Assembly: GCA_945877505.1 (NCBI GenBank)
Contig: CAMDWT010000005.1
Span: 1-56,264 of the forward strand
Length of the DNA stretch: 56,264 nucleotides
Direction of reading: 5' to 3'
Source: Crenothrix polyspora
GTDB lineage: Bacteria; Pseudomonadota; Gammaproteobacteria; Methylococcales; Methylomonadaceae
Below, piece by piece: positions 1 through 56,264 of the stretch. The translations under genes and the position numbers were made by a program. The stretch's first letter is position 1; every line of letters starts with the position of its first letter. The notes under the pieces were generated by a model. It was not told the origin of the DNA. It searched no databases and was given only the letters and a program-made list of their open reading frames with translations.

Positions 1-759
1 CCAACAGCGGTCAATTTATTTTGGGCGCTGGAGAAAATGAAGGATTTATTAGGACAATCGCTACTTAATCCTCCCGCTGTCTTTATCGCCTGTGCCGAGA
101 AAATTCATGCCGATGATATTGCAGCTAATACTAAAATGGGTGAGTTGGGTGCTGATATTTTGGTTGGCGTTAAAGGTGTTATGACGCATTGTAATACGGG
201 TACATTAGCAACCGGAGGTTATGGCACGGCCCTAGGAGTTATTCGTAGTATTACGAAACGACAACTTGTAAACGTTTATGCTGGAGAAACACGTCCGTGG
301 TTACAAGGGGCCAGATTGACGGTTTGGGAATTAGCGCAAGATGAAATTCCGGTGACATTACTGGTTGATTCAGCGGCAGCATGGTTAATGAGGTCAGGAG
401 CGATAGATTGGATTATTGTCGGTGCAGATCGGATTGCTGCTAATGGCGATACGGCTAATAAGATAGGTACCTATTCCTTGGCTGTTTTGGCTAAACAGCA
501 TGGCGTGAAATTAATGGTGGTTGCGCCTACTTCTACGATAGATTGGACACTTGAAACGGGTGATCAGATAGAGATTGAGCAGCGCGATAAAAATGAATTA
601 TTACCTGCTTGTTATAGTGCAGAGGATTCTCTTGTTAATGCGTGGAACCCAGTATTTGATGTAACCCCTGCGGAATTGATTTCAGCTATAGTCACGGAGC
701 GTGGTGTGGTTTTTAATCCCACTGAACACAGTATGAGAGATATAAGACATGAAGTTTGA
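1..759 (+). CDS. mtnA: S-methyl-5-thioribose-1-phosphate isomerase, 5'-truncated by window edge
   Basis: Isomerises 5-methylthioribose 1-phosphate to the ribulose form in the methionine salvage pathway (cytoplasm). The reading frame is open from base 1, and its first residues ([13 protein letters not shown]) already match the conserved interior of the family, so the start lies upstream of the window; the ATG at 37 is internal. About 252 residues are present of a usual 340-370. Visible family motifs are [21 protein letters not shown] with the probable catalytic Cys, [11 protein letters not shown], and [20 protein letters not shown] with the catalytic Asp. The stop overlaps the start of the next gene by 11 bases, suggesting coupling. 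Confidence 0.95.
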
Positions 760-1471
760 CAGTAAAGGCAATAACCCCGCTTTTGCCATCGGTTATTTGT
801 TTAAAGGTTTGCGATTAGTGACGAGTCATGAATTGCGCGCTTTTATCATAATCCCAATTGTAATTAATATCGTTTTGTATAGTTTGGCTTTGATGTTGGG
901 TTATTACTATATTTCAGATTTGATTACTCAATTTATCCCTAGTTGGTTACAGTGGTTAAGTTGGGTTTTATGGCCATTGTTTTTCATTAGTTTTTTTATC
1001 GCTGGTTTTTTTACCTTTACGGTATTGGCTAATCTGCTGGCGGCGCCGTTTTATGGCAAATTAGCGGCGAAAACTTTAGTCCTTATTAATGGCCAATCCA
1101 AAGCAACCGATGAGCAACCTTTGCTTAAGGTTATGGGGGCTGAAGTTAAGCGTGCAGGCTATTTGCTAAGTCGAGCTTTACCCTTATTGATGGTGTCCTT
1201 TATTCCGGGAATTAATGTGCTTGCACCTTTCTTGTGGGCTTTGTTTGGGGCTTGGGGTATGGCGCTTGAATACTTAGCCTATCCAATGGAAAATGCCGGT
1301 ATCTTGTTTTCTGAGCAAAAAAAAATGGCTAAAAGTATACGTTTTGGCTTGTTAAGTTTTGGTGGTGTTGCCGTTATGGGGCTAACTATTCCACTGTTGA
1401 ATATCATCGTTGCGCCAGCTGCTGTTATTGGCGCGACGCTTTATTTTAATGAGATAAAGATAGAGGATTAA
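749..1471 (+). CDS. cysZ: CysZ/EI24-family inner membrane protein (putative sulfate permease)
   Basis: A 240-residue multi-pass membrane protein. It shows the family start [15 protein letters not shown], hydrophobic segments near residues 30-53, 68-95, 145-170 and 203-230, and the hallmark re-entrant stretch [13 protein letters not shown]. coli CysZ, of similar length, imports sulfate for cysteine synthesis. The ATG lies inside the 3' end of mtnA (11-base overlap), so both sulfur-related genes are probably co-transcribed; mtnA recycles methylthio groups, which fits a sulfur theme. Sulfate transport is inferred from the family. Some members of this family (EI24 domain) are annotated only as hypothetical membrane proteins. 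Confidence 0.8.
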
Positions 1472-1486
1472 GCAAGAGTGAATAAG

Positions 1487-1512
1487 GTCAGGGTGGCTTC
1501 GTACACCCTGAC
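1487..1512. terminator. Convergent stem-loop between cysZ and lpdA
   Basis: Perfect 9-bp inverted repeat GTCAGGGTG / CACCCTGAC with an 8-base loop, 15 bases after the cysZ stop and 23 bases beyond the lpdA stop on the other strand. There is no U-tract on either side, so it is a weak or Rho-assisted terminator, or an RNA end protector. Confidence 0.55.
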
Positions 1513-1535
1513 TAAAGATAAAAGGCGTTACAAAA

Positions 1536-2951
1536 CTATTTTTTGATATAAAGATCAGTAATGGTGCCAGTAATCATTTCTGCAGCAAAGCCAAAGGTTT
1601 CTGCTAAGGTCGGATGCGGATGAATAGTTAAGCTAATGTCTTCGGCATCAGCACCCATTTCTAGGGCTAGCACGGCCTCTGAAATCAACTCACCGGCATT
1701 AGTGCCGACCATGCCAGCACCTAGTAGCTTGCCTGTTTCTTTTTCACAGAGTATTTTAGTTAAGCCTTCTTTACGCCCTAAGCATAATGAGCGGCCACTG
1801 GCTGCCCATGGGAATACAGCTTTGTCATATTCGATACCTTGTTGTTTGGCTTGGTTTTCGGTTAGCCCCATCCACGCGATCTCAGGATCGGTATAAGCAA
1901 CAGAGGGTATTGTTAAGGCGTCAAAGTGTGCTTTATGCCCTGCAGTCACTTCAGCAGCCACTTTACCTTCATGAACGGCTTTATGCGCTAACATAGGGTT
2001 GCCAACAATATCACCAATGGCAAAGATATGATTTACGTTGGTGCGTTGTTGTTTATCGACCGTTATAAAGCCTTGCTCATTAACAGTGATGCCAGCAAAC
2101 TCTGCACCTATCAATAAGCCATTGGGCCTTCGACCTACAGCCACTAAAACGGCATCAAAGAGTTCTGACTCAGGCGCATTTTTACCTTCAAAAGAAACCT
2201 TAAGGCCTTCTTCTTGGGCTTCAATTGAGGTAACTTTGGTTTCTAGCCAGATATTTTTATATTGCTTTTTAATACGGCGAGCAAGCGGTGTAACTAAGTC
2301 TTTGTCACAGCCCGGAATAATCTGATCCATTAACTCAACAACACTGATTTCTGAACCCATGGCATGATAAACCGTTGCCATTTCCAAACCAATAATGCCA
2401 CCACCAACAATTAACAGTTTTTTAGGTATTTCTGCTAGTTGTAAAGCATCTGTTGAATCCCATAGGCGTGGATCATCATGAGGAAAAACAGGTATTTTGG
2501 TCGGGCGTGAGCCTGCAGCAATAATAGCTTGATCAAAGCGGATAGTTTTTATGCCTTCCGCTGTTTCAATATCCACTGTATTGGCTGAGGTAAATTTCCC
2601 TAGTCCGTTAATTAAAGTAACTTTACGTTGTTTTACCAAGCCAGCAAGTCCAGTATTTAAACTTTTGGTAATGCTTTCTTTCCAAGCTCTTATTTTATCG
2701 ATATTAATCGTCGGCTTGTCGAAAGTAACACCATGCTCTGCAAACTCATCAGCTTCATGGATAATTTGAGCGGCGTGAAGTAATGCTTTTGAGGGAATAC
2801 AGCCAACATTAAGACAAACACCACCCAATACAGGGAAACGCTCAACTAAGACGACTTGTTTACCTAAATCAGCCGCACGAAAGGCTGCACTGTAACCACC
2901 AGGGCCGCCACCCAAAACGAGTACTTCAGCGTGTAAAACTACTTCATTCAT
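1536..2951 (-). CDS. lpdA: Dihydrolipoyl dehydrogenase (E3)
   Basis: Reoxidises dihydrolipoamide on E2 with NAD+, as the third component of the pyruvate dehydrogenase complex and possibly of other 2-oxoacid complexes. The 471-residue length is normal. Visible are the FAD-binding GGGPGGYSAA (about 14-23), the redox-active disulfide CLNVGC (Cys46, Cys51), the NAD-binding GGGIIGLEMA, a second FAD motif FAIGDIVGNPMLAHKA, and the C-terminal catalytic HPHPTLAE. A good ribosome binding site (GGAAGG) lies 6 bases before the ATG. It follows aceF by 17 bases as the last gene of aceE-aceF-lpdA, and it is followed by the convergent stem-loop shared with cysZ. No N-terminal lipoyl domain is fused to it, unlike some betaproteobacterial Lpd proteins. 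Confidence 0.97.
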   Translation of the reverse strand: MNEVVLHAEVLVLGGGPGGYSAAFRAADLGKQVVLVERFPVLGGVCLNVGCIPSKALLHAAQIIHEADEFAEHGVTFDKPTINIDKIRAWKESITKSLNTGLAGLVKQRKVTLINGLGKFTSANTVDIETAEGIKTIRFDQAIIAAGSRPTKIPVFPHDDPRLWDSTDALQLAEIPKKLLIVGGGIIGLEMATVYHAMGSEISVVELMDQIIPGCDKDLVTPLARRIKKQYKNIWLETKVTSIEAQEEGLKVSFEGKNAPESELFDAVLVAVGRRPNGLLIGAEFAGITVNEQGFITVDKQQRTNVNHIFAIGDIVGNPMLAHKAVHEGKVAAEVTAGHKAHFDALTIPSVAYTDPEIAWMGLTENQAKQQGIEYDKAVFPWAASGRSLCLGRKEGLTKILCEKETGKLLGAGMVGTNAGELISEAVLALEMGADAEDISLTIHPHPTLAETFGFAAEMITGTITDLYIKK

Positions 2952-2968
2952 TGTTAGCCTTCCCAGTA

Positions 2969-4264
2969 TTAAAGTAATAAACGGCGAATATCAGTTAGAT
3001 TTTGCTTAACAGTCGCCATAAAGCGAGCGCCCTCAGCACCATCAATAACTCGGTGATCGTAGGTTAAGTCTAACGGTAACATTAATCGCGGCAAAAACTC
3101 TTTACCGTTCCAGACAGGTTGCATTTTTGCTCGTGTAACACCCAATATAGCTACTTCAGGTGCATTTACGATGGGTGTAAATGCTGTGCCACCAATGCCG
3201 CCTAAACTGGAGATGGTCATACAGCCACCTTGCATGTCTCCTGGTAAGAGCTTGCCTAAGCGTGCCTTCTCACTTTTTTCAGCTAACTCAATGACCAGTT
3301 CATTTATGCTTTTGTTATTCACATTACGTATGACAGGCACGACTAACCCATTGGGCGTGTCAACGGCAATACCAATATTAAAATATTTTTTTAAGATTAA
3401 ACTTTCACCGTCAGCAGATAAAGAAGCATTAAAGCTAGGAAATTGCTGCATAGCGGCAACTAAGGCTTTGATGATAAACATCAGCCCCGTTATTTTTAGT
3501 TCACCTTTAACTTTTTCGGCATTAAGCGCATTACGAAACGCTTCCATATCGGTTATATCCGCTTCTTCATGGTAAGTGACCATCGGCAGATTTAACCAGA
3601 CACGGCTTAAGTTTTGTCCCGTCAGGCGTTTTATTTTGCTGAGTTTTTGAATTTCTGTCTCACCATACGGAGAAAAATCGACAGCCGGTATGCTCGGAAT
3701 GCCTGCGCCTGTTGCAACGATACCTTCATTAATAACTTTTTTAACAAAGTTTTTAACATCATCTTTTAAAATACGACCTTTGCGACCACTAGCTGTTTTT
3801 ATTTTTGAGACGTCAACGCCTAATTCACGAGCGAAGAGCCTAACAGAAGGTGACGCGTGAGCTTTTGCAACGGTACTGTTTGAGCTTTCAACAACGGATA
3901 AGGCTAGTGGTTCAGGTGCTGATTTTGTGGCTGGTTTGACGGGCTCCGGTGTTTTTTCAGGCGGAGGGGTTGCAACAACACTAGGCGCTGCTTGCACGGG
4001 TTCGGCAATGCTTTCTTTTTCCGCACTTACCGATACAGTGGCAATGAGTGTCCCTTCGGAAACTTTGTCGCCCGGCTTAATGTACACTTCCTGTATGGTG
4101 CCTGATGCGCTTGATGGCAAGTCCATGCTGGCTTTATCAGTTTCTAGTGTAGCAACGGTTTGTTCCAGTTCTACTATATCGCCAGCTTTAATTAATACTT
4201 CAACGACATCAATTTCAGCAACATTACCGACATCGGGAACTCTAATTTCACGTAAATTAGTCAT
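2969..4264 (-). CDS. aceF: Dihydrolipoyllysine-residue acetyltransferase (E2 of pyruvate dehydrogenase)
   Basis: Forms the E2 core that transfers the acetyl group from lipoyl-lysine to CoA. Order of domains: one lipoyl domain (about 1-78, lipoylated Lys44 in ETDKASMDLP), an Ala/Pro-rich linker (about 80-135), a peripheral subunit-binding domain (about 138-175, with SPSVRLFARELGVD), a second linker, and the catalytic domain ending with DHRVIDGAEGARF carrying the active-site His. At 431 residues it is shorter than E. coli AceF (about 630), because only one lipoyl domain is present instead of three. A strong AAAGGAAAG ribosome binding site precedes the ATG. It lies 15 bases after aceE and 17 bases before lpdA. 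Confidence 0.96.
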   Translation of the reverse strand: MTNLREIRVPDVGNVAEIDVVEVLIKAGDIVELEQTVATLETDKASMDLPSSASGTIQEVYIKPGDKVSEGTLIATVSVSAEKESIAEPVQAAPSVVATPPPEKTPEPVKPATKSAPEPLALSVVESSNSTVAKAHASPSVRLFARELGVDVSKIKTASGRKGRILKDDVKNFVKKVINEGIVATGAGIPSIPAVDFSPYGETEIQKLSKIKRLTGQNLSRVWLNLPMVTYHEEADITDMEAFRNALNAEKVKGELKITGLMFIIKALVAAMQQFPSFNASLSADGESLILKKYFNIGIAVDTPNGLVVPVIRNVNNKSINELVIELAEKSEKARLGKLLPGDMQGGCMTISSLGGIGGTAFTPIVNAPEVAILGVTRAKMQPVWNGKEFLPRLMLPLDLTYDHRVIDGAEGARFMATVKQNLTDIRRLLL

Positions 4265-4279
4265 ATAACTTTCCTTTCG

Positions 4280-6958
4280 TTAAATGAGCCAAGGTGCTTT
4301 GGCTTCTGTAGCTATGCCGTATTTTGCGATGGCGACATCTACTTTAGCGGCGTCAAACTGACCTAAGTCTGCCAAGCTTTTAAGTGCAGCAATGGTGACA
4401 TGGAAACGATCTACTTCAAAAAAGCGCCGTAAGTTTTCACGCGTATCAGAGCGACCAAAGCCGTCAGTACCTAATACGGTGTAAGGCGCAGAAATTAAGC
4501 CGCGAATTTGCTCTGCAAAAGCTCGAGTATAATCAGTTGCGGCAATAACTGGACCGGTTGTGTTAGCAAGGCAGTTAGTTACGTGCGCTAGTTTTGCGGG
4601 TTCGGTTGGATGTAAGCGGTTCCAGCGTTCGCAGGATTGACCATCTCTTGCCAACTCAGTAAAGCTTGGGCAACTCCATAAATCTGCTTCGACACCCCAA
4701 TCGTTTTTGAGTAATTCAGCCGCAAATTCAACCTCGCGAAAAATGGTTCCAGAGCCTAATAGTTGTACTCTGGGCGCTTTGTTTTTTGCACCCAGTCGGA
4801 AACTATACATGCCTTTGAGAATGTCTAGTTCTATACCTTTTGGCATTGCTGGATGGCTATAGTTTTCATTCATTACCGTGATGTAATAGAAAACATCTTC
4901 TTGTTCAACATACATGCGGCGTAAACCGTCTTGGATGATAACCGCTAATTCATAAGCGTAAGTTGGATCATAGGATACGCAATTAGGAACGGTTGCTGAC
5001 ATTAAGTGGCTGTGACCATCTTCATGCTGAAGTCCTTCACCATTCAAGGTTGTTCTTCCCGCAGTACCACCCATTAAAAAGCCACGAGTCCGCTGATCGG
5101 CAGCTGCCCAAATTAAATCACCTACTCGTTGAAAACCAAACATAGAGTAATAGATAAAAAATGGAATCATTGGGACGTTATGCGTTGAATAGGCAGTGCC
5201 TGCAGCAATCCAATCACAGAGTCCACCAGCTTCATTAATGCCTTCTTGTAAGACTTGGCCGTGTTTGTCTTCTTTATAAAACATCAATTGATCAGCGTCT
5301 TGAGGCGTATATAATTGACCGACTTGTGACCAGATGCCCAACTGCCTAAACATACCTTCCATACCAAAAGTTCTTGATTCATCAGGAACGATGGGGACAA
5401 TACGCTTACCAATATTTTTATCTTTAACCAATATATTGAGCAGATTAACAAAGGCCATGGTGGTTGATATTTCACGGCCTTCACGCGTTGCTTCAAGCAG
5501 CGTTTTAAAGTCACTTAAAACAGGCACATCTAACGCATATGATTTGGTTCTTCTGGATGGTAAATGACCACCTAAATCAGCACGCCTTTGTTTCATGTAG
5601 ATCAGTTCTTTTGAATCTTCAGCAAAAGTTAGGTAAGGCAGCTTTTGCATCTCTTCATCAGTCACGGGTAAATCATAGCGATCCCTGAAATGACTTAAAG
5701 AGATGTCGCTCATTTTCTTTTGTTGATGAGAAATATTTTGGGCTTCGCCAGACGAGCCCATCCCATAACCTTTAATAGTTTTGGCTAAGATGACAGTCGG
5801 TTGGCCTTTGTGGTTAACGGCCGAATGAAAGGCAGCATAAGTTTTAGCGGGATCATGACCGCCTCTGTTTAGCTCCCAAATATCACGATCTGACCAGTCG
5901 GCAACCATTGCCTTGAGTTCGGGCGTATTAAAGAAGTGCTCACGGACGTAAGCGCCATCTTTAGCTTTAAATGTTTGGTAATCGCCATCGGCGCACGCCA
6001 TCATGCGCGCAGCCAACAGACCTTCTTTGTCGCGAGCGAGTAAAGCATCCCAACGTTGGCCCCAGACTAGTTTGATCACGTTCCAGCCGGCACCACGGAA
6101 TTCACTTTCTAATTCTTGAATAATTTTGGCGTTTCCACGAACAGGACCATCTAAGCGTTGTAGATTACAGTTTATGACAAAAATGAGGTTGTCCAGTTTT
6201 TCACGGCCAGCCATGCCAATCGCACCTAATGATTCAGGCTCATCGGTTTCGCCATCACCCAGAAAGCTCCACACTTTACGATTTGAGGTGTTAGCAAAGC
6301 CACGATCTTGTAAGTAACGCATAAAGCGGGCTTGATAAATGGCCATAATGGGACCGAGTCCCATAGAAACAGTTGGGAATTGCCAAAAATCTTGCATCAA
6401 CCAAGGATGTGGGTAAGAAGGTAGACCATTGCCATCAACTTCTTGGCGGAAACTATCCATTTGAGCTTGAGTCAGTCTGCCCAGCAAAAAGGCTCTTGAA
6501 TAATCACCAGGAGTTAAATGGCCCTGAGTGAAAATCAAATCGCCATCATTTTGATCTGAAGGGGCATGCCAGAAATGGTTATAACCGACATCATATAAAG
6601 TTGCTGCAGAAGCAAAGCTGGCAATATGGCCGCCAACATTAGTATGTTTATTGGCTCTTAATACCATCATCATTGCATTCCAGCGAACGTAAGAACGAAT
6701 TTTTTGTTCTATAGTGGGGTCGCCGGGGAATTGGGCTTGTCGAGAAACAGGAATGGTATTTAGATAGGCAGTATTTGCACTAAAAGGAATGTCAAATCCT
6801 GACTGTCTTGTTGCAGCCACTAGCTGTTCAATCAGAAAGTGCGCGCGTTCGCTACCATCCTGTTCTAATACCGATTGTAGTGCTTCAATCCACTCTTTAG
6901 TTTCTGTGGGGTCAATGTCACTTTGTCCGGTAATCTCTGAAATTAAGCTATTGTTCAT
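4280..6958 (-). CDS. aceE: Pyruvate dehydrogenase E1 component, homodimeric type
   Basis: Thiamine diphosphate-dependent decarboxylation of pyruvate and reductive acetylation of the E2 lipoyl group. The 892 residues match the single-chain gammaproteobacterial E1 rather than the alpha/beta type. The ThDP/Mg motif is GDGETDEPES (from 234) running to INCNLQRLDGPVRGN (about 262-276). The N-terminal GGHIASFASAATLYDVGYNHFW is also typical. AGGA lies 6 bases before the ATG. First gene of the operon aceE-aceF-lpdA. A 17-bp palindrome about 150 bases upstream (7108-7124) is a possible operator. A 10-codon frame that ends at the aceE start is probably chance. Confidence 0.97.
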   Translation of the reverse strand: MNNSLISEITGQSDIDPTETKEWIEALQSVLEQDGSERAHFLIEQLVAATRQSGFDIPFSANTAYLNTIPVSRQAQFPGDPTIEQKIRSYVRWNAMMMVLRANKHTNVGGHIASFASAATLYDVGYNHFWHAPSDQNDGDLIFTQGHLTPGDYSRAFLLGRLTQAQMDSFRQEVDGNGLPSYPHPWLMQDFWQFPTVSMGLGPIMAIYQARFMRYLQDRGFANTSNRKVWSFLGDGETDEPESLGAIGMAGREKLDNLIFVINCNLQRLDGPVRGNAKIIQELESEFRGAGWNVIKLVWGQRWDALLARDKEGLLAARMMACADGDYQTFKAKDGAYVREHFFNTPELKAMVADWSDRDIWELNRGGHDPAKTYAAFHSAVNHKGQPTVILAKTIKGYGMGSSGEAQNISHQQKKMSDISLSHFRDRYDLPVTDEEMQKLPYLTFAEDSKELIYMKQRRADLGGHLPSRRTKSYALDVPVLSDFKTLLEATREGREISTTMAFVNLLNILVKDKNIGKRIVPIVPDESRTFGMEGMFRQLGIWSQVGQLYTPQDADQLMFYKEDKHGQVLQEGINEAGGLCDWIAAGTAYSTHNVPMIPFFIYYSMFGFQRVGDLIWAAADQRTRGFLMGGTAGRTTLNGEGLQHEDGHSHLMSATVPNCVSYDPTYAYELAVIIQDGLRRMYVEQEDVFYYITVMNENYSHPAMPKGIELDILKGMYSFRLGAKNKAPRVQLLGSGTIFREVEFAAELLKNDWGVEADLWSCPSFTELARDGQSCERWNRLHPTEPAKLAHVTNCLANTTGPVIAATDYTRAFAEQIRGLISAPYTVLGTDGFGRSDTRENLRRFFEVDRFHVTIAALKSLADLGQFDAAKVDVAIAKYGIATEAKAPWLI

Positions 6959-7392
6959 CTATGATCCTGTTGGGACGGGTTATGCATGGCTTAAAAAAAT
7001 AATTTTACGTAAGAATTCAAATCAGTCTTTTAAAGCTTTATCGACTTGCTTTGCAAGAAGATCTGTAAAACTGTCAGTATCGAGAAGGTCTGAATGCCTT
7101 GGTAAGGTTGTATAGTATATACAAATCAGGGGATGCGATACACCCGTTTTAGTAAGTGATGGTTCAGATTAACAATAAAAAGTGAAAAAAATCATAAGAA
7201 ATTCAATGGATACTTCTACTATAACAAGTCTTTTTAATCGCAAATGTATTTTCTTTTGAGACATAATTTAGTTTAAAAATGGCTTTAATTTAATGGTTTG
7301 AATTGCAAAATTGCCTCAAATCCAAGCCAGCACTTGGGAACGGCTTAAAAAGCTGTAAAATAGCTGTTTTATTTTTTATCTTTCAATACATC
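6959..7392. other. Divergent intergenic region aceE / proS
   Basis: 434 bases, strongly AT-rich, separating the reverse aceE operon from forward proS. It holds the palindrome at 7108-7124 and a second perfect inverted repeat CTTGC-TTT-GCAAG at 7045-7057. Both lie on the aceE side. No credible coding region was seen. A frame extending proS upstream to 7303 exists, but family comparison places the proS start at 7393. No promoter with good -35 and -10 elements could be assigned with confidence. Confidence 0.7.
7108..7124. promoter_or_regulatory. 17-bp palindrome, candidate GntR-type operator of the aceE operon
   Basis: TTGTATA-GTA-TATACAA: perfect 7-bp arms around a 3-bp centre. The TTGTATA/TATACAA arms resemble operators of GntR-family (FCD subgroup) regulators, the family that includes PdhR. 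It is not the E. coli PdhR box. It sits about 150 bases upstream of the aceE start. No regulator gene lies in the window. Confidence 0.45.
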
Positions 7393-9102
7393 ATGCGTAC
7401 TACACAATTCCCTTTAAATACGGTTAAAGAAACACCCGCTGACGCTGAAATAGCCAGTCATCAATTAATGATCCGTGCCGGCCTTATTCGTAAATTGGCG
7501 GCAGGTCTATATAGTTGGTTACCTTTGGGGTTGCGCGTGTTACGCAAGGTGGAAAAAATTACGCGGGATGAAATGGAAAAAGCAGGCGCGTTAGAAGTAT
7601 TAATGCCTGCGTTGCAACCCGCAGAACTTTGGCAAGAAACAGGCCGTTGGGAACAATACGGTCCAGAACTGGCGCGTTTAAAAGATCGCCATGATCGTGA
7701 TTTTTGCTTAGGACCTACCCACGAAGAAATTATTACTGATCTTGCGCGTAACGAGATAAAAAGCTACAAACAGCTGCCTATTACTTATTACCAAGTTCAG
7801 ACTAAATTTCGTGATGAAATTCGTCCGCGATTCGGTGTGATGCGTTCGCGCGAATTTATCATGAAAGATGCTTATTCCTTTCATCTTGATCAAGATTCTT
7901 TACAGTCAACGTATGAGGTAATGTATCAAGCATATACCAATATCTTCAATCAGTTAGGGTTGAAATTTCGTGCAGTGGTTGCTGATTCTGGATCTATTGG
8001 CGGCGCTGTTTCGCATGAGTTTCATGTGTTGGCCGAGTCTGGTGAAGATGCGATTGCTTTCTCTACACAGAGTGAGTATGCCGCTAATGTTGAAAAAGCT
8101 GAAGCCGTGATGCCAATTGGAGAGCGCCCTGCAGCAACATTGGATAGACTATTGATTGATACGCCTAACAAACATAGTATCGAGGAGTTGAGTCAATTTT
8201 TAGCAATTCCGGCGACACAGTGTCTTAAAACGCTAATCGTCAAAGGCGAAGAGCAAGGTTTGGTGGCTTTGTTATTGAGAGGTGATCATGAGCTTAATAA
8301 AATCAAAGCTGAAAAAATTGATGGCGTCGCTTCACCGTTGGAGTTTGCGACAGAAGAAGATATACAAAACGCGTGTCATTGTAAACCTGGTTCTATAGGG
8401 CCTTTAGGGTTAACCATTCCGATTATTGCTGATCGTAGTGTTGTTATTATGTCTGATTTTGTTTGTGGTGCGAATGAAGACGGCAAGCATTTTCAAGGTG
8501 TTAATTGGCTACGCGATTTACCTATTCCTGCCCTTGTGGCGGATATTCGTACCGTGGTTGAAGGTGATCCTAGTCCTGATGGAAAAGGTGAAATTACTTT
8601 GGCTCGTGGTATTGAGGTAGGTCATATCTTTCAATTAGGGACAAAATACAGCGCCGCAATGAAAGCCGGTGTGATTAATGAAGGCGGGAAAAATCAAATA
8701 ATGCTAATGGGTTGCTACGGCATTGGTATTTCTCGAGTGGTTGCGGCTGCTATTGAACAAAATCATGATGATAAAGGCATAAACTGGCCGGCTAATTTAG
8801 CGCCCTTTCAAGTGGCACTTTGTCCTATGAATATGCATAAGTCTGAACGATTGAAAGTGGCATCTGAGCAACTGTATCAAGACTTGCAAGCGGCAGGTAT
8901 AGAAGTGTTATTTGATGATAGAAAAGTTCGCGCTGGTTTTATGTTTTCAGATATGGAATTAATTGGTATTCCGCATTGTATTATTTTAGGTGATCGGGGC
9001 TTGGATGCGGGTACTATCGAATATAAAGGTAGAACCGCTCAAGAAAGTGAAGAAATACCGTTTGCAGAGATTATTGCTTTTTTAAAAGCAAAGTTGATCT
9101 AA
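7393..9102 (+). CDS. proS: Prolyl-tRNA synthetase, bacterial type with editing insertion
   Basis: Class II aminoacyl-tRNA synthetase charging tRNA-Pro. The start at 7393 gives [19 protein letters not shown], which matches the E. coli N-terminus closely; the open frame extends 30 codons further upstream but that part looks non-coding. Length is 569 residues (E. coli 572). Motif 2 region is [19 protein letters not shown] and motif 3 contains [13 protein letters not shown]. The YbaK-like editing domain that clears Ala-tRNA-Pro lies between (about 220-385, with [11 protein letters not shown] and [16 protein letters not shown]). No strong ribosome binding site precedes the ATG. Not obviously in an operon: structured DNA follows at 9104-9201. 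Confidence 0.97.
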
Positions 9103-9103
9103 C

Positions 9104-9201
9104 GAGCCTTGAGGTCGCAGAGAAACAATTTTGATAACAGTTTCTCTGCGCCACTTCAGGAAAAAGGAGGTAGAAAATTAGAGTTTATAACATCAAGGCT
9201 C
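9104..9201. repeat. Nested inverted repeats downstream of proS
   Basis: Outer arms GAGCCTTGA (9104-9112) and TCAAGGCTC (9193-9201) are perfect 9-bp complements. They enclose an inner perfect 11-bp stem CGCAGAGAAAC (9116-9126) / GTTTCTCTGCG (9140-9150). Between the inner stem and the outer right arm is AAAGGAGGT (9163-9171), a full match to the anti-Shine-Dalgarno region with no start codon at a usable distance. Probably a 3'-end structure of proS mRNA; no long U-tract follows (only ATTCAATTTT). Confidence 0.6.
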
Positions 9202-9283
9202 ATTCAATTTTAACATTCAGACTTGACAAAAAATTCTCATGAAGGACACTAGAACGGTTTTCATAACCGTAGAGTAAATTTTT

Positions 9284-10531
9284 TTGAACGATATCCCCTT
9301 AAGTACGTTATTCAGTGTACTTGCTTTTTTGCTTATTCTTTCTGCTTTCTTTTCAGCATCTGAAACGTCTTTAATGGCCATAAACCGTTATAGGTTAAGG
9401 CACTTGGTTAAGCTAAAACATGCTGGTGCGATAAAAGTCCAGAATTTATTGCTAAAGCCAGATCGGTTATTAGGCCTGATTTTATTGGGTAATAATTTTG
9501 TTAATAACTTAGCCTCATCCATCGCAACCATTGTCGCTATTAAGCTCTATGCGGATGATGAAATTGCGATAGCTATAATGGTCGTAATGTTAACTATCAT
9601 TATGCTGATCTTTTCGGTGCAAGCGCCTAAAAAACTGGCGGTAATTAAACCAGAACGAGTCGCTTTTTTTGCCGCTTGGATATACACGCCGCTCGTCAAA
9701 ATATTTTATCCCGTTGTTTGGATCGTTAATTTTTTTGTAAAATTGATATTGAGAGTCGTGGGTATCGATGTTAAAAAAAGTGATCAAAGTACCTTTAACA
9801 ACGAAGAGATAAAAAGCCTCGTTACTGAAGCCGAAAGCTTAATGCCAGTCCGGTATCAGAAAATGTTATTGGGGATATTGGATTTTGAGTCGGCAACGGT
9901 TGAAGATATCATGACGCCTCGTAATGAAATTGTAGGAATTGATCTCGAAGCTTCTATTGAAGAGATTGTTCAGCAGATAAAAACCAGTCCCCATAATCAA
10001 TTAGCCGTCTATAAAAAGAGTATTGATCGGGTTGTTGGTTTCTTAAGTTTGAGAAAAGTGCCTTTATTGGTTAATAAGACCGCTTTCGATAAACAAGTGC
10101 TCATGAATTTATTAACTAAACCTTCATTTATTCCAGAAAATACGCCAGTTCATACTCAGTTACTTAGATTTAAAGAGGAAAAAATTGGTATTGGTCTCGT
10201 GGTGGATGAGTATGGTGATGTCCAAGGACTCGTGACACAGGATGATTTGGTTCAGGAAATAGTCGGTGAACTTATTACGGACGATGTGGCCGCTAGAAAA
10301 CAAAGTGATGGCAGTTTTCTGATTGATGCCAGTATTACGGTAAGAGAACTAAATAGAGTGATGAAATGGTCTTTACCCACAGAAGGACCGAAAACACTTA
10401 ATGGTCTTATCATTGAGTTTATGGAAACAATTCCTGAATCTGGAACCAGTATTAAGTTACTGGATCATCCGCTGGAAATTATAAAGCGTGATGAGAATGC
10501 GGTTAAGTTGGTTAAGTTTCTCCCCCTTTAA
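9284..10531 (+). CDS. CNNM-domain / CBS-pair / CorC_HlyC membrane protein (YfjD-like)
   Basis: 415 residues similar to E. coli YfjD. An N-terminal CNNM transmembrane domain (about 1-170, with SASETSLMAINRYRLRHL and LGLILLGNNFVNNLASS) is followed by two CBS domains (about 195-320, first with VEDIMTPRNEIVGID) and a C-terminal CorC_HlyC domain (about 335-415). Members are implicated in Mg2+/Co2+ efflux or resistance; substrate not visible here. The start must be the TTG at 9284: an in-frame TAA lies at 9275 and the next ATG falls inside the first membrane segment. In place of the usual acidic Glu-Val-Leu-Pro-Lys motif it reads VQAPKKLA. A short hairpin (9254-9270) and a TTGACA (9223-9228) lie upstream. 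Confidence 0.85.
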   Translation: MNDIPLSTLFSVLAFLLILSAFFSASETSLMAINRYRLRHLVKLKHAGAIKVQNLLLKPDRLLGLILLGNNFVNNLASSIATIVAIKLYADDEIAIAIMVVMLTIIMLIFSVQAPKKLAVIKPERVAFFAAWIYTPLVKIFYPVVWIVNFFVKLILRVVGIDVKKSDQSTFNNEEIKSLVTEAESLMPVRYQKMLLGILDFESATVEDIMTPRNEIVGIDLEASIEEIVQQIKTSPHNQLAVYKKSIDRVVGFLSLRKVPLLVNKTAFDKQVLMNLLTKPSFIPENTPVHTQLLRFKEEKIGIGLVVDEYGDVQGLVTQDDLVQEIVGELITDDVAARKQSDGSFLIDASITVRELNRVMKWSLPTEGPKTLNGLIIEFMETIPESGTSIKLLDHPLEIIKRDENAVKLVKFLPL

Positions 10532-10956
10532 GGCGAAAATTAAAAGGTATTTTGGTTTTGGCGGGTCGACGAATAAGCATCCAGCAAGTACTGCTTGGCG
10601 ATAGCCTTAGACTTAGATTGTCGACGTAAAATGGGTGTCATTTTTGCAAAGGTTTTTCTTGGTTTTAGCCTCGCAAAAAATTATGAATAGTTTTAGAGTC
10701 CGTGTAAGATAATATGAACTATTATGTTGCAGTGTTACTTTAATTTTTAGGGAGTGACAGCCGTGATAGACAATAAAATGACAGCGTTGCAAGCTGATTT
10801 CTCTCTGGCCATTGTTGTTAAAATGTTGCCTGTGTCAAATCAGAGTATATCAAGTTGTTTTATGGTTATTTAATGAAATAATTCAAGTAATTAAGCATAC
10901 AAAAAATTCAAATAAACTTACATTTTTCCCACTAGGCGATATTTTTAAATACACAG
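10532..10956. other. Intergenic region before the GH17-GT2 gene
   Basis: 425 bases. Contents: two direct copies of GTCGACG (10565-10571, 10620-10626) 55 bases apart; an inverted repeat TTTTTGC (10641-10647) / GCAAAAA (10673-10679) that could end the upstream transcript; and a 36-codon reading frame from a GTG at 10763 to a TAA at 10873, preceded by AGGGAGTG and encoding a hydrophobic-leaning peptide (starts VIDNKMTALQADF). The last is only a weak gene candidate. No recognisable RNA gene. Confidence 0.5.
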
Positions 10957-13560
10957 ATGAAAAGAAAGTTAGCTATTCTAGTTGTACTCGCATTACTCGT
11001 TGTTGTTAATTTCAGTATCTGGAGTTATATCAACAATCCCTTGCAATTACAGCCGTGGACCAAGACTACCATGGGGGTGACCTATGACCCTATGCGTAAA
11101 CAGGATACGCAAACGGGCAACTCATATCCTAGTGAAGCGGATATGGATTACGATTTGACTATTCTTGCTGATAAAGTTCATGCGGTTAGAACTTATAGTG
11201 TACTTAAAGGTCAGCATAAAATCCCTGAGCTTGCCGCTAAGCATGATTTAAATACCACCTTAGGTGCTTGGATTGATGGCGATTTGGAAAAAAACCGCCA
11301 AGAAATAGAAACCTTAATTGAAGTGGGACGTCAGAATAATCCAAGAATTATTCGTCTTATGGTTGGTAATGAGGTGTTGTTGCGTGATGACATTCCTAAA
11401 GCGGCTTTAATTGATTATATTCGTGAAGTTAAAAAGAATAGCTGGCGGCCGGTAAGTACTTCTGAAACATGGGATGTCTGGTTAAAAAATCCTGATTTGG
11501 TTGCTGAAGTTGATTTTATAGCGGTGCATATTTTGCCTTATTGGGAAGGTATTTCTGCGGATGATGCGGTAGATTTTGTTTTCGATCGCTTTCATGCGGT
11601 GCAACAGGCTTATCCTGGAAAACCAGTAATTATTACGGAAGTTGGCTGGCCATCTGATGGACAACCTTTTAAACATGCCGAAGCGTCAGTCTCTAACCAA
11701 GCAAGATTTTTACGAGAATTTCTTAACAGAGCTGATGCAGAAAAAATAAGTTATTACATCGTTGAAGCTTTTGATCAACCATGGAAAAAATCGATAGAAG
11801 GTTCGACAGGTGCTTATTGGGGGATTTTTAATGCCGATCGTCAACCTAAGTATCCTATGGATGCTGACGTTATAACGATGCCTAGTTGGAAAAATTGGGC
11901 GGTTGGTGCGGCAGGTTTTAGTATCGTATTGATGGGGTTGTTTTTATTTACACGCAGTACGTTAAAACTACCGGGCGTTTTATTTTTTGGCTTAATCGCT
12001 AACTTAGCCGTTTCTGTTATTTTTTGGTCTGCCTCGATAGGTGCTCAACAATACCAAACTAAATTGGGTATTTTGTTTTGGGGCATTATGTTATTGATGC
12101 AGGTTATGGCTGTGGTGATTTTGCTGATTGAAAGCTTAGAAATTGCAGAAGTAATTTGGCATAGGAATACAGTAAGAACATTTAAGCCTTTAAAACCAAG
12201 TCCTAGCTTTAAATATCCAAAAGTTTCCTTGCACTTACCGATCCATAATGAACCACCCATGATGGTGCGTAAGACGCTTGAAGCGTTGGCTAAAGTGGAT
12301 TATCCCAATATTGAAGTGTTGGTGATGGACAATAACACGAAAGACCCCGCTATTTGGGAGCCTGTCCGAGATGATTGTGAAAGACTGGGACCTATGTTCC
12401 GTTTTTTCCATTTAGAAAATTGGCCTGGTTTTAAGGCGGGTGCTATTAATCACGCTTTGGAACAAACCGCGAGTGACGCAGAAATTATTGCGGTTATCGA
12501 TAGTGATTATGTTTTGTCGCCAGATTGGCTTAACGCTATGGTGCCTTATTTTGATAATGAAAATGTCGGTTTCGTGCAGTCTCCTCAGGATTATCGCGAT
12601 CGTGATCAAAGCGCCTTTAAATCGTTTTGTTATTGGGAATATGCTGGCTTTTTTAACATTGGTATGGTCCAAAGAAACGAGTACAACGCCATTATTCAGC
12701 ACGGCACGATGACCATGATTAGAAAATCAGCCTTGCTCGAAGTGGGTAATTGGGCGGAGTGGTGTATTTGTGAGGATAGTGAATTAGGTTTGCGCTTGTA
12801 TGAGGCCGGTTATGATTCGGTTTATGTTAAGGATTCATTTGGTCGTGGCTTAATGCCAGATACGATGTCGGGTTATATGACGCAACGCTTTCGTTGGGTT
12901 TATGGCGCCATGCAAATTATTAAAGGCCATTGGCGCAGCTTTTTACCGACCAAAAAATCGCCACTTACGGCCGCACAAAGGTATTACTTTATCGCCGGTT
13001 GGCTGCCTTGGTTTTCAGATGCGCTGGCGTTATTATTTACCACCGCTAGTTTGATCTTAACGGCCATAATAGTCAGTGATCCGATACACAGTGAACTTCC
13101 TGCCAATGTATTTTTATTGCCGACGGTGGGTTTGTTTAGTTTTAAAATATTACGAGGCTTATGGCTGTATCAAGCTCGAGTACCTTGTTCGGTTTGGCAG
13201 TCATTGGGAGCCGCTTTAACCGGCTTATCCTTAACGCATACCGTTGCCAGAGGAACGGTGCAAGGCTTATTTACTTCGGGTAAACCCTTTATGCGCACAC
13301 CTAAATATGAAAAACAGGGGCCTTTGTTTGCTGGATTGATGACGATTAGGCAGGAGTTGTTTTTGTTAATCTTGTTAAGCTCAGGTATTTATGCAATGAG
13401 TACGATAGAGCATTTTGATAATTTAAGCGGTAGATTATGGATAGCTGTTTTATCCGTACAAGCTGTTCCTTATGTGGCTGCTTTATTGACGTTATTGATT
13501 AGTATTGCACCTAATTATGGTAAAAAGTCTAAACTTCTCGCTGAAGAATTAGACGACTAG
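10957..13560 (+). CDS. GH17-GT2 fusion: membrane beta-1,3-glucan synthase/transglycosylase (NdvB-like)
   Basis: 867 residues. Order: N-terminal membrane anchor (about 5-24); periplasmic GH17 domain (about 35-305) with acid/base Glu in GNEVLLRDD and nucleophile Glu in ITEVGWPSDG; membrane segments (about 312-395); cytoplasmic GT2 domain (from about 421) with the DxD motif VIDSDYV (about 513), CEDSELGLRL (about 605) and QRFRW (about 643); then several C-terminal membrane segments. The same GH17-GT2 architecture and length occurs in Pseudomonas aeruginosa NdvB, tied to cyclic beta-1,3-glucans. The GT2 part would polymerise UDP-glucose and the GH17 part branch or cyclise the chain outside. Monocistronic by position, with a long stem-loop after the stop. 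Glucan product is inference. Confidence 0.88.
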   Translation: MKRKLAILVVLALLVVVNFSIWSYINNPLQLQPWTKTTMGVTYDPMRKQDTQTGNSYPSEADMDYDLTILADKVHAVRTYSVLKGQHKIPELAAKHDLNTTLGAWIDGDLEKNRQEIETLIEVGRQNNPRIIRLMVGNEVLLRDDIPKAALIDYIREVKKNSWRPVSTSETWDVWLKNPDLVAEVDFIAVHILPYWEGISADDAVDFVFDRFHAVQQAYPGKPVIITEVGWPSDGQPFKHAEASVSNQARFLREFLNRADAEKISYYIVEAFDQPWKKSIEGSTGAYWGIFNADRQPKYPMDADVITMPSWKNWAVGAAGFSIVLMGLFLFTRSTLKLPGVLFFGLIANLAVSVIFWSASIGAQQYQTKLGILFWGIMLLMQVMAVVILLIESLEIAEVIWHRNTVRTFKPLKPSPSFKYPKVSLHLPIHNEPPMMVRKTLEALAKVDYPNIEVLVMDNNTKDPAIWEPVRDDCERLGPMFRFFHLENWPGFKAGAINHALEQTASDAEIIAVIDSDYVLSPDWLNAMVPYFDNENVGFVQSPQDYRDRDQSAFKSFCYWEYAGFFNIGMVQRNEYNAIIQHGTMTMIRKSALLEVGNWAEWCICEDSELGLRLYEAGYDSVYVKDSFGRGLMPDTMSGYMTQRFRWVYGAMQIIKGHWRSFLPTKKSPLTAAQRYYFIAGWLPWFSDALALLFTTASLILTAIIVSDPIHSELPANVFLLPTVGLFSFKILRGLWLYQARVPCSVWQSLGAALTGLSLTHTVARGTVQGLFTSGKPFMRTPKYEKQGPLFAGLMTIRQELFLLILLSSGIYAMSTIEHFDNLSGRLWIAVLSVQAVPYVAALLTLLISIAPNYGKKSKLLAEELDD

Positions 13561-13566
13561 CGCTAA

Positions 13567-13607
13567 GTCTAGGTTGGGTTGCGAGAGTGTAGCGACTCAA
13601 CCTAGAC
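13567..13607 (+). terminator. Stem-loop after the GH17-GT2 gene
   Basis: Perfect 10-bp arms GTCTAGGTTG (13567-13576) and CAACCTAGAC (13598-13607); the stem continues inward with wobble pairs. It lies 6 bases after the stop. No U-tract follows, so intrinsic termination would be weak. Confidence 0.5.
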
Positions 13608-13730
13608 ATTGACAATTAATGGTATGGGTTTTGGCAATAATTAATGACGCCATAGCTATGGAGAGTGGCTTAATTTCTCTGCGGTGGGTTTGTCGCTAAG
13701 GTCTGACCCGACCCACAACCGAGGCATGCC

Positions 13731-15254
13731 GTGGCCCTTATTCATCAAGATGACTTTATTCAAAGCATCGCAGATTCATTACAGTTTATTTCCTATTATC
13801 ACCCACTGGATTTTATCCAGGCCTTAAATACAGCCTATCAAAAAGAGCAAAGCCCTGCAGCTAAAGATGCTATGGCGCAAATACTCATTAATTCTCGTTT
13901 GTGTGCCGAGGGACATCGGCCGATTTGTCAGGATACTGGAATTGTTACCGTTTTTTTAAAAATTGGTATGGAGGTGCAATGGGCTGCCGATATGAGCGTG
14001 ACTGATATGGTTAACGAAGGTGTTAGGCGAGCTTATAATCATCCAGATAATATCTTACGTGCATCAATTCTAAAGGATCCTGCGGGTAAGCGAATTAATA
14101 CACAAGACAATACTCCTGCCGTTGTGCATATGGAAGTGGTCATGGGTAATACAGTCGATATTGAAATTGCTGCAAAAGGCGGAGGATCTGAGGCTAAAGC
14201 AAAGTTTGTCATGCTTAATCCTTCTGACAGTATTGTTGATTGGGTGCTAAAAACCGTACCAACGATGGGTGCAGGTTGGTGTCCTCCTGGAATATTAGGC
14301 ATCGGTATAGGTGGAACCGCCGAAAAAGCTATGCTTCTTGCTAAGCAAGCCTGTATGGGATCTATTGATATTCAAGAATTAATTGCGCGTGGGCCCACTA
14401 ATGCACTCGAAGAATTGCGACTTGAATTGTATGACAAAGTAAATGCCTTGGGCATTGGCGCGCAAGGATTGGGTGGTTTAACAACCGTGTTGGATATCAA
14501 AATTAACGATTATCCCACGCATGCCGCTAACAAGCCGGTTGCTATTATTCCCAATTGTGCAGCCACCCGTCATGTGCATTTTATTTTGGATGGTTCTGGT
14601 CCTGCAGTGTTTAAGACGCCTCGACTGGAAGACTGGCCAACTATAGTCTGGGATGCCGGTATTACAGCCCGCCGAGTCAATTTGGATACCGTAACCTCTG
14701 CGGAAGTTGCGACTTGGAAGCCAGGGGAAACCTTGCTTTTAAGTGGTACGATGCTTACGGGGAGAGATGCTGCGCATAAGCGCATCGTTGATATGCTGGA
14801 GCGGGGTGAATCACTGCCTAAAAGTGTCGACTTTACTAACAAGTTTATTTATTACGTTGGTCCTGTTGATCCCGTAAGAGATGAGGTGGTTGGGCCGGCA
14901 GGACCCACCACTGCGACACGTATGGATAAGTTTACCGAAACCATGCTGGCTAAAACCGGATTACTAGGCATGATTGGCAAAGCTGAGCGAGGACAAGAAG
15001 CGATTGACGCCATTAAAAAACACCAAGCCATTTACTTGATGGCCGTCGGCGGCGCCGCTTACTTAGTGTCGAAGGCTATACGCAAAGCCCGCATTATCGC
15101 CTTTGAAGACTTAGGGATGGAAGCTATTCATGAATTTGTCGTTGAAGATATGCCGGTAACTGTAGCAGTTGATAGTCAAGGGTTATCGATACATCAAATA
15201 GCCCCTAAAATTTGGCAAAGTAAAATCGGAAAGATTCCTGTTGTAGAGGTCTGA
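13731..15254 (+). CDS. fumA: Fumarate hydratase, class I (iron-sulfur)
   Basis: Reversible hydration of fumarate to malate in the TCA cycle using a [4Fe-4S] cluster. The 507-residue single chain fuses the alpha and beta parts. Candidate cluster cysteines are in PICQDTGIVTVF, WCPPGILGIGIGGT and PNCAATRHVHF. The beta-domain motifs LSGTMLTGRDAAHKR and VGPVDPVRDEVVGPAGPTTATRMDKF are clear. The start is a GTG with GAGG 6 bases upstream; the ATG just before it is in another frame. Stands alone between a stem-loop and the trpS promoter region. Confidence 0.96.
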   Translation: MALIHQDDFIQSIADSLQFISYYHPLDFIQALNTAYQKEQSPAAKDAMAQILINSRLCAEGHRPICQDTGIVTVFLKIGMEVQWAADMSVTDMVNEGVRRAYNHPDNILRASILKDPAGKRINTQDNTPAVVHMEVVMGNTVDIEIAAKGGGSEAKAKFVMLNPSDSIVDWVLKTVPTMGAGWCPPGILGIGIGGTAEKAMLLAKQACMGSIDIQELIARGPTNALEELRLELYDKVNALGIGAQGLGGLTTVLDIKINDYPTHAANKPVAIIPNCAATRHVHFILDGSGPAVFKTPRLEDWPTIVWDAGITARRVNLDTVTSAEVATWKPGETLLLSGTMLTGRDAAHKRIVDMLERGESLPKSVDFTNKFIYYVGPVDPVRDEVVGPAGPTTATRMDKFTETMLAKTGLLGMIGKAERGQEAIDAIKKHQAIYLMAVGGAAYLVSKAIRKARIIAFEDLGMEAIHEFVVEDMPVTVAVDSQGLSIHQIAPKIWQSKIGKIPVVEV

Positions 15255-15565
15255 GGGTGGCTATTAAGTCATGATCATTGACTCGTATGTCAAAAATTAC
15301 CGAAACTTATGCAATTAATAACTAGAGTAATTTTTTTAATACGAATCATTAAATTCCTGAGTTGAGATTTAGGGCAAATGAGACCTGTCTGCATGGTTTT
15401 TTTATAAATTACTAGCTTAATAAGTTTGTTGCTGTAGCGCTGAGCTATTCAAAAGTACAATACGAGAATTGTTATAAAGGTCATGAGATAATCTGATCTT
15501 GTTGGCTATTGGGCTAAATTTAGGTAATATTTCATACACAATTAAGTATAAAAAAGATGGAACAC
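15255..15565. other. Intergenic region fumA / trpS
   Basis: 311 bases, AT-rich. It contains an imperfect inverted repeat just after fumA (AGTCA / TGACT around a TGATCA core, near 15268-15285) and a good promoter at 15502-15530. No coding potential seen. Confidence 0.6.
15502..15530 (+). promoter_or_regulatory. Sigma-70-like promoter of trpS
   Basis: TTGGCT, a 17-base spacer, then TAATAT. A transcript starting about 7 bases later would have a leader of roughly 20-30 bases before trpS. No tryptophan-rich leader peptide or attenuator is visible. Confidence 0.6.
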
Positions 15566-16579
15566 ATGACTAAAGCAATCGTTTTAACGGGTATTACGAC
15601 TACGGGAACGCCACATCTAGGTAATTATGTGGGCGCTATTAGGCCGGCTATTACCGCCAGTAAAGATGCAAATGTAGCGCCTTTTTATTTTTTGGCTGAT
15701 TATCATGCGTTGATTAAATGTCAGGAACCGGAAAGAGTTAGGCAGTCAAGTTTGGAAATTGCAGCCACTTGGCTGGCATTAGGTTTGGATACCTCAAATG
15801 CAGTGTTTTATCGGCAGTCAGATGTGCCAGAGATTATGGAGCTAACTTGGATGTTGACTTGTGTGGCATCAAAAGGCTTGATGAATAGAGCCCATGCCTA
15901 TAAAGCGGCAGTTGCTGAAAATGAACAGAGTGGTGAAAACGACGCAGATAAAGGGATTAATATGGGCTTGTTTAGCTATCCCATATTAATGGCGGCGGAT
16001 ATTTTAATGTTTAAAGCGAATAAGGTGCCTGTCGGTAAAGATCAGATACAGCATATTGAAATGGCGAGGGATATTGCTGGTCGCTTTAATCATATTTACG
16101 GTGATTATTTTGTTTTGCCAGAAGCAGTTATTGACGAGCATAGCTCGACTTTATTGGGTCTCGATGGTCGAAAAATGAGCAAAAGCTACAATAATACGAT
16201 TCCTTTATTTGAGCCTGAGAAAAAATTAAAAAAACTAATCAATAAAATTAAAACAAATTCGTTAGAACCCGGTGAACCTAAAGATCCAGAGGATTGCACG
16301 TTGTTTAGTATTTATAAGTCGTTTGCTAGCACTGAACAAGTCTTAGATGTGCGTCAACGATATGCAGAGGGAATCGCATGGGGGGAAATGAAGCGGGTGT
16401 TGTTTGAACACATTAATGATCATATAACGCCGGCCAGAGAGCGTTATGAGGCTTTAATGCAAGCGCCAGAGCATATTGAACAGCAATTACAGGAAGGTGC
16501 TGTAAAGGCAAGAGCGGTGAGTGCGCCTTTTGTTAAAGAATTACGTGAAGCAGTCGGTATCTCTAGGATTTCATTGTGA
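15566..16579 (+). CDS. trpS: Tryptophanyl-tRNA synthetase
   Basis: Class I synthetase charging tRNA-Trp. The HIGH-equivalent is PHLGNYVG near the N-terminus and the KMSKS loop is GRKMSKSYNN. Two ATGs are possible: 15557 (MEHMTKAIV) and 15566 (MTKAIVLTGIT). The second is chosen because the family normally begins MTK.IV directly; it yields 337 residues, near the E. coli length. The stop TGA overlaps the GTG start of the next gene in a GTGA arrangement, so the downstream membrane protein is probably translationally coupled. Confidence 0.95.
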   Translation: MTKAIVLTGITTTGTPHLGNYVGAIRPAITASKDANVAPFYFLADYHALIKCQEPERVRQSSLEIAATWLALGLDTSNAVFYRQSDVPEIMELTWMLTCVASKGLMNRAHAYKAAVAENEQSGENDADKGINMGLFSYPILMAADILMFKANKVPVGKDQIQHIEMARDIAGRFNHIYGDYFVLPEAVIDEHSSTLLGLDGRKMSKSYNNTIPLFEPEKKLKKLINKIKTNSLEPGEPKDPEDCTLFSIYKSFASTEQVLDVRQRYAEGIAWGEMKRVLFEHINDHITPARERYEALMQAPEHIEQQLQEGAVKARAVSAPFVKELREAVGISRISL

Positions 16580-17289
16580 AAAAACCAAGCTTTAGCGGTT
16601 GGCTAAAGCAAACCCTGTTATTTGTAAGCCGAGGGCCTTTAGTTTGGGGTGGCTATACCTTGTTTGTCGGTATTATGATGACGGTTGGCCGAGCCTCACT
16701 TGCACTGGGAATTTTGTTTTCCGTAACGGCTTTATTTGTGGGCATTGGTATTGCAAAGTATCTTGATCTACGCTTTTCCTCAGAAAATCCGGTAGGTTTT
16801 TATTGGGCGATTAATAAAAGTCTGCCTTTAGCGGTATTGGCGGCAACCAGTGTTGTTACGATATGGTTTGCTTTTATGCTGATCGCTAATTTATTATCGG
16901 GTGAGTATTATAAAATCACCCAGTTTTTCTTCTATTGGGAGTTAACGCCCGATAATCTCAATCGTAAGTCAATGCGTGAGATAGCTATTTGGATTTATTC
17001 ATACGCTAATATCACGTTGATTTTTACGCTGTTGATGTTGACTACTTTTGCTAGTTGGTTTAGTTATCCTTTAATGCTCTTCAAAGATTTTACTTGGAGC
17101 CAAGCACTTGAGGCTGGTAATTATGCGGTTAGTAGGCATCAGAAAGCCTTCTACAAAATGATAGGGTTTATTTTTGCCGAGGCTTTGCTGTGCACGACAG
17201 TCACTCCCTTATTAACGCCCGTCTTATACATGCTGACGTCAACAATGATGTATGTTTCTTATACGAGTTTATTTGAAGCCAGTAAGTGA
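16576..17289 (+). CDS. Multi-pass membrane protein of unknown function
   Basis: 237 residues, not recognised. The hydrophobicity pattern suggests about five or six membrane segments (roughly 20-38, 40-57, 76-97, 132-158, 186-210, 212-232). Some features recall generic bacterial membrane proteins of the BPSS1780 type, but no diagnostic motif is visible. The GTG start overlaps the trpS stop by 4 bases and AGGA lies a few bases upstream, so it is expressed with trpS. No link to tryptophan metabolism is visible. Confidence 0.75.
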   Translation: MKKPSFSGWLKQTLLFVSRGPLVWGGYTLFVGIMMTVGRASLALGILFSVTALFVGIGIAKYLDLRFSSENPVGFYWAINKSLPLAVLAATSVVTIWFAFMLIANLLSGEYYKITQFFFYWELTPDNLNRKSMREIAIWIYSYANITLIFTLLMLTTFASWFSYPLMLFKDFTWSQALEAGNYAVSRHQKAFYKMIGFIFAEALLCTTVTPLLTPVLYMLTSTMMYVSYTSLFEASK

Positions 17290-17518
17290 TGTTGATGGCG
17301 CATTGTAATGCGTGCAGGCAAAGAAACTTAAACAAGATTTTAGAGGGTTAAGTAAAAAGAAGGTGTGATTAATTAACACAGAAATAAAAGTGTAATCAAG
17401 TTAGCTTATAATAGTCTCCTGTTCTAGTATTCAGCATTCAAAAATAGAGGGTTTACCTACGTTTTTGATAATATCATGGATTTATAATGAGTCCAACGCC
17501 TCTTAAAATATAGAAAAT

Positions 17519-18424
17519 ATGACGCCTAAATTCACGCCTTTAAAAGATCACGATACGCCGATAAAAGTATTGTTTACGGGATATCTTTGCACCGTAGGCA
17601 TAGGGTATCTTTTTGCATTAATACAGATATTATTTACGCATGGCATGGCGGATGGTAAATTCGGCCTGTCTGTTGACGATATTGTTTATAGTTATTATGG
17701 AAATCGTTCAGGTACTGTTTTGGAGCAAAAATTGAATGGCTCCATGAAAGAAAATGCGCCAGAACAAGAGCGTTTCAAGATTATGGAATGGGTCAGAGCG
17801 GGTGCTGATGTCAATGACTATAAAGATGATGGCATTAAAAAGATTATAGAAACGCGTTGTGTTATGTGCCATAACAAGGAAGCGTCTAGCTTACCTGATT
17901 TTTCAGAATTTGAAGGGTTAAAAGCTTACACAACACAGGATACTGGCGCTACTTTTGCTTCTTTAACACGAATATCCCATATTCATTTGTTCGGCATCAG
18001 TTTTATTTTTATGTTTGTGGGTTTGATTTTTAGTTTTGCAGAAACCAGCACAACACAATACAAATGTATTGCTGTCGGAATGCCCTATGCTTTTTTGGTT
18101 GCCGATATAATGTCTTGGTGGCTAACAAAGATTGATCCTGTTTTTGCTTGGCTGGTAATATTTGCCGGCATGGGCATGGGCATTTCTTTTTTGTTCATGT
18201 GGGTCACTTCTATTCTGGAAATGTGGCTGTATAAGCCAGTTTTTATGAATGGCTTTGGTTCACGGTATTTAACATGGCGAGATAGTGCTGACGAATCTGT
18301 TGCTGACCGTATGTGGCTTTTTATTAAGACGGTTGTGAGTCAACTTAAGCCGACAGCCATCATTTTAAAAGAGTTTGTTTTAAAATACGCAGTGCCGCTA
18401 ATGAAAGATTTATTTAAAAAATAA
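17519..18424 (+). CDS. Membrane-anchored mono-heme c-type cytochrome-like protein
   Basis: 301 residues. A predicted membrane segment (about 16-40) is followed by a soluble region bearing one heme c motif CVMCH (residues 114-118, in ETRCVMCHNKEASSLPDF), then three membrane segments (about 153-175, 183-202, 205-232) and a basic C-terminal tail. The soluble part is therefore probably periplasmic, which heme c attachment requires. HIHLFG at the start of the second membrane segment offers additional His residues. Function not recognised; a respiratory electron transfer or redox sensing role is inference. Flanked by non-coding DNA on both sides and followed by a long stem-loop. Confidence 0.75.
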   Translation: MTPKFTPLKDHDTPIKVLFTGYLCTVGIGYLFALIQILFTHGMADGKFGLSVDDIVYSYYGNRSGTVLEQKLNGSMKENAPEQERFKIMEWVRAGADVNDYKDDGIKKIIETRCVMCHNKEASSLPDFSEFEGLKAYTTQDTGATFASLTRISHIHLFGISFIFMFVGLIFSFAETSTTQYKCIAVGMPYAFLVADIMSWWLTKIDPVFAWLVIFAGMGMGISFLFMWVTSILEMWLYKPVFMNGFGSRYLTWRDSADESVADRMWLFIKTVVSQLKPTAIILKEFVLKYAVPLMKDLFKK

Positions 18425-18433
18425 GTTTCTGTA

Positions 18434-18471
18434 TTTTAGGCTGGCTTGTGACCTTTCAAGCCAGTCTAAAA
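18434..18471 (+). terminator. Long stem-loop after the cytochrome gene
   Basis: Fifteen-bp stem TTTTAGGCTGGCTTG (18434-18448) / CAAGCCAGTCTAAAA (18457-18471) with one G-T pair and an 8-base loop, 9 bases after the stop. The A/T ends of the stem partly stand in for a U-tract. Confidence 0.6.
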
Positions 18472-18537
18472 AATGCCTGATTAGGTTATTTTATAAATCA
18501 GCAATAAATCGATATATCTCCTCAATAAAGAACCTCT

Positions 18538-19869
18538 ATGAAAGACATGCTTTCAGCCTATTCACTTGAAGCAGCGTTTAAAAATGTTAATAACCTAGCG
18601 CAGGTTTATATAGGTTATAGCGGGGGGGTAGATTCTCATGTTTTACTGCACCTTTGTTCGTTAATACCCCATCTTAAAAATAAAATAACAGCTGTTTATG
18701 TTCATCATGGTTTACAGGGTGAAGCTGATGCTTGGGCTGAGCATTGTCAAAAGACGGCACTAGCGTTAGGTGTTGGTTTCAAAGTATTGCTTGTAAATGC
18801 GAGCCCACGTCACGGAGAAAGTCCTGAAGAAACGGCTAGAAATGCACGATATGACGCTTTAAAGTTACTAATAAATGTCGGCGATGTTTTAGTGGTCGGT
18901 CAGCATAGAGACGATCAATTGGAAACGGTTTTATTGCAATTATTTCGAGGTTGCGGGTTGTCGGGATTGTCGGCAATGCCAGAGAGCAGCGTCTTTGGTG
19001 ATGGTCTCATGCTTAGGCCTTTGCTCAATACGCCAAAGGCGGCAATTAATGATTATGCGTTAGCAAACGCTTTAAGTTGGGTTAATGATCCCAGTAACTT
19101 GAGTAGTGATTATGATCGCAATTTTTTGCGGAATGAAGTGTTGCCTTTGTTGAAAAAACGTTGGCCAGCCTGTGATAAAACAGTAGCACGTTCAGCTAAA
19201 CATTGTGCGGATGCTCAGCTTTTGATTAGTGCGCAGGCAGAGAGCCTATTCCTTGATATTTTTAATGTAGAGGATAAAACGCTAGGCATTAACAATTTAA
19301 AGCACTTAACAATTAATGAACAAGCACTTGTTATTAGGCAATGGTTTCAATTGCATAAATTAAAAATGCCAGCTCAAGCTTTTATTGAGCGTTTGCAGGC
19401 TGAGGTTATCTCTGCAAGGAAAGATGCTGATCCGCTCTTGACGGGGCAGGGATGTTGTGTGCGACGCTATCGAGATAAATTGTATTGCTTAAGTCCAGTA
19501 TTACCAATAATAATGCCAGAGGCGCTTTGGCCAGTTGAGGACGCCTCGATAAAAATTTCTGCTGATCAAATTTTATGCCGTGAGGCGTCGTCTGCAGGGC
19601 TTTCTTTAGCGCGATGGCAGACATCGATAGTGACTGTAAGGACTCGAAAGGGAGGAGAATCTATCCGGTTGCAGGGTCGTAATGGTCATCATGATTTAAA
19701 GAAACTATACCAAGAGGCTGGAATTCCACCGTGGGAAAGGCAGAGAATTCCCTTGATTTATTTGGATGATGAGCTTGTTTCCGTCGGTGATTTGTGGATA
19801 AGTGCTGATTTTTATAGTGAAATAGACCAAGGTTGTATTAATTTTCAGGTGCAAAAAGAATTTATTTAA
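18538..19869 (+). CDS. tilS: tRNA(Ile)-lysidine synthase
   Basis: ATP-dependent conversion of C34 to lysidine in the tRNA-Ile that reads AUA, giving it isoleucine identity. The PP-loop is SGGVDS (residues 28-33). Further signatures are VYVHHGLQGEADAWAEHC, VVGQHRDDQLETVLLQLFRG and NDPSNLSSDYDRNFLRNEVLPLL. A C-terminal TilS domain (about 355-443, with RTRKGGESIRLQGR and LYQEAGIPPWERQRIPL) completes the long E. coli-like form (443 residues). The ribosome binding site is weak. It is separated from pyrG by 292 bases, so the usual tilS-pyrG neighbourhood is kept but co-transcription is uncertain. Confidence 0.95.
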   Translation: MKDMLSAYSLEAAFKNVNNLAQVYIGYSGGVDSHVLLHLCSLIPHLKNKITAVYVHHGLQGEADAWAEHCQKTALALGVGFKVLLVNASPRHGESPEETARNARYDALKLLINVGDVLVVGQHRDDQLETVLLQLFRGCGLSGLSAMPESSVFGDGLMLRPLLNTPKAAINDYALANALSWVNDPSNLSSDYDRNFLRNEVLPLLKKRWPACDKTVARSAKHCADAQLLISAQAESLFLDIFNVEDKTLGINNLKHLTINEQALVIRQWFQLHKLKMPAQAFIERLQAEVISARKDADPLLTGQGCCVRRYRDKLYCLSPVLPIIMPEALWPVEDASIKISADQILCREASSAGLSLARWQTSIVTVRTRKGGESIRLQGRNGHHDLKKLYQEAGIPPWERQRIPLIYLDDELVSVGDLWISADFYSEIDQGCINFQVQKEFI

Positions 19870-20073
19870 GATTTTAAATGTACTTATTAGTGGTCGATGT
19901 GGCGTTAAATAGTGCGGGTATTTTGGCGTGCTAATAGTAAAGGGTAGAGGACTTACAGGTTATAAACATAGCGTCGTATGTTAGTAATACTAGCTCGCAG
20001 GCGTTATATTTTGCCTCATCTAGCGGCTTGAATGTGATGCATTAGTTAGTCATTGTGCTTTTAGCTAAATAAA

Positions 20074-20097
20074 GACAATGACGACAAGCGCATTGTC
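20074..20097. promoter_or_regulatory. Inverted repeat upstream of pyrG
   Basis: Perfect 7-bp arms GACAATG (20074-20080) and CATTGTC (20091-20097) with a 10-base loop, 64 bases before the pyrG start. It could be an operator or a leader hairpin. The rest of the 292-base gap (19870-20161) shows nothing recognisable. Confidence 0.35.
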
Positions 20098-20161
20098 GAT
20101 TAAAATAGGTATGATTTACTTATGCTGCCCTCAGTTTTCTTCTGAATTCCATACATTCTAA

Positions 20162-23915
<3,754 letters not shown>

Positions 23916-23929
23916 TACAGTTAAGGCAC

Positions 23930-23974
23930 GAGATAAAAGTCGTAAGTTATGAAAAATAGGGCGACTTTTGTCTC
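23930..23974 (+). terminator. Stem-loop between eno and ftsB
   Basis: Thirteen-bp stem GAGATAAAAGTCG / CGACTTTTGTCTC with one wobble pair and a 19-base loop, 15 bases after the eno stop. No U-tract. It may attenuate or process the transcript between the abundant enolase message and the low-level division gene ftsB. Confidence 0.5.
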
Positions 23975-23994
23975 ATTGATGTTATTTTAAAATT

Positions 23995-24264
23995 ATGAAA
24001 TATCTTCTTGCAATCATTACGTTGTTGATTATTCTTTTGCAATACCGCTTATGGCAGGGTAATGGGGGTATTGAAGAGATAAAGGCGCTTCAACTGCGAC
24101 TTGATGATCTTAAGGCTGAAGTTGCAGAAAAAAAAGAACGTAATGAGATCCTTTATGCTGAAGTAGAGGATTTAAGAAAAGGACAAGAAGCGCTTGAAGA
24201 ACGAGCCAGAGATGAGTTAGGGATGATTCGGGATGGTGAGACTTTTTTTCAAGTTCTTGAGTAA
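23995..24264 (+). CDS. ftsB: Cell division protein FtsB
   Basis: Small bitopic divisome protein that forms a complex with FtsL and FtsQ. 89 residues: a membrane segment at about 3-19, then a coiled coil (about 25-65, heptads in IKALQLRLDDLKAEVAEKKE) and the C-terminal family signature ARDELGMIRDGETFF. The position between eno and ispD is the standard gammaproteobacterial arrangement and supports the call. A strong intrinsic terminator follows 20 bases after the stop. Confidence 0.95.
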   Translation: MKYLLAIITLLIILLQYRLWQGNGGIEEIKALQLRLDDLKAEVAEKKERNEILYAEVEDLRKGQEALEERARDELGMIRDGETFFQVLE

Positions 24265-24284
24265 AATGATAAAGATACGCTAAA

Positions 24285-24337
24285 GGCGTAAAGCTAAAGG
24301 TGGCAATGCACTTTTAGCTTTACGCCTTTTGTTTTTT
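24285..24337 (+). terminator. Strong intrinsic terminator between ftsB and ispD
   Basis: Eighteen-bp stem GGCGTAAAGCTAAAGGTG (24285-24302) / CACTTTTAGCTTTACGCC (24309-24326) with one G-T pair, a 6-base loop, and then TTTTGTTTTTT. It is the most canonical terminator in the window and ends 19 bases before the ispD ATG. Confidence 0.88.
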
Positions 24338-24356
24338 GAACAGGATATCTCTACTT

Positions 24357-25055
24357 ATGCATGATTTAATAAAATTCTGGGCTGTAGTTCCTGCTGCAGG
24401 GGTTGGAAAGCGAATGAATGCTGATCGACCTAAGCAATATTTGGAGCTTGCCGGAAAAACAGTTATCGAACATACCTTGTTGCGATTGATAAAGGCAGAT
24501 GTTTTTACGGGCGTTGCGGTAGCAATTTCCGAAGAAGACCCCTATTGGCCAGAACTAGAAGTGTCAACGCATGAAAAGATAATCGTTGCTGCTGGGGGTA
24601 AAGAGCGCGCTGATTCAGTGCTTTCGGCATTAAAATCTATATGCGCAATGGCTTCAGATGATGATTGGGTATTAGTTCATGATGCCGCTAGGCCCTGTAT
24701 TACGGGATCAGACATACATTTTCTTATTGATTCGCTGGTTAATGATGAGGTCGGTGGCATTTTGGCGTTGTCATCACACGACACTTTAAAAAATATTCAG
24801 GGTGATCAGATTGTCGGCACCTTAGATAGAAGCCATATCTGGCGAGCATTAACACCTCAAATGTTTCGATACGGATTATTAAAAAATGCGCTGACAGCCG
24901 CTGAGGGTAATCCCGCAATAACGGATGAAGCGAGTGCTTTAGAATTACTGGGATTACAGCCGAAAATTGTCGAAGGTCGTCCAGACAATATAAAAATTAC
25001 TCGACCAGAAGATTTAGCATTAGCGCAATTTTATATGGAGCAACAACATGATTAG
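24357..25055 (+). CDS. ispD: 2-C-methyl-D-erythritol 4-phosphate cytidylyltransferase
   Basis: Third step of the MEP isoprenoid pathway, using CTP. The start is set at the ATG at 24357 ([20 protein letters not shown]): the open frame reaches a TTG at 24336, but that codon lies inside the terminator U-tract. AGGA sits 11 bases before the ATG, a long but usable spacing. The nucleotidyltransferase motif is [29 protein letters not shown] and the C-terminal [13 protein letters not shown] are also typical. 232 residues. Overlaps ispF by 8 bases. Supplies precursors for the sterol operon in the same window. Confidence 0.96.
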
Positions 25056-25521
25056 AGTAGGCATGGGTTACGATGTTCATCGTTTTAAAGAGGGTGGGGA
25101 TGTCATTTTAGGTGGCGTAAAAATACCCTATGAACAAGGTCTAGAAGCCCATTCCGATGGTGATGTAGTGCTTCATGCTCTATGTGATGCCTTATTGGGT
25201 GCGGCAGCTTTAGGGGATATTGGTAAGCATTTTCCAGATACTGATCCTGAATTTAAAGGTGCAGATAGTCGCGTGTTGTTGAGGCATGTTTATCGTATTG
25301 TCCAAGATAAAGGCTATCAAATAGTCAATGCTGATGTAACTATCATTGCTCAAGCCCCAAAAATGGCACCTTATATTGTGGCGATGTGTCAAAACATTGC
25401 GGATGACTTAGCCGTGGATATCGATTGTATTAATGTTAAAGCGACGACTACAGAAAAATTAGGCTTTGAAGGTCGTAAAGAAGGAATTGCAGTTCAAGCG
25501 GTTGTTTTAATAGAAAAATGA
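25048..25521 (+). CDS. ispF: 2-C-methyl-D-erythritol 2,4-cyclodiphosphate synthase
   Basis: Fifth step of the MEP pathway, a zinc-dependent cyclisation with CMP release. Metal ligands are in GYDVHRF (Asp, His) and the second metal-binding region [23 protein letters not shown] contains the HSDGD signature. The C-terminal [15 protein letters not shown] is typical. 157 residues, the usual length. The ATG lies within the last codons of ispD; truD follows after 61 bases, in which there is a weak TCGAC/GTCGA hairpin with a T-run. Confidence 0.97.
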
Positions 25522-25582
25522 GTAAGTCTCGACGGGCTTTTTTTTGTCGAAAACCAAATGGAAATATTGGTAATTAGAATAT

Positions 25583-26617
25583 ATGACAGTTATAGTGCAA
25601 TCCATCGACATACCGATTTGGCCTCATGTATATGGTCAGCCTTCAGGATCTGGAAAAATAAGAAGCTTACCTGACGACTTTATTGTTAAAGAAAATCTAG
25701 CTTTCGAACCTTCGGGTGCTGGTGAGCATGCCTTTCTGCAAATAGAAAAAACGGGAGAGAATACTGATTACGTTGCAAGGCAGTTAGCAAGATTTGCTAA
25801 CGTGAGGCAGCGTGATGTCAGTTATGCAGGCCTAAAAGATCGACATGCCATCACCACGCAATGGTTTAGTGTGTGGTTGCCCGGTAAAAGTGATCCAGAT
25901 TGGGCGCTATTTGAAACGGACACGATGAAAGTATTGCAAAGCATACGTCATGCCCGAAAATTAAAACGTGGTGTTTTATCAGGTAATAGCTTTAGACTGA
26001 CTATTCGTGATTGGCAGGGGGATAAAGATAAAACGATTTCGCAATTGCAGGCGATTAAAACAGACGGAATTGCAAATTATTATGGTCCTCAACGGTTTGG
26101 TAATAGTGGTCAAAACGTAAATAAAGCAGCAGAAATGTTTTTGGGTGCAAAGGTCGGGCGAGAACAACGTAGCCTATATTTATCAGCCGTACGTTCCTAT
26201 TTATTTAACCATATATTGGCTTATCGAGTGGCCCATAAAAACTGGAATCAATCGATTCCAGGCGATACTTATTTATTTGATTTATCCCATAGTTTTTTTA
26301 AATCTGATGTGCCAGATGCGGAAATTATACGACGATTATCTGAAAAGGATATCCATCCATCAGGCGCCTTATGGGGCAAGGGAGACGTAGGTGTCTCAGC
26401 TGATGCTAAGGTTATTGAGGAAGATGTTATTGATGCGCACTCACAGTTGGCGCAAGGCTTGATAGATTTTTCTGTTGATAGTGATAGACGCGCATTGAGG
26501 GCTAATGTACAGGACTTGCAGTGGCAGTTTATTGCCGAGGATTTATTAGAGTTAACATTTACGCTTCCAGCAGGGAGTTATGCGACGTCGGTATTGCGAG
26601 AAATTATTCAAGAGTAG
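25583..26617 (+). CDS. truD: tRNA pseudouridine(13) synthase
   Basis: Isomerises U13 of tRNA-Glu to pseudouridine. The family signatures are visible: DDFIVKENL, the catalytic Asp in YAGLKDRHAITTQWFSV, and NYYGPQRFG with the strongly conserved Phe and Gly. 344 residues with the TruD-specific insertion domain (about 155-300). Follows ispF in the same direction, as in E. coli (ispD-ispF-truD-surE). Its stop is the first base region of a perfect stem-loop that separates it from the convergent Smr gene. Confidence 0.95.
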   Translation: MTVIVQSIDIPIWPHVYGQPSGSGKIRSLPDDFIVKENLAFEPSGAGEHAFLQIEKTGENTDYVARQLARFANVRQRDVSYAGLKDRHAITTQWFSVWLPGKSDPDWALFETDTMKVLQSIRHARKLKRGVLSGNSFRLTIRDWQGDKDKTISQLQAIKTDGIANYYGPQRFGNSGQNVNKAAEMFLGAKVGREQRSLYLSAVRSYLFNHILAYRVAHKNWNQSIPGDTYLFDLSHSFFKSDVPDAEIIRRLSEKDIHPSGALWGKGDVGVSADAKVIEEDVIDAHSQLAQGLIDFSVDSDRRALRANVQDLQWQFIAEDLLELTFTLPAGSYATSVLREIIQE

Positions 26618-26639
26618 TTACTGAAGAGTGGTCAGTAAC
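26617..26639. terminator. Convergent stem-loop truD / Smr gene
   Basis: Perfect 8-bp arms GTTACTGA (26617-26624) and TCAGTAAC (26632-26639) with a 7-base loop, starting at the last base of the truD stop and 8 bases from the end of the convergent gene. No U-tract. Confidence 0.5.
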
Positions 26640-26646
26640 CAGTGCG

Positions 26647-27216
26647 CTAAAACTCGGATTCATCATAATGGCTGTATTTTTCGGTCAATTGTAATAGCAC
26701 AAACACGGCGCCGGTGCCGCCGTGTTTTGCCGGCGGGGAGCAAAACGCTTGTACATTTGCGAATTGTCTTAACCATAAATTAAGGTTGTTTTTTAGAACG
26801 GGATGATTATCTGGAGAACGATAACCTTTGCCGTGGACAATATGCACGCACCGGTAACCTGATGTTACGCAAGAATTTAAAAAGTGCAGGAGTTGGTCTT
26901 TGGCGGCCTTACTAGTTAAACCATGTAGGTCAATCTCCGCATCCACGCCAAAAAAACCTCGGCGTAATTTCTTTAATACCGTGTTTTGTATGCCGGGTGC
27001 TATAAAACTCATACTGTCTTCAAGCCCCATTTTTTCAGGCTCTGCTATGATTGCTCTGTTTAAATGAATAGTATTATCAGCGGCCAAGGGTTTAGGGTAG
27101 GGCTTTGGTTTTATGTCTGTATTGAGTTGAATTTTGTCGTTAGTAATTGCTCGTACTTTGCCAATTGTTTCACGAAATAAATTCTGGTCTTCTGCTGTTA
27201 GTGTTTTTTTTGCCAC
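26647..27216 (-). CDS. Smr-domain protein (putative DNA endonuclease SmrA-like)
   Basis: 189 residues: an N-terminal extension (1-95) and a C-terminal Smr domain (about 95-180) with DLHGLTSKAAKDQLLHFL, CVHIVHGKGYRS and the closing SPPAKHGGTGAVFVLL. Bacterial stand-alone Smr proteins nick DNA or act on RNA; the role here is not known. The start is a GTG (GTG GCA AAA) because no ATG is available before the conserved part. It sits in reverse between truD and surE, interrupting the usual truD-surE-pcm order, and is divergent from surE with only 75 bases between starts. Confidence 0.85.
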   Translation of the reverse strand: MAKKTLTAEDQNLFRETIGKVRAITNDKIQLNTDIKPKPYPKPLAADNTIHLNRAIIAEPEKMGLEDSMSFIAPGIQNTVLKKLRRGFFGVDAEIDLHGLTSKAAKDQLLHFLNSCVTSGYRCVHIVHGKGYRSPDNHPVLKNNLNLWLRQFANVQAFCSPPAKHGGTGAVFVLLQLTEKYSHYDESEF

Positions 27217-27291
27217 GAAAGCTGATTTTATTGGTTATTGTTGCTAAGATGCTTGATTTTATAGTTTATTAAGCCTTATGGCGAATTGATA

Positions 27292-28047
27292 ATGCATATT
27301 TTGTTAAGTAATGATGATGGATACTTGGCTGAAGGCCTGACTGCATTAGCTAACGCTTTAAGTGGGTATGCTAAAATCTCGGTGGTGGCTCCTGATCGAA
27401 ATCGAAGTGCGGCAAGTAACTCGTTAACACTTGAAATACCTCTGCGAGCTTATGTCGCTGATAATGGTTATATTAAGGTAGATGGTACGCCTACTGATTG
27501 TGTGCATTTGGCGATAACAGGGTTATTGGATCAAGAACCCGACATGGTTTTTGCTGGGATTAATCATGGTTCAAATCTGGGTGATGACGTGCTTTATTCA
27601 GGAACAGTTGCTGCGGCGACTGAAGGCCGTTTCTTAGGTTTGCCGGCTATTGCGATTTCGTTAGTTGGCAGTAATCCGACTCATTTTGAAACGGCAGCAC
27701 ATGTTGCTGTGACTTTACTAAAGCAATTACTTAAAAAGCCTTTGCCGAAAGATACTATTTTGAATGTTAATGTGCCGGATGTTGCTATTAACGATTTAAA
27801 AGGATTTCAGGCTACACGGTTAGGACAGCGGCATAAATCTGAACCTGTCATTAAAAGCAATGATCCCCGTGGGCGCATAATTTATTGGGTAGGACCTCCA
27901 GGCGCCGAACAGGATGCAGGCCCTGGTACAGATTTTTATGCCATTAATGAAAACTTTGTTTCAGTGACACCGCTACAAATCGATTTAACTCGTTATGAGT
28001 CTATGGATGCTCTAGCATCATGGTTACCACAGGAAAATAATTTATGA
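27292..28047 (+). CDS. surE: 5'/3'-nucleotidase SurE
   Basis: Metal-dependent nucleotidase and exopolyphosphatase acting on nucleoside monophosphates, linked to stationary-phase survival. The start at 27292 gives [16 protein letters not shown], with the metal ligands in SNDDG; a TTG two codons upstream is less likely. Other signatures: [28 protein letters not shown] and [23 protein letters not shown]. 251 residues. The ATGA overlap with pcm (28044-28047) indicates translational coupling, as in many gammaproteobacteria. Confidence 0.96.
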
Positions 28048-28706
28048 CCTTAAGCTTGCAAGGCATGGGTATGACTTCGCTGAGAACGCGAGAGCGTATG
28101 ATAAAGCGGCTATCAGAGCAAGGCATCCGAAATCAGAAGGTTTTGGAAATTATGCGTGATACACCACGACATATCTTTATGGATGAAGCGCTTTCTAGTC
28201 GAGCTTATGAAGATACAGCATTGCCGATTGGTTATAACCAGACTATTTCTCAGCCTTATATTGTCGCAAAAATGACGGAGCTTTTGTTAGAGGCAACGGG
28301 TCATTTAGGTAAAGTGCTTGAGATAGGAACTGGATGCGGATATCAGACAGCAATTCTGGCCCAGTTAGTCGATCATGTCTATTCCATCGAAAGAATTTTG
28401 CCATTACAGCGAAAAGCAAAAGGCCATTTATGGGATTTGAAGCTCAAAAATGTTAGTTATTTATATAATGATGGTAATCTCGGTTGGTCTGATTATGCGC
28501 CATTTGATGCAATTCTTGCATCGGCTGCCCCCTTTGAAATCCCACAGGAATTATTACAGCAATTAGCGGTTGGAGGGGTTATGGTTATCCCAATAGGTGT
28601 CAACGGCCAGCAAACATTGCAACGAGTTACACGTAATATTAATGATTATGAAGTTGAAATACTCGAGTCAGTAACCTTCGTCCCTTTTTTATCAGGCAAG
28701 GAATAG
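28044..28706 (+). CDS. pcm: Protein-L-isoaspartate O-methyltransferase
   Basis: Repairs isoaspartyl residues in aged proteins using S-adenosylmethionine. The methyltransferase motif is [18 protein letters not shown] and the family motif [18 protein letters not shown] is present. 220 residues. Overlaps surE by 4 bases. In many relatives pcm is followed by nlpD and rpoS; here a reverse lipoprotein gene follows and neither is seen. Confidence 0.96.
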
Positions 28707-28772
28707 TCTTTTTATAGTAAGCGATTAATTAGCCTACCTGATTACTCAGGAAATTCTAATAGTTTCATCCTT

Positions 28773-29696
28773 TCACTCCAACATAAAATGATTGTTTTGA
28801 GCCACTCTGATTATCCCTTGATTTTCCTCTGGTTTTGCAAACACAGGCCCGCTCATTAGATGTTGGAGAAAAAAACCGACGGTTGCGCGTCTTGCAATAA
28901 TACGTACTTGGCGAGAATCTGCTGTGCCGCAGCGACAAATGCTATAACCAAAGCGGTCTGGTTCGTCTAACATCTGGACATGATCGGCATCTTTTAAAGT
29001 TAGCTCTACAGTGCCAGGTGATGATTGTTCAAAGAAACGCTGATAGTTGTTTTCTTTTGGTGCGCAGATATTCGAGGCCTGCCACGCAACTTCTGCACCA
29101 ATAAGCAATAAGGGCGCGCGCATTAAGGAAATAAGCCCCCCATGTGCGACAGACAGCTTACCATTATCATCAGGATCAATCGCGACTACGCTAGCGAAAA
29201 CCCCATATCTAGAGGCGGCAAGCATCGCATCTTTTCCCCCCATAGAATGACCAGCAACACCGATTTTTTTCGGATCAACCCCTTGTGTGGTGATCAACCA
29301 GTCGGCAAGAACATTGGCATCGTGAGCGAGCTCAAGATCACTGGTAAATAACGAATACCAACCCCGTACAGCGACAATAAAGCCACGCGAAGCCAGTGCG
29401 CGCGCATAACTCTCATACTGATCATCTGGAGCCATCAAGCCGGGCAAGAAAACAATAGCAGGCGCGTTTACAGGTGCGGCAACAGGTTGGTATAAGACAA
29501 CTGAGAGCGCTTCACCCTGATGATCTATTTTTAGTCTAGTGGCTATTACCTGTTGCGGCCCCAAGCCGGCTAAGTCACCCTTCGGCATATCAACGGCATC
29601 TAGGGCAAGTGTATTGCTAGGCGATAGCAAACCGAGACTACTGCAGCCAACAGTTAAGAAAAGTAAAATACTAGATAGGATAAATCTAAAGTGCAT
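28773..29696 (-). CDS. Lipoprotein alpha/beta-hydrolase (dienelactone hydrolase/chlorophyllase-like)
   Basis: 307 residues from the ATG at 29696, chosen because a GGAA lies 8 bases upstream and the N-terminus then reads as a lipoprotein signal (MHFRFILSSILLFLTVGC, Cys18). A 22-codon upstream extension is open but has no signal-peptide logic. The hydrolase fold shows VFLPGLMAPDDQYESYARAL, the nucleophile GHSMGG (Ser about 151) and a likely His in DADHVQML. This resembles the dienelactone hydrolase/PET hydrolase-like group; the substrate is unknown. Its 256-base upstream gap (29697-29952) is AT-rich and otherwise featureless. Confidence 0.8.
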   Translation of the reverse strand: MHFRFILSSILLFLTVGCSSLGLLSPSNTLALDAVDMPKGDLAGLGPQQVIATRLKIDHQGEALSVVLYQPVAAPVNAPAIVFLPGLMAPDDQYESYARALASRGFIVAVRGWYSLFTSDLELAHDANVLADWLITTQGVDPKKIGVAGHSMGGKDAMLAASRYGVFASVVAIDPDDNGKLSVAHGGLISLMRAPLLLIGAEVAWQASNICAPKENNYQRFFEQSSPGTVELTLKDADHVQMLDEPDRFGYSICRCGTADSRQVRIIARRATVGFFLQHLMSGPVFAKPEENQGIIRVAQNNHFMLE

Positions 29697-29952
29697 TGAT
29701 AAGTTCCAATAAAACATCATTAAGAAAGGGTAAAGTAGCGTTCTTTTTTGATCTTGCGCCATTATAGAGACGAAGAAATAGGATAAATATAGGGCTTTTC
29801 TAACCCTCTTAACGTCAAAAAATTCTGCTTTAAACGGAAAAGTATTTATCCGAATACTAAATAAGACCTTAGGATTTTAAGAAAGTTCATGATCAAAAAG
29901 TAAGATTGATTTAATCGCTAAGTTAAGAAATATTTATAAAAATAGTGGGGGT

Positions 29953-30957
29953 TTATACATGCGCATTTAAGGCTTTGAGAAGAGATTTAATGCTAGTGTA
30001 GGATAAGTTTCTATCGGGAAATAATAAATAGGACGGTAATGTAGCCGGTTGAAATTTTTTCCAGAAGGCTTCACGGCCACTGAGATGAAAAATGTGCTTT
30101 GCTATTTGATAAATACCGCGTGCAAGCTTTGCTGAAAAGCGACTCAGGCCACTGACCTCTCCTAGTTGGAAAGCAGGAACAGGCCCTGCAGTAACGGATT
30201 GACAGTCTTCTTTTGACAAGATTTGTAGCATAGAAATAACTAATAGCTCTGAGATGCCATTGGGTGCGTCTTTAGTGATGAGGACATTATTAAGAAGCCA
30301 GCCATTAGTTGATTGCAATTGACTAAGTATTAAGATGCCCACTATTTGAGTGTCTTTTTGAGCATAGAACCAGCGTTTACCTAAGCGATCTTCAAACACC
30401 TTAAAATCAGCTAAGTAAACTTGGGGTCCTTGGCGTTCCTTTTGCCATGAAGTGGCGACAGCTTGTAATGTATTTTCAATATCAGGATTGTCTCCAGAAT
30501 ATTCCTGCACGGAAGTCCCTTCTCGTAAGGCATGTTTAACTCTGTTACGAACTAATACGGCTTTGGGTCCTGTGTGATCAATAGGATTACTCAGTGGATT
30601 TAATATAAATTTTTCTCCGAACTCAATTAAAACAGCATTAAGATTTAAAGAAGCCCAGCGGGAAAAGTCTTCCGAAACAATAAGATAAACAACCCCTATT
30701 TTTTTACGTCGGCAATGCTGTTGAAAGGCGGTGGCTAGTATGGGCTTATCTGCTGGTGCGCATACCGGATCACCAAAAACCACAGCATTGCCTTTTTCGA
30801 GTCGATAACCAATGAAGCCTTCGATAAGGGGTGCTGAAAAAAATTGGCATGTGGAAGATAATAGACCCTCAGTATTAACATCGCCCCATTTACGCACAAG
30901 GTTAACGATGGTTTGGCGATCGAGAAGTTGATGTTCTTTTTTTAGCAAGACGGTCAT
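29953..30957 (-). CDS. DUF2156 / MprF C-terminal-like domain protein (putative aminoacyl-phospholipid synthase domain)
   Basis: 334 residues corresponding to the cytoplasmic catalytic half of phosphatidylglycerol lysyltransferases (DUF2156). Visible features are GYRLEKGNAVVFGDPV (about 50-65), NRVKHALREG in the tRNA-acceptor-like GNAT fold, and the C-terminal KKFQPATLPSYLLFP. There is no multi-pass flippase domain, so it is soluble or peripheral. In MprF this part moves Lys or Ala from aminoacyl-tRNA to phosphatidylglycerol; the donor and acceptor here cannot be told. It lies in the same direction as, and 256 bases upstream of, the lipoprotein hydrolase, and diverges from the next gene. Confidence 0.82.
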   Translation of the reverse strand: MTVLLKKEHQLLDRQTIVNLVRKWGDVNTEGLLSSTCQFFSAPLIEGFIGYRLEKGNAVVFGDPVCAPADKPILATAFQQHCRRKKIGVVYLIVSEDFSRWASLNLNAVLIEFGEKFILNPLSNPIDHTGPKAVLVRNRVKHALREGTSVQEYSGDNPDIENTLQAVATSWQKERQGPQVYLADFKVFEDRLGKRWFYAQKDTQIVGILILSQLQSTNGWLLNNVLITKDAPNGISELLVISMLQILSKEDCQSVTAGPVPAFQLGEVSGLSRFSAKLARGIYQIAKHIFHLSGREAFWKKFQPATLPSYLLFPDRNLSYTSIKSLLKALNAHV

Positions 30958-31210
30958 AAGTTTTGTTATACATGATATTGATGTGTATTTTTTATCGATT
31001 ATATTCAGCAGACTTGGTAAGTCAAATCAAACAAGAATCTGCATTTTTACAAGAAGGTTGTTTCAGTGATAAAAATTGATGTCAGCTTGGACATTATTAC
31101 TGTATTAATGTCATTTATGATTCACAAATTTTGAACGGTCGTTGATATCTGAAGTGCAGATGGTTTATAAGGTATTACATTATTTATTTTTTGAGGCAGG
31201 GTATAAAGGA

Positions 31211-32248
31211 ATGTCGAAACAAATTAAAACGATAGAACACTTTGCTGGTCATAAAAAAAAGCTCTGGGGTGGCTTTGTTATTGCTTTAGTGTTGAGCATT
31301 GTTTATACAGTATTTGCTGCCAATATGCCGAGTTATACGGAATTGATTAAGCAGTTAGGCATTACGCAACAAGATTTAGCCCGTTTGGATCATGGTGATA
31401 TTGTATTTTTTGATATCTCAGAAAGTAGCGAAAGAGAGCTAACCGCCGGGGCGGCAATGTATGTATCAGCGAGCCCAGCCAAAATTAGTGAAGTCATCAA
31501 GAGAGAAGATTTGGTATCTCTCGATACCGCCGTTATAGCGGCTGGAGTTATCCCTTTGCAAGCAACAGAGGAGGCTTTTAAGGGGTTTAGTTTTAAGGCA
31601 GGAAGTGAGGCGGTGGACGATTTTTGGGAGGCAAAGCCAGGTAGTCAGCTTAATTTATCTAGGCAGGAATTTCAGAGTATAAAAGCGGCAAGTCCTAAGT
31701 CGCTTGATGGGGCGTCTGCAATGTATAGAAAATTTTTATGGCAACGTTGGCAAGCTTATCGTAAAGAGGGTTTGAAGGGTATTGCAAATTATGACCGTGG
31801 TGATGGAGAAGAAGCCAGTCCTAGGCAGGAATTGAAGGCTGCTTTGTTGGAAAGTAAAGTGATTGAGAAGTATTTTCCTGCGTTATATAAAGCTTGGCTG
31901 AATTATCCAGTAGATTTTTCAGTGGGTATTGAAGAAGCCTTTTTTTGGAGTAATCGAATCGTACAAGGAAGTCCAACGGCAATTCTTGTCCATCGAGTCT
32001 CGTCGAGTGAAAGCGCTGGTGAGTTAATTCTTGCTAGACAATTTTACGTCGGACGTGCTTTTAATTCCAATCAGCTCATTATTGCTTGTTTACCTTATGG
32101 TAAAGGTGCTCTGGTTTTTTATTTAAATAGAACTTTTACAGATCAAACAGCGGGTTTTGGTAGCAGTTTAAAGCATTTTATAGGTGATAATCAGGCACAA
32201 TCTGAAATAACCAAGTTGCTGATAAATTTACGTAATACAGTAAAATAA
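31211..32248 (+). CDS. Exported or membrane-anchored protein of unknown function next to the sterol operon
   Basis: Not recognised. From the ATG at 31211 it has 345 residues: a short basic N-terminus (MSKQIKTIEHFAGHKKK), one hydrophobic segment (about 19-37, signal peptide or anchor), then a soluble domain presumably in the periplasm. The open frame runs up to a TTG at 31142 with another ATG at 31160; the later start is preferred because it gives a clean signal sequence, though its ribosome binding site is unclear. It has few cysteines and no lipobox. It is co-directional with the sterol genes, 289 bases upstream of cyp51. A role in handling or moving sterols is conceivable but only by position. 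Confidence 0.7.
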   Translation: MSKQIKTIEHFAGHKKKLWGGFVIALVLSIVYTVFAANMPSYTELIKQLGITQQDLARLDHGDIVFFDISESSERELTAGAAMYVSASPAKISEVIKREDLVSLDTAVIAAGVIPLQATEEAFKGFSFKAGSEAVDDFWEAKPGSQLNLSRQEFQSIKAASPKSLDGASAMYRKFLWQRWQAYRKEGLKGIANYDRGDGEEASPRQELKAALLESKVIEKYFPALYKAWLNYPVDFSVGIEEAFFWSNRIVQGSPTAILVHRVSSSESAGELILARQFYVGRAFNSNQLIIACLPYGKGALVFYLNRTFTDQTAGFGSSLKHFIGDNQAQSEITKLLINLRNTVK

Positions 32249-32373
32249 GTTAAATTTTTTAGTTGATATCAGGTGGTGGTGGCCTGCAATCCAATGAGCT
32301 CAATTAAATATAGGTTTTTTTGTACGGCTTAAATGCAGTCAAGAAACGCTAATGTCAGAGGGTCGTTGACAAG

Positions 32374-32386
32374 TGATAACTTATCA
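32374..32386. promoter_or_regulatory. Palindrome beside a -35-like element upstream of the sterol operon
   Basis: TGATAA-C-TTATCA, a perfect 6-bp inverted repeat with one central base, starts 2 bases after TTGACA (32366-32371). This is a position where a repressor would block RNA polymerase. A second TTGACA lies at 32441-32446. Neither has a clear -10 at 16-18 bases, so the promoter itself is uncertain. Confidence 0.4.
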
Positions 32387-32463
32387 ATTAAGCGGAAAGG
32401 TTTGTACATTAAGCAGTCACCGCGTAAAATTGAACATTGATTGACATTCACCTAAGGAATTAA

Positions 32464-32505
32464 AGGCTTATGTTTTTCGGGGGAAAGCCTCTATTTATCT
32501 AGGCT
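32464..32505 (+). promoter_or_regulatory. Alternative-hairpin leader before cyp51
   Basis: Three short segments can pair in exclusive ways: AGGCTT (32464-32469), AAGCCT (32485-32490) and AGGCT (32501-32505). The middle one can pair with either neighbour. This resembles a small attenuator, but the stems are only 5-6 bp. Confidence 0.25.
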
Positions 32506-32537
32506 CTCCTTACCATGCTTCTATATCAAGCCGAGTT

Positions 32538-34175
32538 ATGAATACGATAAATCCTGAAAAATCTGCTTCTCCTATCAAACAACCCCCTAAAATGCCTGGT
32601 GCATTGCCATTTTTAGGGCACATGTTAAAGTTTGGAAAAAATCCCTTTCTCTACATGATGACGCTCAGAGATACACTTGGAGAAATCGGTGAATTTCGGA
32701 TGTTTCATCAGAAGATGGTATTGATGACGGGTCCAGAAGCAAATGAGGCCTTTTTTCGCGCCCCCGATGCCCAGTTAGATCAAAGTCAAGCTTACAAAAT
32801 CATGACACCTATTTTTGGTAAGGGTGTTGTTTTTGATGCGCCGCCACATAAAAAAGATCAGCAACTTAAGATGCTGATGCCAGTATTGCGTGATAAGCCT
32901 ATGCGTGGTTATGCGCAAGTTATTGTTCAAGAAGTTGAGCAAATGATCGCCGACTGGGGTAATACAGGAGAGATTGATTTACTTGAGTTCATGAAAGAAC
33001 TGACGATTTATACTTCTAGCCATTGTCTGCTTGGTGATGAATTTCGCTATGAGTTGAATGAAGAGTTTGCAAAGATTTATCACGACCTTGAAAAAGGCGT
33101 TAATCCACTGGCTTTTGTTTTTCCTAACTTGCCGTTACCCGTATTTCGTCGACGTGATAAAGCGCGCGCCAGATTACAGGAATTAGTGACAGGGATTATT
33201 GCTAAAAGAGCTCAAAAAGCAGAAAAGAGTGAAGATGCCTTTCAATTGCTCATAGACTCTAAATATGATGATGGCACTCACTTATCGCCACATGAAATAA
33301 CAGGAATGTTAATAGGGACTATATTTGCCGGGCATCATACGACGGCGGGGACTGCCGCATGGACGTTGCTTGAATTGGCGAAACGACCAGAGCAGTTGAA
33401 TTTAGTCTTAAGTGAATTGGATGCGCATTTCGGTGCTGAAGGTGAAGTAACTTTCCAGTCCTTACGAGAGATTCCTGTCTTAGAAAATGTCATTAAAGAA
33501 GTTTTGCGACTGCATCCTCCGTTAATATTTTTAATTCGTAAGGTGATGAAGGACTTTCACTTTAAAGGTTATACCGTAAAAGCAGGTAAGTATGTTTGTG
33601 CATCCCCACGCGTTTCTCATCGTATAGCGGAGATTTTTCCTGATCCTGAAAAGTTTGATCCTGGTCGTTACTCAGAAGAACGTCAGGAAGATGCCAAACC
33701 ATTCAGCTGGATTGCTTTTGGTGGTGGGAAACATAAATGTACAGGGAATGCATTTGCCATGTTGCAACTAAAGGCAATTTTTAGCATTTTATTACGCCGC
33801 TATACATTTGAACTTGTAGATGAGAAAGATTACTATCAGGATGATTTTACTCAAATGGTGGTCCAACCTTTATCACCTTGTCGTGTTCGTTACATCAAGC
33901 GAACGGATATTAAAGAGAATGTTGCTGAATTAAAAGCGCCTGAAAAGCAGGAAAGTGGACGAGTTAATCCAGGATTTGAAATAAAAATTGATCGTGAACT
34001 TTGTCAGGGACACGCCGCATGCATGACAGAGGCGCCAGAAGTTTTTCATGTGGACGATGGCGGTAATCTAACTATCTTACAAGAAAATCCTTCCATGGAA
34101 TTACTTGAAAAAGTGCGCTTAGCTGAAAAATACTGCCCCACTAAAGCAATTTTTGTAAACACAAAGAACTTATAA
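32538..34175 (+). CDS. cyp51: Sterol 14-alpha-demethylase CYP51 fused to a 3Fe-4S ferredoxin
   Basis: Removes the 14-alpha-methyl group of lanosterol-type sterols with O2 and electrons from its own ferredoxin. 545 residues. The P450 domain (1 to about 455) has the I-helix AGHHTT (264-269), EVLR (ExxR, 321-324) and heme loop FGGGKHKC (Cys401). A linker (about 456-478) leads to a ferredoxin domain with Cys489, Cys495 and Cys533-Pro. His492 replaces the middle Cys, as expected for a [3Fe-4S] cluster. The same fusion is known from Methylococcus capsulatus. First gene of cyp51-NTF2-osc-sqmo; the next gene starts 10 bases later. The ribosome binding site is poor; an 8-codon frame (32515-32541) ends in an ATGA overlap with this start. 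Confidence 0.96.
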   Translation: MNTINPEKSASPIKQPPKMPGALPFLGHMLKFGKNPFLYMMTLRDTLGEIGEFRMFHQKMVLMTGPEANEAFFRAPDAQLDQSQAYKIMTPIFGKGVVFDAPPHKKDQQLKMLMPVLRDKPMRGYAQVIVQEVEQMIADWGNTGEIDLLEFMKELTIYTSSHCLLGDEFRYELNEEFAKIYHDLEKGVNPLAFVFPNLPLPVFRRRDKARARLQELVTGIIAKRAQKAEKSEDAFQLLIDSKYDDGTHLSPHEITGMLIGTIFAGHHTTAGTAAWTLLELAKRPEQLNLVLSELDAHFGAEGEVTFQSLREIPVLENVIKEVLRLHPPLIFLIRKVMKDFHFKGYTVKAGKYVCASPRVSHRIAEIFPDPEKFDPGRYSEERQEDAKPFSWIAFGGGKHKCTGNAFAMLQLKAIFSILLRRYTFELVDEKDYYQDDFTQMVVQPLSPCRVRYIKRTDIKENVAELKAPEKQESGRVNPGFEIKIDRELCQGHAACMTEAPEVFHVDDGGNLTILQENPSMELLEKVRLAEKYCPTKAIFVNTKNL

Positions 34176-34185
34176 GAGATAAAGA

Positions 34186-34788
34186 ATGGCCGCATATCCC
34201 AGAGCAGAGCTAGAAGAAATGGTTGAACGTTGGTTGCAAGCAAATCGTGATGCTGAAAAGGAAGGAAATTGGCCAAAATACTTAGGGGCTATGTATACCG
34301 ATGAGGCTGAATATCGATGGAATATTGGACCTAATGAAGAGTTTGTAGCACGTAGCCGTAAAGAGATAGAAGAATGGGCTTTAGGTGTTCAAATGGAAGG
34401 TTTTGAAGAATGGCGTTATCCCTATCACCGAATTTTAATTGATGAAAAACAAGGTGAAGTGATCGGTTTGTGGGATCAAGTGTCACCAGCATTGAGAGAA
34501 GACGGAACACACTATGAAGTGGCTGGCATTGGTGGCTCATGGTTTCGTTATGGGGGGAATTATAAGTGGGAATGGCAGAGAGATTTCTTTGACTTAGGCA
34601 ATGTTAAAGCATTGTTTTTTGAATTAGCAGCAGATGATAAACTTGATCCTGCGGTAAAAAGAAAAATTGGTAAGCTCGCTAAAGGACAATTGCTACCCGG
34701 TCATGAACGCTTACGCAAACAGCCTGGGCTATTAAAAAAATTGAAAGGCTTTATTGCAATGGTACGCATTGCTTTATTTAATACATAA
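34186..34788 (+). CDS. NTF2/SnoaL-like protein in the sterol operon
   Basis: 200 residues. The N-terminal 130 residues read as an NTF2-like alpha+beta cone fold: ELEEMVERWLQANRDAEKEG opening helices, then MYTDEAEYRWNIGPNEEF, EIEEWALGVQMEGFEEW and strands ending in GGSWFRYGGNYKWEWQRDFFD. The C-terminal 60 residues are basic and helical. Ketosteroid isomerase and SnoaL polyketide cyclases share this fold, and an NTF2-like protein gene also lies near cyp51 in Mycobacterium. The gene sits 10 bases after cyp51 and 39 bases before the cyclase gene. An isomerase, binding or chaperone role toward sterol intermediates is inference; no catalytic residues can be assigned. Confidence 0.8.
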   Translation: MAAYPRAELEEMVERWLQANRDAEKEGNWPKYLGAMYTDEAEYRWNIGPNEEFVARSRKEIEEWALGVQMEGFEEWRYPYHRILIDEKQGEVIGLWDQVSPALREDGTHYEVAGIGGSWFRYGGNYKWEWQRDFFDLGNVKALFFELAADDKLDPAVKRKIGKLAKGQLLPGHERLRKQPGLLKKLKGFIAMVRIALFNT

Positions 34789-34827
34789 AATTATCACTCA
34801 TTAGTTAAAAATACTTCATAAAAATCT

Positions 34828-37071
34828 ATGCTTAATGTAAAACCGAGTTGGAATAGCTGGAAATTGCTCACTGAAAAAGGGCGGCATATTTGGGCATTCA
34901 AATCGGAGTCAAATACTATTAATGAGCATCTGAAAAATGCAAATACGCTATCAGAGCAAGAAATAAAAGAATTCAGTCGTGACTTCCAATTTGATAAGGC
35001 TAGTAATCCCAATTCAGGTGACAAAGTTTATAGGCACTCGGCTATTCGTGAAAAGTTTACGAAATTTAAGGGACAAATTCCGCAAGTTGCTTCGCAGGAA
35101 AAGCAAAAAATCACTGATGCACTGATTAACGGTATGAATTACCATACTTTCTTGCAAAGTGACGATGGACATTGGCCCGGTGATTACGGTGGTCCTTTGT
35201 TTCTTTTACCGGGCTTGTTAATTGCTTCGTATATTTCGGGCACCCCCTTTCCTAAAGCTCATCAGGAAATGATGAAGCTTTATTTGTTTAATCATCAGAA
35301 TAAAGATTCGGGTTGGGGTATGCATATTGAGGGTGAGTCAACGATGTTTGGCACCGTTATGCAATATGTATCTTTGCGTATACTGGGGGTTGATAAGGAT
35401 CATGAGTCTTTGATTAACGCTAGAAGTTGGATCAAAAGCAATGGCGGTGCAACTGGAATACCTTCTTGGGGGAAGTTTTATCTGGCCACCTTGAACTTAT
35501 ATGATTGGCAGGGATTTAACAGCCTATTTCCTGAAATGTGGTTATTCCCTAAATGGCTGCCTTTTCACCCATCACGTTATTGGTGCCATAGTCGTATGGT
35601 TTATTTGCCGATGGCTTATTGCTATGCCAAGCAGATTAAAGTCCCTGAAAATGAATTGATCCTGTCCTTAAGAGAAGAAATCTATAACGAGTCTTTTGAT
35701 ACGATTAACTGGCCCAGTCAGCGTAATGCAGTTTGTGAAAAGGATTGTTACACGACACCTTCTCCGGTTTTGAAATGGATGAATTTTTTTACTAATAATT
35801 ATGAAAAATTCAAATGTTCTTGGTTAAGAAAAAAAGCGATTGCGTATATTCTAAAATATCTTAATGCAGAGGATGCCCAAACCGATTACATCAATATAGG
35901 GCCCGTAAATAAAGCAATCAATTCAATTTGTATCTGGGATGCTTATGGAAAAGATTCTGAACAGTTTAAAAAGCATGTGGCACGCTGGTACGATTATTTA
36001 TGGATTGCTGAAGATGGCATGAAAATGAGTGGTTATAATGGGTCACAGTTGTGGGATACCGCTTTTGCTACTCGAGCCATGTTGGAAAGTGAGTTGGGCA
36101 AGCTATTTCCCGCCACGATTGAAAAAAGCTACCAATTTATTGAATTGTCGCAAATTAAAACCGAACACCCTACGCATGCTGAGTTTTTTCGTCATCCAAT
36201 GATTGGAAGTTGGCCTTTTTCAACGGCAGAAAATGGCTGGCCTGTTGCCGACTGTACTGCAGAAGGCTTAAGCGCTACTTTAGCCATTCATCATTCAGGT
36301 CTCGTTAAGACCGTTATTAATGATGAACGAATTAAACAAGCGGTCGATATTATCCTTTCATATCAGAACATTGACGGCGGTTGGGCAACGTATGAGTTAA
36401 CCCGATCATCTAAGTGGTTGGAAAAACTTAATCCATCTGAAGTGTTTGCCGATATAATGATCGATTATTCTTGGACAGAATGCACGGCCGCTTGTGTTAT
36501 TTCTTTATTGGAGATTCAAGAGGACTATCCTGACTATAAGGCTGGTCAAATACAACAGGCAATTACTGCTGGGTTACAGTTTATCCTTAAGCAACAAAAG
36601 CCAGATGGTTCTTGGTATGGTGGTTGGGCGGTATGTTTTACTTATGCCACTTGGTTTGCAGTAGAAGCGATCAGTAAGGCTAAAGGTAAAGGTTATTTAA
36701 AAGATACGATTTTAACCAGTAGCATAGACAAGGCCTGTGCTTTTTTAGTTGATAAGCAAAAAACAGATGGTGGTTGGGGTGAAACTTTCGAGTCATGCTC
36801 TAAGTTGGTTTACACGGAGGCTGTTTCGTCTCAGGTCATTAATACTGGGTGGGCATTATTGACGTTAATGGTTGCTGATTTTACTGACAAAAAGGTAATC
36901 GAAACGGGTGTTAATGTACTGTTGAGTAGGCAAACAGACATTGGCGATTGGCCGCAAGAGAGTATTTCCGGCGTTTTTAATTATAACTGTATGATAACTT
37001 ACGCAAATTATAGGAATATATTTCCTATTTGGGCATTGAGTCGATACTATGATAAGTATATTCAAGTATGA
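34828..37071 (+). CDS. osc: Oxidosqualene cyclase (lanosterol synthase type)
   Basis: Cyclises 2,3-oxidosqualene to a tetracyclic sterol. 747 residues, the usual length. It has the cyclase acid motif DCTAE (475-479) rather than the DxDD of squalene-hopene cyclases, plus repeated QW motifs (near 113, QNIDGGWATYE, QKPDGSWYGGW, QKTDGGWGETFESC). Residues tied to product choice read Tyr354 (in YINIGPVNK), Asn469 and Val473 (in NGWPVADCTAE). By a remembered alignment this equals the plant cycloartenol synthase changes His477Asn/Ile481Val that produce lanosterol. No clear ribosome binding site precedes the ATG. Probably membrane-associated. Third gene of the sterol operon. Confidence 0.96.
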   Translation: MLNVKPSWNSWKLLTEKGRHIWAFKSESNTINEHLKNANTLSEQEIKEFSRDFQFDKASNPNSGDKVYRHSAIREKFTKFKGQIPQVASQEKQKITDALINGMNYHTFLQSDDGHWPGDYGGPLFLLPGLLIASYISGTPFPKAHQEMMKLYLFNHQNKDSGWGMHIEGESTMFGTVMQYVSLRILGVDKDHESLINARSWIKSNGGATGIPSWGKFYLATLNLYDWQGFNSLFPEMWLFPKWLPFHPSRYWCHSRMVYLPMAYCYAKQIKVPENELILSLREEIYNESFDTINWPSQRNAVCEKDCYTTPSPVLKWMNFFTNNYEKFKCSWLRKKAIAYILKYLNAEDAQTDYINIGPVNKAINSICIWDAYGKDSEQFKKHVARWYDYLWIAEDGMKMSGYNGSQLWDTAFATRAMLESELGKLFPATIEKSYQFIELSQIKTEHPTHAEFFRHPMIGSWPFSTAENGWPVADCTAEGLSATLAIHHSGLVKTVINDERIKQAVDIILSYQNIDGGWATYELTRSSKWLEKLNPSEVFADIMIDYSWTECTAACVISLLEIQEDYPDYKAGQIQQAITAGLQFILKQQKPDGSWYGGWAVCFTYATWFAVEAISKAKGKGYLKDTILTSSIDKACAFLVDKQKTDGGWGETFESCSKLVYTEAVSSQVINTGWALLTLMVADFTDKKVIETGVNVLLSRQTDIGDWPQESISGVFNYNCMITYANYRNIFPIWALSRYYDKYIQV

Positions 37072-37082
37072 AAGAGGATTCA

Positions 37083-37121
37083 ATGTCACGTAAATTATTT
37101 GTACCTAATAGCTTAATATGA
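37083..37121 (+). CDS. Candidate 12-residue coupling peptide ahead of squalene monooxygenase
   Basis: ATG at 37083 preceded by AGAGGA with 5-base spacing, encoding MSRKLFVPNSLI and ending with a TGA that overlaps the ATG of the next gene (ATGA at 37118-37121). The squalene monooxygenase start itself has no ribosome binding site, so ribosomes may reach it by finishing this frame. About one in four ATGA-type starts would have such an upstream frame by chance; the strong ribosome binding site is the main support. Confidence 0.35.
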   Translation: MSRKLFVPNSLI

Positions 37122-38464
37122 AATCAGAATACGATATTTGCATTATAGGCGCGGGCATGGCAGGCGCCACCATCGCCGCATATCTTGCGCCTAAAGGCAT
37201 TAAGATTGCGTTAATTGATCATTGCTTTAAAGAAAAAAAACGTATTGTCGGCGAATTATTACAGCCCGGGGCAGTACTGTCCCTTGAGCAAATGGATCTT
37301 GGGCATTTGCTGGAAGGTTTCGACGCTCAATCAGTTGATGGTTATTCCTTGCTTCAAGGGGATGAAAAAATAACGATTCCCTACCCAAAAAGTTATAAAG
37401 GTATGGGTTTGCACAATGGTCGATTTTTGCAGAAAATTAGAGCGTCCGCTTTGCAAAATGAGTCCGTTACGCAAATTAATGGCAAGGCACTACAGTTACT
37501 GGAAAATGAGGGGCATGAAATTATCGGTGTGAGTTACCGAGAATCACTAACTTCTGAAATAAAATCTATTCATGCGCCTTTAACGATTACCAGTGATGGT
37601 TTCTTTTCAAATTTTAGAGAAAGCCTCAGTAATAATGAAAAAACAGTAACGTCTTATTTTATTGGTCTCATATTAAAGGACTGTAAAATGCCGTTTCCAA
37701 AACATGGTCATGTATTTTTATCGGGACCAACGCCCTTTATTTGTTACCCCATTTCTAAACATGAGGTTAGGTTGTTAATTGATTTTCCAGGCGACCAACT
37801 TCCTAGAAAATTTTTATTGCAGGATCATTTGGATGCCAATGTAACGCCTTATATTCCCGATAGTATGCGTGAAAGTTATGAGCAGGCTATTGAAGAAGGT
37901 GGTTTTAAGGTTATGCCCAATCATTATATGGCTGCAAAACCAATCATACGTAAGGGCGCGGTTATGCTGGGTGACGCGCTTAATATGCGCCATCCTTTAA
38001 CAGGCGGTGGGTTGACCGCAGTGTTCTCAGATATACAAATATTGAGTGCTCATTTGTTGGCGATGCCTGCGTTTAATAATAACGACTTGATTCATGAAAA
38101 GATAGAAGCGTACTATCGTGACAGGCAGTATGCTAATGCCAATCTTAATATTCTTGCAAATGCCTTATATGGTGTTATGTCGAATGATTTGCTTAAAACA
38201 GCAGTATTTAAATATCTTAGTTGTGGCGGTGAAAATGCGCAGGAATCAATTGCCATTTTAGCAGGGTTAAACAGAAATCATTTTTCATTGATCAAACAAT
38301 TCTTCTACTTAGCGGTTTTTGGGGCTTTCGATTTGGTACGAGAAAATATAGTTAATCTTCCAAAGGCTACAAAAATACTATGGGATGCGCTAATTATTAT
38401 TAAACCCCTCGCTAAAAATGAACTCTCTTTAACGGCAGTTTTCAGTGGTTATTTTAAAAAATAA
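37118..38464 (+). CDS. sqmo: Squalene monooxygenase (squalene epoxidase)
   Basis: FAD-dependent oxidation of squalene to 2,3-oxidosqualene, the substrate of the cyclase encoded just upstream. 448 residues. The Rossmann motif is IIGAGMAGATIAAYLAPKG (9 onward), the family motif GELLQPGAVLSLEQM follows, and the second FAD motif is MLGDALNMRHPLTGGGLTA. Hydrophobic stretches near the C-terminus (about 385-400) suggest membrane association. It lacks the long N-terminal membrane region of animal enzymes. Last gene of the operon; 46 bases after osc, with an intervening 12-codon frame that may couple translation. Confidence 0.95.
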   Translation: MKSEYDICIIGAGMAGATIAAYLAPKGIKIALIDHCFKEKKRIVGELLQPGAVLSLEQMDLGHLLEGFDAQSVDGYSLLQGDEKITIPYPKSYKGMGLHNGRFLQKIRASALQNESVTQINGKALQLLENEGHEIIGVSYRESLTSEIKSIHAPLTITSDGFFSNFRESLSNNEKTVTSYFIGLILKDCKMPFPKHGHVFLSGPTPFICYPISKHEVRLLIDFPGDQLPRKFLLQDHLDANVTPYIPDSMRESYEQAIEEGGFKVMPNHYMAAKPIIRKGAVMLGDALNMRHPLTGGGLTAVFSDIQILSAHLLAMPAFNNNDLIHEKIEAYYRDRQYANANLNILANALYGVMSNDLLKTAVFKYLSCGGENAQESIAILAGLNRNHFSLIKQFFYLAVFGAFDLVRENIVNLPKATKILWDALIIIKPLAKNELSLTAVFSGYFKK

Positions 38465-38996
38465 ATACAAAAGTCATCGCTTAAGTTGTTGTTGAAAGAA
38501 CTCGTAAATCAGTGTTGTCTAATAAAAAAATAGTGTAAATCTTGTCATTTATTTTCCCTCCGTCATTGTTGCTGATGACATAAAATCAGAAGCGGCAATT
38601 AAGTTTCATAAAATAACCATTAATTCATAGTGCATTAAAAACAAAAGAAAAGATATTCTTTTGTAATATGGTAAAATTGCGCACTATCGTGATTCAAAAT
38701 TCATAACGTATGAATAGGATTTTTCTGCGCCAATTAGCGCAAGCTATTAAGGATTCAGGGTATTTTGTGATTTGAAGCGAATGATACTTAAGGGGCTGTT
38801 AGTCTCTTTAAAATATAAAGGGTGTTTTATAGTTTGAGCGCGATAACTAACATTTTATTGACGATTCTTGTTAACTAATATGGGCTATTTATTTAGCTTA
38901 AATTGTTAACAGCGACATACCAATGAATACTTATCAGTCGTTCATTTATTCTATGCTCGGTTCCTTACCTTTTTAAATTCATACTTTACAATTCTT
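38465..38996. other. Intergenic region between the sterol operon and pfp
   Basis: 532 bases, the longest gap in the window, very AT-rich. Contents: a perfect 9-bp stem-loop ACAAAAGAA / TTCTTTTGT (38641-38664); a 21-codon frame from an ATG at 38709 (starts MNRIFLRQLAQA) without a ribosome binding site; and two direct copies of TTGTTAAC (38868-38875, 38903-38910), 35 bases apart, which could be a regulator site for pfp. No known RNA gene was recognised. Confidence 0.5.
38641..38664. terminator. Stem-loop downstream of squalene monooxygenase
   Basis: Perfect 9-bp arms ACAAAAGAA and TTCTTTTGT around a 6-base loop, 177 bases after the operon stop. Could be the operon terminator or an operator upstream of pfp. 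Confidence 0.35.
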
Positions 38997-40226
38997 ATGA
39001 ACAAGCCCAAAAAAGTTGCAATATTAACCGCCGGCGGTTTAGCGCCTTGCTTAAATTCTGCTATTGGCAGTCTTATTGAACGTTATACGGAAATCGATCC
39101 CTCTATAGAGATAATTTGTTATCGCAGTGGCTATAAAGGACTGCTACTCGGTGACTTTTATACGGTTACGCCAGCAATCCGTGAAAAAGCGGGTCTTCTG
39201 CATCGTTTCGGTGGTTCTTTGATTGGCAATAGCCGCGTTAAACTGACTAACGTTAAGGATTGTTTGAAACGTGGCCTGGTTAAAGATGGCCAAGACCCAC
39301 AAAAAGTAGCTGCAGATCAATTAGTTAAAGATGGCGTTGATATTCTGCACACTATAGGTGGTGATGATACAAATACAGCGGCGGCTGATCTTGCTGCTTT
39401 CTTGGCTAATAATAACTACGGCCTTACGGTTATCGGCTTGCCAAAAACAGTAGATAACGATGTCTTTCCTATCAAGCAATCTTTGGGAGCTTGGACGGCA
39501 GCAGAGCAAGGTGCAAGATATTTTTGGAATGTCGTTGCCGAAAATAATGCCAATCCACGTATGTTGATTGTTCATGAGGTTATGGGGCGCAGTTGTGGAT
39601 GGTTAACTGCTGCCACTGCTCAGGAGTACCGTAAGTTACTTGATCGTGCTGAATGGTTGCCTGAGTTAGGTCTTGATCGTAATGGATTTGAGGTTCATGG
39701 GATTTTTATACCAGAAATGGCGATTGATATTGCCGCCGAAGCTAAACGACTTCGTGCAGTTATGGACAAATTCGACTGCGTAAATATTTTCGTTTCTGAA
39801 GGTGCAGGTGTTGAGTCTATTGTTGCAGAGATGCAAGCTAAAGGCCAAGAAGTTCCTCGTGATGCGTTTGGGCATGTGAAATTAGATGCGGTTAATCCTG
39901 GGAAGTGGTTTGGTGAGCAGTTTGCAGAAATGCTAGGTGCAGAAAAAACGCTGATTCAAAAATCTGGATATTTTGCTAGAGCTGCGGCATCAAATGTCGA
40001 AGATATTCGTTTGATTAAGTCTTGTGCTGATTTGGCTGTTGAATGTGCTTTCCGACGTGAATCTGGCGTAATTGGCCATGATGAAGATCGTGGTGGTGTA
40101 TTACGTGCGATTGAATTTCCTCGAATTAAAGGTGGAAAACCTTTTGATCTTGAAACGTCTTGGTTTAATCAGACACTTGCAGACATTGGTCAGGTAAAAG
40201 GTGATAAGGTTGAGGTAGGTCACTAA
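38997..40226 (+). CDS. pfp: Pyrophosphate-dependent 6-phosphofructokinase
   Basis: Reversible phosphorylation of fructose 6-phosphate with pyrophosphate instead of ATP. 409 residues. GGDDTNTAA (from 121) has Asp124 in place of the Gly that follows GGD in ATP-dependent enzymes, and PKTVDND (149-155) has the Lys typical of the PPi type; both mark PPi specificity. The N-terminal ILTAGGLAPCLNSAIGS binds phosphate. Type I methanotrophs are known to rely on this enzyme, and in the ribulose monophosphate cycle it can act on several sugar phosphates. It stands alone, with a stem-loop 75 bases after the stop. Confidence 0.95.
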   Translation: MNKPKKVAILTAGGLAPCLNSAIGSLIERYTEIDPSIEIICYRSGYKGLLLGDFYTVTPAIREKAGLLHRFGGSLIGNSRVKLTNVKDCLKRGLVKDGQDPQKVAADQLVKDGVDILHTIGGDDTNTAAADLAAFLANNNYGLTVIGLPKTVDNDVFPIKQSLGAWTAAEQGARYFWNVVAENNANPRMLIVHEVMGRSCGWLTAATAQEYRKLLDRAEWLPELGLDRNGFEVHGIFIPEMAIDIAAEAKRLRAVMDKFDCVNIFVSEGAGVESIVAEMQAKGQEVPRDAFGHVKLDAVNPGKWFGEQFAEMLGAEKTLIQKSGYFARAAASNVEDIRLIKSCADLAVECAFRRESGVIGHDEDRGGVLRAIEFPRIKGGKPFDLETSWFNQTLADIGQVKGDKVEVGH

Positions 40227-40300
40227 TACTTCGATTAGATATCAGTCGTTAAACTATAGGTTATTAGACGCCTGATTTCATAAGTGGAATGATGAGTATT

Positions 40301-40326
40301 TTATAGGGTGATTGCTCACCCTATAA
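40301..40326 (+). terminator. Stem-loop after pfp
   Basis: Perfect 11-bp arms TTATAGGGTGA and TCACCCTATAA with a 4-base loop, 74 bases after the pfp stop. No U-tract. Confidence 0.55.
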
Positions 40327-40492
40327 GAACCACTTGAAAGTATTTGTTTTAAGGTAATCCTGTTTCAACGCCTCCACGTAAACAAAAAAGCGTCATGGTA
40401 TTATTCAGCAAGTAAAGCAACTAAATGGTATTGCTTTACTTGCCTAACTTAATTTACTACCCAAAAAAGTATTTAACAACTTTGGAATTTAT

Positions 40493-42847
40493 ATGGCTAC
40501 CTGGTTAGAAACTTGTCAACAACAACTTGCACGGTTAGAAATAACCTCGGTATTGGCGGATAAATTAGTGACACTTTGCAATAAAACAGGCGAAGATATT
40601 TCACCTGAATTAGTGCAAAAACTCAGCTCAGAACATACACGATTAAATCGACAATTGGAGCGTTTACACGCTAATCGTTTCGAAGTGGCTGTGATTGGTT
40701 TAGAAAAAGCAGGTAAGAGTGCCTTGTTAAATGCTTGGTTAGGCCAAGAAATTTTGCCTTCTGCGCGTGAAAGATGCACGTTCACGAGCACAGAAATTTG
40801 GTCGGCACAGACTGAACAGGATCAATTGCTATCCATTCAATATTACAGTAAAGAAGAGATTAGTAAGCTTCAAAAGCAAAGGAAAGAAGCACTGGAAGGA
40901 ACGCTAAACGATAAAGAAAGAAAAGAGATCCAAGAAGATTTTGACGATACTGAAAAAAATCTCAATGCTATTCATGAGTTTACTAAGCTTAAAAATGGAT
41001 ACACACAAAATTTCTTAGATATCAGTGAGGTAAATGAGCAGTTGCAGTCGGCGATTTTTAGAAACCGAGCTCAATCATTGGCTATCAAACGTATTCAGCT
41101 TAAAACAGTTCGATTGAGGAGTGATAGAGATATTGTTTTTCATGATGTTCCCGGATTTAATTCTGGTATTCAGATGCATTCGGATCAAGCAATAGATCGC
41201 CTCAAAGATTGTGATGCGATTATTTATGCAAAAGAGATGAAGCAGCCTTCAATTACAGGCCCAGAAAAAGAAATATTATTAATCGCTGATTCTGAAGATC
41301 CTAACATTAAAGTTTCAGACAAAATTTTTGTGGTGCTGACTCAAGCCGACGCCTTAGATGATCAGATCGATTTCAAGGAAACCTTGGATAAACATCGGAA
41401 TTATTGGCCGGCCGTTCCTGAGCGACGGATGATACCCGTATGTGCTAGAGCGCATTTGGTTGAATTTGGAATACCCTCAGAAGATACTTTAAGACGTAAT
41501 AAGAGTGCTGATGATAAGTTAAAGCTCAAAAAAATTGGCATTACAGACGGAATATTACTTTTAAAAGAGACTGTAAATAATTATATTGATCATGAGCGGG
41601 CAGAGGCTTTAGAAAAGCGGTGTGATGCTTTAGTCAACAATATAAGGTTTTACGCTTCTGATGTATTGGTTAAGCTTGAGCCTATCTATGGAGCCATAGC
41701 TGATGGCGATATAGAAGAAGATGACCTTCTGGGTAAAGAATTTAATCAATGGTGGGGTCGTGAATGGCAACGCATCAAAAAGGACTTTGATGTCTGGTAT
41801 GCGGAAAGTATACAAGGGCGTAAAGAAGCCGATGCTTTAGGTGCAGAGCATCATGAATTAGCCACCTTACATGCTGCTTATGATGAAAAAATAGATGCAT
41901 TGCTCTCCAATCTTACGACAGGTCAAATGGATGAGTTAAAGCGTATTTATACAGCGGGTAGAACGATCTCAATGCCTGATCCTCGCGAAGGTAACTACAA
42001 AATTAGAGAAGAGTTGTTTAGAGAGATTCAGCAAAAATTTGAAACAGAACTAACTGATCAGCTCGCTCAATCACTACAAGTTTTGATTGATCAAATCGTT
42101 CAAAAAACACAATCACTCCTTTGGGAAACCGAAGAAGTTCGTAAAACCTTGCTAAATACGGATGAAAGTATTGAACAGGCCCGGATACGACATGGTTTTC
42201 AGGTTTTATTTTTACGTTTTGGTCGAGTGGCTGTTGAAGCTTTTATCGCTAAACCTTTACAAGCTCGGGAGCGTTTATTGAATGAACGTTCTGCAGAAAT
42301 TAAAACCCTAGAAGCTTTTTATCAGGGTGAAGATATGAATAAACAAGACGTAACTCATTATTTGCGTTATGGCTTGTGGTCTAATAGTGATTCAATTCCT
42401 GCTGTCGTGGGCAGAACCGTTAAAACAGCTATCAAAGCAGCTATTGGTCAAGATGCGAATAACTCATCGTCTAGTGAGCAAGCCAATCAAGCTAGAAAGA
42501 AATTAGAAGATCAAGAAAAGTTACCGGAACCCGTTAATTTTGATCAAGTTGTTGAGGAAATAAATGGTGATTTAGCTGCGTTAAAAGACTATTTAAAGAA
42601 TAGCGTTTTTTATGCGGCTGGTTTTGTAACTTATTGTAATCAAGAGTTAGAGAGGATTCGCAATCGCTTCAAAGAAATGGAAGATAATGACAGACAGTGG
42701 ATAGGGCTTGTTCGTACAGCCGTTAAGTACGAAAGAAATCCAAAAATACCGTATAACATCGCTCATTCTAGACGTGATTTTCGTATGCGTAAAGAAATAG
42801 CCATGGAGTTAAGAGAAGTTAGAGAAAGCTTTACACAAGTTTATTAA
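40493..42847 (+). CDS. Dynamin-like GTPase
   Basis: 784 residues. The GTPase domain has G1 GLEKAGKS (69-76), a G2 Thr in CTFTSTEIW, G3 DVPG (218-221) and G4 TQAD (283-286). It is followed by a long helical stalk-like region with predicted coiled coils (about 365-560 and 670-765) and few hydrophobic segments. The size, the long insertion before G3 and the helical C-terminal half fit bacterial dynamin-like proteins rather than small GTPases. E. coli CrfC has a similar layout, but no direct identity is visible. Bacterial dynamins usually act on membranes; in a methanotroph, internal membranes are a possible target (inference). It is a single gene without a partner dynamin nearby and ends at a bidirectional terminator shared with ilvC. 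Confidence 0.85.
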   Translation: MATWLETCQQQLARLEITSVLADKLVTLCNKTGEDISPELVQKLSSEHTRLNRQLERLHANRFEVAVIGLEKAGKSALLNAWLGQEILPSARERCTFTSTEIWSAQTEQDQLLSIQYYSKEEISKLQKQRKEALEGTLNDKERKEIQEDFDDTEKNLNAIHEFTKLKNGYTQNFLDISEVNEQLQSAIFRNRAQSLAIKRIQLKTVRLRSDRDIVFHDVPGFNSGIQMHSDQAIDRLKDCDAIIYAKEMKQPSITGPEKEILLIADSEDPNIKVSDKIFVVLTQADALDDQIDFKETLDKHRNYWPAVPERRMIPVCARAHLVEFGIPSEDTLRRNKSADDKLKLKKIGITDGILLLKETVNNYIDHERAEALEKRCDALVNNIRFYASDVLVKLEPIYGAIADGDIEEDDLLGKEFNQWWGREWQRIKKDFDVWYAESIQGRKEADALGAEHHELATLHAAYDEKIDALLSNLTTGQMDELKRIYTAGRTISMPDPREGNYKIREELFREIQQKFETELTDQLAQSLQVLIDQIVQKTQSLLWETEEVRKTLLNTDESIEQARIRHGFQVLFLRFGRVAVEAFIAKPLQARERLLNERSAEIKTLEAFYQGEDMNKQDVTHYLRYGLWSNSDSIPAVVGRTVKTAIKAAIGQDANNSSSSEQANQARKKLEDQEKLPEPVNFDQVVEEINGDLAALKDYLKNSVFYAAGFVTYCNQELERIRNRFKEMEDNDRQWIGLVRTAVKYERNPKIPYNIAHSRRDFRMRKEIAMELREVRESFTQVY

Positions 42848-42981
42848 CTGAAGAAAGGATTGCTATAGGGGGCTTATAAGGCTCTTTTATACCACCCCTT
42901 ATACTTTTTTTGAGTGAGAGCATAAGATTTATTTTACTTGTTAGCGGACGAGTTAATCGTTCAAAAGTAAATTTTACGCAT

Positions 42982-43014
42982 AAAAAAGCCCATCATATAG
43001 ATGGGCTTTTTTTT
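42982..43014. terminator. Bidirectional intrinsic terminator dynamin / ilvC
   Basis: AAAAAAGCCCATC (42982-42994), loop ATATA, GATGGGC (43000-43006) then eight T. The A-run gives a U-tract on the other strand, so it can stop both the forward GTPase transcript and the reverse ilv transcript. Confidence 0.9.
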
Positions 43015-43029
43015 AATACGTGGTGAGCT

Positions 43030-44082
<1,053 letters not shown>

Positions 44083-44139
44083 TTAGATAAAAGGTACAAG
44101 GCCAATAAAGGGATATTTAGCGTTTGTACTTGAAGTAAG

Positions 44140-44631
44140 TTATAAATGTAAGCCTTTTTCACCTCGTGAAATTCCGGTTGGCCCAGAACGTACGGCCTCG
44201 ATAATTAAATCAGGGTCAATTGCTGCGATAAAGGCGTCAAGTTTCTCTGAGGGGCCTGTCATTTCAACAATATAGGTCGTTGGCGTGACATCAATAATTT
44301 TTCCACGAAAGATATCGGCCATGCTTCTTATTTCATCGCGCATTTCACTGCTTGCTTTAATTTTAACCAGCATGAGTTCGCGTTCAATATGAAATGACTC
44401 GGCTAGGTCAATGAGCTTAACGACATCAATCAACTTATTAAGTTGTTTGGTGATCTGTTCAATGATATCTTCACTGCCGCGAGTAACTAAGGTCATTCTG
44501 GAAAGGCTAGGATCTTGGGTTGGCGCTACTGTTAGTGATTCAATATTGTAGCCACGTGCTGAAAATAAGCCAGCTACCCGAGATAATGCGCCAGATTCAT
44601 TTTCCATTAAAATAGAAATAATATGTCTCAT
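44140..44631 (-). CDS. ilvH: Acetolactate synthase small (regulatory) subunit
   Basis: Regulatory subunit that activates the catalytic subunit and confers valine feedback inhibition. 163 residues with the N-terminal ACT domain (ISILMENESGALSRVAGLFSARGYNIESLTV) and the C-terminal ALS small-subunit domain (from about 75, RELMLVKIKA to the end). The length matches E. coli IlvH. Its ATG shares one base with the stop of the large-subunit gene, so subunits are translated in step. Confidence 0.97.
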   Translation of the reverse strand: MRHIISILMENESGALSRVAGLFSARGYNIESLTVAPTQDPSLSRMTLVTRGSEDIIEQITKQLNKLIDVVKLIDLAESFHIERELMLVKIKASSEMRDEIRSMADIFRGKIIDVTPTTYIVEMTGPSEKLDAFIAAIDPDLIIEAVRSGPTGISRGEKGLHL

Positions 44632-46367
44632 TACGCCAACTCCCTGTCGGTTGATGTACCTGGAGCGACTCTTAGCTTCATTTCATGATGGCCCTTTCCG
44701 GCTTCAATCATCGGGTAAACATTTTCCGTTTGGTCAGTCATGATATCAAGAAAAACGGTACGATCCTTCATAGCAAAAGCAGTTTCTAGTGCTGATCTGA
44801 CGTCTTCTGGCTTAGTAACACGCATACCAACATGACCATAAGCTTCGGCTAGTTTGACAAATTCTGGAATGGTATCCATGTAAGAGTGTGAATAGCGACT
44901 TCCGTAAGAAAATTCCTGCCATTGTCTAACCATGCCCATATAACGATTGTTTAGATTAATGATTTTAATCGGGGTGTTATATTGCAGTGCGGTTGATAAT
45001 TCTTGTATGCACATCTGAATGCTGGCATCACCAGTAACGCAAGCAACATCGGAATCAGGAAAGGCTAATTTTACGCCAATCGCAGCAGGTAAACCAAACC
45101 CCATCGTTCCTAATCCACCTGAATTTATCCAGCGACGTGGTTTGTCAAAAGGATAATATTGGGCAACCCACATTTGATGCTGGCCAACGTCAGAGGTTAC
45201 ATAAGCATCGCCATGAGTTACTTCATGCAATTGTTCAATAACATATTGTGGTTTAATTAGGTTGCTAGTGCGGTCAAACTCTAGGCAGTTCAGTGCTTGC
45301 CATTGTCTAATTTGATTCCACCAAAGCGCTAAAGCATCTGCATCAGGTTTCTGCTGTGCGTCTCTAATTAGTTCCAGCATTTGTTCTAAAACGGGCTTTA
45401 CATCGCCAACAATAGGTATGTCGACTTTGACTGTTTTAGAAATAGAGGCTGGGTCAACATCAATATGTATAATCTTGGCATACGGACAAAATAACTCAAG
45501 TTTGCCCGTTACACGATCATCAAACCGTGCGCCTATAGCGATAATGACATCGCTGTCGTGCATCGCCATATTAGCTTCATAAGTACCATGCATGCCTAGC
45601 ATGCCAACAAACTGTTTATCGCTTGCAGGATAGGAGCCTAAACCCATTAGGGTGTTGGTGATGGGATATCCTAATGCCTGAGTAAATTCGATTAACTGCT
45701 GGCTAGCTTCGCCTAATACGACACCACCACCGGAATAAATAATGGGTTTTTTTGCACTCAGTAATAAATCAACCGCTTTTTTAATTTGTCCTTTATGACC
45801 AATAACAACAGGGTTATAAGAGCGAATAGACACTTTCTCGGGGTATTTATAAGGTACTTTAATTTGGGGTGCCGTTATGTCTTTTGGCACATCGATGACC
45901 ACAGGCCCAGGGCGCCCGGTAGTGGCAACATAAAAAGCTTTTTTTATAGTTTCAGCTAATTTAGTGACATCTTTAACTAAAAAGTTATGTTTAACACAAG
46001 GGCGAGTGATTCCTATCATATCAACTTCCTGAAACGCATCGCTCCCTATCACAGGTAAAGAGACCTGGCCGGAAATGACAACCAAAGGAATTGAATCCAT
46101 GTAAGCCGTCGCAATGCCGGTTATTGCATTAGTGGCACCAGGTCCCGAGGTAACTAATACGACACCGGGTTTTCCAGTGGCTCTGGCATAACCATCCGCT
46201 GCATGTGTTGCGCCTTGTTCATGTCGAACGAGAATGTGTTTTAGTTCATCTTGCTGGAATATAGCATCATACAAATGCAATACTGCCCCGCCAGGATAGC
46301 CAAAAATACATTCTACACCTTCGTCGATAAGACTTTGGACTAGGATTTGTGCTCCGCTTAGCTCCAC
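44631..46367 (-). CDS. ilvB: Acetolactate synthase large (catalytic) subunit
   Basis: ThDP- and FAD-dependent condensation of pyruvate to acetolactate. 578 residues. The N-terminal ThDP Glu lies in [21 protein letters not shown]-binding middle domain; C-terminal ThDP motif [19 protein letters not shown] ending in [12 protein letters not shown]. The start is a GTG with GAGG 8 bases upstream. First gene of ilvB-ilvH-ilvC. The 284-base upstream gap (46368-46651) holds a 5-bp hairpin CCAAG/CTTGG (46423-46439), but no branched-chain-rich leader peptide was found, so classical attenuation is not supported. Confidence 0.97.
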
Positions 46368-46651
46368 GCTAATACCTCAATAAACATAATTATTTTTAAT
46401 TCAAGCCGATTATTTTTTAAATCCAAGAGAAATACTTGGTTTTTAAACGAACAGTTAGAAGACCTTTTAGGACGATTTTCTTTTTCAGATACTTTAGTAT
46501 TTAACATTTTACTAGGTTATCCAGCAAATTGTAATTATCTGTGTTCTCATTTTTTAATTTGTTTAAATTAATATCAGTTTTTTAAAGTAATTAGCGTGAG
46601 ATTTAGCGAAAATTTATCAAATAAGACAGGAGGATTGGCTTTATGTTTTTA

Positions 46652-47068
46652 CTAATCATTCATTTTTAATAGCAATTCAACAGCCGATTTCTTAGAAATC
46701 TTAAAGCCACGCATTTCAAGAATGCCTTTTGTGTTAAGAGAAATAATAAGATGTATGACCTCTGGATAAGTATCAAGCTCTAAATCTGTGTCCGATGGAA
46801 GTGCCGGTGCTGTAGGATGCGAATGATAAATGGCGAAGAAATCTTCCCCCAAGGTACGCATTTCAGTCATAGCGGATATTTGTTCTTTGGCATCTAACAG
46901 AAAGTATTTCTGAGGTAATTCAGCGCAGTTCCGGATGGGGTAGCAGCGGCTAGCTATGCCATTTTTGCTGCTAATAAGACCGCATATTTCTAAGTCAGGC
47001 GATAGTTGCGCAAAATGTAATAATTGATTGGTTAATTTACGAGGTAGCTGGATTTCATCTGAGATCAT
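46652..47068 (-). CDS. JAMM/MPN+ (M67 family) metallopeptidase
   Basis: 138 residues with the full JAMM zinc site: Glu27 in LEICGL, His82 and His84 in YHSHP, and Ser92/Asp95 in LPSDTD. Bacterial single-domain JAMM proteins typically cleave the C-terminal extension of ubiquitin-like sulfur carriers (ThiS/MoaD/CysO-type) and are often found with MoeB/ThiF-like E1 enzymes. It lies 46 bases downstream of prmC in the hemA-prfA-prmC transcript, the place where some gammaproteobacteria carry moeB. No sulfur carrier or E1 gene is in the window, so the substrate is unknown. Confidence 0.88.
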   Translation of the reverse strand: MISDEIQLPRKLTNQLLHFAQLSPDLEICGLISSKNGIASRCYPIRNCAELPQKYFLLDAKEQISAMTEMRTLGEDFFAIYHSHPTAPALPSDTDLELDTYPEVIHLIISLNTKGILEMRGFKISKKSAVELLLKMND

Positions 47069-47114
47069 AATATTTTTGTTCGAGGTTTAGGATTTAATAA
47101 ATTCAGTTTGCAGT

Positions 47115-47951
47115 TCATGGGCATTGACCATAGGTTACCCTAGGTAGGCCTGAAAGATCGTAGGCGGTTTGGACGGTTTTATAATGAAAATCGTTGAATA
47201 TTTGTTGCACGGACTGTTGTTGGTCAAATCCATGTTCAATTAAGAGGTAACCTTCTGGCGCTAAGTAATCGCGAGCGGTATCCGTAATGATTTTAATATC
47301 ACTTAGACCTTGCGCTTTAGCCTGTAGTGCCGAGAGGGGTTCAAAGCGAAGGTCACCTTGCAACAGATGTTCATCGTGTTCGGCAATATAAGGAGGATTG
47401 CTGACAATAAAATTAAATTTTGACGGCGGGATATTAGAAAACCAGTTGCTTTGGTAAAAATTAATAAGGGTATTGTTTTTATCAGCATTGAGCTTGGCAA
47501 CATCGAGGGCGGCTAAAGAACTGTCACAGGCGTTCATTTGCAGGTGCGGTCGTTCTGCTGCGAGTGTAATTGCAATAATTCCTGACCCCGTTCCTAAATC
47601 AATAATTTGTTGGGTTGTGTTATTGGGGATAAGCTGCAAGCAAATTTCTATCATTAATTCAGTGTCGGGGCGGGGAATTAATACGTCATGGGTGATTATA
47701 AAATCGCGCGACCAGAATTCCTTGTGCCCCGTAATATAGGCAATCGGTAAGCCTTTTTGCCTTGTTTGGATGAGCTTAAAAAAATGGGCTTTGTGTTCAT
47801 TAAGTAGCTCAAGATCAGGCCAAGTCCTCAGATAACTTCGTTGTTTACTTAAAGTAAAACAAAGCAAAACTTCTGCATCTAGCGTTGCAGAATCTGAGTG
47901 AGTGCCGAGCATGTGTTCTGCATCATTAAGGACTTCTTTGATAGAAGACAT
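47115..47951 (-). CDS. prmC: Peptide chain release factor glutamine N5-methyltransferase
   Basis: Methylates the Gln of the GGQ motif in release factors 1 and 2. The start at 47951 (MSSIKEVLNDAEHML) is chosen over an open upstream extension because it falls 4 bases after the prfA stop and gives 278 residues, close to E. coli (277). Motifs: PRPDTELMIE, DLGTGSGIIAITLA (S-adenosylmethionine) and the catalytic SNPPYI. Its substrate RF1 is encoded immediately upstream. Confidence 0.97.
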   Translation of the reverse strand: MSSIKEVLNDAEHMLGTHSDSATLDAEVLLCFTLSKQRSYLRTWPDLELLNEHKAHFFKLIQTRQKGLPIAYITGHKEFWSRDFIITHDVLIPRPDTELMIEICLQLIPNNTTQQIIDLGTGSGIIAITLAAERPHLQMNACDSSLAALDVAKLNADKNNTLINFYQSNWFSNIPPSKFNFIVSNPPYIAEHDEHLLQGDLRFEPLSALQAKAQGLSDIKIITDTARDYLAPEGYLLIEHGFDQQQSVQQIFNDFHYKTVQTAYDLSGLPRVTYGQCP

Positions 47952-47955
47952 GACA

Positions 47956-49041
47956 TTAATCTTCGCCAAGTTGCGTGAGAAGTTCAGCTTGATGTTCACG
48001 AATTAGTGGCTGTATCACTTGTTCCAAACCACCTTGCATGATGTCATCTAATTTATAGAGTGTTAAATTGATACGGTGGTCGGTTAAGCGCCCTTGAGGG
48101 AAATTATAAGTGCGTATTCGTTCAGAACGGTCACCACTGCCGACTTGCAGTTTTCGGGTAGCTGATTGTTCGGCGTGTTGTTTTTCTTGTTCTGCCGATA
48201 ATAAACGTGAGGCCAATAATGACATAGCTCTAGCCCTATTTTTGTGTTGTGAGCGCTCGTCTTGGCACTCAACGACTGTTCCCGTGGGGATATGGGTAAT
48301 ACGGATAGCAGATTCGGTTTTGTTAATGTGCTGTCCGCCTGCACCGGAAGCTCGGTAGGTGTCAACTTTAAGGTCAGAGGGGTTGATATCAATCGCATCA
48401 ACTTCTTCAACTTCAGGCATGATAGCAACGGTGCATGCCGAGGTGTGGATGCGGCCCTGAGACTCAGTTTCGGGGACCCGTTGGACACGGTGAGCGCCGG
48501 ATTCAAATTTTAACTGAGAATACACGTCTCGGCCGGTAATTCGTAAAATAACCTCTTTGTAGCCGCCGTGGTCGCCTTGATTTTCACTGATAATTTCAGT
48601 TTGCCAGCCTTTCCTTTCCGCGTAGCGTTGATACATTCGGGAAAGATCGCCAGAAAAGATCGCCGCTTCATCGCCGCCAGTACCAGCACGTACTTCAAGA
48701 AAAATATTACGGTTATCATTGGGGTCTTTAGGCAGTAATAAAACCTGTAATTCATGATCTAACGATTCCAGCAATGCTTCAGCTTCGTAAACTTCTTCTT
48801 TAGCTAATTCTCTTAGCTCAGGGTCAGAGTCATTAGCCATTTCTTTGGCTGAGGCGAGTAATTTTAAGGCTTGCTCGTAGCGCTTGTAGCAATCAACAAG
48901 GGGTGCTATTTGTGCGTATTCTTGACTTAGCGTACGAAATTTATTTTGGTTGCTTTGTATTTCAGGTTCAGAAAGTAAAGCAGCAATTTCGTCATAACGT
49001 TCACAAAGGTTTTCTAATTTGAGTTGTATAGATTGTTTCAT
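47956..49041 (-). CDS. prfA: Peptide chain release factor 1
   Basis: Recognises UAA and UAG stop codons and triggers peptide release. 361 residues. The GGQ motif is in [17 protein letters not shown] and the codon-recognition PxT motif is PET in [16 protein letters not shown] (E. coli has PAT; PET occurs in other bacteria). No frameshift site is seen, as expected for RF1. The ATG overlaps the hemA stop by 4 bases, and prmC follows after 4 bases. Confidence 0.98.
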
Positions 49042-50297
49042 TTAGATGTTGTTAATTTAAAAATTTCGCGGGCAGCGGTAATCAAGTCATGGCGTTCGTT
49101 TTCTGCGGCAGCTCTGAGTTGGGCGCTAGGTGTATGGATGAGTTTATTAGTTAAACTGTGAGCAAGCCTATTAAGAGCCTCTTCAGCTGGAATGCCATTA
49201 TTGAGTAGTATTAATGCTTTTTGTAACGTTTCATCACGTGCCAGTTCGGCTTGAGTTCGGTAGTCAAGAATGGTTGATTGTGCGCTTTGACCCCGTAACC
49301 AGGCTAAGAAATAATCAACTTGAGTATCAATTATTTCTTCAGCTTGTTCGGCGGCCAGTCGGCGAGAATTCATGTTTTTATCGATGGTATGTTGCAAATC
49401 ATCGACGGTATAAAGATAGACATCCCTTAGTTGCTCAACTTCAGCTTCAATATCGCGAGGCACGGCTAAATCAACCATAAACATAGGTTTATGTTTGCGT
49501 ATCTTAAGGGCACTTTCTACGCGACCTTTACCTAAAATAGGTAATTGACTCGCTGTAGAGGAAATAACAATGTCGGCTTCAGCTAAATGCATGGGGAGCT
49601 CAGACAAAGCAATGGCATAGCCGTTGAATTGTGAAGCAAGTTGGTGCGCTTTGTCATATGTTCGGTTAGCGATAATAATGCGGCCAATACCTTGTTGGGA
49701 TAGGTGACGAGCAGCCAATTCTATGGTTTCTCCTGCACCAATAAGTAAAGCAGTTTGTTCGCTAAGCTTGTCGAATATTTGTTGGGCTAATTGTACGGCG
49801 GCAAATGCAATAGAAACAGGGCTGGAGCCAATCGCAGTATCGGTGCGTACCTTTTTGGCCGCAGTAAAGGTGTGTTGGAAAAGTTTGCCTAGGCGTTTTC
49901 CTAGGGTACCTGCATCATAAGCAGCTTGGTACGCTGTTTTCATTTGGCCAAGAATTTGTGGTTCGCCCAGTACCATAGAATCCAAGCCGCAAGCCACTCT
50001 GAATATATGACGACACACAGAACTATCAGTATAAGTGTATAGGTAAGGGGCAAAGTCTTCAGGTTTAATTTGTTTATTATGAGCAACCCAATCAATTAGT
50101 ATTTGTTGGTTGGCGGTGCTTGAGGTGCAATAAAATTCAGTACGGTTACACGTTGATAGTATGGCGGCCTCACTGATCTCCTTAATACGCCAAAGTTCTT
50201 GTAATGAAGTTTCGAGAATGTCAGTAGGAAATGATAGGCGCTCACGAATGGAAACGGGTGCGGTATTGTAATTAATCCCAACTGCAAGAAAAGTCAT
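49038..50297 (-). CDS. hemA: Glutamyl-tRNA reductase
   Basis: First committed step of C5-pathway tetrapyrrole synthesis, reducing Glu-tRNA to glutamate 1-semialdehyde with NADPH. 419 residues. The catalytic Cys is in [11 protein letters not shown]; the N-terminus [32 protein letters not shown] and the NADPH loop [16 protein letters not shown] are typical. First gene of the reverse hemA-prfA-prmC-JAMM operon and divergent from the TPR lipoprotein gene, the same arrangement (hemA divergent from lolB-side genes) seen in other gammaproteobacteria. Confidence 0.98.
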
Positions 50298-50546
50298 AAG
50301 CGTGTTGATGGTTTAATTTAGTGCGAAAAAAGCAGGAGGCAAGAGCAGATTAATGCTTTTTTACTTGTTTTTGAAATTATAGATTTTATGGTCATGGCTT
50401 TTAGAAGAAACATCGGTATATTATGTCGTAAATTTTGAAGAAATATTATAACGTTATCTGACTGGAAAAAATCAGCCGTATAAACTCGCGGGTTTTTTTT
50501 ATGATAATCTATTGTCAAATAGACTGAGTAATGAATAGGATTGTGT

Positions 50547-52292
50547 GTGTTAATTATTAGATTGCTTTCGATTTTGTCCCTTTTTTTTCTCAACAGTTGT
50601 GCGGATTCTCCAACAAAACCAAGCGGTTCTGAGGAAACGTTACGATCTGATAAAGAAGTAAAGGTAAAAGCAAAAATTCAACAAAAAGAGATAACTGCTT
50701 CAATTGATCCTGATGTGCTATTTACGCTATTAACCGCAGAGCTTGCCGGACAAAGAGGGCAATATGAGATTGCCCTAGAAGGTTATTTGACGGCAGCAAA
50801 GCAGGTGCATGATCCAAAGTTTGCAGAAAGAGCGGTCATGATTGCCATGTATATGAAAAACAGCGCCAAAACAAAAGAGGCGTTGGATTTATGGCTTAAT
50901 CAAGATAGCAAGAACTTGTCAGCAAGAAAAATTGCGGCTTTATTGGCCTTAAGAGAAGGGAATAAAGCAGTAGCCAGCGAGCATATTAATGCAATGTTAG
51001 TCTTCGATCCGGCCGGCTTTGAAGCTACTTTGCTAGAGTTGGCGGGCGTTCTGGAGAAGGAAGGGAAGATAAATATAGTCGGTGACATTCTGAATGACTT
51101 ATCAATGCAACATCCGGATCGAGCTGAAATTTACTTTTTACAGTCAATTTTGGCTATGCAAAAGAAAGAAAAAAATAATGCAGAAATAAATATACAGAAG
51201 GCATTGAAGCTTAAGCCCGATTGGGATAAGGCGATAATGTTTAAAGCACAGATAGCGATATTTTCAGGGGACTTAGAAGGTGCAAAGTTAGAATTAAATA
51301 AAGCCACTATAAAATATCCAGAAAATAATAAAATTAAAAAAATGTATGCTCAAGTTTTAATTAAAAAAGAAGAATATAAAGAAGCCATCGAGGTCTATCA
51401 AAAGGTAATAGCTGCAGACCCGAAAGATTTAGAGAGTCAATTTGCTGAGGGATTAGTTGATTTACAGTTAGAGCATTATCAGCGAGCTGAAGAAATATTT
51501 AAAAGATTATCCGAAGATCCAGAGAGTCGATATCAGGCATATTTTTATTTGGGTAAGGCCGAAGAAAAGCAAGGAAATATTAAGAAAGCGCTAGGATGGT
51601 ACGATAAAGTATTGGACGGTCCTTTTATGTTTGAATCGTCAATATCCGCAATTACTTTGCTGCAAAAGGATAAACAGTTAGATGAGGCGAGTGCCCGACT
51701 CGGCGTGTTACAAGAGAAATTTCCAAAGCAACGAATAAAGCTTCTTCTGGCTAGTGTCGATTTATATAGCCAGCAAAAGAAATATGACGAGGCGTTTAAT
51801 TTATTGACAAAAGCTTTAATGGACTACCCTGATCAAAAAGAATTGTTATATGCTCGTGCATTGATTGCTGAGCGGATCAATAAGATAGATATCGTAGAAA
51901 TAGATCTGAAGAAGATTTTAGCGGTTGAGCCCAATAATGTAGAAGCCTTAAATGCGTTAGGATACACATTGTTAAGTAATCCAGCTCGTTATGTAGATGC
52001 AGAAAAATACCTCAAAAAAGCATTGGAGCTTGAGCCAGAAGAAGCAATCATTATAGATAGTTATGGATGGCTGCAATTTAAGTTGGGGAATGCTGAGCAA
52101 GCTTTGGTTTATTTGCAGAAAGCCTATAAAAAACAACAAGAGAATGAGATTGCAGCTCATTTAGCAGAAGTATTATGGGCTTTAGATAGAAAAGAAGACG
52201 CTATAAAAATATATAATGGCGCGATTAAGCGTGCTCAAGATGATGAATATTTAAGAGATTTTCAGCAAAGAATCATGAGTGGAAAACAATAA
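50547..52292 (+). CDS. TPR-repeat lipoprotein
   Basis: 581 residues. The GTG at 50547 is preferred to the TTG at 50541 because AGGA lies 6 bases before it. The N-terminus is a lipoprotein signal ending FFLNSC (Cys18). Almost the whole chain is tetratricopeptide repeats, about a dozen, clearest in the C-terminal half (VEALNALGYTLLSNPARY, AIIIDSYGWLQFKLGNAEQAL). Members of this group sit next to lolB in many gammaproteobacteria and may help assemble outer membrane complexes; the exact partner is unknown. lolB starts 4 bases after the stop. A 9-codon frame (50531-50560) overlaps the start out of frame. The 249-base gap to hemA contains TCTATT-GTCA-AATAGA (50508-50523). Confidence 0.88.
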   Translation: MLIIRLLSILSLFFLNSCADSPTKPSGSEETLRSDKEVKVKAKIQQKEITASIDPDVLFTLLTAELAGQRGQYEIALEGYLTAAKQVHDPKFAERAVMIAMYMKNSAKTKEALDLWLNQDSKNLSARKIAALLALREGNKAVASEHINAMLVFDPAGFEATLLELAGVLEKEGKINIVGDILNDLSMQHPDRAEIYFLQSILAMQKKEKNNAEINIQKALKLKPDWDKAIMFKAQIAIFSGDLEGAKLELNKATIKYPENNKIKKMYAQVLIKKEEYKEAIEVYQKVIAADPKDLESQFAEGLVDLQLEHYQRAEEIFKRLSEDPESRYQAYFYLGKAEEKQGNIKKALGWYDKVLDGPFMFESSISAITLLQKDKQLDEASARLGVLQEKFPKQRIKLLLASVDLYSQQKKYDEAFNLLTKALMDYPDQKELLYARALIAERINKIDIVEIDLKKILAVEPNNVEALNALGYTLLSNPARYVDAEKYLKKALELEPEEAIIIDSYGWLQFKLGNAEQALVYLQKAYKKQQENEIAAHLAEVLWALDRKEDAIKIYNGAIKRAQDDEYLRDFQQRIMSGKQ

Positions 52293-52295
52293 TTA

Positions 52296-52889
52296 ATGTG
52301 TTGTCATAATAAAAAAAGAGCAGTGGTTTGGCTATTGGTTTTGATTATTTCAGGGTGTTCTTCAGTTCCCGTTGGGCCAGAAGTTGAATATTCCGATAAA
52401 TTAAGAGCGCAACTTCAGGATTTGCAAGATTGGTCGTTTGAAGGTCGCATGGGCTTGGTTGCGAAAAACGACTCTTGGCAAGCAAATATAGACTGGAAGC
52501 ATCATTTAAATACCGAAGAGATAAGGCTTGCTGGACCATTAGGTCAGGGAGCAACCTTGATTCAATTAAGCGGCAATATGGTTAAGATAGATCGAGGTGG
52601 GGATAAAGTTCAAACTTCAACTCAGCCAGAAGCTTTTATAAGTCAACAATTAGGTGTGTTTGTCCCTATTAGTTCGTTGCGCTATTGGGTGATTGGTTTG
52701 CCTGAACCTACCAGTGCATTTATTGAAATGACGGCTGGTTTCAAGCAATCTGGCTGGTTAATTGAATATAAGCAAATGCAACGTATAGATGACCATGTTG
52801 TACCTCGCAAAATCATTGTAAGCAACGAACGGGCCAAATTAAAATTAATGATTGATCAGTGGGATTTAAATGTCGCAAAAACAAAATAA
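52296..52889 (+). CDS. lolB: Outer membrane lipoprotein receptor LolB
   Basis: Receives lipoproteins from LolA and inserts them into the outer membrane. 197 residues. It is itself a lipoprotein with lipobox ISGC (Cys21). The mature part shows the LolB pattern LQDWSFEGRMGLV, WQANIDWKH, GATLIQLSG and SLRYWVIGLPEP. Overlaps ispE by 20 bases, the classical gammaproteobacterial lolB-ispE pair. It serves the several lipoproteins encoded in this window. Confidence 0.94.
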   Translation: MCCHNKKRAVVWLLVLIISGCSSVPVGPEVEYSDKLRAQLQDLQDWSFEGRMGLVAKNDSWQANIDWKHHLNTEEIRLAGPLGQGATLIQLSGNMVKIDRGGDKVQTSTQPEAFISQQLGVFVPISSLRYWVIGLPEPTSAFIEMTAGFKQSGWLIEYKQMQRIDDHVVPRKIIVSNERAKLKLMIDQWDLNVAKTK

Positions 52890-53742
52890 AGATCTTATAA
52901 CTAATGAGCGCTGGCCGGCGCCTGCTAAGTTAAATTTAATGTTAAGAATAGTTGGGCAGAGGGAGGATGGGTATCACTTACTTCAAACAGTTTTTCAATT
53001 TATAGATTTATGTGACTGGATTACTTTTCACCCCGTAGAAGACGGTAAAGTTAGTTTGAGGGAAGTAATTCCAGGTGTGCCAGAGGAAGAAGACTTAACG
53101 ATTCGAGCAGCTAATCTCTTGAAGAAAGAAACGGGCTGCCAATTTGGAGTCTGTATTGAGGTAGAGAAAAACTTACCCATGGGTGGCGGCTTAGGCGGCG
53201 GTAGCTCAGATGCCGCAACCACATTGCAAGTGCTCAATAAGTTGTGGAATTTACATTTACCAATAGAAAAACTAATGGATCTTGGTTTGTCTTTAGGCGC
53301 AGATGTGCCGGTATTTGTTTATGGTTACTCAGCATGGGCAGAAGGTGTTGGTGAGAAATTAGAAAAAATAGAGCTTGATCAGCAATGGGTTGTAGTCATA
53401 AAGCCTGAATGCCATGTAAATACTAAAGAAGTATTTTTGGCTAAAAATTTGACACGCAATAGTAAATCAATCAAAATAGCTGACTTTATAGCAGGCCAAC
53501 ATCAAAACGATTGTGTTGAAGAGGTTAGTCGGCAATATCCAGCTGTTAAAAGTGCGTTGTTGGCTTTATCTAAGTTTTCAGAGGCAAGATTAACAGGCAC
53601 TGGAGCTTGTGTATTTGCACAATTTGATTCAAAAGAATTGGCAATAAAGGCTTGTAAGTCACTAGAGATAGATGGCTGGAGGACTTATGTTGCTAAGGGT
53701 TTAAATGAATCGCCTTTAATGTCAAAATTAAAGGGTTGTTAA
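52870..53742 (+). CDS. ispE: 4-diphosphocytidyl-2-C-methyl-D-erythritol kinase
   Basis: Fourth step of the MEP pathway, between the products of ispD and ispF encoded about 28 kb away. GHMP kinase: PAPAKLNLMLRIVGQREDGYHLLQTVFQ is cut here to PAPAKLNLML and REDGYHLLQ as the N-terminal signature; the ATP loop is MGGGLGGGSSDAA; the C-terminal motif is RLTGTGACVFAQF. 290 residues. The start lies inside lolB. tRNA-Gln begins 16 bases after the stop, so tRNA and mRNA are probably transcribed together. Confidence 0.96.
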   Translation: MSQKQNKDLITNERWPAPAKLNLMLRIVGQREDGYHLLQTVFQFIDLCDWITFHPVEDGKVSLREVIPGVPEEEDLTIRAANLLKKETGCQFGVCIEVEKNLPMGGGLGGGSSDAATTLQVLNKLWNLHLPIEKLMDLGLSLGADVPVFVYGYSAWAEGVGEKLEKIELDQQWVVVIKPECHVNTKEVFLAKNLTRNSKSIKIADFIAGQHQNDCVEEVSRQYPAVKSALLALSKFSEARLTGTGACVFAQFDSKELAIKACKSLEIDGWRTYVAKGLNESPLMSKLKGC

Positions 53743-53758
53743 TATATATCATAATTAT

Positions 53759-53833
53759 TGGGTCGTCGCCAAGCGGTAAGGCACGGGGTTTTGATCTCCG
53801 CATACCAAGGTTCGAATCCTTGCGACCCAGCCA
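53759..53833 (+). tRNA. tRNA-Gln (anticodon TTG)
   Basis: 75 bases including an encoded CCA. Acceptor stem TGGGTCG / CGACCCA, anticodon stem CGGGG / CTCCG with loop TTTTGAT giving anticodon TTG at 53791-53793, and T-arm GGTTCGAATCC. Closely resembles E. coli tRNA-Gln. It sits between ispE and prs, the usual gammaproteobacterial place, and has no separate promoter in the 16-base gap. Confidence 0.97.
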
Positions 53834-53873
53834 TTTATATCCATTAAGTAAAAATTCGTGTGGGAGTGCTTGA

Positions 53874-54827
53874 ATGAATGACACCTCTATGATGGTGTTT
53901 TCTGGAAATGCTAACCTAGCTTTATCCGACGGTATAGTTAAGAAGCTTAACATGCGTTTGGGTATGGCGACTGTCGGTAGATTTAGCGATGGAGAGATAG
54001 CGGTTGAGATCGAGGAGAATGTCAGAGGTAAAGATGTTTTCGTGATTCAGCCCACTTGCTCGCCCACTAACGAAAATTTAATGGAATTGTTAGTGATGAT
54101 TGATGCGCTTAAAAGAGCATCAGCATCCAGAATTACAGCTGTATTGCCTTATTATGGTTATGCTAGGCAAGATAGACGATCTAGGTCTGCGCGTGTGCCA
54201 ATAAGTGCAAAGTTAGTGGCTAAAATGATTGAGCAGGCAGGAGCTAGTCGCATTTTAACCGTTGATTTACACGCCGACCAGATTCAAGGATTTTTTGATA
54301 TACCGGTTGATAATGTTTATTCATCACCCATTCTTTTGGGGGATGTGTGGCGTCAACAATATAAGGATCTTATAGTTGTTTCGCCTGATGTCGGCGGTGT
54401 AGTTAGGGCGAGAGCACTTGCAAAGCGCCTTGATGATGCTGATCTTGCAATTATAGATAAGCGAAGACCAAAGGCTAATGTATCAGAGATTATGCACATA
54501 ATAGGTGATGTAGATGGACGAACCTGTGTTTTAATTGATGACTTGGTTGATACGGCGGGTACTTTATGTCATGCCGCTGCCGCACTTAAAAAACATGGAG
54601 CGATAAAGGTAGTTGCTTATTGTACGCATGCTGTTTTATCAGGTGCGGCCATGAAGAATCTGAATAACTCGGAACTGGATGAGTTAGTCGTAACAGATAC
54701 AATACCATTAAATCAAGATGCTGTTGAATCTGGAAAAATAAGACAGCTAAGTGTGGCGGAAATGTTGGCTGAAACTATAAGACGAATTGCAGTGGGTGAA
54801 TCAGTTAGTTCGCTTTACGTAGATTAG
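53874..54827 (+). CDS. prs: Ribose-phosphate pyrophosphokinase
   Basis: Makes PRPP from ribose 5-phosphate and ATP for nucleotide, His and Trp synthesis. 317 residues. Signatures: [38 protein letters not shown] (ATP binding), [19 protein letters not shown] and the PRPP loop [18 protein letters not shown] lies about 8 bases before the ATG. Follows tRNA-Gln by 40 bases. Confidence 0.98.
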
Positions 54828-54892
54828 TGGTTGTTTATAAAATTTAATGTATGTGCTTTAAGGGTGCAGACTCCAAAAAATGGTGAGGAAAG

Positions 54893-55495
54893 ATGTCAAA
54901 CGTATTTGAATTTGTTGCCGAAAGTCGCGGACAATCAGGTAAAAGTGTAGCAAGGCGTTCGCGTCGTAAAGGTGATGTGCCAGCTATTATTTATGGCGGT
55001 GCAAGTGCGCCTCAGATGTTAGTTTTAAATCATAATGAAGTGATTAAGCATTTAGAGCATGAAGCAGTATATTCGCATGTGCTTGATATTACTGTTGATG
55101 GGAAAACTGAAAAAGCAATATTGAAGGGCGTTCAGCGTAATCCTGCCAGGTTCCAAATTTTACATTTAGATTTTTTGCGTGTAAATATGTCGGATATCGT
55201 AAAGGTGCATGTCCCATTGCATTTTATCAATGAAAACACGTCAATTGGTGGAAAAAAAGGCGGTATTGCTGCACATTCAATGGTTGATGTAGAGGTTTCT
55301 TGCTTGCCATCAGTATTACCTGAATTTATTGAAGTAAATCTTGCAGGTTTAGATATTGGCGGTACTGTTCATTTGTCGGATTTAGTGTTGCCAAATGGAA
55401 TTGAAATTGTAGCGTTAGCTCAAGGACCTGAGCATGATTTGCCGGTTGTATCAATGATGGCTTCTAAAGCTAGTAAAGATGATGCTGCTGTCTAA
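54893..55495 (+). CDS. rplY: 50S ribosomal protein bL25, long (CTC) form
   Basis: Binds 5S rRNA on the large ribosomal subunit. 200 residues: an N-terminal L25 domain (about 1-92, with GKSVARRSRRKGDVPAIIYGG) plus a C-terminal TL5/CTC beta domain (about 95-190), in contrast to the 94-residue E. coli form. A very good ribosome binding site (GAGGAAAG) precedes the ATG. Between prs and pth as in most gammaproteobacteria. Confidence 0.96.
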   Translation: MSNVFEFVAESRGQSGKSVARRSRRKGDVPAIIYGGASAPQMLVLNHNEVIKHLEHEAVYSHVLDITVDGKTEKAILKGVQRNPARFQILHLDFLRVNMSDIVKVHVPLHFINENTSIGGKKGGIAAHSMVDVEVSCLPSVLPEFIEVNLAGLDIGGTVHLSDLVLPNGIEIVALAQGPEHDLPVVSMMASKASKDDAAV

Positions 55496-55509
55496 TTTAT
55501 AGATTAAGC

Positions 55510-56076
55510 ATGATTAAACTTATAGTTGGCTTGGGAAATCCAGGCGAGCAGTATGAAAAAACCCGGCATAATGCCGGGTTTTTGTTTTTAGATGCATTGG
55601 TAGAGTATTTTGGCGGGACATGGTCGAATCAACCTAAGTTTCAGGGCTTATATGCTGAATGCAGTATTGCAAATAATAAGGTTATGATGCTAAAGCCAGA
55701 TCTCTTTATGAATAGAAGTGGTCAATCTGTAGGCAAATTAGTAAGATATTACAAGTTAAAGCCAGAAGAAATTCTTGTTGTCCATGATGAGTTAGACTTC
55801 AATCCTGGTGTGGTAAGGTTGAAAATTGATGGAGGGCATGCAGGCCATAATGGATTAAGGGATATTATAGCGCATTTGGCTTCCAGGGAATTTTATAGGC
55901 TGAGGATTGGAATTGGCCGCCCGCCCGCCGGAAAAGCGGTTGCGGATTTTGTGTTATCCGCACCTTCTAGGGCTGAATGGGAGATGATGTTGAGCGCATT
56001 TGATATTAGCAGGGGGGTTATTAAATCCCTTGTGCTGGGTGATATTGCAATAGTAATGAATAAATTGAATGCTTGA
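55510..56076 (+). CDS. pth: Peptidyl-tRNA hydrolase
   Basis: Recycles peptidyl-tRNA that drops off ribosomes. 188 residues. The catalytic His is in TRHNAGF; further motifs are LKPDLFMNRSGQSV, VVHDELDF and DGGHAGHNGLRDI. It starts 14 bases after rplY. The codons for KTRHNAGFLF form a perfect terminator-like hairpin (55557-55589). After the stop, ychF, its common neighbour, is not present; a tRNA-Tyr gene follows. Confidence 0.97.
   Translation: MIKLIVGLGNPGEQYEKTRHNAGFLFLDALVEYFGGTWSNQPKFQGLYAECSIANNKVMMLKPDLFMNRSGQSVGKLVRYYKLKPEEILVVHDELDFNPGVVRLKIDGGHAGHNGLRDIIAHLASREFYRLRIGIGRPPAGKAVADFVLSAPSRAEWEMMLSAFDISRGVIKSLVLGDIAIVMNKLNA
55557..55589 (+). terminator. Terminator-like hairpin inside the pth coding region
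   Basis: AAAAACCCGGCA (55557-55568), loop TAA, TGCCGGGTTTTT (55572-55583), then GTTTTT. A 12-bp perfect stem with a GC core and a U-tract, 48 bases into pth. The encoded residues are conserved, but the third-base choices make the pairing complete. Confidence 0.55.
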
Positions 56077-56198
56077 GAATTTAGTTTCTGATTTGCCCTA
56101 GAAAGCCAAGTAACTAATGAGCTCTAACCCTTATTAACCCTGTTGCGTATATACATGCCAGTTGATAGGGGGCTATAAGTAAAAAAGTAAATAATAAG

Positions 56199-56227
56199 TT
56201 GACAGCTAATAGCTAATAAAAGATAAT
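56199..56227 (+). promoter_or_regulatory. Near-consensus sigma-70 promoter of the tRNA-Tyr transcript
   Basis: TTGACA (56199-56204), 17-base spacer, GATAAT (56222-56227), an almost ideal arrangement, 19 bases before the tRNA. Suits a strong stable-RNA promoter. Confidence 0.85.
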
Positions 56228-56246
56228 AATCAGCTTACCCGATATA

Positions 56247-56264
56247 GGAGGGGTTCCCGAGCGG
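56247..56264 (+). tRNA. tRNA-Tyr, 5' part only (cut by window end)
   Basis: The last 18 bases GGAGGGGTTCCCGAGCGG match the acceptor and D-arm start of bacterial tRNA-Tyr (E. coli differs by one base in this stretch). The anticodon lies outside the window, so identity rests on the D-arm; serine and leucine tRNAs have different D-arms. Confidence 0.75.

Follow-up and report, generated by a model that had tools for sequence, protein, structure and literature searches.

What does the small NTF2-like protein encoded among the sterol genes of Crenothrix polyspora contribute to sterol synthesis? The initial annotation had assigned it no known step, a statement superseded by the activity published in 2026 for an orthologue (PMC13277303). 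In the window, i.e. the whole stretch of 56,264 nucleotides analysed, the sterol operon comprises four genes transcribed in one direction and separated by gaps of 10, 39 and 46 bases, as initially annotated. Judging by the named relatives, the window probably belongs to a methanotroph. The first gene, cyp51-ferredoxin (32538..34175, + strand), encodes a sterol C-14 demethylase fused to a ferredoxin domain (around residues 482-540); it matched the Pfam families P450 and Fer4, and its top PDB relatives were the Cytochrome P450 51 entries 6mcw and 7snm (E 5.5e-223). It is followed by the gene for the NTF2-like protein, bsr (34186..34788, + strand), by the oxidosqualene cyclase gene osc (34828..37071, + strand; TIGR01787 above cut-off) and by a squalene monooxygenase gene (37118..38464, + strand; Pfam SE 2.9e-79), whose product had squalene monooxygenase 6c6n as nearest PDB relative. 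In the alignment to 1w6k, the cyclase residue matching human V453 is likewise a valine, which PMC4919349 ties to lanosterol formation, and the cyclase was predicted to be of the lanosterol type. Scans for promoters and terminators yielded no more than chance would give (17 matches where 19.7 were expected, and 7 where 6.3 were expected). An in-frame TAG was seen in the cyclase gene of two related genomes, G052 and G061, and in G061, for which it was read out, it sits at the extreme C-terminus.

Orthology and distribution of the NTF2-like protein

The bacterial 8,14-sterol reductase (8,14-Bsr) was described by Lee, Giner and Welander in 2026 as an M. capsulatus protein of the NTF2 superfamily that converts 4,4-dimethylcholesta-8,14,24-trienol to the 8(14),24-dienol, thus reducing and isomerising the C-14-demethylated 8,14-diene to an 8(14)-ene (PMC13277303). 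The conversion was complete in E. coli and, among the six pocket residues mutated (Y37, Y43, Y78, Y80, D133 and D136), Y43 and D133 were required for full activity, with Y43F, Y43A and D133A reducing it, and Y37 and Y78 were required as aromatics (PMC13277303). All six residues are present in the window Bsr and at the same positions in 80 of the 80 related loci. The homologue from M. capsulatus Texas (L142), which judging from strain and neighbourhood rather than from the locus tag would be H156_RS0106965, was 70% identical to the window protein over 197 residues (137 identical). No cyp51, osc or squalene monooxygenase gene was found on the L142 piece at E 1e-20, in agreement with the published description (PMC13277303), whereas in the window, as in many relatives, bsr, osc and the squalene monooxygenase gene belong to the same operon; Bsr homologues adjoining sterol genes have been reported in several methanotrophs (PMC13277303). 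The window protein resembles 8,14-Bsr in family, NTF2 fold, cyp51-ferredoxin context and mutated pocket residues. On its sequence, the product of 34186-34788 is a Bsr orthologue, and the gene is explained by an already described enzyme.

The window Bsr adopts an NTF2/KSI-type fold devoid of transmembrane helices, and the fold shared with ketosteroid isomerases (KSI), as initially noted, agrees with our fold comparison. KSI performs no reduction, however, and Bsr has an additional C-terminal helical part from around residue 150, which few of the matched chains cover. The active-site residues of KSI do not align with Bsr (PMC13277303). A label of SnoaL-like cyclase was rejected, the scores lying below the Pfam curated cut-offs (SnoaL_2, 15.9 of 27 bits; SnoaL_4, 13 of 24 bits), and PDB sequence searches with Bsr returned nothing useful (7awz, 7awy, 3hxj; 7ue2, 5j7x). 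The sterol C-14 reductases of the ERG24/LBR type (PF01222) act on the same 14-double bond and leave an 8-ene (PMC13277303), but they form another Pfam family, which is not listed for the 200-aa window Bsr.

Among the 237 genomes of the family, bsr was found in 78, cyp51 in 82 and osc in 83. Co-occurrence with osc and cyp51, suggested initially as a check, was very close: all 78 bsr genomes carry cyp51 and 76 of them osc, with no osc match in G058 (97% complete) and G154 (63%), so that within the family homologues were not widespread in genomes lacking sterol genes. Conversely, 78 of the 82 cyp51 genomes carry bsr. Three of the four exceptions (G019, G074 and G077) harbour cyp51 fragments only; in the fourth, G018 (75% complete), an intact cyp51 and the SdmB-like and SdmA-like genes after it are separated by a gap of about 790 bp that contains repeats and lacks bsr. 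The bsr profile gave no match at E 10 in G018 or G019, both of them fragmented drafts. Replacement of bsr by ERG24 in their genus was considered and found no support, neither genome being among the PF01222 matches. Full-length PF01222 matches occurred in 10 of the 237 genomes, all 10 of which also carry bsr.

Predicted pathway and reduction of the 8,14-diene

We consider it almost certain that the operon makes sterol up to the C-14-demethylated, 8(14)-unsaturated stage, with Bsr supplying the reduction and shift of the diene. Squalene monooxygenase would yield oxidosqualene, the cyclase would convert it to lanosterol, and the Cyp51-ferredoxin fusion would take off the 14-methyl group, leaving the 8,14-diene, to which Bsr would add two electrons, the remaining double bond moving to 8(14). 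The window's copy of Bsr is presumably active. In the window's assembly, there was no match to PF01222, the canonical C-14 reductase, at E 0.001, which removed ERG24 as a candidate in this genome; no SdmB-like match at E 1e-60, either in the window, as already noted initially, or elsewhere in the assembly; and no close DHCR24-like match, the best showing 31% identity over 123 residues. Because none of these three was found in the assembly, the predicted main end product is 4,4-dimethylcholesta-8(14),24-dien-3beta-ol. The compact arrangement of both Cyp51 and Bsr in one operon, together with those absences, makes the product prediction a sharp one. The bsr gene belongs to the family of enzymes responsible for the 8(14)-double bond, on which the use of methanotroph sterols as biomarkers is based (PMC13277303).

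Proton and hydride would both be supplied to the diene by a single Bsr pocket. The published proposal is that hydride is added first at C-15 and the proton second at C-9 (PMC13277303). The reverse order seems to us no less likely: protonation at C-15 would generate a C14-C8-C9 allyl cation, and hydride would then be added at C-9. Literature support for this cation route was sought, and none that could be cited appeared among the titles and abstract openings listed.

An alternative is that Bsr itself only binds the diene and isomerises or protonates it, with the ferredoxin domain of the Cyp51 fusion as the source of the two electrons, or a host reductase in the case of the E. coli test. Bsr is without homology to known cofactor sites, the active E. 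coli tests always co-expressed the Cyp51-ferredoxin fusion, which was the source of the substrate, and the cyp51 homologues that accompany bsr are all fused to, or co-localised with, a ferredoxin (PMC13277303). The two genes are also tightly linked in the family, bsr starting 10 bases 3' of cyp51-ferredoxin in the window and the spacing being at most 40 nt in 59 of 80 loci. Nevertheless, a ferredoxin is a one-electron donor, and on general chemical grounds the reduction of an unactivated diene by such a donor is difficult; in a Myxococcales locus (L150) the cyp51 ORF directly 5' of bsr has 459 aa, too short for a fused ferredoxin; and the authors named the protein itself as the reductase (PMC13277303). 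We regard this explanation as improbable. Much less likely still is a sterol carrier that has no chemistry of its own and would pass on the intermediates released by Cyp51 to an enzyme acting later: the NTF2 fold and the lack of any strongly hydrophobic segment would suit it, but the complete conversion and the effects of the Y43 and D133 substitutions in the orthologue speak against it (PMC13277303). The initial annotation had further suggested a missing-step enzyme linked to C-4 demethylation; a step was indeed found, through the orthologue, and sterol isomerisation was rightly anticipated, accompanied in this case by reduction, but the step comes after the demethylation at C-14 rather than the one at C-4. 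A role in C-4 demethylation, for which the missing SdmB-like gene could be invoked, is hardly credible, as the orthologue's product retains both C-4 methyls (PMC13277303) and bsr occurs with and without an SdmB-like gene (with it in 38 of 78 genomes, counted by hand).

The neighbouring DUF2156 and hydrolase genes

A neighbouring gene pair possibly serves the aminoacylation of sterols. The gene lpgC (29953..30957, - strand) is a stand-alone 334-aa ORF for a soluble protein of the DUF2156 (LPG_synthase_C) family with a tRNA-dependent aminoacyltransferase fold, a candidate steryl-aminoacyl synthase. Next to it, abh (28773..29762, - strand) encodes an alpha/beta hydrolase similar to chlorophyllases and polyester hydrolases, with a lipoprotein-like signal judged by eye and a true start that, from a homologue, is probably near 29696. 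We tentatively propose, at rather less than even chances, that the sterol locus reaches 28773 and encodes a bacterial counterpart of ErdS, the fungal ergosteryl-aspartate synthase described as AspRS plus DUF2156 (PMC9437257). The lpgC product would move an amino acid from aminoacyl-tRNA to the 3-OH of methanotroph sterols, and the Abh protein, as an exported lipoprotein hydrolase, would take it off. If so, bacterial sterols would gain a polar head group, and the pair would be, to our knowledge, the first known bacterial steryl-amino acid system; none was reported among the literature titles and abstract openings listed.

ErdS and lpgC have the DUF2156 domain in common, but in ErdS it is fused to AspRS, a fusion absent from lpgC. 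The best PDB sequence matches of lpgC were 9w9e, 9w9f and 9w9g, named aspartate-tRNA ligase, in their C-terminal third; name, length and match position suggest that 9w9e is ErdS. Few DUF2156 families are represented in the PDB, and among these lpgC appears nearer by sequence to the solved AspRS-DUF2156 chain than to the phospholipid transferases. Both this sparse coverage and the long branches of ErdS and G310 in the tree weaken the sterol reading.

The main competing explanation is phospholipid aminoacylation, in which MprF or LpiA is accompanied by a hydrolase, AcvB being an example. Unlike MprF, which has an N-terminal membrane flippase, lpgC contains no 19-residue window above 1.6 on the Kyte-Doolittle scale, and the MprF-type ORFs of relatives (828-863 aa) were only 22-23% identical to it. 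lpgC occurs in 29 of 87 genomes with sterol genes and in 1 of 150 others, a contrast due in part, and perhaps in large part, to kinship, since within the window's own genus it was found in 20 of 33 genomes with sterol genes and in 1 of 2 without. Also against the sterol reading, it is absent from 58 of the 87 sterol-gene genomes, as well as from 18 of the 23 genomes behind named sterol loci, and G064 carries it with no sterol gene at all. Hopanoids are, as far as is known, general in methanotrophs, and the near restriction of lpgC to sterol-gene genomes makes hopanoid aminoacylation less likely.

As for location, the pair lies distant from the operon in G024, G055 and G163, whose genomes are complete or nearly so, which likewise speaks against the sterol reading; it adjoins sterol genes in Methylotetracoccus oryzae (locus L147). 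abh is often paired with lpgC; of 30 loci, 11, short ones among them, showed no abh, a further point against that reading. Between lpgC and the operon lies orf368 (31142..32248, + strand), encoding a 368-aa protein of unassigned function with a single N-terminal hydrophobic segment; comparison with a homologue places its true start probably near 31211, and in some relatives its homologues adjoin a DUF2156 gene.

The sterol operon and its NTF2-like gene

The initial annotation had described four ORFs running in the same direction with gaps of 10, 39 and 46 bases, and this layout was matched exactly, all of them lying on the forward strand (32538-38464) in the order cyp51-ferredoxin, bsr, osc and squalene monooxygenase. 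Family searches confirmed the Cyp51-ferredoxin fusion, the oxidosqualene cyclase and the squalene monooxygenase, whose closest solved structures were Cytochrome P450 51 (6mcw/7snm), lanosterol synthase (1w6k) and squalene monooxygenase (6c6n), respectively. In the alignment to 1w6k, the window cyclase has a valine at the position of human lanosterol synthase V453; among the bacteria tested in PMC4919349, lanosterol is associated with V453 and cycloartenol with I453. By eye, the gap between osc and squalene monooxygenase holds a 12-codon ORF (37083-37121) after a Shine-Dalgarno-like AAGAGG, and the overlap of its stop with the squalene monooxygenase start (ATGA) suggests translational coupling.

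The sterol operon is a real and well observed finding, and a paper published in May 2026 has already answered the question it raised about the NTF2-like gene (bsr, 34186-34788, +); what is still of interest is the hydride donor of Bsr and the neighbouring aminoacyltransferase/hydrolase pair. In that work (PMC13277303, J Bacteriol, 28 May 2026), genes common to sterol-making methanotrophs were sought and an NTF2-superfamily hypothetical protein was chosen, the gene of which adjoins sterol genes in several methanotrophs. In E. coli, the M. capsulatus copy completely converted 4,4-dimethylcholesta-8,14,24-trienol to 4,4-dimethylcholesta-8(14),24-dienol; mutation of Y43 or D133 lowered this 8,14-Bsr activity, phenylalanine was tolerated at Y37 and Y78 and alanine not fully, changes at Y80 and D136 were without effect, and an attempted deletion in M. 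capsulatus was unsuccessful (PMC13277303). In a table of PMC4919349, the locus tags given for Methylobacter luteus (1255, 1253) and Methylosarcina lacus (0845, 0843) leave out one number between osc and the next listed sterol gene, presumably cyp51.

Two peptide patterns, run against the collection of species genomes, yielded at least 118 relatives, the best 80 of which were kept. The M. capsulatus Texas protein (L142) was 70% identical to the window Bsr (137 identical residues), and its contig piece examined held no known sterol gene, in agreement with PMC13277303 for M. capsulatus. Among these best 80 of at least 118 loci, the six pocket residues were identical in all 80, and cyp51 ended at most 40 nt upstream of bsr in 59, was more distant or divergent in 13, and was absent from the contig piece examined in 8.

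As to mechanism, hydride transfer to C-15 first and protonation of C-9 second have been proposed (PMC13277303). We consider at least as likely the alternative order, in which C-15 would be protonated to an allyl cation and hydride would then reach C-9. This route draws on work on the eukaryotic 14-reductase. Because the Cyp51-ferredoxin fusion was present in the published tests whenever activity appeared (PMC13277303), a ferredoxin donor for Bsr is a possible, if unlikely, alternative.

Distribution of bsr and the predicted pathway

Among 237 Methylomonadaceae genomes, 78 gave a match to bsr at E 0.001; at E 1e-60, 82 matched cyp51 and 83 matched osc. The co-occurrence proposed as a check in the initial annotation was borne out, with all three genes in 76 genomes and none of them in 151; every bsr genome carried cyp51 (78/78). 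Exceptions were cyp51 without bsr (genomes G018, G019, G074, G077), bsr without an osc match (G058, G154) and osc without either (G152, G156, G193, G059). Only 4 of 369 sampled class genomes gave bsr matches: the own genome, a same-family genome, a same-order genome at 68% and a distant SnoaL-like case at 28%. On a G018 contig (L031, 2068-2858; genus g8), a repeat-containing gap of ~790 bp separates a complete cyp51 from the SdmB-like and SdmA-like genes that come after it; bsr is missing from this gap and the G018 genome, a draft 75% complete, gave no PF01222 match. Strains of g8 of this kind might keep 8,14-diene sterols.

In the window's assembly (99.75% complete, 126 contigs), searches for a C-14 reductase (PF01222, E 0.001) and for an SdmB-like oxygenase (E 1e-60) were negative, and nothing beyond a 31% partial match was obtained to a query that we take to be a DHCR24-like reductase. 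Given a lanosterol-type cyclase, the main sterol is predicted to be 4,4-dimethylcholesta-8(14),24-dien-3beta-ol. The PF01222 cut-off was exceeded in 11 of the 237 family genomes. The match was full-length in 10 of these (G012, G013, G014, G056, G065, G117, G158-G161), which span four genera and all (10/10) also carry bsr. The combination may be wider than Methylotuvimicrobium, the genus named for a canonical C-14 reductase alongside bsr (PMC13277303).

Elsewhere, clusters in Spongiibacter pelagi (L154, 1289-10037) and at locus L138 (915-5838) comprise a TetR-like regulator (by eye), cyp51-ferredoxin, an SDR, bsr and a membrane protein, with a TonB-receptor-like ORF (by eye) after the cluster in L154. 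The membrane protein, without a match in the family searches, may resemble cycloeucalenol cycloisomerase; osc was not found on the contig pieces examined, and the clusters possibly alter algal or plant sterol precursors. The Methylotetracoccus and Methylocaldum clusters (L147, L137) have, next to cyp51 and near bsr, an FAD_binding_4 protein resembling a DHCR24-type reductase, and an osc only ~35% identical to that of the window.

The neighbouring DUF2156/hydrolase pair

Upstream of the operon and on the opposite strand lie genes for a soluble DUF2156 protein (29953-30957) and a chlorophyllase-like hydrolase (28773-29762), the latter bearing a lipoprotein-like signal; orf368 (31142-32248, +) separates the DUF2156 gene from the operon. 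The candidate transferase appears closer in sequence to an AspRS-DUF2156 (ErdS-like) chain than to MprF.

DUF2156 matches occurred in 33 family genomes at E 0.001, of which 30, with E below 1e-30, were kept and the weak G044, G164 and G179 dropped. When genomes carrying at least one of bsr, osc, cyp51 and an SdmB-like gene were counted as sterol-gene genomes, the kept matches fell in 29 of 87 such genomes vs 1 of 150 others (G064), or 2 of 150 with G044 restored. Outside the window's genus the figures were 9/54 vs 0/148, and within it there was no contrast (20/33 with vs 1/2 without sterol genes). In a class sample of 162 genomes, own included, only one other genome had a stand-alone relative, and that a distant one (G310, 85.7 bits); five more gave weak matches (28-46 bits) inside larger frames. 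The gene was carried by 5 of the 23 genomes behind named loci. Concerning linkage, five contigs longer than 1 Mb carried both genes, and two pairs lay at most 20 kb apart, for which the chance under random placement is 0.002, with the 20 kb limit chosen after the distances were known and the length of one contig rounded.

By hand count, 19 of 30 loci had a hydrolase homologue adjoining the DUF2156 gene, and some of the other 11 pieces were short. A stretch of ~11 kb holds the pair together with cyp51, bsr, an osc from another clade (34% identical) and a squalene-monooxygenase-like match (22%) in both Methylotetracoccus oryzae and Methylolobus aquaticus (L201, L202), and the former has a DHCR24-like gene placed between its cyp51 and bsr. 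The window's own assembly (G000) holds a second DUF2156 copy on contig C15 (17280-18251), 56% identical to the first and with no adjoining hydrolase.
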